Positions 1 to 64,000 of a DNA stretch of 64,000 nt are shown here, in pieces. Source of the DNA: Bisporella sp. PMI_857 (lineage: Eukaryota > Ascomycota > Leotiomycetes > Helotiales > Helotiaceae); the NCBI GenBank assembly GCA_021307315.1, contig JAJSPD010000032.1, positions 248,001 through 312,000 on the forward strand. Reading direction: 5' to 3'. The translations under genes and the position numbers were made by a program. Under the pieces are notes generated by a model that saw only the letters and a list, made by a program, of their open reading frames with translations, was not told the DNA's origin and ran no database searches. How positions within the stretch are numbered: position 1 is the first letter of the stretch; each line of letters opens with the position of its first letter.

Positions 1-2794
1 AAGGTATCTCTTCCTTTTCTTTTCCCTCAGGGCGGGGGTCGGACATCTAGCGACATCTAGCGACATCAACAAATTGGTACTGTACATTTATAATCAAACA
101 GCACCATTTTGCTGGGACAGCTCGGGGTAACTTTAATTGAATCACGAGGGATTGGGAGGGGGCTAAGGCCTCTAGACTAGAGACTACAAACTAAAACACC
201 ATTCCGCACGAAGCTTAATCATTACTTACTGTACAACTCAACGAACTAGGGCACGGCACGGTACGGTAGAGGACGGTAGAGGACAAGTCCAGTCCAGTCC
301 AGTCTAGTCAGTACAATAAAGCGCTATGCTATGCTGTGCTGTACGTTTTCCTCGAAACTCGCTCTAGTGTAACATGCCACAGGATTCCACGAATTCTCGA
401 TTTCCGCGCCACTTGGCCCATAAAAATGGCATGGTGATGGATACTGTCTGTATATTGGGACAGGATCAGTCGTACCGTATTGTAAGTGCTCCTGCACTGT
501 ACAGTACTGTTGAGAATAACCGCGCAGGGTCTACCGTGGCCCACAAGCACTTATCTGTACTGTATAATCTGCCACAGGCTGTGCGCAGCACTAAACGAGG
601 GCCCAAGGACCGATAACTTCAACCCGCACCCTCCTCCACCAGACATCCCAGAGATTGCCATGGAAGCCAGGCGTCGTCCTGCACAGCTGGGGATAAGAAT
701 CCCAATGGCTGGCGGGCCGCCCTCGCTTATCCCATTTACAGGCATTCCGCCCGGGGTTTGCTGAGATCCCGACCGGGAGATGCACCCAAGAGAGAGCGAC
801 GACCGGGCATGGCTGAGCGAGACAGGGATCCCTAGTCTTCCCAATGTTCGTCTAAACTTCCTTCCTGGGACTGGAGCCGTGGGCACGTACTAGCACTAGT
901 ACAAGTATGTGGGTGAGAAATGAATCATGGAAGAGGCAGATTGAAAGGAAGCTGCATCCGAAAATGGACACTAGAGGGGAAAGGATGGTGATGGGGATGA
1001 TAATTGATAATACTCTCCTACAGTATGTACTGTACTGTACTACACATTTACTACCCTCTCATGTGCCAGATCGTGTGAAATGTTTCATTTACCCATTTAA
1101 AACATGGGAGAAAACCCCACCATTCCCCAATCTCGTTGGTAGCGAGCCCCAGTTGTCGCAGAGCACAAAAAAAAGATGACACTTTACTGGACTGTATCAG
1201 GGTCAATAACACTGCGGGATATGACAACTTTGGTGACGAGTGAGTGGGCCAGACATCTAAACAGCCGCCACGGCTACAGTACGGGTAAATCTTTATCGTC
1301 TCTTTTCGAAAACCCCATTGTCGCCCTCTGCTGACGGAGCAGGCTGTTGGAACATCCTTCGTGTCCATTAGAGTCACCCCCTCCTCCCGCTGCGTCCAAT
1401 TGAAACCAACATGTATGATATGGCAGGGGGGCTTTCTGCTGAACGCGAGCCTCTGGCATGCTGGATGTCATTGGTCTGACCATATTTTTGGCTTCTGGGG
1501 ATTGATATGGCCGCGCCAAAATAGATCTGATTTAGATTGAGCTCTCATATCAGCATTCCGGTAGAGATTCTCCAAGCGCCGGTATTTGAGAGACCCGCTC
1601 TTTACTGGGAAAGCTTATTCTGGATGACAGTTCGAATCCACTGAAAGTTTGAACCCTCATCCGGCGATTCAGCTTTAGCAAAGGGGGAGGGAGGGGGGAA
1701 GGATACTCTCCGTTAAAATCAATTAACTTTTCCGCCGCGTCAAGCTGGTGTTACACAGCGATTAAAACAAAAAACAGAAAAAAAAACAAAAAAAACAAAA
1801 CCAAAGAAGGGCAGGCCCCACCATTCACGATTCCATTTTCCTTGGCAGCGATTCAATACCGAAGCCGTTTTCCCAATTTCCATGCACCCATTCTTCAGCT
1901 TTCCCACGTTGATGACAGAAAAACAAATATGGGAAATAGATTCGAAGCCGCAAGAAAAAAAGAACACAAAAGCAAATAGGCATGCATGCATGCAATAAAC
2001 GCCCAGCATAAACGCTACTACCAAACAGGAAGATTGCTATTTCCTTCCAAGAACTTAGAAGATGCTTAGCGATGCACAACGTACAAAGGTACGTACACGT
2101 AGACACCTTGCGTTCGCATGGTTTAAGGTTTTTGGGATGCAAGGAAGAAGAGATGGTTTGTTCTGGCGCTGCTGACCTCTCTTTGGGTCCAGCTTTTAAT
2201 CCCGAAGCGAATAATGCAATACCGTTTTAGTTCTAGATCGGGGGATCTGACTCTTCCCCAATCATCGTCATCTGGTACAGTAAGAGCTGATGCCCAAGCT
2301 TCCCCCTCCAACCACGAACACCAACACCAACAAGGCTGATTTACGCTTTTAGTTAGACTCCCTCCTACAACAAACATGACGGACATCGAGCTTATCGCTG
2401 AGCCTATTCGGCAATAATCCCAGGGTTGACCTTTGTTCGCCCCAAAGTAAAGTTGAAAAACAAAATAAAAATCACAAGGAATTCCAACAAGCCAGGAGTT
2501 CGCGTTTGTCCATGCTTCTGGGACCATTTTCGTCAAATCATTAATATGCGACAGCAAAGCCACTGGAAACCCCAGGCGATGCCTATTGGGTCAACGGGCC
2601 ATGCACCGCTACCCCTTCCCTCCGCTTATCAAGCATCTGCTGGGAAAAAAAGAGAGATGACGGGGGTGTGGCTGGATGCGGATGATGGGGACATTGCTCC
2701 GGCACGGCATGCATCCTCAGGCCTTGCATATTCTGTGGTGGGTTGACAATCCGCGCGCGTGTGTGTGTATGGTCCGGTTTTGTGTACTGTACTA
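1..2794. other. Gene-free low-complexity region
   Basis: I find no convincing gene on either strand. ORFs are short, lack recognisable motifs and overlap one another in several frames. The sequence is rich in TACTGT/GTAC steps (for example 1021–1045 and 486–565), A-runs (about 1768–1800) and CT/GA-rich stretches. It could be a long regulatory or untranslated leader belonging to a gene outside the window. It ends at the TA dinucleotide flanking the Tc1/mariner element. Confidence 0.5.
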
Positions 2795-4503
2795 CGAAGG
2801 TCACGGCAAAAAGTTATCAGAACGCCAAGACATTGCGACAGGGGTGATATGAGGGGTCAAAGCTACGATCTGTACAATAGTTTTTACAAATTATCTACTC
2901 TAATTAAGCATTTACAATGGCAGAAGCTACTGTTTCTACTCGACAGTCGCGTCACGATGTTGGTACTCGTTTGCAAGCTCTCTGTCTACTCGAAAACCAG
3001 GTTCCTGTGCCGCAAATCAAGGAAGTTACCGGTATTGCAGTCTTTCAGATATATGCTATTCGCAAAACAGCATACAGTCGTAAATACAATCCTACAGTCA
3101 GTAGAAAGCTTTTTCTTGCGTATGTCGAAAACGCTCCACGATCTGGACGACTTTTTAAAGTTACAGAAAAAATTAAGCAACAAGTTGTAAAAGTACTTAC
3201 TAAAAACTCAACAACTCGGCAAATAACAACTCAAGCTATTGCTAACAAAATCAATAGCATAGCAGCAGCTGGCTTTAAGATTTCTGCACGTACAGTTTGG
3301 AATATTCTTTATTTTTTAGGCTATTTTCTTTACAAACCGACTTACAAACCTAGACTTACAAACGAAGCAAAAGCTGTACGATTACAATAGTGTAAAGATT
3401 ATAAAGATCGGACTTTTGAAAACTGGAAAAATGTGATTTGGTCGAATAAAACATTAGTTACAATAGGAAAGCAAAAAGGTCGAATAAGAGTTTGGAGATT
3501 AGTTTCTGAAGCGTACGACAAACACTGTATTCGACGACAGTAAAAAAGATTTAAGCAGTTTATGTTTTAAGGAAGCTTTTCGTACGATAAAAAAGGCCTA
3601 TGCTATATTTGGGAAAATAAAACACTAAAAAAAAGGAAAGAAGCTAATAAATAGCTTGCAGAACAAAATAAGATTTTAGAGCTTATTTGCAAGCCGAATG
3701 AGAGCTTGAAACAGCTATGCGTAAAGTACGAATCACTCGACGATGTCACGGCACGCGCTGTGGATCTACAGATACAGAGGGCAACGGTGGTGCAATACGA
3801 GAATCTATAGCTAAGGAAGGAAAAGGAGCTCGAGGAGAGCAGGCTATATATACACGAGGCGCTCTGAGAGCTCGCCTAATATAGGTCACGTGTGCTTGGG
3901 AGCACGGGACGTGACAGACGATTTCCTGGAAAAAAACCAGTTTGGAAGTTTACAAAAAAAACAGGAAAGCTTGAAAAAGACTTAAAAGGAATTAATTGGT
4001 ATCAATATAAAAAATACGTTCTTGAAAAGAAGCTTTTACTATTTGCAAAAGAGTGTGCAAAAGATCGTCCGAATACTATTGTACAAAAAGATAATGCTGC
4101 TTTTCACGCACATCACTATCAACAAAAAGTATATAATATATAGAAAGTTCAAAAAATGATCTAGCTAGCTAATTCTCCAGACTTATTTGCTGCTAAACTT
4201 TCTTGGATTTAGATGAAAAGAGAAACAACAAAGCACGGAGCTGCAATATCAGTAAAGCAGTTAAAGGAAGATTGGATCAATTGTTAAGAGGAATTACTAC
4301 AAAAAAAGCTTCAGAAATGGATTGAGAGAATACCTGAACATATCCATGAAGTAATTAAGCTTAAAGGAGGGAATGAATACAAAGAATCAGTCGGCGGAAA
4401 GAGGAAGAATGCAAATCGAGTACATTAAACCCTTGATATCGAATTTGGCCAAGACTATACCCCTGTTATGTGGCGTTCTGATAACTTTTTGCCGTGACCT
4501 TCG
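2795..4503 (+). mobile_element. Dead Tc1/mariner-type DNA transposon with 33-bp TIRs
   Basis: The left end 2795–2827 (CGAAGGTCACGGCAAAAAGT...) is the exact reverse complement of the right end 4471–4503, giving 33-bp terminal inverted repeats. Both ends are flanked by TA (2793–2794 and 4504–4505), the target duplication of Tc1/mariner elements. The 1.7-kb interior carries one decayed transposase reading frame. The interior is AT-rich except for a GC-richer patch around 3700–3890. The perfect TIRs mean the element could still be mobilised in trans if a related active transposase exists, but its own enzyme is dead. Confidence 0.93.
2917..4428 (+). pseudogene. Tc1/mariner transposase pseudogene with Trp-to-stop decay
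   Basis: An intact N-terminal reading frame runs 2917–3390 (157 aa) and holds the helix-turn-helix DNA-binding part. The same frame continues to about 4428 but is broken by many stops, among them TAG 3388, TAA 3541, TAA 3568 and TAG 3652, then others after 3800. Catalytic landmarks remain in order: WSNKT (normally WSDE-like, so the first acidic residue is now Asn), VQKDNAAFHAH (second Asp kept) and NSPDLFAAKLSW (the usual Glu after NxI is Lys). Most stops sit where this family has Trp, so TGG to TAG/TGA/TAA by G:C to A:T change explains them; this is RIP-like. The enzyme cannot be active. Confidence 0.88.
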
Positions 4504-4505
4504 TA

Positions 4506-6880
4506 CTACTACCGTATACATGTTTGGGCTTGTGTTACAGTAACCTTTTCGTTCAAAATGCTACAGTACCGTGCCGGTTATGGTGTAGCTTGCGGCAGAC
4601 CCGCGTTTCACGCATTCCAGATGGTACAGGAAAAAAGCCCAGGAAAGATTCAACAGCCGCGCGCTCATCGGTCCTTCTTTTTTATTTATATTCCTTTATC
4701 TAAACTTAGTTTTTCAAGAAAATGGGCTGGCCGCGAAACAAGCGTTTCTGGTCATTAAAGCCGATCTTGGAAAATCTCAAAGCCCGGTTCCGTTTCCATC
4801 TGAACGAACTGAACCCTCCTCACCTAGGAACCCGAACTCTATCTATTACCCAAAAAATATATATATATATGTATATATATCAAACTCAACCTATGACGAT
4901 ATTCCAAATAGATAAAGAAAAAAAAGCGTTGCACTTTCTTATCGGGGAATCCACCCCTAACGTTCCATCCATCCATTCAATTTCAATCTATTTTCAAGGA
5001 TATACTCTCAGAGCGTCCCATGGATTCGTAAATGACGATCGATGCCGTGTCACGCACACCACATCCCTAACGAGATTATCACGAACCGGGGTTCAAACAC
5101 CGAAAAAAAACGAGCCCACAAGAAAGGGGTGTCAGGAGGTTCGATATCAAATGCTCATCCCTTAACTCTCTCTCTCTCTGTCTCTGCTCGACCATCATGA
5201 CCCGTTTACCTTGTATATTCTGACTCAAACCGAACATGTCATATCCGGCTTCGCACCAGAGCAAGGTCAAAACCATACACGGCGCTCTTTTTGGATTCCC
5301 TCCCATTTCCCTCCCCCCCCCCCCAAAGGAGGTGACACAAAAGCAATCTCTCCTCGCAGCTTTCATATCCTGAGATACACATAATAATCCATGATAGATG
5401 GATAGTAATAGCACCACACCTTTCACATCCCTACATCCCCTCCCTCCCTTCCATCTTCTTCTCTTCGATCGATCCAAGAACACACACGCACACACACATA
5501 TATAGAAACACCGCCTCCTCATCCTTAAATCTCAATACCACTTTTTTTCCCCCGCACACACGCCATCCACCGGTCTCAAAAAGGTTGAATCCTATGATCA
5601 AAGCGTTTCCTTTTTCCTTCTCCTCCTTCCGTAGCGAGGGATCTTCGGTTTCGTGTCTCCGAGACATATGTATGTACATGTACATTGTTACATGTAACCT
5701 ACCCGGCACTTTTACTGTACGTGATGGATAGGGAAGGGGAGATCGCCCGGTTTTTTTTTTCGTTTTTTCTTTCTTAGTCTGATGTCAAAAAAACCCCCCT
5801 CCCTTGTTACCTAAACCCCCCCCCCCCATATGACTCTGATAGATGGTTCCCGCCGTGCGGCGTTCCTGTGACCCAGAGTATCCACGTGCATCCTACTATC
5901 ATCTCTCCCACGAACGGCTCGCCTTTTTTTTTTTTTCTTGCGTCACGTCAGCGAGCGGGTGGGGAATCCCCGTGAATAAAAACCACAAGCTTTGGTTCCT
6001 TGCCCCATGCCCATGCATCCTGGATCTCGTTGCTCGATAACTCACAGAGCTCCATACTGTAGGTGCTCGATCCATCCAAACCCGATCATCACCTACCTCT
6101 CCGAGGCGAATGAAAAAGAAGGAGAAGGGGAAAAAAAGTGGAAAGAATAACGCTCGGAGTTCGAGGAACCATTTTGGCCGGAGCAGTCGTCGTTCAGCCC
6201 CAACATGCCAAAAGTCTCCGATGCTGCTGCGGCTTCCCGCAATAATCACCTCACTTCACCAGGCGCAACCCGAGGTCCTCTCACTTTGCAGCCATGCACG
6301 ACGTGAGGGAGAAAGAAAAAATAAATGGAAAAATGGAGAAAAAGAACGCAAATATATTTCATGTACCTCACGTGTTTGACAGAAAACGATGACAGGTACG
6401 GTATGTGACATGCAGGAACTCCCCCTCGTCCCCCTTACTTTCCCCTTTCCTTTCCGTTCTATGGTAACATGCATACATACGTTACGTTAGTTTTTTTTAT
6501 CTTTCATGATCCTTCGTGGCTCGTATGTTTCGAGACCCGTCCATCCATCCATGCGGGCCGATCGACCACTTTCTAGAAAGCGGGTATCGGTTCGAAGAAA
6601 AGTAACTCTGTGTCAACGTCCATGCCGTTACTGGAAATTAATGGAAACTCTCACGACGGGGCTCGAAAGGTGCAATGTATGTACATAGGCGCGCAGCGAT
6701 GCTGCATATGCGGCTTTCCATCCCATCGAGGCCCCCTGCGGATTGAAGGGTAGGTCGTACGTAGGTGTGGGTGTGAATCTAAGTCAGGTTGTGAACCTGC
6801 CCTTGCGATGAACATGGTCATCCTGCTTATTGACCTGCAGTTACCGGACTTGATGGGGAAGCATTAGAGCTCCGTGGGCG
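4506..6880. other. Gene-free pyrimidine-rich and microsatellite region
   Basis: No supportable gene. It contains an AT dinucleotide tract near 4855–4880, CT-rich runs (5165–5185, 5435–5465), C homopolymers near 5309–5325 and 5815–5827, T-runs near 5750 and 5925, a CA tract near 5484–5500 and CATC repeats near 6540. Short ORFs on both strands are overlapping and motif-free. The composition resembles a long fungal promoter or 5' leader. Together with 1–2794 it makes about 5 kb of unexplained sequence once the transposon is removed. Confidence 0.5.
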
Positions 6881-7138
6881 TTATTCTAGGGCTTCTTGCT
6901 CTGAATGGTGATGATATTTGCTGGTATTGCTCTTGAGGCGCATCATATCTCCGAAACGGAGTGTGAGATTTCGTCTTGCGTTCTCTAACTTGCTTCGACA
7001 GGTTTGCTTCATATATTCATATCCATCATGAGCACATCCAATCCGCTGTACAAGTGCTGGTGAATTTGCAAAGAAAGCCTGGAGATCTGCTTCGTAGCTC
7101 TTTGAATTGATATGAATTTCTCGTATCTCATCGTACAT
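6881..7138 (-). CDS. Possible terminal exon of the F-box gene, or a separate small ORF
   Basis: An 85-codon frame begins at an ATG preceded directly by an in-frame TAA. It lies 69 bp downstream of the F-box gene's stop. The peptide is charged and looks protein-like (RIGCAHDGYEYMKQTC; KLENARRNLTLRFGDMM) but I do not recognise a family. A weak in-phase splice from CCG/GTGAAG near 7219 to an AG at about 7130 or 7108 would bypass the F-box stop and add this segment. No good branch site is visible, so this stays open. Confidence 0.35.
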   Translation of the reverse strand: MYDEIREIHINSKSYEADLQAFFANSPALVQRIGCAHDGYEYMKQTCRSKLENARRNLTLRFGDMMRLKSNTSKYHHHSEQEALE

Positions 7139-7207
7139 TTATATATAGCAAATGGTGGAAGATGGTGATATTTCAAGATAATTGGGAGTTCTTCTGTCCC
7201 AGAACTA

Positions 7208-8246
7208 TCAGTCTGTCTTCACCGGTTGTGTCTCCTGCTTCCTAAGTGATGCCAGCCTCATAAACTCTGCTTTGGCTTTCTCCAGATACCAGTTGTGTGC
7301 TGATATTGAATATACCCACTTCGAGTGGTAGCCGCTCCAGGCGCGATTCGGAAGATATGCTTCAAGCATATAATATTGATCTCGCATATAGATGAGCTCA
7401 ACAGAAGGCGGTCCACTTCTCTCGAGAAAACTATCCGTCTCAGACTCCTCATCCTCTACAGACATGCGAAAGCGAGTCCGTTTATTTCCCTTATTTTCCC
7501 GTTGCCGCCGGATGGAGTTTGTCGTAGACTCCAGATGCATCTCTAGTATCCTTGCATACCATAATGGGCTATACAATGCTTTATGAATCAAATCTGCTTG
7601 CTCAGCGATCAAGTTCTGATTCCATTCTGGGAATTGGCCTCGAGGAATAATAGGGATTGGATCACTATAATATATCAGCATCTCGCCGTCTAGTGCTAGC
7701 TACAGATACCTACCCTTTATCAAGATTCGTCTGCCAATGTGCAAAATCCATCACTCCGCACAAATGGACCCAATTCAAAGAGCACTCCCGACACGAGCAC
7801 AGAATCTCGGGATCAAGAGGCAACACATGCTGAAAGTGCCTCCTTCTCATCTCCGAACCTTCCATATCCTGCAATGCAGAATGCGCTGTCTCATCGATCC
7901 TATCCCTCAGCACAGGGAGCTGGAAGCATTTCGAAAGCACGCTGTATCGCCACTTTATGATCTCCCCCGCAATCTTCCCTTCCTGCTTCCCTACGAAAGC
8001 CCTGAAATTCTTACTAACTCTTTGCAGAACAAGAACATCGTTTGGCCGCAGAAAGCTCAAGATTTCGAGGACGAGCTCGGAAGGTAGATCCAGCAGAGAC
8101 ATTCGGCTCTTCCGCTTCCTCTCTTTCTTCTGCTGTTTCTTCTGTAGTCGCTCAGTGCGCTTCGATCGCAGAGGGATAACGGCCGTGTTGTCGTTCAAAG
8201 CCTCCTCCCCTTCTCCGAGTCTGTCGGTGTTCTCGAAGTAGTGCAT
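7208..8246 (-). CDS. F-box protein
   Basis: Two exons, 8246–7714 and 7664–7208, joined by a 49-nt intron (donor GTAGGT, acceptor TATAG), encode 329 aa. After a Lys/Arg-rich stretch (residues about 28–48, a likely nuclear signal), residues 50–88 form an F-box (LLDLPSELVLEILSFLRPND). It would bind Skp1 and make the protein a substrate receptor of an SCF ubiquitin ligase. The rest is unrecognised; it has a Cys pair (CSCREC) and a charged segment near residues 225–245. The start is the first ATG of the open frame. Targets cannot be predicted. A downstream frame at 7138–6881 may be an alternative 3' exon. Confidence 0.8.
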
Positions 8247-8599
8247 AGTGGCCTTGTAATTTGATTTTGTCGTCTCACTCGTGCCTCCAGAATTTGAGCT
8301 TTTTTGAACGTTGCTCTCTAAAATCGCGGGGCATGTAATTATGTCATCCCTACCGTAGAACTAACGGGCCTTCCACCCATTGGCTGGTCGTGGTACCTAG
8401 TCTCAATAAACCCTGGGCAGAAAAGGTAGAAGACACCAGATGAGCAAGCGTGAATATTCTCTATTTTCTATATAATGTAAAATAAACTGTACGTGATCTG
8501 ATTGGTAGAAAGTAATAGCAGAAAGAATTTTCCTACTACATGACATTTCAATAAAAAAATTATATTTGCCAGTTTTGTTTCGTTAAAATTCCTGCTTTT
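8247..8599. other. Upstream region of the F-box gene
   Basis: AT-rich, no ORF of note. It is likely the promoter of the minus-strand F-box gene and ends at the target-site duplication of the adjacent retroelement. No specific regulatory site identified. Confidence 0.5.
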
Positions 8600-8615
8600 A
8601 ATAACCAGTTGCATT
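8600..8615. repeat. Target-site duplication, left copy (retroelement 1)
   Basis: AATAACCAGTTGCATT here is repeated exactly at 9463–9478, on the other side of the inserted element. A 16-bp direct repeat flanking a sequence with an A-rich 3' tail is the mark of target-primed reverse transcription. Confidence 0.9.
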
Positions 8616-8695
8616 GGAGGGCGAAGACTCAACACCTGTATGTGGTGCCCTCTACGAACCTTCAGCGTTTACGTCTGGAGAGCCGAGATTGAGTC
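8616..8695 (+). ncRNA. HDV-like self-cleaving ribozyme, copy 1
   Basis: The sequence folds as the nested double pseudoknot of HDV-like ribozymes. P1 is GGAGGGC 8616–8622 with GCCCTCT 8647–8653, including the typical first G•U pair. P2 is GACTCAA 8626–8632 with TTGAGTC 8689–8695. P3 is ACC 8634–8636 with GGT 8644–8646. L3 is TGTATGT: its first U and sixth base G can form the known U•G wobble, and its GU can pair with A8654–C8655 as P1.1. P4 is CTTCAG 8660–8665 with CTGGAG 8675–8680. C8684 sits five bases before P2', where the catalytic cytosine lies, although the following motif is CGAG rather than CNRA. Predicted cleavage is just before 8616. Activity is inferred. Confidence 0.82.
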
Positions 8696-9462
8696 AATTC
8701 GAGCTGGAGTCGAGAACGCACGGTACAACGCAACACTCGAAACAGAGGTCCTTTCAACTCGAATCAAAGACTACAAGCCTCCGTATAAGGCAAACCTATT
8801 CTTCAGTACTCGCCGTTCGGTTACCTGCGCGCTGGCAGGGCGACAGTCAGTCGAATACCCTCTGGAGCATGAAAATTTTTCACTCGACCCACTTTTATTT
8901 TGAGCCTCAATTCGACATCGAAGCAATTCTGTACGACTACATTTATCTACCATCTTACGGTTTCTATGCCCTTCGCTAAAGGGAACTAACCTCTGGGCAC
9001 CTAGTACGAGCCACGACCGGCGTTGACTACTAAGAAAACGAAAAGAATAAGCCTTAGGAAGGAGACAGCAGGGCCGGCAGAAAGGAAAAGAGATTTGCGG
9101 AAAGAAAGAAAAGTTTTTGGGTAGTTCTGAGAGTCAAATAAAAAGGAAGAGAATGCTTTGGCTATATACAGGGACTCGATCCCCAGCATTCACTGGAATA
9201 TATGAGAGGTTTTTGGAAGAAGTGTATTAAGGCTACTGGTCTATTAATATTGGCCAGTACAGTCCTTGTAGGGTACTTGTGCTCCTGCTTCTTTTCTTTT
9301 TACTCTCGGACAAAAGCATATTCAGGACCACAGTATTTATTACTGTTATTAGGATCGCGAAGCTCTCGAGAAAGGGCCTGCCTGAGGGCCAGGCCTGGGG
9401 GCCTAGCCGTGTTACATAGTCCTCGACTGATACAGCACGTTAAAAGGAATAATAATAATAAT
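8616..9462 (+). mobile_element. Ribozyme-led non-autonomous retroelement, copy 1
   Basis: An 847-bp insertion bounded by a perfect 16-bp target-site duplication and ending in an (AAT)n tail (9448–9462). Its first about 85 bp and its last about 40 bp before the tail (9402–9439, GTGTTACATAGTC core) match the second copy at 59111–60037. The interior, about 8700–9400, shows no visible match to that copy. No reverse transcriptase or endonuclease is encoded. The open frames present (starting near 8614 and at 9202, the latter with one hydrophobic segment) match nothing I know. The 5' end coincides exactly with the predicted cleavage site of an HDV-like ribozyme, so the copy is 5'-complete. It would need an autonomous LINE to move. 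Confidence 0.85.
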
Positions 9463-9478
9463 AATAACCAGTTGCATT
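9463..9478. repeat. Target-site duplication, right copy (retroelement 1)
   Basis: Exact 16-bp match to 8600–8615, directly after the (AAT)n tail. Confidence 0.9.
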
Positions 9479-9559
9479 ATATTATAATTGTATAGTTAAA
9501 ATGGCATTACTGCATGTAAACTGCCAAGTATGTAGTTGAGCCCTGGTCGTATAGTCACG

Positions 9560-9867
9560 TGAGAGCTTGACACCTGCATACTCCACCTTTGGACACGTAG
9601 ATAGCTTTCTCTCTTTATTTCGTCTTCTAGTTAATAGAGCACTGTATTGTACAGTTCTGAAATGGTGCTCGCATGACAAAAGCTCGCGGGTTTTTTTCTC
9701 CTTTTTACAAAGCTTACAACAAGCGTAACGGCTTAGAACGCAAGTTTATATTACGCGAGTATTTCTGTAGAACCGTACAATAAGGTACTCTATTAACTAG
9801 GAGATCAAACAAAAAGAGAAAGCTATCTACATGTACAAAGGTGGAGTATTTAGGTGTCAAGCTCTCA
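9560..9867. repeat. Foldback inverted repeat (MITE-like)
   Basis: The left arm, about 9560–9664, and the right arm, about 9767–9867, are imperfect reverse complements over roughly 100 bp. Shared blocks include TGAGAGCTTGACACCT, ATACTCCACCTTTG, GTAGATAGCTTTCTCT and TAGTTAATAGAG. Weaker similarity continues towards the centre, so the unit is close to one large degenerate palindrome. No coding capacity. It is probably a decayed foldback transposon or MITE. I could not fix the outer ends or a target duplication. Confidence 0.75.
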
Positions 9868-10260
9868 CCTAACTAGGTGACCCTAGCCACATACGTGGCA
9901 TAAAGGCTCTGTATTAGCTGACCCACAACCTTTTGGCATGATACGTAACAATACTCCAAACAAATTTGAAATTCAGCAAGACTTTAACAGTACAAACCGC
10001 TTAACAGTTGTAATCTCAAATGTGGTGTTGTCCCCTCCTGCTCTACACATCAGATAAGCTGCGTGCAAGGGCTCGCCGCCGCAATCGCTGAGTTTACAAC
10101 AATCTTCTACCTTGGTATATCGCTCTACAGTCATCTAGGTTCATTCTAGCCAACATTGGTGAAACGATAAATCGTAAGATGGAATTCCCTATACTAAGTA
10201 ATAATAAGAATATTCCCGGTCCACAGAAGCTTGGCCACTTGGCTTTCCAGATGCTCTTGA

Positions 10261-11409
10261 TATAACAGGTTTATCAACATCTCAGCACTAAATGCTCGTG
10301 GAAAGTTTAATCAAGAAGTTTCCAAATCTCTCCAAGTTACCCTGAAATACAATCCCGAAGTGAATTTGCTTAAAGTCATACTGCCTGACTACAAAGATCG
10401 TCTTATGGGGATGGTAGTGACTACAGATTGCTCACCTACAAGCGCACAGAAAGTTCAGAAAGTTCCAACGCCTGAGGAGAAACGACCCTGCCCAGCAAAT
10501 TTCTGTGAAGATCTCGTTTCGAATGCCAAGTTAGCCACGGTTATGCAACCTTTATCTAAGGTGACAACTTCGTTTCTTACTGGGTATATGGATCCTTATA
10601 GAGACCCTACGGAAACCATTTTGGCCGTTCCCAAGCGTATGATATTAGGATGCGAGAAATTATGGGAGGGACCTGCCAGAGGAGTGGTGCTCAAGCGTAC
10701 TGGGAATGTTGCTGTCAAGATCGTCCGAGGCATTTCTTCCTAAATTCACACGGAGCATACATCGATACGATACCTCGCTAAATATGCTCTCGGCATTCTT
10801 GCTCTAAAGCCCCATGGCCTTATCAGACTAGACAATGCCTTTCTCATGTTCATAGCTTGGTGTCTGTCCACGGCAATGGAGAACGTTTAGAGCACGCTTG
10901 ATCATGAGAACAGGGTGATCATTCAAGACCGGCTAGATACGACCCTCAAGAGGCTCAGACAGCTTAGAAATAGTAGGTAAGAGCTAGATGGTACAAATGC
11001 AGAGGTTTCCGAAGAGGGGCATTTGCTTTTCCACGAGAACGAAAGTATCACCGGCATAGCAGAACCGGGAGACGTCCGATTCTCTGTTTCTCGAGGAGCC
11101 AGCAGGTCATGGATTACCTTTCTTAAGGGTTTGTTGCCCTGTTCAAATGACGAATTCGTCTTTACCCATGATGATCTCTGGATGGGGGACATCTTGGCCG
11201 ATCTTAATCACGAAGATACTAGATACGTCGTGCCTGGTATTGTCGACTAGGAGACAGTTGGTTTCTACCCTGAATACTTTGAGTCTAGTAAGATATTAGG
11301 TAACTTTGGCATGCGCACGGAAACTGGCTGGCCTACTTATATGCCAGCTTCTGCCTCTCCGAAGAGATATCCATTGGCTCGTCCATCATCAGTGGCAGAC
11401 GACAGTTGA
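10261..11409 (+). pseudogene. Phosphotransferase (APH/choline-kinase-type) pseudogene
   Basis: One reading frame stays in register for about 1.15 kb but carries four stops: TAA 10741, TAG 10888, TAA 10978, TAG 11248. The downstream part resembles fungal phosphotransferase-family proteins: NVAVKIVRG (ATP-binding Lys region), then FTHDDLWMGDILADL in place of the HGDLxxxN catalytic loop (Gly and Asn both now Asp), then GIVD-stop-E where VDWE is expected. Two of the four stops (10888, 11248) fall at positions that should be Trp, a RIP-like pattern. The upstream part (10261–10660) is open but unrecognised. The missing catalytic Asn and Trp residues show the gene is dead. The substrate is unknowable. 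Confidence 0.75.
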
Positions 11410-12333
11410 GTTTACATAAGATATAGATGGGACACTGACCTACTCAACGTCTCACACAAGACCTTCCATCTTAGCAAACACTGCCTTCTTCCCGTCCTTT
11501 TATATTTCACCCTTTTTATCAAGGATCTTTTTTCCTTTCCCAAATCGGCAACAAGCGTATAGGCGAAGTCCTGGCAATTCCAAGTCGGATCCGATTTCTT
11601 GATCTCTGTGCCTTTTGCACTATCTATCAAATATCTGCGCTTGTTTGTCCACATGACTGCAAAAGCAATAGAAATGTGATCCGGCTATACAAATAATTTA
11701 AAGCTAAGGAATATATATAGAGAGCAAAAACTATAAAAATAACATTAGGCCGAACATTAATGCTTAAAATAATAACCCCGGTTGTATTTATGCTATATTT
11801 TCAGCTAGATTTAAAGTTTTGTGTAATATGTTTCGTTCAATGAGGCTTCAAAAACTCTGACGTAACTAATCATATTATGCTAACTGCAGGAAGGACGAAA
11901 GTCATTGTCTTATCATGATATTAAACTTCAGGTATTTGAATATGTAGCCACCACTGGGAAGAATTAATAATATGTACATTTTCCCTGGACTCCTCAAAGC
12001 GAAAACAAACGCGCAACCCCCTCCTTTTGAACTCCTCTGTGTGTAGCGCCCAGATCTCCCTCCCAGATGTTGTACAATTGTATAGAGTCATGTAAGTTAA
12101 TGTTACACAATGATGGGGAACACCAATGAACGTCATAATAGCAAAAAGTGCCAGTTCTTGGTGAAGAACAAGGTTTATTTGTCGCGCAGAATAGCCAAGA
12201 ATAACCCATAAAAAACTGTCACAGGTAGGTAGGAATGCACCACTTTACCATGAAGTAGATGCAACATCTTCGCTAACACATGTGTCGTAAACGAAAAAAA
12301 CAACGTATAGGCAGCCCTGCCTAGAGAGCTACA
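11410..12333. other. Intergenic region, with a possible small gene fragment
   Basis: No intact gene. An 80-codon minus-strand frame (11654–11412) contains PTWNCQDFAYTLVADL, which resembles a segment seen in some fungal hypothetical proteins, so it may be a relic; this is weak. The remainder is AT-rich 3' flank of the large minus-strand gene ending at 12334. Confidence 0.35.
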
Positions 12334-15300
12334 TCAATGGTAGCGAACCTGACGAGTAGAGGCTGGCGGCGGCTCAGGATGGCGAGGATCATATTCTTCC
12401 TCGTAATAAGTTGGATCCGGGCGAATGATTGGTACTCGAGATTCGTAGACTGGCTGTCGCTCATATGGCTCACTCCCGTAGGTTGCATAGACAGGTTCGA
12501 CTTGCCGACGCACGGGTCTTCGAATCATATAGTCGCCATCATGGTCGGCTACTCGAACGTATTCAAATGTTTCAATGTACTGAGGCTGTCGTCTTGATTC
12601 ATCAGCGTAGAAACGGTAGTACTCTTGACCAGAGGCTCGATCATATGTAATCTCTCGGGCCCCCACTGGACTTCTTGTACGGTACGTGGTCTCCTGGGGG
12701 GGGACTCGGATGACAGGGCTGGGCTCACGATATTGATCAGGTTGTGGCCCTGGCTTAATGTATACTGGCGACCTTGAACGGGCGCGATCGTTATCGACCC
12801 GGACACTCGCATATCGAGCAAACCTGCTGCTCGAGGTACGCTGCATTCCATGACTACTTGGCTTCTCATCGCGATAGACAACATCATTGTTGAATCGATG
12901 ATCAGCGAGCCCTGGAGATCTCTTGGTCGGCATCACCTGCTCGGCACCAACGTAGCGCTCATCACTGTCAAATGTACGCCTTCGAGGCTGCTCTGGGCTT
13001 CGACGTCGAGAGTCGTGGCTGTAGGCTTTTGGCACAGTATCATTAGGCAGGTTAGTGATCATGTGTCTCCTACTCGGAATAATCCGATCGTCCACATCGT
13101 GGTCGTGTCCACGTTTTTGCGGCTCCAAAGTAGACTGATGACCACGATATAGACCGTCGCCCTGTCTATCATCCCTCCTGATAGGTCGCGTTTCCGCATC
13201 TACAAAGTGCTTAATATATTCTCGACCATTTGAATCAGGGACAAAGTGACCTAGAAAACGATCTGCTGCTTCTCTTGTTTCGGCAGTAGGCTCAAACTGG
13301 CGCTTATCTGGCCTAGATGATGATATCGTTCTTAATTCCCCGTCCTCCGAGCCAACATGAACAAGTTCTCCGTTGCTTAAATTTCTTTCCTGAGTTCGCC
13401 TTGTCTGTTCCGAAATTTGAGCTACGACTTCGAACACATGGTTTTGCTTAGCAGCGTCTTTTACTGGAAGGGAATAAATCTCTCTGAATGGGCCATTCTG
13501 AGAATCGGAAAGTACTTCGTGAAGGTTCGATTGATATGTTTGTGAATTGATGATTCTGTAATCACGTCCCGATTTACTGTCATAGTCCAAATTAAGAGGC
13601 TCACGTCTTACACGATATTCAAATTCAGGTTCATCATGATGACGAAAAGACCTTTCTAAGTATCTTGGTGCCTCATCGTGAACGCTAACACGGTTCTGTC
13701 CATTGCTGCGCCGTACGTGAGAAGCAGGAGATATAGCACGCGAATCTGCGCTGAAGCGCTCTGGCCCATCTTCGTATGCAGAGTAAGAGTCTTCCGTACG
13801 TAGCAAAATCTTCTGTTGAGACTGAATGGCTTCAGCCGCCTGTGAATCTCGTAGATCTAAGGGTCGTCGCGGATCATACTGTTCATTCTCATCATTTTCA
13901 TAAGCAGTATCAGGTGCCTTGCTTTCCTCGACGGAGTAGTACTTTGCATGGTTATCCTGACTCGCGGGTAAGTCATAAGAATACTGCTTGGCACCTCGCC
14001 ACGTCTCTATTTCTGGAGAGACACGGCTAGGCTCTGCCTTCGGCTGGGGTGGAACAAATATTTCAGGTAGTGCATCCGCTATGAGCTTTAATCTCTGGTC
14101 GTTCATTCCGGGAGCAGCGGCAATAGATGCCAGTCGAGATCGATCAGGCAATTCAACCATGTCTCGAAGCCATGAGGTGTGAGAAGAGGTTATTTGCTCA
14201 TGGAATGTATGGAAATGATTCACAAGCTGCGGAAACGAGAAATGTTTCTTCTGCGTTGTCGAAGACGAGCCGGATGAGCCTAATAAGCAAGTCTTGCATT
14301 GAAGGCCATTGATATTTCGAACTTTCCGCATGTCCTTGTTGTTCGAAAGACCATCTATTATCATGGACAGTGGTGGATCTTCAGGGAATCTGAACCGTGA
14401 TCTCTTCACTATATGATGAATTATAGTAAAAACTTTTACACTTCCAGGCACGTCCTTTAAGCCATTAATTGTATCCCAGACGTCTCCGGCATTTCTCACT
14501 ACGTCCTGCAGTTGGGACCTGTACTCTTCTGAGGTTGTAGTTTCGGAGGCTGCGGGTGCTGCTGTGGTGATATGTTCACTTTGAGCCGCCTGGGTTGAAA
14601 GTGGCGGCTGTTGATAGTTATAGTTGTACTGATCCTCTGCGGGAATATACGGGGCCTGCTGTCCGCGATAGCTTGCGTTACTAGTCAACGCATACTGCTC
14701 TCCTGAGGCTGGGCCGGCATAATAGCCTTCTGAGGTCGAAATATATTGATTACCATAGCTATGTTGGGAATAATTATGAGATGGCTCAGAATAAGAGTTA
14801 GTGATTTGTGGATCAGAGTGCTGCCCTGCCTGGTAGTCTTGAGAGGAGTCTGGGTAGGCAGCCGGAGGTCCAAATGGTCCGTTTTGATGCATAGTATACG
14901 CCTCTCCATACTGTGGCTGGCTATAATAAGGAGCTGTATTTTGCTGGTAACCACTTGGATTTAGTGCCTGTAACAGTACAGGGGCTGCTACTTGCGGATA
15001 GATATGGGGACCGGGTGTATGTACTGGCACTGAGGTTGTGTAGCCATTGGGCATTTGTATGGGCGTGGGAGCAGTAGGTTGGTGATAGCCATTTTGATTA
15101 TGTCCTTGTATTGGCACGGGTGCTGCCACTGGCGGATAACCTCCATAACTATAGGCTTGCAGTTGTGGAGCTGAATACGGAGCGCTGGCACTTGGCACAG
15201 GCGTCTGGGAACTATAATAAGACGAAGCCTTACCGGTTGGAGGTTCCGGATTGAATGGGGTGTATTCAGGCCATTCGGCTTTCCAATGTACCACGACACT

Positions 15301-17597
15301 GCCAAGGGAAAGAGTATTGGTATGTTTGGCTGCGTAGTGTTGTATGACGCCTTCAAAGCCATAAAACTTGGAAACTTCGCAATCATTGCAAAGAAAAAGT
15401 TCCTTACGGTATTGCTCTGTATGAGGTTTGATTTTGGTATCAAAAACCCATTTCATATTCTCCAAGGTAAGCTTCCGGGTATAAGGGCCGTTGGGAGGGT
15501 CCATTATAGGCTCTTTTCCAGTCGCACGAACGGCTGCCTCGTCCTTGGCTACTTCGGCATAAAATCTCTTTCGGACATAAATTAAGACCTGTGCTGCAAA
15601 TACCGAAGAATTGTCCTTGGACACCTTGTGCCCTCCTCCCCAACCATCTCGAATGGTCTCGTCTGCATACCCACCAATCCTTGCCCTCAAAGGAGCCTGT
15701 AATGCATCATCCCATTCTAGATCCTTGTTCTCCGAGGCCGTCTTCCAAGTTTGTGTTCCTTGAGGTTGAATGGCAGTCTGCTCCAGAACCACTTGGCTCT
15801 GAGCGAGTCGTTCATTCTCTCTTGTTTCTGCATCACTGCGTTGAGATAACAGCCGAGGCTGCAATACTTCCCAAGCACTATCATCAAATGGCTTAACAAT
15901 CTGCATAGCGGCCTGAAAGGAGCTCATATGCGCCAAAACAGAAGATGTAAGTGGCGGATCAAGTAACATGCATCTCCTCTCAATTTCAGCTCGGCGAGCT
16001 GCCTTTAGTTCCACCACCTGTTCTTTCGACCTCTCTTGTCTAGGAGTGGGGAAAGTGCGTGTAAGTGCTCCAAAGCCATTCTGCTGTGGAGAATCAAATC
16101 GTGGTTGATTTTGTGCTGGAGAGGCTTGAGAAACTTGCGAATTAGTGATCGAAATGCAGCCATCGGGGGAAAGGAACAGTTGATCAATACTCACGGAAGG
16201 AAGTTTGAATACCATGTGGCTGCTGTGAGAAATTTTGGGTTGTTGGTACATGAGAGCTGTAGTTTTGGAGAGCCGATAATGGGTGATTGCCTTGTGCTAG
16301 AAAAATTGATGGTATCGGCATAATACCGTTGCCAGAGGGTCCAGCGTATTTGGATTCATGAAGCTCTGGGCTTGCCGTTCGCATACTTGCCACACCACCA
16401 CTGATCTGCCATTTTTCCCAACGCGCAGCATCGTTCCTTCGTTCAATGCCTCGCTCATCAAGTCCTTTCAACCACTCATCCGCAGTAGCAGGTCCTAGCA
16501 TTTGAACTTCCGAATATTCTTGTTTAATCTCCAAAATATGAGGTTGAAAATAGATCTTGACTATTCTAATTGTCGATGGCGCCGAATTCTGCTTTATAGT
16601 GGATTGCGGGATAATATGCAGTTCGTTACTGAAATATAGCAGAGGCAAGGCTGCTAGTAGTCGGGTTGGGAAATCATTCGATAAAAGTAGTGTTATTTCC
16701 TAAGAATATTCATCAGTTGACATACAATTGTAAGCTAATTTCTCGAACGTCTACCTTCTCCGTTCGTTCTTCTAGACAAGGACCACAACTAAGGACTCCA
16801 TATGACCAAACAGGAGAAATGCCATCATTGCCTGGGCCAGGGTGCCATTGATCCTGCTGAAACGCTGGAGCCGGCTGTTTCTTCCCACAGAACTGGCACA
16901 CTGAAGAACAGGCCATTCTCCACATATCTAGCTCTGTTTTCCCTTTTAAGGGGGCAGGCATACCTGGCCAGTAAAGCCGCCTAGAAGCCTGCCAAATTCC
17001 ATCCGGTGTTAATATGGACGTGGCAGATTGTTCAAGAGGGGATATGAAACGGTTGGGTGAAGAAGGATCTAAGCACGATCTGAAAGTTTTGTTGACACAC
17101 AACAAAGTACCCAAAGTTCTTGGTGGTATGAAAGTGAAGATGTAATGCCAAATTTCAGCTGGTAACAAAGATCTGTCCTCATGTAAACAGCCATTGGATA
17201 TCCTATGGAATTGGACAGTCTCCCGACCTCCGTTTGGCTTCTGGCGCTTCGCAACTTCCGGTATGGTTTCGTTAGATCCACTACTTGGAGTATCCGTCAT
17301 GGATTCTGAAAGTTTTCGTTTACCAGAAGCGCTTCTTGCCGGTTCATATGATGCTATCCTATCTGGCAGATCTATTGTGCCCTCCTCTTGTCTGGTCTGT
17401 GTGCCGGGTTGGCCTGGTGTATCCTCATGTTCATTATCGCTTTCGGACGACATGGATATATCGTCTGATGAAGATTCCTCATAGTCCTCTGCCATGGTGG
17501 CAGCCATTGTAGGTGCGGACGCGCTTTTCATGGTATTCGAGTTAACATTGATATCAGGTGGTTGATGCAACGAGGTTCCGGTGCCTGGTTTATCCAT
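12334..17597 (-). CDS. Large F-box and zinc-finger-like protein (1715 aa)
   Basis: Three exons, 17597–16755, 16699–16195 and 16133–12334. Introns of 55 nt (GTAGAC...TTCTTAG, with CTGAT branch) and 61 nt (GTGAGT...GCAAG, with CTAAT branch) keep phase, so what look like two adjacent minus-strand genes are one. An acidic Ser-rich N-terminus precedes an F-box (residues about 143–180, LLPAEIWHYIFTFIPPRTLG). Two CxxC pairs at about 233–236 and 270–273 could form a zinc ribbon. A C2H2-like finger lies near 698–720 (CNDC...HYAAKH), and another Cys/His cluster near 1050 (CKTC...HFHTFH). The middle is Gln/Pro/Tyr-rich and the C-terminal third Arg/Asp/Tyr-rich and probably disordered. Likely an SCF substrate adaptor, possibly nuclear. 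Function otherwise unknown. Confidence 0.85.
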
Positions 17598-18273
17598 ATT
17601 TTGGTTCGCTTCCCAACTCGAGATGGAGAAAATCGCTCCTTGGACGAACGGGCAAAGAAGCTACAGGTAAGCTCCAAACACCAAGCAAGAAAGGAAGACA
17701 ACAAGAAATAGCTTGCGCAGTTATATAATGATCCGAGATCAATATACACGGCAAGAAATAAGTTGTGTGGCCTTCAAACCAAGAGCAGTGCCTCGAAGTT
17801 CTGATGAAGAAAAGGACAATAATTCTGCATGCGCCATGAAATCAGGGACGGATGATATGATATACTGCGAATTACAGTACTGCTGTATCGCGTTGAAATC
17901 AATTAAGGGACCAACGGCTAGGGGCGGAAAGGAAACTGGACAGTGCCGTACTATCGACAAGAAGTGCGAAGAGCTGAACTTATATAGAGAAAGGGGTTCT
18001 CAGGTATGACGGAAGCCCCGACTGGACTGAGTTTCGAAAAAAGTGAGGCGAAAGTGTTGAAAATGGAAGCAAGCCCTAGAATTGACTGGTTGACATGCCA
18101 CCGTGCAACTAGCTGCTGATTAGGCTGACTAATCTCTGATTAAACATTACTCTTGGCATTTTCTGGGCCTCTTCGTCATCTTCCCAGCCCACATAACGTG
18201 CCGTAAACAGGCTGCAGATCCTCAAAAGGAACACTGCTTTTTGACTGTCTTTCCACAATCAGACATTCACACA
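17598..18273. promoter_or_regulatory. Shared divergent promoter region (F-box giant / Abp1)
   Basis: A 676-bp gap between two start codons facing away from each other, so it must hold both promoters and 5' leaders. I see no decisive factor-binding site. Short ORFs here are antisense pairs of each other and not credible genes. Confidence 0.55.
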
Positions 18274-20904
18274 ATGGCTTCACTCAACACATCTACGAAT
18301 GGGCCATCCATAAGATCTTCGTACCAAGGGGTGGTTAATGCCCCACCACCTTCCGGCCCCGCCGCGAGCTCACCTACGTATGGACAATGGGCACTATTCT
18401 CTGTGTCTGCTCCTCTGGCGAACGCATTTCAGCAAGATGCCGGTGGAAAAGAGAGCGTCCTGAAAGTGTCGACTACTGGAGGTATGGAACGAAGAAAGAG
18501 CCCCAAAGAGGAAGTTAATTCTGACACTAAACCCTTCTAGAGGGGGAGCTTGTTGACCTGATCGAGGACTTTTCGGAAGGTCGAGTTCAGTTTGCATTTG
18601 TCAAAGTCAAGGACCCCAATTCCGGTCTGCCAAAGAATGTGTTAATTGCATGGGTTAGTGGCAAGATAACATTAGAAATCGAAATCGTGACTAACCCCTA
18701 CCATAGTGTGGAGAGGGAGTGCCTGAGAGAACGAAGGGCTACTTCACAAGTCACCTTGCTGCAGTTTCCAAGATTCTTCATGTTAGTACAAATCCATATC
18801 CTCACTGCATACAAGTTGGTAACTTTGCTCCAGGGCTATCATGTACAAATCACCGCACGCTCTGAACGTGATCTCACCCCCGAAGGCATCACCAAAAAAG
18901 TGTCTGAAGCATCCGGTGCAAACTATTCTGCTGGATCTACTGGTACAGCAAAGTCCTCCGGTCCACCTCCTCCGGCTGCGTCTAAACCAGCCTTCAACCC
19001 AACACGATCGAGTGGAAACGCTGGGTTCAATCCATTAGCAAGTAGAACGCGACCCGGCCAGGGAGATAATAATGTGGATGAAGACGGATGGGGAGCAGAT
19101 GCCCCTCCGGTAATCAGATCTCAGCTAGAGAAAGTAGAGCCTGCTTATAAACCAACAAAGGTTAACATGGCCGAATTGACTAAACAAAATTCAGATCAGG
19201 CTTCGAGGTTTAATGATGCGCCAGGTGTTGTGAAGGGTGCTTACCAACCAGTTGGAAAAGTCGATATCGCTGCTATACGAGCTCAAGCTCGATATAAGGA
19301 AGATGATCGACCCACACTTGTGAAAGGCGCCTATGAGCCTATTGGAAAGGTTGACATTGCTGCTATTAGAGCCCGAGCACAGAAACCATCTGAAGAGGGA
19401 GCTCGACAATTGTCGCCTGCCGCTACAGGAGCTTCGGCGACAAGTAACACCAGCGATGAACCAAAATCATTAGCAGACCGATCTGCAGCCTTCTCACAAT
19501 CCGAAAGACTCACGACATTACCGAAGCCGAAGGTAGGCAATAAATTTGGCTCAAGCGCATCATTTACGGGAACAAAAGCCCCTACACCTGGGGCTTTTGG
19601 ATTACAGTCTGCTCCAGCAAATGCTGCTCCCGCTCCTGTCGGCGCGGCGAGCCGAACATTCGCTGATGAAGGCGGCAAAACCCCCGCCCAGATCTGGGCA
19701 GAGAAGAAGGCACGTCAAAGAGGGCTCAGCGGGGCTGGTGATCACGCACCTCCTACTACTTCCCCGATTCCGAGCCAGACTAGTGGAGGAGGGGAATGGA
19801 AGAGCGGATATACTGGAAAGTCCTGGGCTCCAGTTACCACTAATCCCACAGGTCGGTCCGGCACAGGGAGTATTGGTCAGCAGCGAACAGGCGAGGAGGA
19901 ACTCACAAGGGAAGAAACAACCCCTGCTTCTCCAGGTATTGGCGCACTGAAGGACCGCTTCAAGGGTGGACCGCCAATGGGTGCACCGATTCCTCCAGTC
20001 AGAGAACAATCGCCTCCACCTCCACCCATCAACACTGCAAACAGACCTCCTCCAATCGATTTCTCAACTCGCCCATCTGTGGCTACTGATGATGGAGATA
20101 GCGAAGATAGCCGACCCAATATACCACCACCACCCCGGGTCCAACGCAGCCCGACACCAGAGTCTCCACAGCGTGAAGCATCTCCGGTCCGCATTGCTAT
20201 GCCTGTTTCTCGGAGCAAGGTACCGGAGATTGAAGCACCAGAAGAGCGGAACTCACCTCCTGCTCTTCCTCAAGCAGTAGGGCGAAATGTACCTACTGAG
20301 AAGAGCCTCACTGAAGAACCTAAGAGGCATGATCCCGCTCGAGCTGCTGGTGCAGCTGTAGCTGCAGCTACTTTTGGCGCTGGAGCTGTCGCTGCAGCGG
20401 CTGCTACTGGAGGCAGCCAGGACTCAGGTGCTGGTGGTAAACGTGCCCTGATACAATATGACTATGAAAAAGCAGAGGACAATGAGCTAGAGCTCGTTGA
20501 AGGAGAATATGTCACCAATATTGAAATGGTGGATGAAGATTGGTGGATGGGCACGAATTCCAAAGGCGAAAGTGGCCTGTTCCCTAGCAACTATGTTGAG
20601 CTCGTCGAGGATGAAGAAGCTGCACCAGAGCCTCCAGCTCCGGCTGCTAGGCCAACACCGGTAGCGCCTGCTGCACCAGCCGGGCCAACCGCCAGCGCTA
20701 TATATGACTACGAAGCTGCAGAGGATAATGAATTGAGCTTCCCTGAAGGAGCTAAGATCACTGGGTTGGTAAGTATTTACCTCCACTTATCTTCAAGTTG
20801 TACCTAACACATAGCAGGAGTTCCCAGATGAGGACTGGTGGTTTGGCCACTTTGACGGAAAGTCTGGACTCTTCCCAGCAAATTACGTAGAGCTGGATAA
20901 TTGA
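18274..20904 (+). CDS. abp1: Actin-binding protein Abp1/drebrin-like (ADF-H plus two SH3 domains)
   Basis: Five exons, 18274–18481, 18541–18653, 18707–18781, 18834–20768 and 20818–20904, give 805 aa in frame. Residues about 10–145 form an ADF-homology domain (LVDLIEDFSEGRVQFAFVKV; LIAWCGEGVPERTKGYFTSH), split by three short introns. An acidic DEDGWG motif near 214 is followed by repeated KGAYxPxGKVDIAAIRA segments. A long Pro/Ala-rich linker leads to SH3 domains at about 668–722 and 753–803 (ALIQYDYEKAEDNELEL; AIYDYEAAEDNELSF), both ending FPxNYVEL. Abp1 binds F-actin at cortical patches and links Arp2/3 activation to endocytosis. The last intron sits inside the second SH3 domain. The ATG is the first in frame and gives a normal ADF start. 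Confidence 0.93.
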
Positions 20905-21583
20905 GCGGCGAGTAAAAGTTGTCTTTCGTAGGTAGTGTTTATGATATGGTCTTCAAAAGCACGATATCCAATGTTGATTCTACATTTGTGCATTTTCTAT
21001 CACTGTTATTATAGAAATTTAGATTTCGCAAAGTGTTGATGCTGCTTGCTCATGTGATCTTGAATATAGAGGTTCTAACACCGTTCGTATCAGAAATATC
21101 AAGCTCAAAGGGAATTGCAATGAAACAGTGACTAGCCATAACCCCACAAAAATTTAATAAATTGAAGTAAATAAAAAATTAAAAAGGCACTTGTCAAAGT
21201 TGTACGGTGAGACTTCTGATCTAACTTTCGACATTAGTCGGTCATCCGACTCCATGGACTCTAGGGTTTTATTGACAAATACTCTATATTATCAATAGAA
21301 ATGTATACAGAAATGCTTTTACTATTGAGCTCAGAAGCACAAAGCATCGCCTTTGCATTCATCAAATAATAAGCGCCTAAACTACGCAATTAAAGGTTCA
21401 ATATACAGAGCCCGCCATAATCACCAGTGAAAACGGATCCTTCGAAGATTATCAAAGTCCAGCATTACCATTTCCTGCCAGCTACAAGTCCGCAGATTCC
21501 ATATTTTGCTCTACTCTGGTTATATTTCGTATCTCTTTTCGCTACCAATTTGCATTCACATATCGAGGGTTGGGATAGTCTCC
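20905..21583. other. Convergent intergenic region
   Basis: AT-rich 679-bp gap between two 3' ends. It should contain both polyadenylation regions. No gene or repeat recognised. Confidence 0.5.
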
Positions 21584-22141
21584 TTAGCAGCAGCCTTCGG
21601 CGCATTCGGCACAATCTAACAGAATTCTTCCATGTTAGGTATGCTGATGGAGGGCGAGGGAGAAACATAAGACATACCAAAGCAACATTCGCAACACTCT
21701 TCGCAGGCTTCGCAGGCGCAGCAACAGCATAGCGCCGCAAATATACCACTGTATTGATCAATTGATGATTTTCGTGAGAGGTATGTAGCAAGCTTACGCG
21801 CAGAAACCTCCACCACCCCCGCTCTTCTTGGGCTTGCTTTGTGGCGGTGGCCCTTGTTGATAGTTCATCTGCTTCCCGGTGTCAGCTGTCTTCCCAATGT
21901 GTATTTAGACTGAGAGGATGCGGACCTGTTGTGGTGGGTAGCCGTTGTTTTGCGGTGGGTAAGGACTGCCTTGGTAAGCCTGCAGCTTGGTCAGAACTTC
22001 GAGCTACGAATGGTAATGGAGGTGATTGTATATGCGGCATACGGGTTGCATCTGCTGAGGATAGCCTTGCGGAGGATAACCGCCTTGTTGTGGAGGATAT
22101 TGGCCTTGAGGCTGGTTTTGGTAGTAGTCTGCTGCCGACAT
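21584..22141 (-). CDS. Small Cys-rich CYSTM-type membrane protein
   Basis: Five tiny exons, 22141–22043, 21979–21926, 21868–21798, 21748–21678 and 21615–21584 (only 32 nt), encode 108 aa. Every junction is phase-consistent. The first half is a Tyr/Pro/Gln/Gly repeat region (QGQYPPQQGGYPPQGYPQQ). A short basic, Gly-rich stretch leads into a Cys-packed segment (GIFAALCCCCACEACEECC) and a Cys-rich tail ending EGCC. This order is typical of CYSTM proteins, small tail-anchored or palmitoylated plasma-membrane proteins linked to stress and metal tolerance. The exact role here is not known. No long ORF marks the gene because more than 40% of the locus is intron. Confidence 0.87.
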
Positions 22142-23417
22142 GGTGATGGTTCTGTATAGCGATGATTAACTTTAATGAAGCTTAGAATTATGGTGCGCGA
22201 GTACGTACAGGAGTGATGTCGTTGATTAAAGTGTTGATGGGCGCGCAAGAATTGTTGAAGGTACGAGGAAGAGTGAAAAGCTACGAGGTTCGAGAGATGC
22301 GAGACACTTCTTGTGCCAAGAAAGAGGAGAGGGGAGCAACCGAGCGAGCAGAAACCTTATATAAGTCGACGGGGACTTTGGGCTTCGACAAGCCAGTAAT
22401 GAGTCAGCACGACTCGTAGATCGAATAATATGTGGAGCTAATACATGTAGTAACTTAGCGTAGAAGCATGATGTAGCATCTCAAGGATGCAATCGTCACT
22501 AAGGAGACAGTTAGGCGCGGGTGGACCTGCGACTGCAATCAAGTGTGGCGTTTTTGCATAGCCTTTTGCGGTCCAGCTTGCGTGTTCGCCGCTTTGCGAT
22601 CTCCATTTTCAGCTGTGAGAGCTCGTTTTTCTAGAGATCACACACCTCAGCCACTTTCTACAGGGCGCACGAACCACAAGTGGTTGCCCGGGTTTCAAAC
22701 TTGAGACAGCCCGAACGGCGTCGCCGTTTGCTCATTTTATAATTCACAGATCTTCAAAGGCTTGGCATGCTGTCATGAAGCTTGTTTCCACCTCCATGGG
22801 TAATAGGGCTTAGGTTACAAAGAATTATCCAGCAGTTCATCTAAGAGCATGGTGCGTTATGAGGCAATCGTTCCTATAACTTGTGGGACGGCATACATAT
22901 CATTCAAGTATTCGGAGCTCTTTTCATCCACCATTACTTCTTGAGCCTCCTCAGGGTCTTGTCCTGTGTGCCGTGATCCGATGTATTTTTGGGAGCACCT
23001 GGCAGAGCAAAACTCCCAATTAGAAGCGCCTGGAATTCCAGCAAATCTGGGCGCCAAGATGGAGGGGTATCGATTCACGTGATGTAAAAAAAAAATGACG
23101 CCTTCTGGATATCAAAATTATTGATCGCGAACTCAACACTCTCTAACACCAAGCATCAACCACCCTTGCTTCTGCCCTTTGTAAAATAACCCAATATTTT
23201 ATGAAGATCTTCCAATAATTTCTTTGCGATTCTCAGCAACAATCTCTGACAGCGATTCAGTGGTGCTAGCAGCCTCTTGATCCTACTCTTCTATCCCCGC
23301 AATCGGACACGATAAGTAATCGATAGCGGCATATCCGCGACTCCTTACATATTACCTCACGACAAATCTTTACAGCTTGTACGCTCTTGTTTACCTTCAA
23401 AACGTACGTTGGACAAG
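22142..23417. other. Divergent intergenic region (CYSTM / glutaredoxin)
   Basis: A 1.28-kb gap between diverging starts, holding both promoters. A 73-codon minus-strand frame at 23078–22857 (NWEFCSARCSQKYIG, then an acidic segment) looks protein-like but has no family I recognise. It could be a small gene or relic (confidence about 0.2). CT-rich sequence with A-runs precedes the glutaredoxin ATG. Confidence 0.45.
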
Positions 23418-24360
23418 ATGTCGACCCTCCAGGAAATTACCACCGAAGGGGAGTGGGATGCTCATACCGCGTCGCTCCCAGCAAGCACCCTTCAGATCAT
23501 CTATTTTCATGCGCCATGGGCTGCTCGTATGTTCTCCTCTCTATCAACAGTACACCGAACCGTTATGCCCATTTGTATTTTATTCTAATTCCAGCTAGCC
23601 TGCAAAAATATGACAACAGTCCTCCAAACCCTCGCCTCCTCATATTCCGTCACAAGTCCTCTATCTACCTCCTGGGTGTCTATGAACGCGGAGGAAGTTA
23701 TCGACGTTAGTGACAAATTTGATGTCACAGCAGTCCCATATCTCGTCCTGACACGGAACCAACAAGTACTTGAGAAAGTTAGCGGAAGTGATGCAACCAA
23801 GGTACGCGCCGCAATCGAGAAACACGCCAAAACCCCCACCTCTTCTACCACAAGCAACGGAGTCAATACGGGCACTACGATTGATACTCCTGCAAAAAGC
23901 CTCGACGAGTATGCGTCAACAGCGTCAGGTCCTGTCACGGCCCCAGAACTCACATCAAGCGCAATCAAGGAAGACAAGGAAGATCTGCAGGAACGTTTGC
24001 AGAAGTTGGTTAAGGCCGCGCCGGTTATGCTATTCATGAAGGGAACTCCGAGTGCACCACAATGCGGTTTTTCCAGACAAACGGTCGCGCTCCTGCGAGA
24101 GAAGTCTGTCAAATATGGATTCTTCAACATTTTGGCAGACGATGAGGTTCGGCAGGGTCTTAAGGAATTTGCAGATTGGCCAACTTACCCTCAATTGTGG
24201 GTTGGAGGTGAACTGGTCGGTGGCCTGGATATTGTGAGTTGAATTAGCATGATGATTCGTCCTAACGTGAAGCTAATTATATTGACAGGTCAAGGAAGAG
24301 TTAAGCAATGATCCTGATTTCCTAAGTGCATACAGTGTAGCAAAGACCGCTACTGCTTAA
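23418..24360 (+). CDS. Monothiol glutaredoxin, Grx3/Grx4 type (Trx plus CGFS Grx domains)
   Basis: Three exons, 23418–23526, 23599–24233 and 24289–24360, encode 271 aa. The first acceptor is CTAG at 23595–23598; only this AG restores phase and gives HAPWAAPCKNM. The N-terminal thioredoxin-like domain has a single Cys (WAAPC, Cys38) as usual for this class. A Ser/Thr-rich linker (about 130–165) leads to a glutaredoxin domain with PQCGFS (Cys192), WPTYPQLWVGGELVGG and a short C-terminal helix. Such proteins bind [2Fe-2S] clusters with glutathione. In yeasts and moulds they carry the iron signal to transcription factors (Aft1, Php4, HapX) and deliver iron in the cytosol and nucleus. Length and domain order are standard. 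Confidence 0.95.
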
Positions 24361-26449
24361 TGAGAGACAAATCGTAGCAAAATCTTACCCAACCGATGAT
24401 TCTAGCTGCTAGAGGTCACCCCAGCTCATAAGTTGATACAAGTGCTTTGCCAGAGAGTGAAAAGATATATATCAGGTTTCTCAAGTGATAAACACATGCC
24501 CGCTGTCAGATTGACCTTCTCTAAGAGCAATGTCAGAACACCATAGTCGACTCAAGGGGAACAAACGCTCAGCTTTCCGAGTTAGAAGAGTCGAGAAGAG
24601 GTGTCATTTATAACTATAGTGATAGACACTATTTTTTATTTTTTTATATTTTTACCGGAAATGGAAATTGAATTTCAGAACTCGTAGCCTTATTCAACAA
24701 TTTTGTTGTCGCGCCTTCCAAGCCGCTCTTCCTTTGAATTACGCTGGGGTACTTCTCCCAAAGTTGGGTATTAAATGGTTTTCTATCAGCTTTTCTATAA
24801 GCGCTTGGAGAACTGTAATACCCATTCATTTACATCAACGGGGATAGCATTCGATGTTCCAGATACGTTTGTCCTTACCTTCCTTGCCCACTAACATTTG
24901 AATCATATTCCTTGCTTTCTTCAAAGACGTATCCTGTCTTCACGATCAATGGATACCCTGTAGATATTAGGAATATTTTAAAAATAAATCCTTGATCCGG
25001 ACATTCTTGATTTCAACAGAGCACTATACAGATTCTGGAACGATTAAGTGGCGACTTACGAACTTAGAAGCCGCCCTCTCCAAGCCTCTAAACCGTGCCA
25101 TTATATGTTTCTCTAGTGCGGTAATTGAGAAGCAAGTGCCAGCCAGATTGAGGCATCATTCGGCGCGAGCTAGATATGAAGTTTGGTCTGCCAAATCCGT
25201 ACTTAATCATTGCTTTCTCACACTGATCGCCACGCAGATGTGCACTGTCATAACCTTTCCTGCTGTTGTATGATCTGTAGCAGATATCAATTAGTATTCT
25301 GTAGTACGAGACTTGGAGGTCTATGCTGGACCCTGGCGCATATGGAAATTAGATACGCTCGATCTTTTACAGAAGACAGCATGTACTCTAAATAGGCGAA
25401 ACGGTCGATGATGTTGTCTGCTCTAATACCCATATAAACTACGATCTTGTAACTGTATGGGATATTCTGTTGGTGTACCTATTTCTGTTGTTAAATATTT
25501 AGCGTCACATGTGTGTTCTATGCTCTTAGAACTGCCTGGGAGTCAAATTGATGCTTTGTGAGCTTCGTTCAATATAGATACCCTTCTACACTAGTTATGG
25601 ATGTTGTAAGTTAGCGACGTATCTTCATCTCCGAGGGCATGAAAAAGCTCTCCATTGCACATGCAGTTCCTTTGCTTGTTATAAGCTCTGCTTTTATACT
25701 TGAACTCTTGGGCTACCTTCTATTCAATTTGTTGACAGCTTAGACATCATTGTATGTTTGTAAAGCATGGTACTATGATCGCTCACCTGAAAGGACCTGA
25801 CTTTTTATGACTATAACAAATTTCATAAATTTCTCAATTTTCAAGGGGGGGGGGGTTTCCTCCCCTTACGCCAAGTTCTCCTCACACATCGATAGAAGAG
25901 TTAAGGTGCCACGTGATCCACCTAGCTCATAGCTGCGATCCATAGCAGATTCTCTCAAATATTCCTAATACTTTGCTGTACCATGGCTTAGGAAGTATGA
26001 TTTCTTGCAATTTTGTTGCTGGATGTCAGTTTGCTGCTACTTCCTTTACTCACTCTGGTTGAGAAATAAAAGGTAAATCTTAGCACAACTGCCAACACTT
26101 AACCTCTTACCGCAATCGATATTTTCATGCTGAACATTATTTTAATAAAGCGAAAAGCAAAGTCTCTTTTGCAAAAAATAAGTCTACTGAAATGTCTTAC
26201 AATTAATGAAACATTGACAAGCATACAAAGTAAAAAGATAATAACCGTGTCAAAAACCAACCTTCTATTTCTCACCCGTAGTGCCACTGTCTCAACAAAT
26301 TAGACTATTCATGGAACCGGGCGGTATTAGGTCCTTGCTGATAACTACAAGACCTACAATCCCTAAATAAAATATATCTCCGAACTTGATTTATACCTTA
26401 GCTACAACCTTCTGAATTACATATTAGGTACTGTCTACTCATGTTATCT
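24361..26449. other. Gene-free AT-rich region
   Basis: A 2.1-kb stretch with no recognisable gene. Short frames at 24829–24644 (minus) and 24992–25273 (plus) are motif-free. A G-run lies near 25846–25856 and T-runs near 24635–24655. It may contain decayed repeat DNA, but I see no matching ends. Confidence 0.45.
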
Positions 26450-27865
26450 TCATGGATAAACAGGTGGATAATCACTATCCGGAATCTCTAGCACGTCATG
26501 ATAATAAGTCTTATTCTGCTGCCCCTTCCACTGATTCACAATCGCCGGCAACACAGTTCGTCCATTATGCACGACGCATGTATCAGGTACCGGCTGCGCA
26601 GACCATTTCTTCGTGTTGAAGATCCCAGGATAACTCGAATTATAATACCTTTGCGCGAGCGGCGGACTCGCGCTCCAATTTCTAAGGGTGTCTCCGGTTT
26701 TGGCTGCGACGTGTGAGAAGACGTTGGCACCGACGTCCCAGCGGCCGAGCGTGTGGAGGTCCCAGTTCGCGGTCACAGTCGAGATCTCGGAATAGTGGTT
26801 GTAGTAGTGTGAGTCGGTGGTCCCAATGAGGTTCGTCGGTATTGAGTCGCCAAGGAGGATGCTGAAGACGCGGTTTTGGATGCCGTAGGTTTCATTCTCA
26901 TCAAAAGTTATGAGAACGAGGGTGTTATTCATAAAGTTCCTGTCAGTAAGAAGTGGGTTGAGGAAGTTGTAGAGCCATTGACCTGCCACGGTTATGCTTG
27001 AGTCGTGACCATCGCTTGTCATGTTGGGTGCTGTTGTTATATTAGTCAAGTTAGTCAATATTTGTGTTTCATGAAGAATGTACTTATGAAAAGCCATTGA
27101 GGTAGCGCCGCTGCCTTGAGATCGTCGAAAAATAGAGTAGTATTCTTAATCTTGGAGATGCGGTCGGCTTTATTGACTACGGAGTTGTACAGAATCTCGG
27201 GGCTGAGTTAAGGTGTTAGTGACTACGAGGCATTATACTGGAAAGATATACTTGTGTTTGCGGACGTATGCATTGGCTCCAGTCTGTTGATTTACCCAGG
27301 CATTGCCCTGATAGCCTGTGTATGGCATATCTTCCTGGTAAAGTGCCCAACTAATTTGTTTGTCTTCAAGCAAGTCAACCACAGAGGAGACGTTCTCGGG
27401 AACTTGGGTGAAGGGATCACCATTAAGACCGAAGTAGTCGCTGTCACCTTGTCAGATATTTTGTAGATATTCCGCGACGAGATATATACCCTCCTACGGC
27501 AGCCATGTAATTAGGTTCACTCGGGTGGGTTACAGCAATTTTGTTGCTCAGTATTATCCCTTTTTCTGCGAAATACTTGAAATTGACTGTTCCACGGTCA
27601 ATCAAATTTCTTTCAAGAGACACGAGAAGCAACGTACCATCGCCTGCTGCCATTTCAAAGTTAGTATTCTCGAACCATATCGAGACGTACCGATCAAATG
27701 CTTTGCCTTTGACAATGGAGGCTGTTGCACACTGTACCAGGCCGCCTTGAAACAAACATGATTAGCTTTCATAATCATCTGTCATTTGAACTTGCCCTGC
27801 CCAGAAATTGGGAAGCATAATTATAGAAACCTACCAGCAAAGGCCACGATTTTACGAATGTACAT
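26450..27865 (-). CDS. Secreted acid phosphatase (phosphoesterase family)
   Basis: Six exons, 27865–27835, 27745–27638, 27586–27490, 27440–27252, 27202–27084 and 27030–26450, encode 374 aa in frame. The first 31-nt exon supplies the start of a short signal peptide (MYIRKIVAFAGGLVQCATA). Then come KGKAFDRYVSIWFENTNFE, VTHPSEPNYMAAVGGD, EDMPYTGYQG, TPNMTSDGHDSS and LVLITFDENETY, the ordered motifs of fungal phosphate-repressible acid phosphatases (PF04185-type). DGHD and FDENE are likely metal and active-site residues. Several NxS/T glycosylation sites fit secretion. The Ala/Thr-rich spacer usual after the signal peptide is missing. It scavenges phosphate from external esters. It diverges from the oxidase at 28848. 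Confidence 0.92.
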
Positions 27866-28847
27866 CCTTGAGAAGAGCAATAGTCTGACCGCAAACCAAT
27901 AAGGTATTTGGACAGTGTGAGACAGTTCAGAGAAATAATGAATCCGAGGCGCCAGAATTGCTCAACACAATATCGAGTACGGCAATATCCCTCCGTGTAG
28001 TTTGTCTATCCTATTGTCGGCACTTCTTGAGATGAATAGGCACTAATGTAGTCTCGACCTGCTGCAAGTCTGTCTTCCGGGTGAATAGAGGGAGAGACAG
28101 AGAGAGAAGAGCTTAAGAACAGGAAGAAAATAGCGTCATCGTAAACACGACAACTTCGGAACATCCCACGAGCAGGGAAGAGATTTAATACTGGATAACA
28201 GGCTATGAAGGAGCATAGGTCCTCTCCTTTAGACCTCTATCTTGGGCCTAGGGCATCTCCTAGACACACACTCACACGATGCAGCAGTTCGTGGGTCATC
28301 AGGTATTGCCACTTAGAGCACAGTGTATGGGCGTGGTAGGCAGGTGTGTTCAATAGGAAGAGAATGATTGGCAATTCATTGTCGAGCAGGCTCAAATGCA
28401 CCATGCGGTACACTGGAGGGATCTCTTGCATGGGTACAATGGGCACAACAAGCTCTTCCACCGTTGAAACTAACGTCAGACTAAGACCCAAAAAGGTAGG
28501 TCACTGTGCCAAGGTTGGAGTACCCGTTCGAGCCGCCGATGGGGGTTATCCTCGTCATCTCTAAATTGCTTTGCACCCGTGGGGAGGTAGCATCATGTCA
28601 TTGGAAGGCTTGGCTGATCAGCTTCAGGGGTCGTAGACTGGACCATCACATCTTGATCACTTTCTCATTTCACTATTCGCAGGACTTTGGCTATTCCTCG
28701 TGGTACTGGCCGTCTTCCAACTCTAGAAGGCTATTTCGTTTTGGCTAGCTGGATACTATCACTGACAGCTTATCTATACTGCGTGGACATGTAAAGTCGC
28801 GCTTGAAAGAAGTCCATCTAAGAGCACGGGGTGGCGACACTGTCGCG
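27866..28847. promoter_or_regulatory. Divergent promoter region (acid phosphatase / multicopper oxidase)
   Basis: A 982-bp gap between opposing start codons, containing both promoters. Short minus-strand frames here overlap antisense frames and are not credible. No specific binding site is claimed. Confidence 0.5.
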
Positions 28848-31094
28848 ATGCCTGTGCACAACACCGACCGCGCCTCTTCGCAGCGCGATAGTATCGATAG
28901 TCTGGATAATCTTGAGATGCGTGATCGTGGAGATGGAGGATCTGCGGAGCGACTTCTGCCAGATGGCGATGACTTAGGTGCAACAGGAGGGCAAAAGCGC
29001 AAAAATATATCGCGTGTGTAAGTACTTATTTGAAAATTACTGCGACGTCTGAAACTAGGCCTAATTTCCAGAGACATGTCTTGTACATGCATGTTATTCC
29101 CCACCAGCCGAAACTTTCCATCGCTAACTTGAACTTTCTGTAGTAAATTAGGATGTGCTATTGTTGGACTTATGGCTGCCGCCATGGCAATCTCTGTTGC
29201 AGTGACTTTGATCATTGGAAATTTACTCGTCAAAGAATTCAACAAAATTGAGGATAAGGCTTTCGGGGACTTCCGCAGACCAGCAAAAGACTATATTCTG
29301 GATCCCGCTTGGGACTTTGACGCTCCTCGCCAAACAAGGACATATAAATGGACTATAGTTGATATTGAAGGAAATCCCGATGGAGTCTTTCGCCCACTGC
29401 TCACAATAAATGGCCAATTTCCGGGACCGCTGATTGAATGCAATGAGGGTGATACTTTGTCTATTGAAGTGGACAATCAAAGTGTTAACTCGACCGCGCT
29501 GCACTTCCATGGCATCTTCCAAAATGGTACGAACTTTATGGACGGCACTCCGGGACTTACCCAATGCCCAATTGCTCCTGGTCGCACATTTCGATATGAT
29601 TTTACAATCTCTGGACAGTCAGGAACATATTACTATCATGGACATGTGGCTCTACAAGCATCTGATGGTCTGTTTGGCCCACTTATCGTGCATTCCAGGG
29701 ATGAAAGAATGTTGCAGAAGATTCCTTACTCATCTGACCGAGTCTTGATGGTCCAAGACTATTACCATGATCCTAGTAGCGTACCCCTTCTGACTTCTCT
29801 TGAGTCGGGTAACGAAGGCGCTCCAATTCCAGATGGGGCATTGATTAATGGCCTGAATCAAAGGGACTGCTCTGCACTTCCTCATCGAAAGTGTGATAAT
29901 TTTACAGCTACGTTACCATCTTTCAACTTGGCCGCTGATGCTAATCATCGTCTACGATTCATCAATGTTGGGGCGCTGGCAGCTTTCCAGGTGTCTGTGG
30001 ATGAACATGAATTTTCTATAACCGAAGTAGATGGGACAGACATTTTCCCTGTGAAGGAAACAAGTCTTCTAATTAATGCTGCTCAACGATACAGTTTAGT
30101 GATACGGACTGACCAGGCTACTGCTAAATCTTTCTGGCTTCGCGCGAGGATGATGTCACATTGCTGGAATGAGCCCGACAGCCCTGGTAATGGGGCCAAT
30201 GAAGTGAAGGCTGTAGTTCATTATTCTCCCGAGTTCGAGTCTATTTCTGAGATAATGGCTCACCCTTCAACTACAAACTCCGTTGAGCACGCGATACAAT
30301 GCAAAGACATGAACACGACAGCCTATATTCCAGTGGCTTATAGACCTGCTCCTCACGTAGCAGACCATAGCTACTACCTTCGCTCTAATATCGAGATCGG
30401 AGACTGGCGACTGGAAAGAGGATTTTTCAACACATCCACTTTTAGGCCTAATCTTCAGGAACCAACTCTTCATAGAACCATAAAAGGACTGGCAAGTGGC
30501 AATGCATCATTCACTGCTTCAAGTTCCACGGACGGCGTGAATTCGGTAGCTTATGATCTTAAGAATAACTTTTTAATTCAGCACTCCGGAATCAAGATTG
30601 TGGACTTGATCATACAAAACTTTGATGAAGGAAATCACCCAATGCATTTGCATGGCCATAAATTCTGGATCCTAGGACAAGGTCATGGATATTTTCCTGG
30701 GTATGAGGCGCTTGGTATGAAAGAGAATGGCCATGGTGTTCTTGAGAGCCACGAAGGTATGCTGGAACATCTCATGACAAGAGATGTCGCCTCCATAGAG
30801 GGGTATGGTTGGCTTGCACTGGTTAGAATGTTTCCAAGATAGCTCATGAGAGTATTGCTGATTTGTTGATAGAGGTTTGTGGCAGATAATCCAGGTGTAT
30901 GGGCTTTCCATTGCCATATGGCCTTTCATTCAGAAGCCGGCCTAGCGATGCAATTCCTGAGCCGTGTAGACGAGGTTGCCAAATGGAAAGTCCCAGAGGA
31001 AAGTGCACGCTTATGTCAGGCTAGTCTGGAAGAGTTGGAGAAGGGTAGTACCCCGAAGGATAGCCTGTGGTTTGGCTCAGGAATTGGACGGTGA
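28848..31094 (+). CDS. Membrane-anchored multicopper oxidase (laccase-like)
   Basis: Three exons, 28848–29017, 29144–30821 and 30873–31094, give 689 aa. Instead of a signal peptide there is a hydrophilic, acidic N-terminus (about 56 aa), then one hydrophobic helix at about 58–83 (KLGCAIVGLMAAAMAISVAV...), so a type II membrane protein with an outward catalytic domain is likely. All four copper motifs are present: ALHFHG near 177, YYYHGHVALQ near 222 (HGH rather than the common HSH), HPMHLHGH near 556 and HCHMAFHSEAGLAMQ near 630. Such enzymes oxidise phenols, pigment precursors or metal ions with reduction of O2 to water. Fet3 ferroxidases are anchored at the C-terminus, so this is a different subgroup. 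Substrate unknown. Confidence 0.92.
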
Positions 31095-33164
31095 AAGCGA
31101 ATCAACAAAATATATTATCAGAACGGCCGCTCCTCATGCCAGTCCGTGCTACAAATAAGCATTGGGTAAGCCATTCTTGCATAGCAAATCGTGGTCTCTC
31201 CCTAACATCAGACAAAGGCTCGGATCTGCTCAATGCTGCAATAACTTCTATTGCGGGGCAAAGTACGGTACGAAGATCAATAGCGCTCGATCAATAAGGA
31301 AGCCGATTAAAACTTTGCAGGATTTTGAAAGGATGGTGAAACATCCTCTCTTTAAGGAGCGATTGTTGCCAAGAGGCAGAATCTTGTAGCAACAATATGC
31401 AGTCTTGCGTAAGATCTTATCAATGAAGAATATATGAGGATCCGGCGTCTGGATATATCTTAAACATAATAGATTACATAGGCACACCAAAGACATTCAT
31501 ACAAGGTTGAAGCAATTCTTCGGAGATAAGCGATCTTAAGTCCTCTTTATTTAAAGTATTTTCGCAAATGGCGGTTGAGTTTTGGAATAGAGGAAGAGAA
31601 GTTTCTACTGTGCTTGTTTCTCTCAATGATGATCGAATCTCGAGTGGAATGAGTCATTGAGTCATTTACAGGTCCCAGCGTGGGCTAAGATGGAATTGGT
31701 AAGCAGGAGCAGCAAGCTGCCATTCAGCGGCTGTGACTAGGTTAGGGGGCATTAAAAGAGGACGAGTCTCTTTGCTGCCTCAAATCGTTGCCGGAAACCA
31801 CACTCCCAGAGATATATATTGTGGCAATAATTTGCAATCGAACCGACTATTCCGTAAACCCCACGAGCATTCTTGTGGGCATTTTCTGCTTACGTGACCC
31901 CCGTTGCAGCGGCCTACGGTGGTAGAAGCTGCCGATACTTTGGGCCTTGAAAGGGAGCAGCCAGTGACGTCCGTTGATCAACCCCCGCCCACGACTCAGC
32001 CTTGTGAATGCAGGTCCACTATCTCGACCTCACTTTTCACACCGTCAACATCTCGTGGTGTATGTCGCATTCAATATTGGCCTCATTTGCGTCATTCCAA
32101 GGCATTTGGAATACTGCGAGAGTTCCGTGTTTACCGATCGAAAGATTCTCGGGCACGCCGTAACAAAGAAGCTTCAATTTGTAAGATATTGGACTCGACT
32201 AGATCAAATGCAACAGCGAAAGAATTGGCACTGACTTCCTTCCAGTTGCTTCAGGAACCTCCGGGCCTATCTCCTTACTGCTCCGTCCCACACACTTCTA
32301 TCTGCGGACCATTCTATAGCTTTGACTCGACGAAGCCTGGTCGGCGCATCTGCTGCAGAACTTGCCAACAACAAGCAAAGTTAGTAGGCGACACGTTGGT
32401 CGCCGAAGGTCCACTTGAGGCCAATCTGCAATATTACCTTGCATCGACGTAGGCTGCGCGTTGCTTTGCGACATCATTCCAGCGGTTTTGCCTCTCGATT
32501 CCGCCACATTTTAGAACAGTCGCAGTTGTTTGTCCAGCCGAGATTTAGAAGATCATCCGTACGCTGGGGTGACGGCTAGCGCAACCATTTTATTGAAGGT
32601 GGGAAGGTAGACACATCATTGAGTAAGCCAGTAAGCGGCTGGGTGTCGCATAAAGCCGCAATATTGCACTGGCAGTATTCTATGCTGGTATATGAGAGTT
32701 CCTTAGCGCCTAGCGCAATTGATCCAAGATCTTAAGGGGTTGGCATTGCGAGGGACTACGCCAGGAGTGATCTAGTTGAGGACTCAATCGCAAGTCCGAC
32801 AGAAGGGAGGCAGCCTATATACGCGGTCAAGACGGTTAACATCGAGATCTGTGTATGGACATAAGGCCTGCTGTCAGCTGCATCTACAGCCCTATCTCCA
32901 CCAGTTACCCTCAAAAGACCCTGTGTCTGATCTAGCCGACTGTGGTTTGGAATTGGAGAACGGGTTAACCGCCACCCAGAAGACGAATCTTATTGGACAC
33001 ATCACCGTCAAGGTCTGATTAGACCCGCGTAGCAACTGTGAGCACTCGATAAAAGGCTTCTCTATTAGTGAGATACGGGTCCATTCCCACTTTACTGTGT
33101 GATTATACTATCAACGTCTTTTACGTTGTGCTCTCCGCCCGCACTTAGGGAATTATTATTGATC
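31095..33164. other. Gene-free region upstream of the Zn2Cys6 regulator
   Basis: A 2.07-kb gap. The longest open frame (31904–32452, plus) lacks an ATG start, has no motif I recognise and has overlapping competitors, so I do not call it. The region likely includes the 3' end of the oxidase transcript and the promoter of the regulator. Confidence 0.5.
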
Positions 33165-36100
33165 ATGACACCAACGCCCCCTTCTACCACCTCCTCGAGT
33201 GCCGGCGGGCACTCTCCAGATACCCAATACCGGGTCGTACGGAAGAGAAACCGTGTGCCTTTGTCATGTGGGCCGTGCAGGCACAGGAAGTGAGTTCTGA
33301 TTTTACTATCCTCCCCTGTTAGCAATGTGTTCCTGGAGATATTCGGTGATATTGACCCGTTGCAGGTTGAAATGTAATCGTTCCAACCCGTGCGAGAACT
33401 GCATTAGGAGAGGGGATGCCTCCTCGTGCTCCTATGCGGCGCCGGGTACCCGGAAGAAGAATCAAAGTCAAGGAGCAACCACACCTGATGATATGCAAAA
33501 CCGTATTGACCGTTTAGAAGGCTTGGTTCTCTCACTCATGACCAATGGTGCACAATCTGCCGGTCCAGCTGCAGCCGCAGCAGCGATTTCACGTTCGCAA
33601 AGCAACAGCACGGGGTCTCTATCCTTTCCCCTCGACGCAGAGAGAGGAGATGATAACATGATAAGAGAGGAAGAAGAAGATGAGGAAAGTGACGTTGAAG
33701 GCGTTACTAATTCTCTTGGTGTCTTGAAAGTTGATCCGGATAGGGGTAAAGCGATGTATTTCGGTGATTCCCACTGGCATATGGTGCTTGCGGATGTAAG
33801 TTAAAACTATGCTCATTCTTGTCTCTATGGCTTCGCTTGGCCACAGCCATTCATCGGATAGACGCAGGGCACCACACTCTGTCACGCTATGAATATTTCG
33901 CTTGGCAGGTGTCGTGTTTCTGTTCACAGATCTAGAACCGTCATTCTCGACTATAACAACAGACACGCAGAGATAAAAGTTCCTATTTAGAGTAGTGGAA
34001 TGCTAACATTTTTATTAGATTGCTGAAGTCAAAAATTACTTCTCGCAACATAAAAAGGACCTCGAAAATAATTACGAAAGAATCAAGCAGTCAAAACCAA
34101 ACGCTACTATAGGCGGACCGACCTTTCTTTTCAGTTCGAATGTTCAGGCAACGGACACTGAGCTTCGAGCTGAGATACCCTCCAAGTCAGCTGTTGACAA
34201 ATTAGTTACCAGATATTTCAATTCATACGATCCAGCTGTTCATATACTTCATTCACCTACATTTCACAATGAGTTGCGTGATTACTGGCAAAATCCTGCC
34301 CAAACTAGCCTAGTATGGCTCGGACTTCTTTATTCTATAATGTGTCTTGCGATGCAATCTTATCATAAAATTGGAGACGAACCTCCTGAATGGAGAGGTA
34401 ATTAATGTTGCTCTACTATTGCTCCGGTAACATGACTGATATAACACAGGACGAACGCTTGACTTAGCGGCGGAGTATCGACTGCGAACAGTCCAATGCC
34501 TAATTAATTCAGATTACACAAAACCTGTGAACTATACAATAGAGACATTACTTCTCTATGTTCATGGCGAATGGTCAAGTCGTTGGGATGCGGAGGTAGG
34601 TATCTGGGTCATTGTAGGCATGATAGTCCGTCTGGCGATGAGAATGGGCTACCACAGAGATTCGAGCAATTATCAGAGCATCACACCATACCAAGGAGAA
34701 ATGAGACGGCGAGTATGGGCGTTTATACGCCAACTGGATACGATGTTCTCCTTCCAGCTTGCTCTACCTGGGATGATCAGGAATAGTGATTGCGATGCTA
34801 CAATACCTAGAAATATATTCGAGGATGAATTCTCACCTGAGTCCAAAACACTGGTAAGTGACTTCTATTACTGAACCCTGCATTCGAATTTAAGTCTCTT
34901 GCGTTAATGTATTTCTGTTAATCGAGTCATATTTAGCCTCCAAGTCGGCCGTCCACAGAACCTACACCCATTTCTTACATGATTACTAAATCTAAGATTG
35001 CCTTTGAGTTTGGTGCTATTCTCGAAGAGATCAATGCTGTCGATGGCAGACACATTAGCTACGATGACGTTATGAAGAGGGATAATCGACTTCGGGAGGT
35101 GAGAAACGCGATGCCACCTCATTTAAAGCTTCGACCTATGGAGGAATGCACCCATGATCCAGCGACTCTACTTATGGAAAGATTCAATCTGGATATTATG
35201 TGGCAGAAGACCATATGCGTACTTCATCGTAAATACCTTGCACGAGCTCGAGTAAATCAACGTTACGCTCATTCGCGAAGGGCTTGTGTTGATGCTTCGA
35301 TGGAGATTCTGCGGCATCAGGCGAAGCTTCACAGAGAGGCGGAACCTGGTGGACGGATGCGGACGATGAAATGGTATATCTCATCGCTGACAAAGCAAGA
35401 TTACCTTCTGGCAGCGATGATTGTATGCCTTGATTTACATTGCGACTCAGTTTCCGAGGCTTGTGCAGATCCCTCCAAGTATAATAGATACTTCTGGACA
35501 CCTGCTGAGCGTGAAGCGATGTTGAAAGCAATTGAGACGTCCTACGAACTATGGAATGAATCCGCGGAATCATCAGTTGAAGCTTATAAAGCATCAAATA
35601 TCCTTAGTGTCTTGCTTAAGAAGCTCAAGCAACCAAAGCCTGCTAAGGTTGAGGCCCCTACCCCTACTACTGCTGAAGTTTTCGCTCAATTCGACCAAGA
35701 GAAACCAGAGCACTCGGCAGCAATGACTTTAGGGATGCTCTCCGGTGGGCTGTCTCCCAACTCTGCTGCTATGTTCAATAATGTGGCCCAGTCGCCTCGA
35801 GGAGCGTACTATCCCGGCTACGATGTTCCCATGGGTGACTCGACTGGCACAGGTTTGACTCCCAACTTTGCCTCAGATGCTTCCAATTCATTCGGAGCCC
35901 TGAATGGAGTGGCATCGCCATTCTCAGTCTTTGGCAATACAGGAAATGGTGCTGGCTTCGAGATGCCGACGAACCTTGATTGGGCATGATTGCACCTTGA
36001 AGTCCAATATGATATTATGCTAATGTATGCTTAGGAAGCATGGGACTCGTACATACAGAACGGTAATAGCGTCGATCCTGTATTTCAGTTCTATCCCGCG

Positions 36101-36211
36101 AATGATCAAAATCTCAACCAAGACGGGCAACCAACTCAAAATCAGCAGCCAACTGGGCAGTCAAATTTTGGCAATAGTGTATTCATGGGTGCAAATACTC
36201 CGGGAAGGTGA
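33165..36211 (+). CDS. Zn2Cys6 transcription factor with fungal-specific regulatory domain
   Basis: Six exons, 33165–33289, 33366–33795, 34019–34397, 34450–34853, 34937–35983 and 36035–36211, give 853 aa. Residues about 35–65 form the zinc cluster (SCGPCRHRKLKCNRSNPCEN...), split by intron 1, and a coiled-coil-like helix follows (NRIDRLEGLVLSLMT). The middle is the fungal transcription-factor domain (DPAVHILHSPTFH; RVWAFIRQLDTMFSFQLALP). The last intron (35984–36034) has a GC donor with a good GCTAAT branch and TTAG acceptor. Splicing turns a stop-adjacent end into NLDWEAWDSYIQNG and adds 58 residues, a typical C-terminal tail. Without splicing the protein would end at 35989. Intron 2 (223 nt) is unusually long here. 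Targets unknown; the next gene is an alpha-amylase. Confidence 0.9.
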
Positions 36212-37432
36212 TGGAATGTATGGTCATGTACTATGATTTTAACTGAGAAAACGAGGTATGGCGCTGATCTTGCCTTGCGATTTGTTGGCCAGGCTGGGAC
36301 TGCAAAAACAGTGATACCATGGGGGGCTGTGTCGTGTACATTTTATGATCATCTCCGCAATGCAAAGTTCCGACGCTCATGCTCACCTCAGTGCAGCAGT
36401 GATGATTCCATGGTCTGTACCAAAGTATAGTTCGCGGCCCGACTGAAGATATGCTGATCTTCTGGACTAACACATGTCGAAAGAGTTAATCAGGCATTAT
36501 GTCACTGAGATGGCTTTCAAGTTAGAGGAGCAACCAGAACAATTGTCAAACGAACTCCTTTCACCTCTTCTTGAACGGGCTCACCTCGGACTTGTAGCAA
36601 TTTCCAAGTCACAAGACCGTGGATACTTCCCTCAATCCAGCACACTAAAGCCTATGAACCCCAAGACAGGCATCGGGCCTTCTTCCAGCGCATGTCCCCC
36701 GGCAGCCATCTCCGCCTGCTGACCCCAATTTACAATTCTCCACGAATGCGGGGTGACCCCGAACATCAACTCAGGAATCTTTCCTGGCTCTGCATATTAC
36801 ACTCCATTCCGGCTCTTGAAGAAATGTTTTGTTACGAAAGGGCCGACTTTCTTCGTGTGCATGTCTTATCCCCTGCCTATATACCCCGCGACCGCCACGG
36901 AACGTGGCATCTGTGCGGGGTGCCGAAGTAATAAGCTTCTGGAGATGATCGTCCCATCTCGCCTACAGCGTTCTCTGTGCTAAGCTTCGTCGCCTGCTGA
37001 ACAGCACACTAAAGACTGCTTAACAGCGCACCTCTGAAGCTAAAATACATCTTGACGGCTTGTGCCTCAGTGGGGTGAATCCCGGTGGCCCTTATCATTA
37101 CAGTCTGCTTAACTGTTTCGTCTCTACTACCGTCACTGCTGCACCTCTGCTTGTGAAGTCAGGGAAGAGGTGTGGCACTGCTGTGTTGCTTGAATGACTA
37201 TCGGATGGAGGGTGGGATCTGATGGATATTTTGAGATTATCATTGTTTGGTTTATGGGATGCGGGTTGTGCCAAGTTATCCTAGGCTCTGATTGACTGAT
37301 GTGGGTTGCTTGATATTTGACTTCAATATTTGGCATATAGGCGCCGATCTGCTCTCTGTTCCCAAGTCAAGAGGAGTAGCACGCTGACTCTGTTGTATCT
37401 CTTTGTTCATTTTTTGTCAACTTGAGGGTTCC
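36212..37432. promoter_or_regulatory. Region upstream of alpha-amylase, with CreA-like sites
   Basis: A 1.22-kb gap without a credible gene. On the plus strand, SYGGRG motifs (consensus of the carbon repressor CreA/Mig1 family) occur at 36748–36753 (GCGGGG), 36915–36920 (GCGGGG) and 37070–37075 (GTGGGG). The motif is short, so this is suggestive only, although carbon repression of a starch enzyme would be expected. Confidence 0.35.
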
Positions 37433-39732
37433 ATGATGAAGTTCTCTACTATTCTGCTGTTTTTGACCTCGCTCTCAACTCAGGTCTTGAGCCTCTCTCC
37501 TGCGCAGTGGAGAGGACAGTCTATCTATCAGGTTGTTACGGATCGGTTTGCTCGTATGTTGTTCCGTTGTTGAATGCACTTTCACGCCTGGTTCTTAATG
37601 CTTAGAATCCGGTTCTAATTGTAATCGGTATATATAGGTACTGATGGCTCAACGACCGCAACTTGCAACACCGGAGATCAGGTGTACTGTGGAGGAACAT
37701 GGCGAGGTATCATCAACAAACTGGACTACATCCAAGGAATGGGATTCACAGCCGTAGGGTTCCTCAAGTACCACAAAGCCAACCTGAATCTAACATGCTC
37801 AGATCTGGATATCTCCAATTGTAGAGCAAATCACCGGACAGACAGGAGACGGATCATCCTACCATGGATATTGGGCTAAGAATATCAACACACTTAACTC
37901 AGCCTTTGGAACGGAGGCAGACTTAATCGCTTTATCAGCCGCTATTCACGCCCGGGGCATGTACTTCATGGTTGATGTGGTCACTAATCACATGGCATAC
38001 AATGGATGCGGAGATTGTGTTGACTATAGCACGCTCAGCCCATTCAATTCGGTTTGTATTCCTAGGGAATATCAGTCTATGATGGGTGGCTGATTGTTCA
38101 CAAGAAATCGTACTTCCACGACTTCTGCCTCATCAACTATAGTGATCAGAATAGCATTAAGAATTGCTGGATGGGGTCAAATACCGTTTCTCTTCCAGAC
38201 CTCAGAACAGAGAACACAGATGTCAGAAATATTTTCAACACTTGGATTACAAACCTTGTTTCCAAATACAGTATTGATGGTTTGAGAGTTGATAGTGCTC
38301 AGCAAGTCGACAATGCTTTCTTCCCTGGATTTGAGAGTGCTTGTATGTTGGTCCATTATCGAAGGGAGATTGCCTGCTAATCATATTACGCAGCTGGAGT
38401 TTACATTGTGGGAGAAGTCTACAATGGTGACCCGGCATACGTCTGCCCATACCAGAATTACATGAGCGGTGTCTTGAACTTCCCCACCTACTACTGGATC
38501 ACCCAAGCATTCCAGTCTACCAGCGGTAGTATCAGCAACCTGGTCAATGGCGTCAATAACATCAAATCGGCTTGTGCTGACACTACGCTCTTGGGATCTT
38601 TCCTAGAGAACCACGATGTCAAGCGATTTGCTTCCTTGACTCAGGACATCTCACTGACCAAGAACGCCATTGCTTTCAACATCCTTCAAGACGGAATTCC
38701 TATCAGTAAGTTTGGAAAACAAAGACATGAAATCGATGCTAACGGGGCCAGTCTACTATGGCCAGGAGCAGCGTTATTCTGGTGGCGATGTGCCTTACGA
38801 TAGGGAGGCTTTGTGGCTATCTGGTTACTCAACAACATCGACTTTCTACCAGTTTATCGCAGCTGTGAACCAAATTCGAAACCAAGCTGTTTACAAGAGT
38901 TCTGGATATGTACTCTACAAGGCTTATCCTATCTACTCAGACAGCTCTGTCATCGTAATGAGAAAGGGAGACACTGGGTATGTAATATCCAAGATCGAAC
39001 ATCTGAAACTACAGCACTGACTAAACTGCTCTATAGTTCTCAAGTCATCAGTGTTTTCACGAACCAAGGCGCTAATGGTGGCTCCTACACCCTTACCCTT
39101 TCATCAAGCGCGACGGGCTTTACAGCTAACCAAGCCATCATCGAAGTCCTTAGCTGTACCGCCTACACCACTGACTCGGGCGGAAACCTCAACGTTGCCA
39201 TGGCGAGCGGTCTCCCGCGTGTTTTCTATCCCACAGCGCAGCTGACCGGCAGCGGCATCTGCGCCAGTCTGACAGGTTAGAGCTTCAGCTTATCTCGTCA
39301 CCTCAACATGTTTCGTTCTCAAGACAAAAGGTTATTGTCAAATACTCATTTGATATCACAGGACCAGGATCCTCCACGACAACGACCGCGAAACCCACGA
39401 GCACAACCTCGGGATCGTGCCCTACGACCGTCGCGGTAACCTTCAACGAGCTTGTTACCACGGTGGTTGGGCAAACGATCAAGATCGTAGGAAATAATGC
39501 GCAGCTGGGAAACTGGGCGACTGCGAGCGGGGTTGCGTTGAGCGCCAGCAGGTACACGAGCAGCAACCCGCTATGGTACGTCACGCTGAATCTGGCGCCG
39601 GGGACGGCCCTGCAGTATAAGTATATCAAGGTGGAGAGCTCGGGGACGGTGACTTGGGAGAGCGATCCGAATCGGAGCTACACGGTGCCGAGTTGCGTGG
39701 CTACTGCGACGGTTAATGATAGCTGGCGGTGA
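37433..39732 (+). CDS. Secreted alpha-amylase, GH13 with C-terminal CBM20
   Basis: Eight exons, 37433–37553, 37638–37753, 37803–38051, 38105–38342, 38394–38705, 38752–38977, 39037–39275 and 39362–39732, encode 623 aa, all in phase. A signal peptide (about 1–20) is followed by a Taka-amylase-like domain: [29 protein letters not shown] (nucleophile Asp near 225), IVGEVYNG (acid/base Glu near 249) and [10 protein letters not shown] (Asp near 315). The domain ends with [12 protein letters not shown] Thr/Ser-rich linker (about 502–523) leads to a starch-binding CBM20 module (about 525–623; [26 protein letters not shown]). It cleaves internal alpha-1,4 bonds of raw or soluble starch outside the cell. 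Two ATGs in tandem open the frame; either could start it. Confidence 0.95.
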
Positions 39733-39736
39733 AGAA

Positions 39737-39764
39737 GGGGGGGGGGGGGGGGGGGGGGGGGGGG
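39737..39764 (+). repeat. 28-base G homopolymer in the amylase 3' region
   Basis: Twenty-eight consecutive G bases begin five bases after the amylase stop codon, followed by CGGGCG. The length may be affected by sequencing or assembly. In RNA it could form a G-quadruplex. Confidence 0.9.
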
Positions 39765-40953
39765 CGGGCGCATAGCTTTGCTAGAAGTAAAATCACCGAA
39801 TCATCATCATATCGATCTATCATGATATCTGATCCGCCTATATCTTTGATGACTATATGCCTTGCCATTAGAGGCATATAAAATTTCCGAGTTGAAGAGC
39901 GTCAACTCTCTCGCATGCAGAGTTTGACAGGCCAGACAGAATACGCTGATAACCCCCTCGAGTATCACCACCTGAAGGACGCCAAATTATCACAAGCCTT
40001 TGGACGTCAAACTGGTCGGCCATATCATGTTGACGCTGGCGACACGTGCCGCTGAACAGACGGAGGATGGATTCACTCTCTCGTGCCATATCAAGACTTC
40101 TGATGACAAGCATAGAAATTCGCTCGTTGCTAGAGAGCATAAAGGATATCCTAAAAGGATGATACATGCCCTGCTGGGCGGATTTCCACAAGGAAAACCG
40201 AAGACGTCGGAAGTCTGGTGGGGCTAGGTAGGCTTAGCGAGGGTTTACCTCTTTGAATGTAGATATATGGACGGGAGTGCTTTTTGGTGCATCAGTGGCC
40301 TGATGATACCGTAGGCTAACCTTAACTGCGATGAATTAATGCTGAAGGAACATCAGAAGTATCCTGCAGTCTATACTTGTAGTGTTTGAATTATACCAAT
40401 GCAATATCTGTCACTAAATTCATAAAGTCGATGTTCACCAAATCGAAGAAATCTTACATTCAGGTTAGCTTGCATTGATAATCCTTTTTTCCTATGTTAC
40501 AAGTCCTTGCTAGGCCGCAGCCTGTTGCAAGATTGAAGAGAACTCGTGTGGCATCATCAAACCATATGCTGTCTTTTCATACACACATCTCGAAGATGAT
40601 CCATTCCCTCCGCAAGCAACCAGTTCATGATTTGTCATCCAGTAATGACGCAGCAAAGCGCCTATACTTTGTAGGCTCAAACGCCGGCAATGTGGATAGA
40701 TACAACGCTTTTTTTTCGTGACGCATAGAAAAGAAAGGAAAGGTAATTATGCACGGAACCCAGGAGGATATTGACCCAGCGCAAAGCCGAGAGCGTTTCT
40801 GCATCTCCGAATCTTGAGGGCAACTCTTCCAGCCAGGCGATCAAGCACCTAGTATCCAGCATACTCCATAAACAAACGGGTGAAGCTGTTTGTGGCTGAT
40901 ATGCATGAAGTTGCAAATATGGCAGTGTTTCTAAATCAAGACCGAATAAATGT
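39765..40953. other. Convergent intergenic region (amylase / decapping scaffold)
   Basis: No recognisable gene. A 107-codon minus-strand frame at 40191–39868 and a 157-codon frame at 41150–40677 are motif-free. The latter overlaps the last EDC4-like exon in another frame and is probably 3' UTR. Confidence 0.45.
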
Positions 40954-43900
40954 TCAATAATGGTGTCTTGAATTGCCATAGGGAAGCGGTTGACCAGTGG
41001 CAGCGGCAATGATACGTTTTCCAGTTGCAGCCATCTGTTGAATCTTCTTGAGGCTAACATCGTGCGCGTCAACCTGGCTGACAAGCATAAAGAGGTGTTC
41101 AAGACGTTGGATGTATTTTGACACAATAGTTTCGATATGTCCACGCGCATCTTCCATCTGTCAAAAAAATTAGTATTTCATCTTCTCAGTCTCACATGTG
41201 TCTTACCAGAGAACCATCATTGATCTGCCCATTCAGAACTCGTAATATCATATCTAGATATTCTATACGGCGTGACATATGTGCATCATCAATACCATCA
41301 GATGTGAGATTGCCGAGTGAGAGGAGGACGATTGTGTTGACCTGCTGAAGGAAGCTGGGATCAAATCGAACTGCAAAGTCCACAAACATCTCTTGACTAC
41401 GTGGGTTTTGAAGGACAATCAAGGTAGCAGCTTCGAAGTCCCCCTGCTCCATGAGTGTACCGATCTCTTCAAATTCAGCCTCATATTTTCTCTGCGCCTC
41501 TGACTTCTCCTTGGCCAAAGCACCAGCAGAACCAGCCGTACTATGGGTTCGGCGAGTGTTCTCTCGTGAAATTTGTTGCAGCGTTCTCTCTTGGAACTCT
41601 TGCTGTGCAGCAGCCATGGTCGAAATAGTCTCAGTGAGCCCACCTATAAGGCGTGATAAATGGTCAATCTTTACACTATCAGCGCTTCGTTGTTGTTCAA
41701 TGACCGCAATTTGCTCTGCAGCTTGACGCTGGACATCTGCTGCAACCTCCTTTGAAGTATCGATTGCCAATTTAGTAAATGCGGGAGTGACAGAATTCTG
41801 CATAATCGTAGCAAAATGATCCTGTACACCGAAAGCTACGCTCTTGGCAAGAGATTCGGCCATAAGTTTCAAGAGCTGTGGTTGTTGAACGGCTCTGCCA
41901 ATAGCGTCGGGAAGAACCCTTTGAAGTTCCTTGGGTATGGCGGTAGCAATATTGGAATTTAGCTTTGGGCCGAGATGCTCGTTCAGTTGCGCTGTCACGA
42001 TCTTCGAAGTGATCTCCGATATGGCCGGTACAACTGCAGCTTGGATGCTGGTCTCAACAATGCGTGTAAGAGTCACCTCAATATTATCAGCTAATGTTGC
42101 GGATACCATACGAAGCATAGCTTCTTGATGACCTTCCGCCACCGCCGTTTGGATTTTTCGGTCTGACTTGATGTCTTGTGTGAAAATGCCCAGAGAAGCA
42201 TCAAATGCTTTCTTAACGTCCTCTGCGACTCGAGCTCCGATATCAGCGACAGATGCTTCGTTAAAGGCTTGGGATGTACTAGGGACAGATGGAATCACTT
42301 CTGGCGTCGTAGCGTTGTTCAGCTTGGACGAGCTTCCATTTCTGGAATTGCTCATAGGATCGAGAACAATCGGTTTGCTTGGTGAAGCAGATAAGGCTGG
42401 AGGTGTCTCAATTGCTGAAGCTGCCTTCCGTCTCTTACCTTTCCCTAATTTCTCACTAGCAGGAGTTGCTCCACTTGAGCTAGCGTCCTTCTTTTCAGTC
42501 CGACTCTCAGACTTTGATGCTGAGGCGTTGGCTGACTCGGCATGATGCACCTTCTTACTCTCTTTGGATGAGGCCTTTTCTGGTGATGAACGCGGAGCAG
42601 AACGGACGGGAAGTGGGACTTGAGGTGTAGATTCTGTAGACTCTGGAACAGGGGTTGGAGTCACTGGAATCTCTTTGAGGCTATCGATGAAAATCACTCC
42701 TTCCTTCTCAGCATCGATACCACTGATGACTTTATTTTCAGGAGTCCATCCTAGATCTGATTGCTTGATAGCAAGACATGTCACACCTTTGGAGTGCATG
42801 GCATACAGTTCAAACATCGTCGGAGGTCCTTCGCCGGTCGATGATGAATTAGGAGTTTGTAAGATGTCCAAACTACGGAGTGATCCTTTATTCTCAAAAG
42901 AATACTCTCGCATACCACTAATGACTGCCGTAGATTCTGGTGTTGCGATTTGAACGCTCTTGGTAGCAAGGGCATGTACAAACTCTGCTTGGGTCATAGA
43001 CTTTGACAGGATATACTTCGGAGCGGACAAGTGCAAGAAATAAATAGAGTTTCGAGTTGGATGACCAACCACAATCATTCCTGTCTGCGCATGATAGAGC
43101 ACACTGCAGACGGCATCCGATTCCTTACCATGCGGGAGATGGATTTCCTGTACCGGCTTTCCAAGGGCGAGATCCCACAATTGGAGGGAATGATTTTGCT
43201 TCATCCCAACAATTAGATATCGCAGAGGACCACCTCTTTGATATGGTCGGATCTTATCCACCAGAAGTACAGATGTAGGCCACGACTTCTCGTAACCTGG
43301 TGTTGTTATCAATGTCATCAAGGGCTCCTTGATTTCGATGGATGAGGTAGCGGAAAACGGATTGCCACGGCCATCACTCTTCGTGAGAGGACGGATGTCC
43401 CAGAACTTAACCCGGCCAGCCTTGTCCAGAGAAACAATGGTTGTATCGTCTTCGCTAAAGCTGAAATCCTTTCCAGCCTTGCCAGTATTGACTTTTAGGG
43501 TATGCTGAGCCAAATATTTTTCGGTATCGACCGCACGATCCTTTCCATTCTTTATATAAGACTTCATGATGACGTTAGGCCAAATGATATGGACGAACTT
43601 TCCACGACCAATAGCAAAGAAATCTGGATGGTTCGAGCTTTTTCTTGCCCTAGTCTTCAAAACACCTGAAGAAAGCTGGGTTAGCAACAAATTCTATGGG
43701 TACCTGTGGCCCACAAAGCAAGGAGTGATCAGACTTACCACCCGGAGATTCATTGTCCATAGACTGGATGGGGGTCAATGCAAAGCCATGCATTTCCAGA
43801 TGATCCCGATGATCTTCATCGAGATGATCGCCTTCTCCATCTTTCACTAGTGCCCAATAGACAGTACCACTGATACCAGTTCCAATGATAGATTCTTTCA

Positions 43901-45785
43901 GATCAGCCGACGAAGCGCAGATCACAACAGTAAAAATGCGGTCTCGAGTCTCGGTAAACAATTTTCCATCCTTGCCATCGTCTTGCCTAATGGCCCGGAT
44001 CCCACCATTCTTAGACATACCATAAACAATAAAGTTATTTGACGCTGTAACAAGGACACGGTCGACTTGATCGAATTCCTTCTTCAATCTCGCAATGTCC
44101 ATTGTAGCATCATCACGGAAAAGAGGCCGGGTATCTTCCCCTTCTTGAATGCTTATGGAGATCCAGGGGCGCATGGGGAAGTTGCAGACTTTGACTGCTT
44201 TTTCCTCTGGCTCTTTGGCGGTGGTTTCATCTGCATCTGCGCTCTCCCAGCTGTCCGGAGCATCACGTTGGGCTGCATCTTGAGCGGTCTCGCCAAGATC
44301 CCCATTCGCAGCGTCGTCGATGATCTCCTTGACAGCCTCTGCCACAGAGACGGGATAAGCGTCAAGTGCATGGCGATTCTCTTCCTTCTCAAGCTCTCTC
44401 TTGATAGACTGTGCAGCAATCTGTGCGCTTTCTTCAAACTCTTGCTCAGTCTGGGCAGCTAGCATTTCCTGCAAATTCTTTTCCATGGTGGCTTGATCGT
44501 CTTCTTGCTCAGCACGACTACCGGTCTCATCTTTTTCATCAAGAGTCTTGTCAGTACGAGCAAGAGCTTCTTGAACTTGCTTGTCTGCTTGGCTACCAAC
44601 CTCTTCGAGAGCTTCAGCAACAGTTTCCTTCGAAGCTCCGATTCCGATCAGTGCTTCAAGCTTACTCCGTCCATCTGGCAAAGGCGTAGGGGGCCCAGAT
44701 GATACTTGAGAAGGTGACTGCAGTTTGCGGCTCGTGTGAGTATGGCTAGAAACCGAGCTTTGCTCATCGATTTTGTGTTTTTGATCAGTGTTGTCACCTT
44801 GACGCTTTAAGATCTGCACTGTTGGAGCAGCTGGAGCAGGAGTAGAAGCCTTTGGGGTACGAATGCGAGGAGACGATGCAGCTAATTGATCGAAAGGATT
44901 GACATATGTAAAGATGCCTTGTGGCTTTGGGGCAGTTTCAGGAATATTTTCCTTCCCAGCAGATGCCTTTCTACCCTCGAGAGCTGTGGTAGCCGTCAAA
45001 CTCAAATCAAGCGACGCGTTCTCAAATCTAGTTTGTGCGGTCTCATTATACTCCCCCTGAGAGCTAGACTTGCTAGGAGGCGTGAGAACTTTGGAAGGCG
45101 TGAGCTGCGGAGTAGAATCTGTTTGGGGAGGTTTCGGCTTGTTCAGCAGCGAGAGAAGGTAGTTCTGTGCTTCAACTGGAGGCTCGGAACGAGCACTAAA
45201 GCTCGATTGAGCCGGAGGTGAAGCAGCGGATAGTTGCGGACTAGGTTGCTGTCCTTGCTGCGACTTGACTGAGCTCATTAGAGTAGATAGAAGATCCGAG
45301 CCTCCTCGTCCCTGTTGTGGCGAACCAATATGACCTATAGCCTCTGCAGGTCCATATCCCATAGAAGGTTCACGCGAAGGTGGAAGTGGTGTGCCAATAG
45401 GCGCAGGCTGTTGTCTTGAAGAGTTTGTTGCTGGCTGGAACTTCAATAAATTGAGAAGGCTTGAGGTTCGAGCAGCATTTTGTGGATCGCCACTTGCAGT
45501 TGGAATTCGAGGAGTTTCGGCTGGACTCATAATAGCAGAGCTATGATGAGGTTGTGTATTGTATCCCGAAGGAGTGGGGACGGCTGAAGCAACTGTAGGA
45601 GGATGATAGGAGGGAGGGTATGAAGTGTGCTCAGGTTGACCGAAGTATCCTGGGCTCGGGCTTGAATAGCCATACGTAGCACTAGGCTGTAGATTAACTT
45701 GGGGCTTCTGTTGACTCTGCTGACCGCTTCGAAGCTGAGCAAGTAGCGATTCGAGATTGCCATCGCCGGAAGAGTAACCAGACAT
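40954..45785 (-). CDS. EDC4/Ge-1-like mRNA decapping scaffold
   Basis: Three exons, 45785–43739, 43665–41207 and 41157–40954 (introns 73 and 49 nt), give 1569 aa in frame. The first about 530 residues are Pro/Ser/Gln-rich, with short helical SLLNLLK-type motifs resembling those that bind decapping partners. A WD40-like region of about 400 residues follows (from NFPMRPWISISIQEG through FVHIIWPN, VSLDKAGRVKFWDI and SLQLWDLALGKPVQE). A charged Ser/Lys/Ala linker leads to a long, all-helical C-terminus (about 1100–1569) with Ala/Gln-rich amphipathic repeats, typical for oligomerisation of Ge-1/EDC4/Varicose and fission yeast Pdc1. Such proteins hold Dcp1–Dcp2 and Edc3 in P-bodies. Family assignment rests on domain order. 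Confidence 0.82.
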
Positions 45786-46440
45786 GGCAGCGGTTCAGCG
45801 CAAAAGCGCAAACAAATTGCCGAAATTTGCTTCCAATGAGTAAATAAAGGCTCAGATCGAAACAAATTGACGAATTGACGAGAAAAAAAGATATCGACAC
45901 AATAAAGGACAGCCCTAGTATTCTGGGTAGCGTCAAGACTGTCTTTAATTATGGTGACTGAATGTGTTGGAGAAGGTGTAGTAAAGTGAGGTAAGGTGAT
46001 GATGGATTATGAGCTAGCTGTTGATGAGCTTTCGAATGGGCGAGGCTAATTCGCGTGCCAAGACTTTGCTGGCTTTACGGAGACGTCATTGGCTGGAAGG
46101 CAAGAACGGCATCTTACAATAAAAGCCAGTGTCTCCGATTCTTATAAAGCAATTCAGCGCTCCTTCAGAGTCACTTGCGACAACATTCTTCACCACAGGA
46201 ATCGCGCTACACCCCCCCAACAAGACCAAGAAGACGTTCTATAGACCGCATTACAACTTGCTTACGGCTATCTCCCACGTGTGGTGGCACAGTTTGCATT
46301 GCACACGACATTGGTTATCGCTTCAGCGCGCGGATGATAACATAAGCCGGAATCTCAGCGAGGAGAGAGACAGACATGTTTTGCTTAAGGAGGTATGCTC
46401 CACAGAGTCTTGTCTTGTCTCAATTCACGCTCCTGCTAAC
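45786..46440. promoter_or_regulatory. Divergent promoter region (EDC4-like / small membrane protein)
   Basis: 655 bp between opposing start codons. The plus-strand frame is open from 46129 but has no ATG before 46441, so this part is taken as leader. No specific regulatory site seen. Confidence 0.5.
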
Positions 46441-46896
46441 ATGGACCTCAGCTGGCTTCCCCTCCTTTTCATACCGACCAACGCTTCGCCAATATTTATC
46501 TTCCTCTTCTTCGTCTGCACATATTTTCTCAACCGACCATGTGTATATTGCTCTATACTCCTTCTAATACTGTTCGCCTCGTCATGCCACTGGTCAGATC
46601 ACTGCTTCTTTGACTTCAGCAGCAACTGGTTCGAGGCTAGGCACCCGGCGCTGAGTGTGGCCCCTGAGATGGTCAACTCCTCCGTTATGTCGAACCCAGC
46701 GTTGGATAAAGTTTCAATATATGCAGGGGCCTTGAATAACACAGCTGCGGCTCTTGCAGGGACTGCGCTGGAAGAAACCAAGCGGCGGCTGGCGGTACGA
46801 GCTGAGTGGACAGGATTGGGGGTTGAATGGCTGAGAAGCCTACTGGGGAAACGGGAATGGAAGATACCATGTGTGGACGTTCTCGTGAGGCTATGA
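46441..46896 (+). CDS. Small conserved-looking membrane protein
   Basis: A single exon of 151 aa. Start chosen at the first ATG in the frame (MDLSWLPLLF). Two hydrophobic segments at about 4–30 and 35–52 (PIFIFLFFVCTYFL; VYCSILLLILFASS) suggest a hairpin or two-pass membrane anchor. A motif-like stretch follows (HWSDHCFFDFSSNWFEARHP), then a soluble helical C-terminus rich in Ala/Leu (ALAGTALEETKRRLAVRAEW). I do not know its family by name. Low-complexity bias is absent and the frame is clean, which argues for a real gene. Function unknown. Confidence 0.65.
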   Translation: MDLSWLPLLFIPTNASPIFIFLFFVCTYFLNRPCVYCSILLLILFASSCHWSDHCFFDFSSNWFEARHPALSVAPEMVNSSVMSNPALDKVSIYAGALNNTAAALAGTALEETKRRLAVRAEWTGLGVEWLRSLLGKREWKIPCVDVLVRL

Positions 46897-48450
46897 TAGA
46901 TTTTGGGACAAAGAAGAGATATGAATAATGTGTTATTGAAGTCATCTGAATGGGGACGGCGTTGTACAAACACGGAATGTGGATATACTCGGAAGCATGA
47001 AGACCTGCTCATACTGGAATCTCCTTATAGGTAGTAAGGGCTGCATCGGTTAGGAGTTTTGTATACAAAGGGGGCGGCAGCTAAGCAATCCCAACAGCGA
47101 AAGTTCAAGTCAGAAGCCTCCACATGTGGTGGGTGATGTTATGGCGGGATACTAAACTGTTATCTAACTCACCCATTAAGGACGTCGGTTCATTTGGTCT
47201 TGGTGGACACTTAGAATTGCACAGGATTGTGATTAATATTTGCTTTGATATTGCTCCGCGACTAGGTGCTGTAAATTATATATCAATCTTTAGGACCTTT
47301 ATAGTTTATTCCCATGAACGCTTCGTTTTTATACACTTGTATCAGCAGCCACAGAGCACTTTCTATACAGGGTTGCTATCTTTGCCTCATCAGAAACCGG
47401 GACGAAAGTCAAATTTAAAAAAAAAAAAAAACTCTTTCAGATCAAATGTTTGTCTATCGCTTCCCAACTTTAAGTCGTGTTGCGAGTTAGAAGCATGTGA
47501 TAGTGACACGTTCTTGAGCCATCCGCACAACCTTTTTTTGGGGGGGAAGTGCATAGTACCGGGGTTTGCCAAAACCAGAAAGTTTTAGGATGAGGGATTG
47601 TGTTTTCATCCTACTGGATATATAAGTTAGATTACCGTATATCTATGTCAATGTTTGTTGAGGGTTTTATTTCTGGCTGCGAAGATGAAAGCCCTACTTC
47701 GAGGCAATAATGATAAACTAAATGGAAAATACCTTTAGGTTTTAATCTTTTCTTTTCATACGCCTGTGGAGTCTCACTGGTGGGTGCCATTCTTCATTCC
47801 AGGCCCAGCAGATTACTACGACCTAAAAGCCGAACGTGAAGGGGATGATATTTTATATCATGGGGTAAAATGCGAGTATGCGAGATTTCTCTAAATCACA
47901 TCCTCATATCTTATACCTTACACTAAAGAGCGCCACCTTTCACGATCGGCTTCTGGGCCATAATATAAATATCATAGAGAACGGAAACTACTACCTGAGT
48001 CACCTTAATTTCAATGGATATATCCAGCCCAGGAGAAACCAGAGATCTATTACAGAGTAGGGAGCTGAGCTGGATATATCGCCTTGCCGTCCTAAACGGC
48101 TATGAGAAGGTGTAGTTCGTACGCCACTTCTATGGTTATAGCATTCTTCAATACTATGCAGGAGCATGAAGAAGTAAAAGAAGCCGGATTCAAGGGTTAC
48201 CACGAACTTATATTCATCACTCGCTGGTCTGTACATATCTATACATATCTATACATATCTATACATATCTATGCAGCTGATCGAGGCTCACCATAGTATC
48301 CTCGCCCGCCACCACGACAATGCCGCCCCTGATGTTCTCCTCCCATATATACAAAGAGAACCGAAATTTCAAAACGCGCCGTAGAATGCAAATGCCATCA
48401 ACTCATCAATGGGTATCATGCGAACGCCACGCTAACCAATCTAAATCCGA
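46897..48450. other. Intergenic region with a 10-bp tandem repeat
   Basis: No credible gene in 1.55 kb. It contains an A14-type run near 47419–47432, a T/G run near 47532–47547 and about four copies of a 10-bp unit (ATCTATACAT) at 48232–48272. It is AT-rich, the likely 3' flanks of both neighbours. Confidence 0.5.
48232..48272 (+). repeat. Minisatellite, 10-bp unit, about 4 copies
   Basis: Consecutive ATCTATACAT units, visible directly in the sequence, lie 180 bp beyond the 3' end of the LicD-family gene. Confidence 0.9.
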
Positions 48451-49500
48451 TCAAAGCAAATGCAATAAGTTTCGTAAGCCAGCTTGACGCTTAGGCTGTA
48501 AACTGTGAGGGACGTGAGGTCGATCCCGGCCACGCTGCTTGTCATTCAGCACCTGCTGGTCTCCAATCTTGACCCATTCCTTTTGCACAGCGTGCCATTG
48601 GTGGCTGTAAGATATATATTAGCCTATTGAGTTACGAAGGGAAATGATAGGAAAGCGACGCGAAGGATAAGCAGAGAACATGTTATTAGGAAGACGGGGC
48701 AGGTCACTGTGTATGGCATTAAGAAAAAAGACGTACCCTTCATGAAATGCGCTAGTAAGGGCCTGGCTACCGTACTCCTTCGTCAAGATCTTGTCAAATG
48801 AATAGGGAATCAATGCAGGTACACCTTCGAAGACGGAAGTCCGCAAGGGGTATAGATCTCGGGTGCGGTAGTGATGATAGTTCTTGCATGACCAGACGCC
48901 TGGTTGAGTAACAGGATCGGTCTCGCTCAGGCCGGTGATGTCGATGAATAGACCATTTCGTACGTCGATCCAGCGGGCATCAATGACATTCATTCCATCA
49001 CCTCGAACTCTCTCCTTCGCATGCGGGTTGACGTCGAGAAGATACTCGCGGAAGATAACGGTGCCATTATCGGTGGTCGAGGTGTAATTATGGAAGGTCA
49101 TATTCAAATTTTCGCCCAGCCATGCCAGGGTCGTGCCAGAGACTTGAGTATCGAGGTCCCAATCCCAAGGCATGATTTGACCATTCCACCACCACCCAAG
49201 GAGGGTACCGTGCGCAACCCAAGTCTCAATGTTGAGATCGCGGAAGGTCAAGAGGTAAGCACGGATCATATGATATAGGGTATCGCTCTTCTCCTCATAA
49301 GAGACTGGCGCGCCGTTAAAATATCTGATGTCGTAGTGGCCCAGAGAATTGTCTCCGCCAGGTTCATGGAAATATTTTTTAGGATCAAGATCGGCTCCTT
49401 TCTGCTCAGACTTTTCAATTTCTTCGGCAGGAGCTGCGACAGAAACCCCAAGGATTAATTGAAGGCATAAGAAGGCCGTAAGACAGAATGGACGCCTCAT
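48451..49500 (-). CDS. Secretory LicD-family protein
   Basis: Two exons, 49500–48737 and 48604–48451, with a 132-nt intron (donor GTACGT, acceptor TTACAG), encode 305 aa. A signal peptide (about 1–22, LTAFLCLQLILGVSVAA) leads to a LicD domain: WVAHGTLLGWWWNGQIMPWDWDLD (near 95–120) carries the HGTLLG and WDxDxD signature, followed by DARWIDVRNGLFIDITG. The C-terminal exon supplies a basic segment (HQWHAVQKEWVKIGDQQ). Fungal LicD proteins are linked to mannosyl-phosphate transfer (Mnn4-like) or glycan phosphoryl modification in the Golgi. Reading through the intron gives a different, probably wrong C-terminus. The ATG at 49500 is the first in frame. Confidence 0.87.
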
Positions 49501-51666
49501 GGTGGACAATAGGGGTGGTGACTCGGCGGTGCCAGTGGGTTCTAGAGAGCTCGAGGAAGTTCACCGTGGCACAAGAGACTCGTGCTCTACGTCGAATAAT
49601 GATTTATTGATCGTTATCAAACGTGTTTGCAAATGCGGAACGATTATCAGGTGTTTTCTAGTGAGCAAATATGTTGTGGTTGTACAGATCTATGAGAAAA
49701 TGCTTAAGAACGTCGTCCCCTTCCCACACTTTTTGATGATGACGTATCCGTGATTGAAGGAAAAGGCTGTGTAAGCGTGGACTCGATAATAGGACGTCAA
49801 CGACTGTGTAGAAGTGGAACAGATTTTTAGGGTGTTTGCCCAAGAGTTTAATAGCGCAAAGTATTGTGGTGTGCAGATGTGTGGGAAGTTGCTTGAATAA
49901 GTAAGTGGTCGTGTGAAACAACAGAGTTGATAGCCAAGGCTCCAGAACCTGGCAGAAGAGCCTCTTTGTGCAGGCAAGAACAACCTGGCCTTGTCGTTGC
50001 GCGAATGTTGGCGCGATTGCACCCTCGAGGATATGATCCGTGTAAGTCTCGGCGCAGACTCAAGACAAGCAAGAACGGTTGCAGTTGTTACAAAATCTTT
50101 CCAGGATGAACAAATGAAGTAGACGGAGAAAGAAGACAGAGTGATCAACGAAGTTGCAAAGGAGGTGAGAAAAAGGAGATTGAGCGGTTGGAACCTGGTT
50201 CTTTTAATGGAAACCAAGAGCTCATGGCGGCTTTGCCATCTGCATAAAAGCTTGTTCCCGGATAAAACGGACAGCAGACAGAAACACACAGACAGACAGA
50301 TACACATAAACATGCGGCTGGATCTGATTGCGTTGTCCAAGACGTGGCTTTACATGACTCAGATAAAGATTTCATGGGCATATTCGAATGATCAGCAATT
50401 TTCCGCTGGGAACGGAAACTTGCTCTTTAGATTTTTTGACCCCATAGGACGACGACGTCAAGGTCTACAGGGCCAGATTGTAGCGGGATGAACTAAGTAA
50501 TTTACTCCACTGTGGCTGGCTGCCAAGAGCCGCAGCTATTGCGAGGCTATCTCAGCCTCTAAGGCCTATTTGCTACGGGCCATGGCCTGATCATTTCCCA
50601 CTTCGAAGCACAGCATATCGACGCAACAAGAGGACGCCCCAGCATAGTTCCCGCGGTTCGTCTACTTACTGTATCTTGCTAACACCTGAGCTGATGAGAA
50701 AGATTAGATGAAGTTAAGCACAAACGAAATCCTAGGGTCCCACCTTACACGCGGCCTATTATTCTGAACTGATGAGATGAAAAAAATGGGGGGAATCTGG
50801 AGCATCCATATGCGTGGATCACGCAGTCGAATGTAGCACGAAACGTCGCCATGATCCACCCAAAGGTCAATCGACGGAATCGTCTACGGGACCCTGAATG
50901 AGGGTATACTGTACACATCGTGGCGTATCATAAGGTCGAGCTGAGGTGTCCATGTCAACTTTACCAGGATAAAGGCCCCTTTCATACTCAAGGTACACTT
51001 GGATAGAGATCTTATGGTTCAGTATTCTTAAATATTCTTGGAGATGTGACGCATGATTTGATTTGATGCTCTTCAAAAACCTATGTTTTTCTGCTCAGCC
51101 ACAGCTCTTCCAAATGGATGGCTCCCTGGCGGCGGGAGAGCTAAAGGGAAAATCAGCCCCTAAAAGAAATATGGAGTGGTATCGTGTGCACGCTTGGTGG
51201 TTTGCGGAACCGCTGACGCCAAGGACGCGTCCTCACCTTTGTGGGCTCAAACCAAGGGGGTGTATCAGATGTTTGATGAACAGCTTAATATAGCTATCTA
51301 CAGCAGAGCCGCAAAATTAAGATGAAACACTTCTAATAGAAAAAAACTCCCGAGAGTTCGGACCTGCTAAACTGCTATAATGCCGAAATACTGTTGTGGG
51401 AAAGAAGAGTGGTGACAGGTCAAAAGTCTGGAGTAGCCTGAGGCGACCACGTGAGACTTACTTCCCCTTGCGTCTGCCTTCTAAGAGGGGCTAAATTCTT
51501 GAATGCTTCGTTATGTTGTTTTTGTTTTTACTAGGTTCAACGTTGAAAGTCTTGTTCTACCTAGCCCTATATTCAGCCCTTCCTATCTCTCGTTCCAGTC
51601 CACGTAGTAATTTTCTGACTTTGAGCTAGTGATGCTTGTGCGCCTTTCGTTTGCGTGTGATTCTTA
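49501..51666. other. Gene-free region between LicD and CorA-like genes
   Basis: 2.17 kb without a supportable gene. A 216-codon minus-strand frame (50340–49690) is Cys/Ser/Phe-rich, lacks motifs and lies in the LicD promoter, so I reject it. Two segments near 49600–49710 and 49780–49900 look like a degenerate direct duplication. A CAGA-type repeat lies near 50272–50300. Confidence 0.45.
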
Positions 51667-53306
51667 TCAAGGTCCTACTGCTACATCTGCAAAGTTCCTG
51701 CTCCTCTTCCTTGATTTTGGCAATTGAACTATGCTCAAGAAAATGCAGAATGCCATTGCCACTAGCGGGATAGTGATTGCAAAGTATATGCCCAGAAGAC
51801 GCCAGGTCGGCTGGTAAGCTTGCACAGAGAGAAGTGCCTGCAAGAGGTGTTATAAACGAGATCGCTGACTGGGAAAGCACCTTACCGCTACAAGATTAGC
51901 AGGCAAGAATAGGAAGCCAAGGTATGTTAAAGTTTTTACCTGGCTATTGTCCTTCGCCGCCGTAGATGCCACCTTTACTCGAGATATGGTCTGCATTTCG
52001 TACAGCTACAATGTATTAACGATACTCATTATCAAAGGTGTTCTGAGGCTAACATACTAATTTCAATAAGCCATCTATTCTCTCACTGTAGTTCACGTCA
52101 TGTCCTTCAAGACTTTTAAGATAAGTGTTTTGAAAGCTTTCAACCGTCCGAGCTCTTGATGAGCCCTTTGCAAGTCACATAATTTTGCTTCCTTAGCTAG
52201 TGTTTCCATTTCGATGAATGACAGCTCTAGCGCTTCTTCAAACTGCTGGCAGAACTGACGTCGGCCATGTCTCTGTGCTTGACGCATGAGGCACATATTC
52301 AATCGACGGTTTAAATTAATTTGATCTATTTCTTCTCCTGGGGCATCTTCCCATTTACTCTTCTCGCGCAAGTGAACAGCCGCTATTTCATGCTCAAGCC
52401 ATTTTATTTCTTGCTTGAGAATATTCTTGTGGCTTACACTAGCCTCCGCCAGCTTGCAGAAGAGCAGGGCAGGAAGCAGCATCGGATGAATTAACAAATG
52501 TTTCGATTTCTCAAGATGCACAAGCAAGTTTGTGATTCCATCTCCGGGCCCCATGGATAAGACTTCTTTTGTAATGCTTTTCTGAGTATCATACGACAAC
52601 GCAAGCGAGCAGTTTTCCGATTGATAATCAGTATTGTGCAGCACAAATTCTGCGAATGGTTATTGCGAGCAGGCAAAGTAGCGTAAGAAATATTTACCTA
52701 GTTTTCTTTCGCCCGTTACAGTGGTGCCCGGCGCGAATTCTGCGATTCCAGAAGTATGGTCCATCGCCATTATGTAGGTTTTTGGAATTTCCAACACTCG
52801 TTCAACTTCATGTAATGTCGGAATATCCTTCCAGGGAAAATTACGGCCCTTACCATCAACATAGATGAGACAGTTGGTTTGAACCCTATCTAGTATTCAG
52901 CAACCTATATCTCCTTATTCAGGAGGATACCATAGATGCAGAAGGCGAAGTTCGCCAATAATTTTATATCCGCATGGGGCTTTGTACTCTGGCAAGCGTG
53001 ATAGTGTTTTCCTATCCTGACTCGAAAAACAGCCAACTGTCAGCCTTATTACCCTCGGGGATCAATTATGAAGCGAATACTTCTCTTTGAAACCAGTCAT
53101 TGAGACTATTGAGGCGTTGAAGGCCAGACGTAAAAGTGGCAGTATGTCCATCTACAGCATGCTGTAAAGAGTCAGCACATATAGAGATAGCTCTAATGCG
53201 CGCAACAGACCGAACAAGTCCACATCTCCAGACGAAAATTGTCCAAAGGCTCAAACCTTTTATCAGCATTGGCACGCTCCAAGAGATTCTCGATGAGGTG
53301 ATCCAT
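51667..53306 (-). pseudogene. CorA-like membrane protein gene with a one-base frameshift
   Basis: Seven exons can be traced by homology to the intact paralog at 60998–62824: 53306–53211, 53161–53081, 53016–52931, 52885–52698, 52649–52058, 52005–51886 and 51837–51667. Every junction is in phase except within exon 5, where one base is missing at about 52132–52141. Reading switches from HQELGRLKA to FQNTYLKSLEGHDVNYSERI, whereas the paralog reads straight through HQELKDLTSFYTKRFESLEG. The intact protein would be about 493 aa, with a soluble N-terminal part and two C-terminal membrane helices (YLGFLFLPANLVA; LLGIYFAITIPLVAMAFCIF). CorA-like fungal proteins lack the GMN motif; transport is unproven. 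Donor 1 is the poor GTCTGT. It may be a young pseudogene or a sequencing error. Confidence 0.82.
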
Positions 53307-55573
53307 ACTGGATTATTTGGATCGGAAGTTAGTGATCTAAATTTGTAACATAACAAAAACCTTGCCAGGAGAACTGTGGTAGAGATTTAAACTGTGAGGT
53401 GTCAAGGGTGAAAGCGAACATGGGATGAAATAGGCCTTGCACTTGTGTAAGCAAGAGCGTTTAGTTTCATGCTCTGTTGCCGTTCAGCCTCTTTGGCAGC
53501 CCCTTCACTGCCGGCATTCGGTGCAGAGAGAACTTGCTTTCGGGTATGCATAGACAACACACGCGTCCCTATTTGTTGCCGTGACTTCGATGCATCTGAG
53601 AAGTGGTGGCTGAGTTCGGGCGATGTCTTACTTTGTCGCCAGTCGCTAATCACTTGATCTAACAACTAACCGGTATATGTGGACTAGGACAATACTCTTC
53701 GAACCATCAATGCCCGCAAAGCCGCATGCCACAAAATTAAAGGGTTGCTGCTTTCTTTAAGGCGTGGCTAAACGCACCTAGTCTTGTCCCTGAATATAAA
53801 TCGAGCACGAATAGAAACCTTCCAAGGGTGATAATCAGCAGGCTGAATGCCACCTTCATCGATTTGACCGAACCTCTCTCCCCTATATGTGTACCTGGTT
53901 CCCTCATCATTTCTGTTTTGTCACTTATATAGCCTGGCGAACAATATCTATCACAGATATGCTGCGTTTGGTGGTTCTATCTACATTGAACTCAGCAAAT
54001 CCCTTATCATTTCAGCTCCAATATAGCTACCTATCTTCCAGTCAGTTCCACCACCTCATGGAGCCGCGAATCGAACTCCCGGATTTTATCGGATTGATGT
54101 TAATGCTTGGAGCCTGCCATCTGATCTGATTTACACTGCTGCCTGCAAGAGTATCGTACCCGTTCTGCACATTCGGCTTGGTATTCCTAGATCGTTCCGT
54201 ACTGGCCGATGGCCTCCATAGTTGGAGCCCTATAGCCTTTTGGCCTATCGAGGCTTCCGCACATGAGGTTAGACGATACCTTCATGAAAGCGCCAAATAG
54301 TCGGGACTCGGTCTGACACAAATGAGATGCAGGTATTGAATCCAGTGAAACTTCGCATCTAAGCATCTCGCAGAGAAGAACCAGCCTCAGCGCCGAGCGT
54401 ACTCTTTACAGCAAGAAGTTTTTTTTTTTAATTGAACCTCAGGGGTCTAGCTACCAACTATGATAGGTATAGGTACTGAAAAATTGCTTTGCCAGGCTCC
54501 GGCTCTTGGCTTCGAATTTGCTCTTTCTTAGCATCTCATGAACCCCGCAGGATACACCCTCAGGCCTTGTATGTACTAGAAGTAAGCTGCAGCCTTGGAT
54601 CAGCTTATCGTCTGGGCAATGTTCGGCAGACAAGGCAGGCAATATATACAATCGCCTGTGGATGGATATTCGGTCTTAAGAGGAGGTATATCTCCGGCAA
54701 TCCTGCTACGATCATTGGCTGTATGCAACCTGCTTATGGACGGGGCTCGGTAGTTTGTGGATTAAGCGAGACCCAAAAAGGGGCGAACGGCAACCTTCGC
54801 GGTACGAAGAGGAACCGAGCTCGGGAATCTCATAAGGGATGGAGTTATATGATATTATCTTTAGGACCTATGATGGAAGTTGAAAGGGTTTATATGGGAT
54901 ATACTTGTCTAAGTTTCTTGTTAGGTCATGAATATTTTCTGGCGAGATGGCTACTTGAGAACACATCAACTCCTCATTTCTCCTGCTCGGTAGTCATGCG
55001 ACACATCGACTTTTCGGAGGGGATTCCTCGTGAGTAAGTCTCATGTCCAATTTGGTATGTCTAAATAGAAGGGGGTGTGATTCTCGCAATTATCACCTGT
55101 TGAAGCGAGTAGAAACCTTTTGCTTAGAGAGGTCGTGTTATAGAGCCAATAATGACGCGCTGAATCCTTCCTGCCTGGAAAACTTTCTAGGGCGAAATAA
55201 AGGCAGTGCCAAAAGGTATCAAACTATTTGATGACCATATGAGTTACAAATCAGACCAGACTTTGCGTAAATGCTACACCATACATCCTGAGTCGAGTGT
55301 AAGTTTGAAATATGAATGCCAGGACACTAGTTTCCTTGGTGAGCCAATGAGATTCCCTGGTTCTCCACATGTGGCTATCATAGCCACTGACGCGTCGTCC
55401 CGTTGTCTTGGCGTTCCTCAAACCACGAGCATATCGGTCGTCATCATGATCTTGGCGAGACATGCACCATCCGGGGCATCCTCCAGATCACTTTTATCTT
55501 TAAAAGCTATCCAGGCCCCATCTTAGTTATTTTTTTATAAACATGAGAGCTGTTCCCTGATCGCTGTGCAGAG
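53307..55573. other. Gene-free region
   Basis: 2.27 kb with no recognised gene on either strand. A minus-strand frame at 53665–53402 lies upstream of the CorA-like gene and is probably leader. A 182-codon plus frame (54489–55037) shows no motif or bias. A T-run occurs at about 54420–54430. Nothing else seen. Confidence 0.45.
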
Positions 55574-57000
55574 ATGTACGTCCTGCGCTACGTCTTCATC
55601 TCCTTCGTCCTCTTCATCCTTATCTACACCCTGGCCTCACAGTTCTACTCTCCGCTCGATCCGGCATATCCGCTGCATCCCAACCCGTTCCCGTCTGATA
55701 AGCCGAAGCCGCGCTTATCCCTCTCGACGGGCAACAGATTTCGCATTGGGATCTTCTCGGACTTGCATTACGGTGAAGACGAGGCGACTTTTGGGCCGGA
55801 GCAGGACCGGAAGAGCACTGATGTGATCGGAAAGTTGCTGGACTTTGAGACGCCGGATTTTGTCATTATCAGTATGTACAAGGCTTTTTTTGGTGAAGTG
55901 AGGTTTATCCATGATAACGCGTACTGATAAGGGCGGTGTAGATGGCGATTTCATAACAGGAGAGAATACATTCCTGGAGAATAGCACGAAGTATGTAGAC
56001 CAGATAGTCTCACCCATGGTTGAGAAAAACTACCGATGGGTATGTAGCCTTTTCATATTCAGGTCACGGACTCAGACGCATATATCAATAATTCTCGACT
56101 AAACCATACGCGCCTCCCTCATTTCTTGACCCGTCGCTGACCTTTTCCCAGGCGAGCACATACGGCAACCATGACACGCAGTACAACCTCTCACGTGAAG
56201 CGCTCTTCCTCGAAGACTCTAAATACGACCTCTCCTACACGCGACACTCACCCAAAGGCGTCTCAGGCGTAACGAACTACTGGCTCCCCATCTACCGCAC
56301 CCCCTCCCCCGCTTCCTACCTCTCTTCGTCCGACCGCCCCGTATCCATCCTATGGTTCTTCGACTCGCTCGGCGGGGAGCGCTTCCAACGATGGGGTCTC
56401 GGGCGCTGGATGCCCAACTACGTCCCCCCTTCCGCGGTCAAGTGGTTCTTGTCTGAAAGACAGAAGATCGAGGAGAGGTGGGGTGTTGTGCCTAGCTTAG
56501 CGTTTGTGCATATCCCGCCAACGCCGTTCTTACGGTTGCAGAAGAAGAAGATGCCTAGCAGGGGGGACAAGGACGTGCATTTTCCCGGGCTAAATGACGA
56601 TGTGCCGGTTGCGAATCAAGGAGAGGGACGCTGGGGTGAGCCCGATCGCGCGTTTGTGAGAGCGTTGAAGAGCACCAAGGGGCTGCATAGTATCTACTCC
56701 GGACACGATCATGGGAATTCGTGGTGTGGTACTTGGGATGAGAAGAACAAGGAGGAAGAAGACGAAGCGAAGAAGCAGAACCCGTTCTTGTGTTTTGTAA
56801 AACATACCGGGTATGGAGGGTACGGATCTTGGAACCGAGGAAGCAGAGTGGTAGAGCTCCAGTTTGGAGATGAGGACATTGGGAGTACGATGGAGGTCGG
56901 GACATGGATTCAGATGGAGAATGGAGATGTGGTTCAAAACGTTAATTTGAACGCGACATATGGAACGGATATATACCCTATTGAAGATGGAGAGGATTGA
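55574..57000 (+). CDS. Dcr2-like calcineurin-type metallophosphatase, membrane-anchored
   Basis: Three exons, 55574–55871, 55942–56039 and 56152–57000 (introns 70 and 112 nt), give 414 aa in frame. An N-terminal hydrophobic anchor (about 5–22, RYVFISFVLFILIYTLA) is followed by the metallophosphoesterase motifs in order: FSDLHYGE (Asp63, His65), NGDFITGEN (near 100), YGNHDTQ (near 136) and YSGHDHGNSWC (near 315). Both metal ions should be bound. This architecture fits the fungal Dcr2/PAP29-like family; yeast Dcr2 dephosphorylates Sic1 and Ire1. An inserted charged loop (KNKEEEDEAKKQ) precedes a conserved-looking KHTGYGGYGSW segment. The ATG gives a normal signal anchor. Confidence 0.9.
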
Positions 57001-57226
57001 TTGTCACGAGACGATCGCATACGACGTTATGGTTGTAATATTCAAAGGAAATCATTAATAGCGCAGAGATACCAAATGAATACATCAATTGATGATAAAT
57101 TTAGTATGCAGGCTGATTCATTACAGGGTGGTCAAGGATAGGAGATATCCTTCATTGTACACAAACATCCCAATGATGAGATTGCTGCAAATATTTTTTA
57201 ACATTCAAGCCGTCTTGTACATAGTC

Positions 57227-58222
57227 TCATAATTTCGCCTTCCCCTCTTCATCCCACAGATCATCCCAAGGTATTTTATACTTCAAATGCCATCCCTGCG
57301 TGGGAATCGCCACCTTATGATGCTCAGCCGTGCAATATATCGTCTTACCATCTAAACTCTTCATCGTACCCCTAATCATCGCCATCGTCCTGCCCACCTG
57401 CATAACCTCACCCCTGATTCTAATGGTCGTCCCTATTACAGTCAACACTCCTTCTCTAAGAGCTCAAACAACTCAAGCCCAAACTCCTCAACAGAGACAT
57501 CGCGGCTTACCAACGGGGATGGCTCTCAGATAGCTAATATTCAACGTCCGCGTTACGCCTCCCAGAAAACTACACGCCGTCAGCTCGCCAACGATCTAAT
57601 GCTCTTTTTTTTTTCCCCTCCAGATAAATCCAAGCCATCGTTCCTAGAGCCGTGGGACATCGAAGCGGAACGAGAAAAAACGTACTCCCAATACCCGCGC
57701 CGAGCGAGCGGGCCCAGCGCGGTGGTGGTGCACATATCAAAGATCACGCCGGCGGCACCACCGTGCATGACGCCGTTAAGGTTGGTGTACCGCTCGTCGA
57801 TCAGGAAATCGAAATCCACCGTTCCCTCGGCGGAGGCGTCTACGATTTTGGCCGTGTCCATGAAGTGCTTGTCGAAGCCGTTCAAGTTTTTGGAGGCGGC
57901 GATGAGGTGGTATCTAGGGAGGGGGGGTTGGTCAGTGAGGCTATGTACAGAGACGTCGAGCGTGGAAGAAGACATCGATATTGTCACATGGGACGAAATT
58001 TAAGGATTGAAAAAGGCTTCAGGTTGGCTGTAGGCATGAGTTGGGGCTTGAGGATTAAAGAAACATGAGAGGTTTTGTTGCAGAGCACTTGCTTGAACTG
58101 TGCCCTCTTGAATGCGCATCATGGCCAAAAGCCAGTAGAATATATATTAATGGACTTAAGTGCTCATACCGTTCAAATATAGCCTCGACAGCTTCGATAG
58201 CTTTCGCACGTGATTCATCCAT
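57227..58222 (-). CDS. Hotdog-fold acyl-CoA thioesterase (PaaI-like)
   Basis: Four exons, 58222–58170, 57913–57686, 57569–57511 and 57432–57227, encode 181 aa; introns are 256, 116 and 78 nt. The tiny first exon (MDESRAKAIEAVEAIFE) joins in phase to RYHLIAASKNLNGFDKHF. An alternative ATG at 57975 lies inside intron 1 and would give a shorter, odd N-terminus. The hotdog signature VMHGGAAGVIFDMCTT (HGG motif; likely catalytic Asp) is followed by GGVTRTLNISYLRAIPVG and VMQVGRTMAMIRGTM, the usual thioesterase strands. Proteins of this type hydrolyse acyl- or aryl-CoA thioesters as small homo-oligomers. Substrate unknown. The 3' end is 227 bp from the convergent phosphatase. Confidence 0.88.
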
Positions 58223-59096
58223 ATCGAACCCGCTTCCCCGCTTCTAGCGTTCTAGCCTCTAATGTGGGAACAGCAATGGCATACAATAACCAAAGAGATT
58301 CATATGCTATGGGCAGTCATAGCGCAGTTTCGGCAGAAAGTGAGAAGTCGAAAAAGGAATTGACGTGTAGATGGAGCTTGTAGGAGTGGTTTTGAGGGTC
58401 TGCATTGCCGAGGCTGATAACAAGGGTGGTCTTGGCTTAGTCATCTTTCCACGCATTCTTGGGTTTTACTACATCACCTGTACGTTCAGACTAAGCGCAT
58501 CACCAAGCCTGTAAAACACAACGCGACCAGCCTGTGAAAACGCGATTACAACTCTGAAATAATTCCGATTGTATATAATGCTACTTATAGCTTTGAAAAA
58601 TGGTTTTTTTTTCAATGTCAAACTTTTTAATATGCTTTATTTAATTATTTAGCTGTAATAAAAAATTTACAACTTGTTTTATAACTTGTGTTTTTTTTAC
58701 ACGCTTGTAACTGATTTTGCGAATTGTTTTCGGGCGAAAGTTAACTGTTACAGTCGTATTTACAAAATACATTTTTCGACAAGCTATTGTATAAAATAAA
58801 TCGACTAATGCAAAAAGCATAATAAGACTGTTTTGCTTAAGTTTGAATTGATTTATAACCCTAATTTTAAAAGCAATATATAGTTTTTAGTAATAGTAGC
58901 ATTTAAGAAAAGTTAGCAATTAAAAGTAATACTAATACTAATACTAATACTAGTAATAGTAATAGTAATTTTAATACTAACAAAACACTTTTAAAAAAGT
59001 GCATTAATATAAATAACGGCATATTTATAAGAATACAAACCCAAAAAAAGGTATTCAAGCTTTAATTGTATTACAAGTTTGTAATCGCCTCTTCAC

Positions 59097-59110
59097 AAGC
59101 TAGTCGCGTT
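59097..59110. repeat. Target-site duplication, left copy (retroelement 2)
   Basis: AAGCTAGTCGCGTT, repeated exactly at 60036–60049 after the A-tail. The target is one of the subterminal repeats of the host DNA transposon. Confidence 0.88.
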
Positions 59111-59225
59111 GGAGGGCGAAGACTCAACACCTGTATGCGGTGCCCTCTACGAACCTCCAGCTCCCTTGCACGGTAGTAAGCTCTGCTTCACTGTGCCTGG
59201 GAGTCTGCAAAGCCGAAATTGAGTC
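59111..59225 (+). ncRNA. HDV-like self-cleaving ribozyme, copy 2
   Basis: Same fold as copy 1 with a longer P4. P1 is 59111–59117 with 59142–59148; P2 is GACTCAA 59121–59127 with TTGAGTC 59219–59225; P3 is ACC 59129–59131 with GGT 59139–59141; L3 is TGTATGC, with the U•G wobble positions kept and GU available to pair with A59149–C59150 as P1.1. P4 is rebuilt from different bases: CTCCC 59161–59165 with GGGAG 59199–59203, and GCAC 59168–59171 with GTGC 59193–59196. J4/2 reads CGAAA from C59214, matching the CNRA consensus. Keeping the stem with a changed P4 sequence is covariation support. Cleavage is predicted just before 59111. Confidence 0.86.
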
Positions 59226-59999
59226 AATTACAACTACGGTAAATGTTTTCTGACTCTATCGATACCGCCACGTCAAAGTTTTCACCCCCAACTTCGACAT
59301 TTTTACAACAACAAAAAACGACAACTAAAAGATTGGAGAAAAAATACATAGAACGAAAAGCGAATAATTTGTCGATTATAACATCCGGCATACGATTGCA
59401 AGCTACGTAGGAGCTTGCTAGCAAAGTACGAATCCTCCTTTCTTCGACATTCTTTCAGCGGGTAGACTTTCGGCGTCGTTTCTTCAAATCGCACTTTTAC
59501 TGGCTACGGAAAGCTTTCTTTTTAATGAGCTTACAGCATCCCCAACGCTCTTTGCGGTACTAGAAAGCTAGGTCAGAAGCAATCTTATTTTCGAAGCTTT
59601 ATTCTTTTTTGTTGACAACGGCTATTGTAGCATTATGACTTTTGCTCGCAGACTTGAAAAACATAAAAAGGATAGCTAGGCAGAAAAGGAGCCAGAAGAC
59701 ATAAAATAAACACCGAGTGGCCCTGCTTGATTTCGTGTCGAGTGGTTTTTAGAGTTATTTTTCCTGACAGAGCAGTACACACCAGGCTAGCGTTTGGTCA
59801 GTGTAGCGATGTAGAAACAAGGGCCAATTACCTACTAAGTACTGCGTCGAATGACTGTTTATTTGGGCACTATGCTGTTGATAGAGAGCTGGAGAAATAG
59901 GCTGGGAAAGGGTATACTATCTGAGGATTAGGTACTCGAGGCCCCTAGGCAGGAGGACCTAGTAGTGTTACATAGTCACCGACTCATACAGCACGAATC

Positions 60000-60037
<38 letters not shown>
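59111..60037 (+). mobile_element. Ribozyme-led non-autonomous retroelement, copy 2 (nested)
   Basis: A 927-bp insertion with a 33-base poly-A tail (60005–60037) and a 14-bp target-site duplication, nested in the right arm of the DNA transposon. It shares its 5' ribozyme block and its 3' block (59958–59995, GTGTTACATAGTC core) with copy 1, but the interior (about 59230–59950) is unrelated by eye. No coding capacity recognised. The tail differs from copy 1 ((AAT)n there), yet both are A-rich, as with LINE-mobilised sequences. The long pure poly-A suggests a fairly recent insertion. Confidence 0.87.
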
Positions 60038-60044
<7 letters not shown>

Positions 60045-60049
60045 GCGTT
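60036..60049. repeat. Target-site duplication, right copy (retroelement 2)
   Basis: Exact match to 59097–59110. Its first two A bases merge with the poly-A tail. Confidence 0.88.
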
Positions 60050-60158
60050 GTATTTTACAAGCTAGTTGCTTTGTGTTTACAGGCTGGTTGCTTTGTGTTT
60101 TACAGGCTTGGTGGGGTGCGGGATGCACTTAGTCTGAAGTCTGAACGTACAGGTGATG

Positions 60159-60997
60159 TACGTGTAGTAAGACCCCACATTCTCGCGAGCATCAAGATGT
60201 AGATTTGAGAATTCGATGCAATGCGCTATTATTAGTATGAGATGAGACCAAAGAAGCAGGCGTTATCAGAAGGGGTGACCCAACCCAAGGCAGGTATTTG
60301 GTCTTTCTTAGAATCATGGGGATGGTGCTTGCCAAGCTTCGGATTTCCGCAAGGCACATCTAGTACGAAGTTGAAGCTGGAATTCCGGCAAAAGGCAGGC
60401 TTAATCGAAGGGTTTTGAGGATAAGGCACACTGCTATGTGTATACCATGATCGAAAAATTCTCTTAAAAATAGTAAGAAAAAGAATATTTAGACGAGTGA
60501 GGGGCGAGTCTCCCACACACACACACACAAGCCTTGATGTCGCACAGCCACCACCATCCACAATCACATTACATCAAGGTGTTTGTCGTTCTTCTATACT
60601 GGAAATGGATACCGGACTTCCAATCAGATAGTTTTTCCATGTAATGATAAATCAATTTCATGTGAGAAGCAAAAATACTTGGGCAAACTTGAACCCGTTG
60701 TCAGAGACAGTGGGCAACCGTGGCTGAACTGCAGTTTTGTTGAAAGTGTTGTTATTTGACTGTGTGTGTGAGAACTTCCCTTTAATATTGCTCTTTGCTC
60801 AAACTCTAAACTTCGATGTCTCTGAAGCCTAGAAATTGTCACATAAGTAAGGCTGCTTTTCTGCTCGAGGGTGTAGTATTTAAATAATAGATCTCTTACT
60901 TGGGGTAATCTTACCGGACCAACGTCCCCGCATAGACTGTAGATGCCACTTTGAATAAAGCAATTCTGTTAATTAATTTGTCTTCTGCTTCGTGATC
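60159..60997. other. Intergenic region upstream of the intact CorA-like gene
   Basis: 839 bp without a credible gene. It has a CA microsatellite near 60514–60529 and minus-strand frames without motifs. It is probably the promoter of the plus-strand gene starting at 60998. Confidence 0.5.
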
Positions 60998-62824
60998 ATG
61001 GATTATATAGTAGATTTCTTATTGAACCAAGCCACGAAGGAAGGTTGGTTCGACCATATTGACAACCATCGTCTGGAAATATATACGTGTCAGGTGAGTA
61101 GCCTGTGTTGATGATTCTGATAACAGTCCGAGGCTGAGGCATTTGCCAGAATGAAAAAGGCAACATCAAGTATTTCAATTCTGAGCTACAGAAATTGAGC
61201 GACCTTGGAGAGTGGTTTGTATATACGGTACGTGCATCCCTTCAAACATGCTACGCATTTGGAAGTAGGTTCCTGAGATAGACAGGATGGGAAAGCTGCG
61301 TTGCCGCCGTATAAGCCACCAGAAGGGTACGAATTGGTCGGCGGAGTGCGACTTCTGTAAGCCTCTTGTTTGAGCAAATCTTTCAAGAAATTAATGTCGG
61401 CCATGTCCCTAATGACAAGCTTAGCATCCAGATGAGCCGGCCACCACATGTTATTGGGCTACCTAACAAGTTTCCATGGAAGAACGAGAAGACTTGCCGA
61501 GACGTGTTTCACGCGCTTGACCTGCACAAGACCTACGTTCTAACACTAGACCATTCATCCGGAATTTCCGAGATAATCCATAAACCGTTGCCGGAAAGCA
61601 AAGGCAGTAAACTTTGTAGGTCTTTATTGAATGAACGTATTTGTGTCACTGCTGATGTCTAAAGACTTGGTTGCTCAAAACACCGACTACCACTTCGATT
61701 CGTGGTCTATGGCCATCACGTATGATCCTCAAAACCGCATTACGACAGGCTTTTTTTGTGCCGATATTAAGAAGAAACCTGAGCACATCGACCCTAAGAC
61801 ACTGATCAATCACTTCATCGCGTCGAAGCATCTCTCTTCACATCCTATGCTTCTTCCAACCATCATGTTCCGTAAATTGATGGAGTCGAGTGTGCTTCAT
61901 AGAGATACCCTAAGAATAGGCATTCAAGATCTGGAGAAAGAAATTGGACATGTCGATGTACGAAATCAAGAGGAAGAACTCCCCCCTGAAGACCACGAAA
62001 AAAGAGATAAAACCTTGGATTATCGTGCCTTGAGTCGTCGCCTTAACAATACCAAGAAACAACAGGCTTCGCGTGATGGTCGGCACCAATTTTGGCGGCA
62101 GTATCAAAAGATTCTCGAGGATGGATTCAGGGCGTTCGAGGCAAATGGGACTAAGCATTTCTCAACAACATCGGATGCCCATCAGGAACTAAAGGATCTT
62201 ACTTCCTTTTATACCAAGAGATTTGAAAGTCTAGAGGGGCGAGACCTAAATTATGGTGCCCGAATTGACGCACAAATGAAATTGGTACGATTTCCCTCTA
62301 TCCTTTACAGTGTGGCTAATGCTGAAACAGCTGTACAACCTAATTGCACAAAATGACAGTAACTCTCAGATGCAGATAGCAAACTCACATGTGCAGATGG
62401 CAAAATCACATGTGCATATTGCTGAACTACAAGCGCAGATCGTAAATTCCGCTGCAAAGGATAATGCTCAAGTCAAAACTTTAACTTACCTCGGAATTTT
62501 CTTCTTGCCAGCAAATCTGATCGCAGTAAGATATTTCTGATAAAGTCGCTCTACACTTGCGTCGCTAATAAGATTGATTAGGCCCTGCTTGGTATACAAG
62601 GTTACGAGATGACGGGCAAACTATTTCTCATCTTCCTTGCTTACACCGTGCCATTCGGTATTTTGGTTTTTGGCGCCTTCAATTTGCATATGTGGTGGAG
62701 GAAGAGAAGGCAAACTAAGTTGGCTAGGAGGGGAAGCGTGATGCCAGAAATTTCATTTAACCCACAACAAAACGAAGATATTGAGATGCGGGACATGCAA
62801 AGACGTGATAGTGTTGCATGGTAG
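60998..62824 (+). CDS. CorA-like membrane protein, intact paralog
   Basis: Seven exons, 60998–61093, 61150–61227, 61286–61356, 61425–61615, 61665–62284, 62331–62525 and 62582–62824, encode 497 aa, all in phase. The exon plan mirrors that of the broken paralog at 51667–53306. The N-terminal half is soluble (YVLTLDHSSGISE; VAQNTDYHFDSWSMAITY; SSHPMLLPTIMFRKLMESS). A helical stalk of QMQIANSHVQMAKSHVH-type repeats follows. Two membrane helices end the protein (TYLGIFFLPANLIA and LFLIFLAYTVPFGILVFGAF), then a basic, Ser-rich tail. This is the usual plan of fungal CorA/ZntB-like proteins, but the GMN ion-selectivity motif is absent, so divalent-cation transport is uncertain. Intron positions were fixed by phase and by the paralog. 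Confidence 0.88.
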
Positions 62825-64000
62825 ACATTCTTTAAATGATTAGGTCGTAAAGGAAAAGCCAGCCTGGAGTAACGGGGCTAGTTGGCCAATCCTATATAAG
62901 TTAACCATTTATCGAGGCAAACAATATGAAGATAACCATAACTTTCAGAAACAAACTTTTCTGAGATCTGATTGAAACACCCAGTTATTCAATTGACTAA
63001 TGTATTGGGTCTCGGGAGGCCTTAACAGTCAGCGCGTCAATATGAAATATCTCTTATTTTATACAGCATGAGATGTGTTGCAACGCCCCAACCCAGCTTA
63101 TTTCTTTTTAACAATGAACGCCACTCGACATCCTCGTGGCCTGGTGGTGATAACTCATGCTATCGTTACACAGAGTTCTCCCAGTCACCACAGCAGCCAG
63201 TCGTCGTGCCACTCAATTAAATTTGCGAAAGCCTTCTTCAATAAAGTGTTGCGATACATTTTGCTGCACAAGAAAAGAACTCTAGGACATTTCCAGTTGT
63301 TCCGATGGCGTTAAACAAGGACAGCGGCTCCACCCAAATGGCGAACAAAGGGATTATCGAAATCTCCTCCTTAAGCTGGAAGGGGAGACAGTAATAAGAC
63401 TACTCAACAAGCCTTGCTTGTGGTGCAGATCAATGTCGTTCAGGAGGACTCGAGACACTCTGGCTCGGACACGGAGCAACGTGTTTATGCTGCTGTCCCT
63501 CCCGTGCGCCGACCGTCCCTTGGCATCTTGTCTTTAGTGGTTTCTAGGCTTGAGGATGGATGAACCTCTGTCACCGAGGATCCGAGGGAGAGGGAGATGG
63601 AGACACCAGCCCACCATTGTCCTCGCTCGCCCAGGCTCCCCCCGCATTTTTGGATGTTTGAATGATGAAAAGGGAAGAAGATGTTGTCTCGATCTTATCA
63701 CAAATACGCAACAGTTCGCTACCGAGGACGTGTCTCTCTCCTTTCATTGGATCAAATACATTTTCCTCGCCAGGGTCTCACGTTAGATCTACGTTTTTAT
63801 CCTTGTTGGAAAAGAGAACAGAAAGTATTCTTTTTCCCCACAGCCACGGTCAGTACGCACAAAAGCAGAAATTGAGGCGAGCCGAGGCATGTGTTTGGGA
63901 AAAAGCTCGCATCCCGCATCCTTGACGTGGGCAAATTATTTCCAAGGCCGAAAGTGTCTCAAGTGATCCGTTGTCCTCACATGCCAAACCTTACCTTTCC
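62825..64000. other. Gene-free region to the window end
   Basis: 1.18 kb with only short overlapping frames (for example 63075–63314 and 63550–63925), none with recognisable motifs. A gene may start beyond the window edge. Confidence 0.45.

Follow-up and report, generated by a model that had tools for sequence, protein, structure and literature searches.

Predicted HDV-like ribozymes at the first base of short non-autonomous retroelements in Bisporella sp. PMI_857

Results

Two insertions in the window

The window, by which we mean the whole 64-kb stretch of DNA analysed here, carries two copies of a short retroelement on its forward strand, each of them headed by a predicted HDV-like ribozyme and bounded by a target site duplication. 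The features of the two copies are as follows.

8599..8615, + strand: 5' target site duplication of copy 1, an exact 17-bp repeat of 9462-9478
8616..9461, + strand: non-autonomous retroelement copy 1, duplication-bounded, about 846 bp, with an (AAT)n tail at 9448-9461
8616..8695, + strand: predicted HDV-like ribozyme of copy 1 (subfamily A); 8616 is base 1 of P1 and base 1 of the insertion
8616-8622/8647-8653, + strand: P1 of copy 1, 7 bp, with G-U as the first pair
8626-8632/8689-8695, + strand: P2 of copy 1, 7 bp
8633, + strand: extra C between P2 and P3 of copy 1, a mark of the fungal HDV variants described in PMC5640933
8634-8636/8644-8646, + strand: P3 of copy 1
8637-8643, + strand: L3 of copy 1, UGUAUGU, with the U at position 1 and the G at position 6
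8638-8639/8654-8655, + strand: P1.1 of copy 1
8660-8665/8675-8680, + strand: P4 of copy 1
8684, + strand: candidate catalytic C of copy 1, in J4/2 (GCCGAGA)
9392..9464, + strand: LINE-derived 3' tail of copy 1, 94.5% identical over 73 bp to the LINE 3' end in locus L091
9462..9478, + strand: 3' target site duplication of copy 1
59097..59110, + strand: 5' target site duplication of copy 2, repeated from 60036, with one base common with the element
59111..60037, + strand: non-autonomous retroelement copy 2, duplication-bounded, with a poly(A) tail
59111..59225, + strand: predicted HDV-like ribozyme of copy 2 (subfamily B), with a longer P4
59959..59995, + strand: LINE-like 3' end of copy 2, 83.8% identical over 37 bp to L091

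The two copies (about 0.85-0.93 kb) are non-autonomous, SINE-like passengers that encode no reverse transcriptase and carry a LINE-derived 3' tail; copy 1 has no reverse transcriptase ORF, its longest + strand ORF reaching 121 aa. Among the other features of the window, an EDC4-like beta-propeller gene (41192-45785, - strand) is apparently split over two overlapping ORFs, possibly by an intron, and its upstream part scores below the curated cut-off. A PDB search with one window protein gave no match, and one with another returned laccases and related oxidases. A 144-nt inverted repeat (9545-9688/9739-9882; 78% complementary, 50 nt apart) begins 67 bp past the 3' target duplication of copy 1 and may be a separate mobile element or a hairpin.

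The family was collected from the whole genome (55.6 Mb, 284 contigs), where a 29-nt core pattern with at most 3 mismatches occurs at 66 places and its mirror image at 0. Queries with the first 100 bases of copy 1 and with 120 bases of copy 2 returned at least 51 and at least 58 matching pieces (best 40 of 74 and best 40 of 69 candidates scored, respectively). Of 64 distinct copies taken from these loci, all but the 5'-truncated L026 were assigned to three subfamilies: A has 29 of the 63, B 11 and C 23. The preliminary description of this locus, which had placed an HDV-type fold at the 5' end of a fungal retroelement, thus stands as regards the fold and its position, with a multicopy family of 66 core matches behind it, and is amended as regards the element, which lacks a reverse transcriptase and is SINE-like.

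Ends of the insertions

With the exact 17-bp duplication of copy 1 ending at 8615, base 1 of P1 is base 1 of the insertion, as first described; the 16 bp then given for the duplication fall one base short of the exact match and are equally valid, because the first bases of the duplication are indistinguishable from the AAT tail. The duplication of copy 2 spans 15 bp including the base common with the element, and its leading AA is ambiguous against the poly(A) tail. We extended this comparison to 43 copies, leaving out of the 64 those with 5' ends only (20) and the truncated L026, by looking for the longest sequence repeated exactly in the 5' flank and 500-1500 bp downstream and requiring at least 11 bp. 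A duplication of 12-17 bp is present in 27 of the 43, the other 16 having no repeat above 9 bp, and shuffled flanks gave a repeat of at least 11 bp in 2 of 215 trials. The duplication ends just before base 1 of P1 in 12 of these 27 copies, overlaps it in 10 by one or two bases common with the element (G; A in L038), and leaves 1-3 extra bases in 5, so that the coincidence of 5' ends with the P1 start is borne out in 22 duplication-bounded copies and is off by 1-3 bases in the remainder.

The tail that precedes the 3' repeat is in most cases (AAT)n for A and C and (AATC)n or rich in A for B. Going by where the 3' repeat lies, the length of most A and C copies is about 780-920 bp and that of B copies 850-940 bp, with L002 (1030 bp) and L007 (1176 bp) longer. 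Four copies (L019, L024, L027 and L028) combine the absence of a duplication above 9 bp with broken P1 pairs. The 5' truncation of L026, together with a 10-bp duplication of its own, is what target-primed reverse transcription (TPRT) would be expected to leave; the family accordingly displays the non-LTR traits of target duplications, a simple 3' tail and a 5'-truncated copy.

Ribozyme fold and its conservation

Both window copies start with a sequence that fits the HDV double pseudoknot, with a J4/2 of GCCGAGA or GCCGAAA; we take C8684 to be the candidate catalytic C by analogy with C75 of HDV. A strict descriptor (7-bp P1, 3-bp P3, U and G in L3, 7-bp P2) matches the 64-kb window, both strands included, at 8616 and 59111 exclusively. 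Matches of this kind are also expected by chance, however: 400 randomised 64-kb windows (first-order Markov) held a mean of 0.905 strict matches each, with at least one in 238 and at least two in 89, so that chance could account for the fold taken by itself. With the descriptor relaxed to a P2 of at least 5 bp, the window gave 4 matches against 3.1 per randomised window (n = 30), and we set aside those at 6826 and 52946 as chance on that account. The nested-fold energy is ordinary (z -0.24, MFE folding), as expected because the folding program cannot form pseudoknots. An Rfam scan of the whole window at gathering thresholds gave no match, and three short stretches searched at E 10 gave no match to an HDV family. 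Our own model R1, which uses P1, P3 and P4 only and was made from the 63 copies, scores the two window ribozymes at 105.7 and 90.4 bits and gives one further window match, of 6.5 bits. A 20-nt core had 0 matches in a viral collection and 1, bacterial (L120), in a prokaryote collection, about chance by our own estimate.

Across the family, the elements of the fold are strongly retained. At the fixed offsets used for per-copy stem counts, by which indel-bearing copies count as misses, P1 is intact (7/7) in 54 of 63 copies, P2 (7/7) in 56 and P3 (3/3) in 54; the L3 U and G are both in place in 58 of 63, and the GCC of J4/2 likewise in 58. A single extra base separates P2 from P3 and is C in 62 of 63 copies, and the pair at the predicted cleavage site is G-U in 41 of 44 distinct rows. 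In alignment A1 (63 rows, 44 distinct; 25 named pairs, 1097 cells), 95.1% of cells are paired, compared with 34-44% when partners are slid by 1-3 columns. The order P1, P2, P3, P1.1 and P4 proposed at 8616, together with the L3 and J4/2 positions, is upheld in most of the 63 copies.

Two-sided changes occur at 5 of the 25 pairs (12/116 and 15/113 in P2; 47/100, 48/99 and 50/97 in P4). Cells changed on both sides number 64, where shuffling gives a mean of 27.1, and the covariation score of 0.191 compares with 0.104 after shuffling; none of the 500 shuffles attains either value. The number of pairs with two-sided change (5 vs 5.5 shuffled) and of further pair types (21 vs 23.3 shuffled) shows no excess over shuffles of A1. 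The double changes all set subfamily C apart from A and B, and for this reason may represent one or a few events. Between A and C the sequence of P4 is replaced with its pairing retained, and of the 22 unpaired P4 cells, 12 lie at pair 47/100, where B has C-C. Conservation, covariation and a P1 start at the insertion boundary thus go beyond chance, as the fold alone does not; chance would not yield two matches that both sit on the first base of an insertion. As regards the nature of the head, the preliminary description was right in kind: the two window copies begin with a predicted HDV-type self-cleaving ribozyme, cleavage being part of that prediction.

A LINE that shares the 3' tail

The 3' ends of all three subfamilies resemble that of a LINE, with identities of 94.5% over 73 bp in A, 97% over 66 bp in C and 83.8% over 37 bp in B. 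With tails that in most cases consist of (AATC)n or poly(A) in place of (AAT)n, B may use another LINE. Pieces of the tail-sharing LINE encode RVT_1 and RNase H domains (Pfam); by eye they also contain an SDHYG motif, which we take to be endonuclease-like, and, in ORF1, what we likewise presume to be CCHC knuckles. Pyrenophora (two), Podosphaera, Lachnellula and Clathrospora, all ascomycetes, are the organisms named among the best 120 of 499 reverse transcriptase relatives, most of which are unnamed; the best-scoring named relative in that set is labelled as a Solirubrobacterales metagenome bin. This range of relatives fits a fungal host. By their coordinates, LINE copies are often arranged in tandem or head to head (contigs C241, C263, C267, C278, C184, C203 and C234), and C241 and C263 have an identical 641-bp stretch in common.

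The apparent 5' end of this LINE was approached through a 274-nt query, which splits at base 114, its left part being another dispersed repeat; LINE copies align from about base 116 (starts 105-130, two at 180). Three copies (L116/L117, L118 and L119) have different upstream neighbours and start within a few bases of one CA-rich stretch. R1 found no ribozyme match in nine loci of LINE pieces, and no 29-nt core match lies within 2 kb of the best 40 of 119 candidate LINE 5' matches, the smallest distance from one of these to a core match on its contig being about 2.5 kb. Since R1 finds none and three starts read without one, the tail-sharing LINE most likely lacks a ribozyme at its apparent 5' end, as judged from pieces whose end is not duplication-bounded.

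Several other repeats occur at the LINE loci. A dispersed repeat of about 114 nt (C241 about 38311-38424, L117/L116) occurs at more than 20 places and lies directly before a LINE copy; an HDV-like order noticed by eye in L117 near C241:38420 was dropped, the stretch being this separate repeat. Immediately upstream of the LINE start in L118 sits a 54-nt unit (118-171) with exact ends, found at 11 genome places and on contigs with LINE arrays, and we rejected this stretch as the LINE start because it recurs as an exact-ended unit. Another dispersed repeat, of about 190 bp, occupies L117 338-526 (reverse strand), and a query containing it gave 379 first-look candidates, 40 of which were scored.

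These observations bear on a reading of the element as a SIDE, that is, an internally deleted LINE that took ribozyme and tail from one ribozyme-bearing LINE, as NARTc did from L1Tc. The LINE-derived tail, a weaker match of copy 1 to LINE 3' sequence further up (47 bp, 74%) and the existence of ribozyme-bearing LINE/SIDE pairs, as described in PMC4035085, fit such an origin, but the starts of three copies of the tail-sharing LINE near one CA-rich stretch, the nine blank loci and the lack of a core match within 2 kb of the best 40 of 119 LINE 5' matches speak against it, and we consider it unlikely. A similarly low probability attaches to the idea that the ribozyme is a relic, used by ancestral elements and carried by present copies that are dead: of 30 LINE matches with at least 75% identity, 18 are interrupted by stops, and P1 pairs have been lost from older copies of the element, yet the proportion of copies with complete P1 and P2 stems given above, and the near-identical ribozymes with intact duplications, which suggest fairly recent insertion, are at odds with a dead family.

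Element body and transcription

Between subfamilies A and B, similarity is confined at E 1 to two ribozyme stretches, of 51 bp (96%) and 27 bp (89%), and 49 bp (82%) of the 3' end. A and C have in common a 46-nt core and a 3'-end stretch of 293 bp (87%); for B and C the matches cover 46 bp, 44 bp of the 3' end and a single 22-bp stretch of the body. As far as these comparisons reach, head and tail are retained while the body of the element is largely free.

No tRNA was found in 8500-9600, around copy 1, and no + strand B box with at most 1 mismatch in copies 1 and 2; the 24 B-box matches in the window stand at chance level (22.4 expected). Because tRNA, B-box and Rfam scans found no tRNA-type Pol III promoter, read-through transcription is probable. 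Of the traits of a SINE with a LINE-derived tail, the family has the 3' end in common with an autonomous LINE, but these scans gave no Pol III promoter of tRNA, 5S or 7SL RNA origin. That the 5' block is instead a DNA-level internal promoter or protein-binding site whose ribozyme-like pairing is secondary or inactive, for which one could cite Pr77 of L1Tc, at once promoter and ribozyme according to PMC4035085, and a fold that alone is not beyond chance, is very unlikely in view of the two-sided changes at five pairs, the replacement of P4 between A and C with pairing kept, and the tRNA and B-box counts just given.

Discussion

We regard it as highly probable that the family is a short non-autonomous retroelement whose ribozyme head likely cuts the RNA at base 1 and whose tail is likely the handle by which a LINE enzyme copies it. 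Such an element would be transcribed, probably by read-through from outside; the ribozyme would then fold and cleave just before base 1, leaving a 5'-OH end; the LINE enzyme, which we infer to be the copier because the 3' tail is common to element and LINE, would recognise the common 3' end of about 70 nt and prime on cut target DNA; and full-length copies would land with 12-17 bp duplications and the ribozyme again at base 1. This last step has its counterpart in the sequence in 22 of 27 duplication-bounded copies, the other 5 having 1-3 extra bases.

More tentatively, and somewhat short of what we would call probable, fungal HDV-variant ribozymes, described so far with no assigned role, may be the heads of a modular class of SINEs in which a ribozyme replaces the Pol III promoter, bodies and LINE tails vary, and elements spread by read-through and self-cleavage, the ribozyme being kept even though the copying LINE has none. 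The setting of a fungal HDV-type ribozyme is clear here, namely base 1 of a mobile element, and the resulting claim is testable: a passenger RNA that looks promoter-less would gain an exact 5' end without there being a ribozyme in the LINE that copies it. Bounding by target duplications also offers a simple way to re-read other fungal HDV examples.

The preliminary description knew of no account of this family. Fungal HDV ribozymes as such were already known (PMC5640933), and what is new is the element headed by them; in the open-licence literature we found no recognisable paper placing an HDV-like ribozyme at a fungal retroelement. Li & Breaker 2017 (PMC5640933) describe 230 such variants from 26 species and demonstrate cleavage for two. 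An additional nucleotide, in most cases C, lies between their P2 and P3, the pair at the cleavage site is typically though not absolutely C-G, and part of P4 is replaced by an E loop. Their gene associations vary widely, and the main text of that paper has 0 occurrences of the stems "retrotranspos" and "transposable". The ribozymes here are like these variants in their HDV topology, their extra C between P2 and P3 and their fungal host, and unlike them in having G-U where C-G is typical at the cleavage site. An earlier HDV search criterion, as related in PMC5640933, allowed no nucleotide between P2 and P3, where one extra base stands here; the fungal variants that break it in the same paper were shown to cleave.

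Among non-autonomous elements, the R2/R1 hybrid SIDEs of Drosophila, as described in PMC3414825, take ribozyme and tail from different LINEs, and the family reported here resembles them in being non-autonomous and in joining a ribozyme 5' end to the 3' end of a different LINE, thought to be the mobiliser. Duplications are short in both, 14 bp in the R2/R1 SIDEs (PMC3414825) and 12-17 bp here. The R2/R1 SIDEs are site-specific in 28S rDNA and have a known ribozyme donor, R2 (PMC3414825), whereas here the insertions are dispersed and a long sequence, not the same in A and B, separates ribozyme and tail. NARTc, RIME and SIDER with Pr77, of the L1Tc/ingi clade (PMC4035085), are likewise short, dispersed and headed by an HDV-like ribozyme; the trypanosomatid LINE has the same ribozyme (PMC4035085), whereas the tail-sharing LINE here has none at its apparent 5' end.

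HDV-like ribozymes are described at the 5' ends of the retroelements R2, R4, Dong, Baggins and RTE (PMC3774820) and L1Tc (PMC4035085). Those of PMC3774820 are animal elements that encode a reverse transcriptase, in contrast to the element here; in several of them the cleavage site is the 5' end of the element, as predicted for this family, and in many R2s cleavage falls upstream, within the 28S gene. Non-templated additions have been described for R2s that self-cleave at the 5' end of the element (PMC3774820), and the 1-3 extra bases of 5 of the 27 copies look similar.
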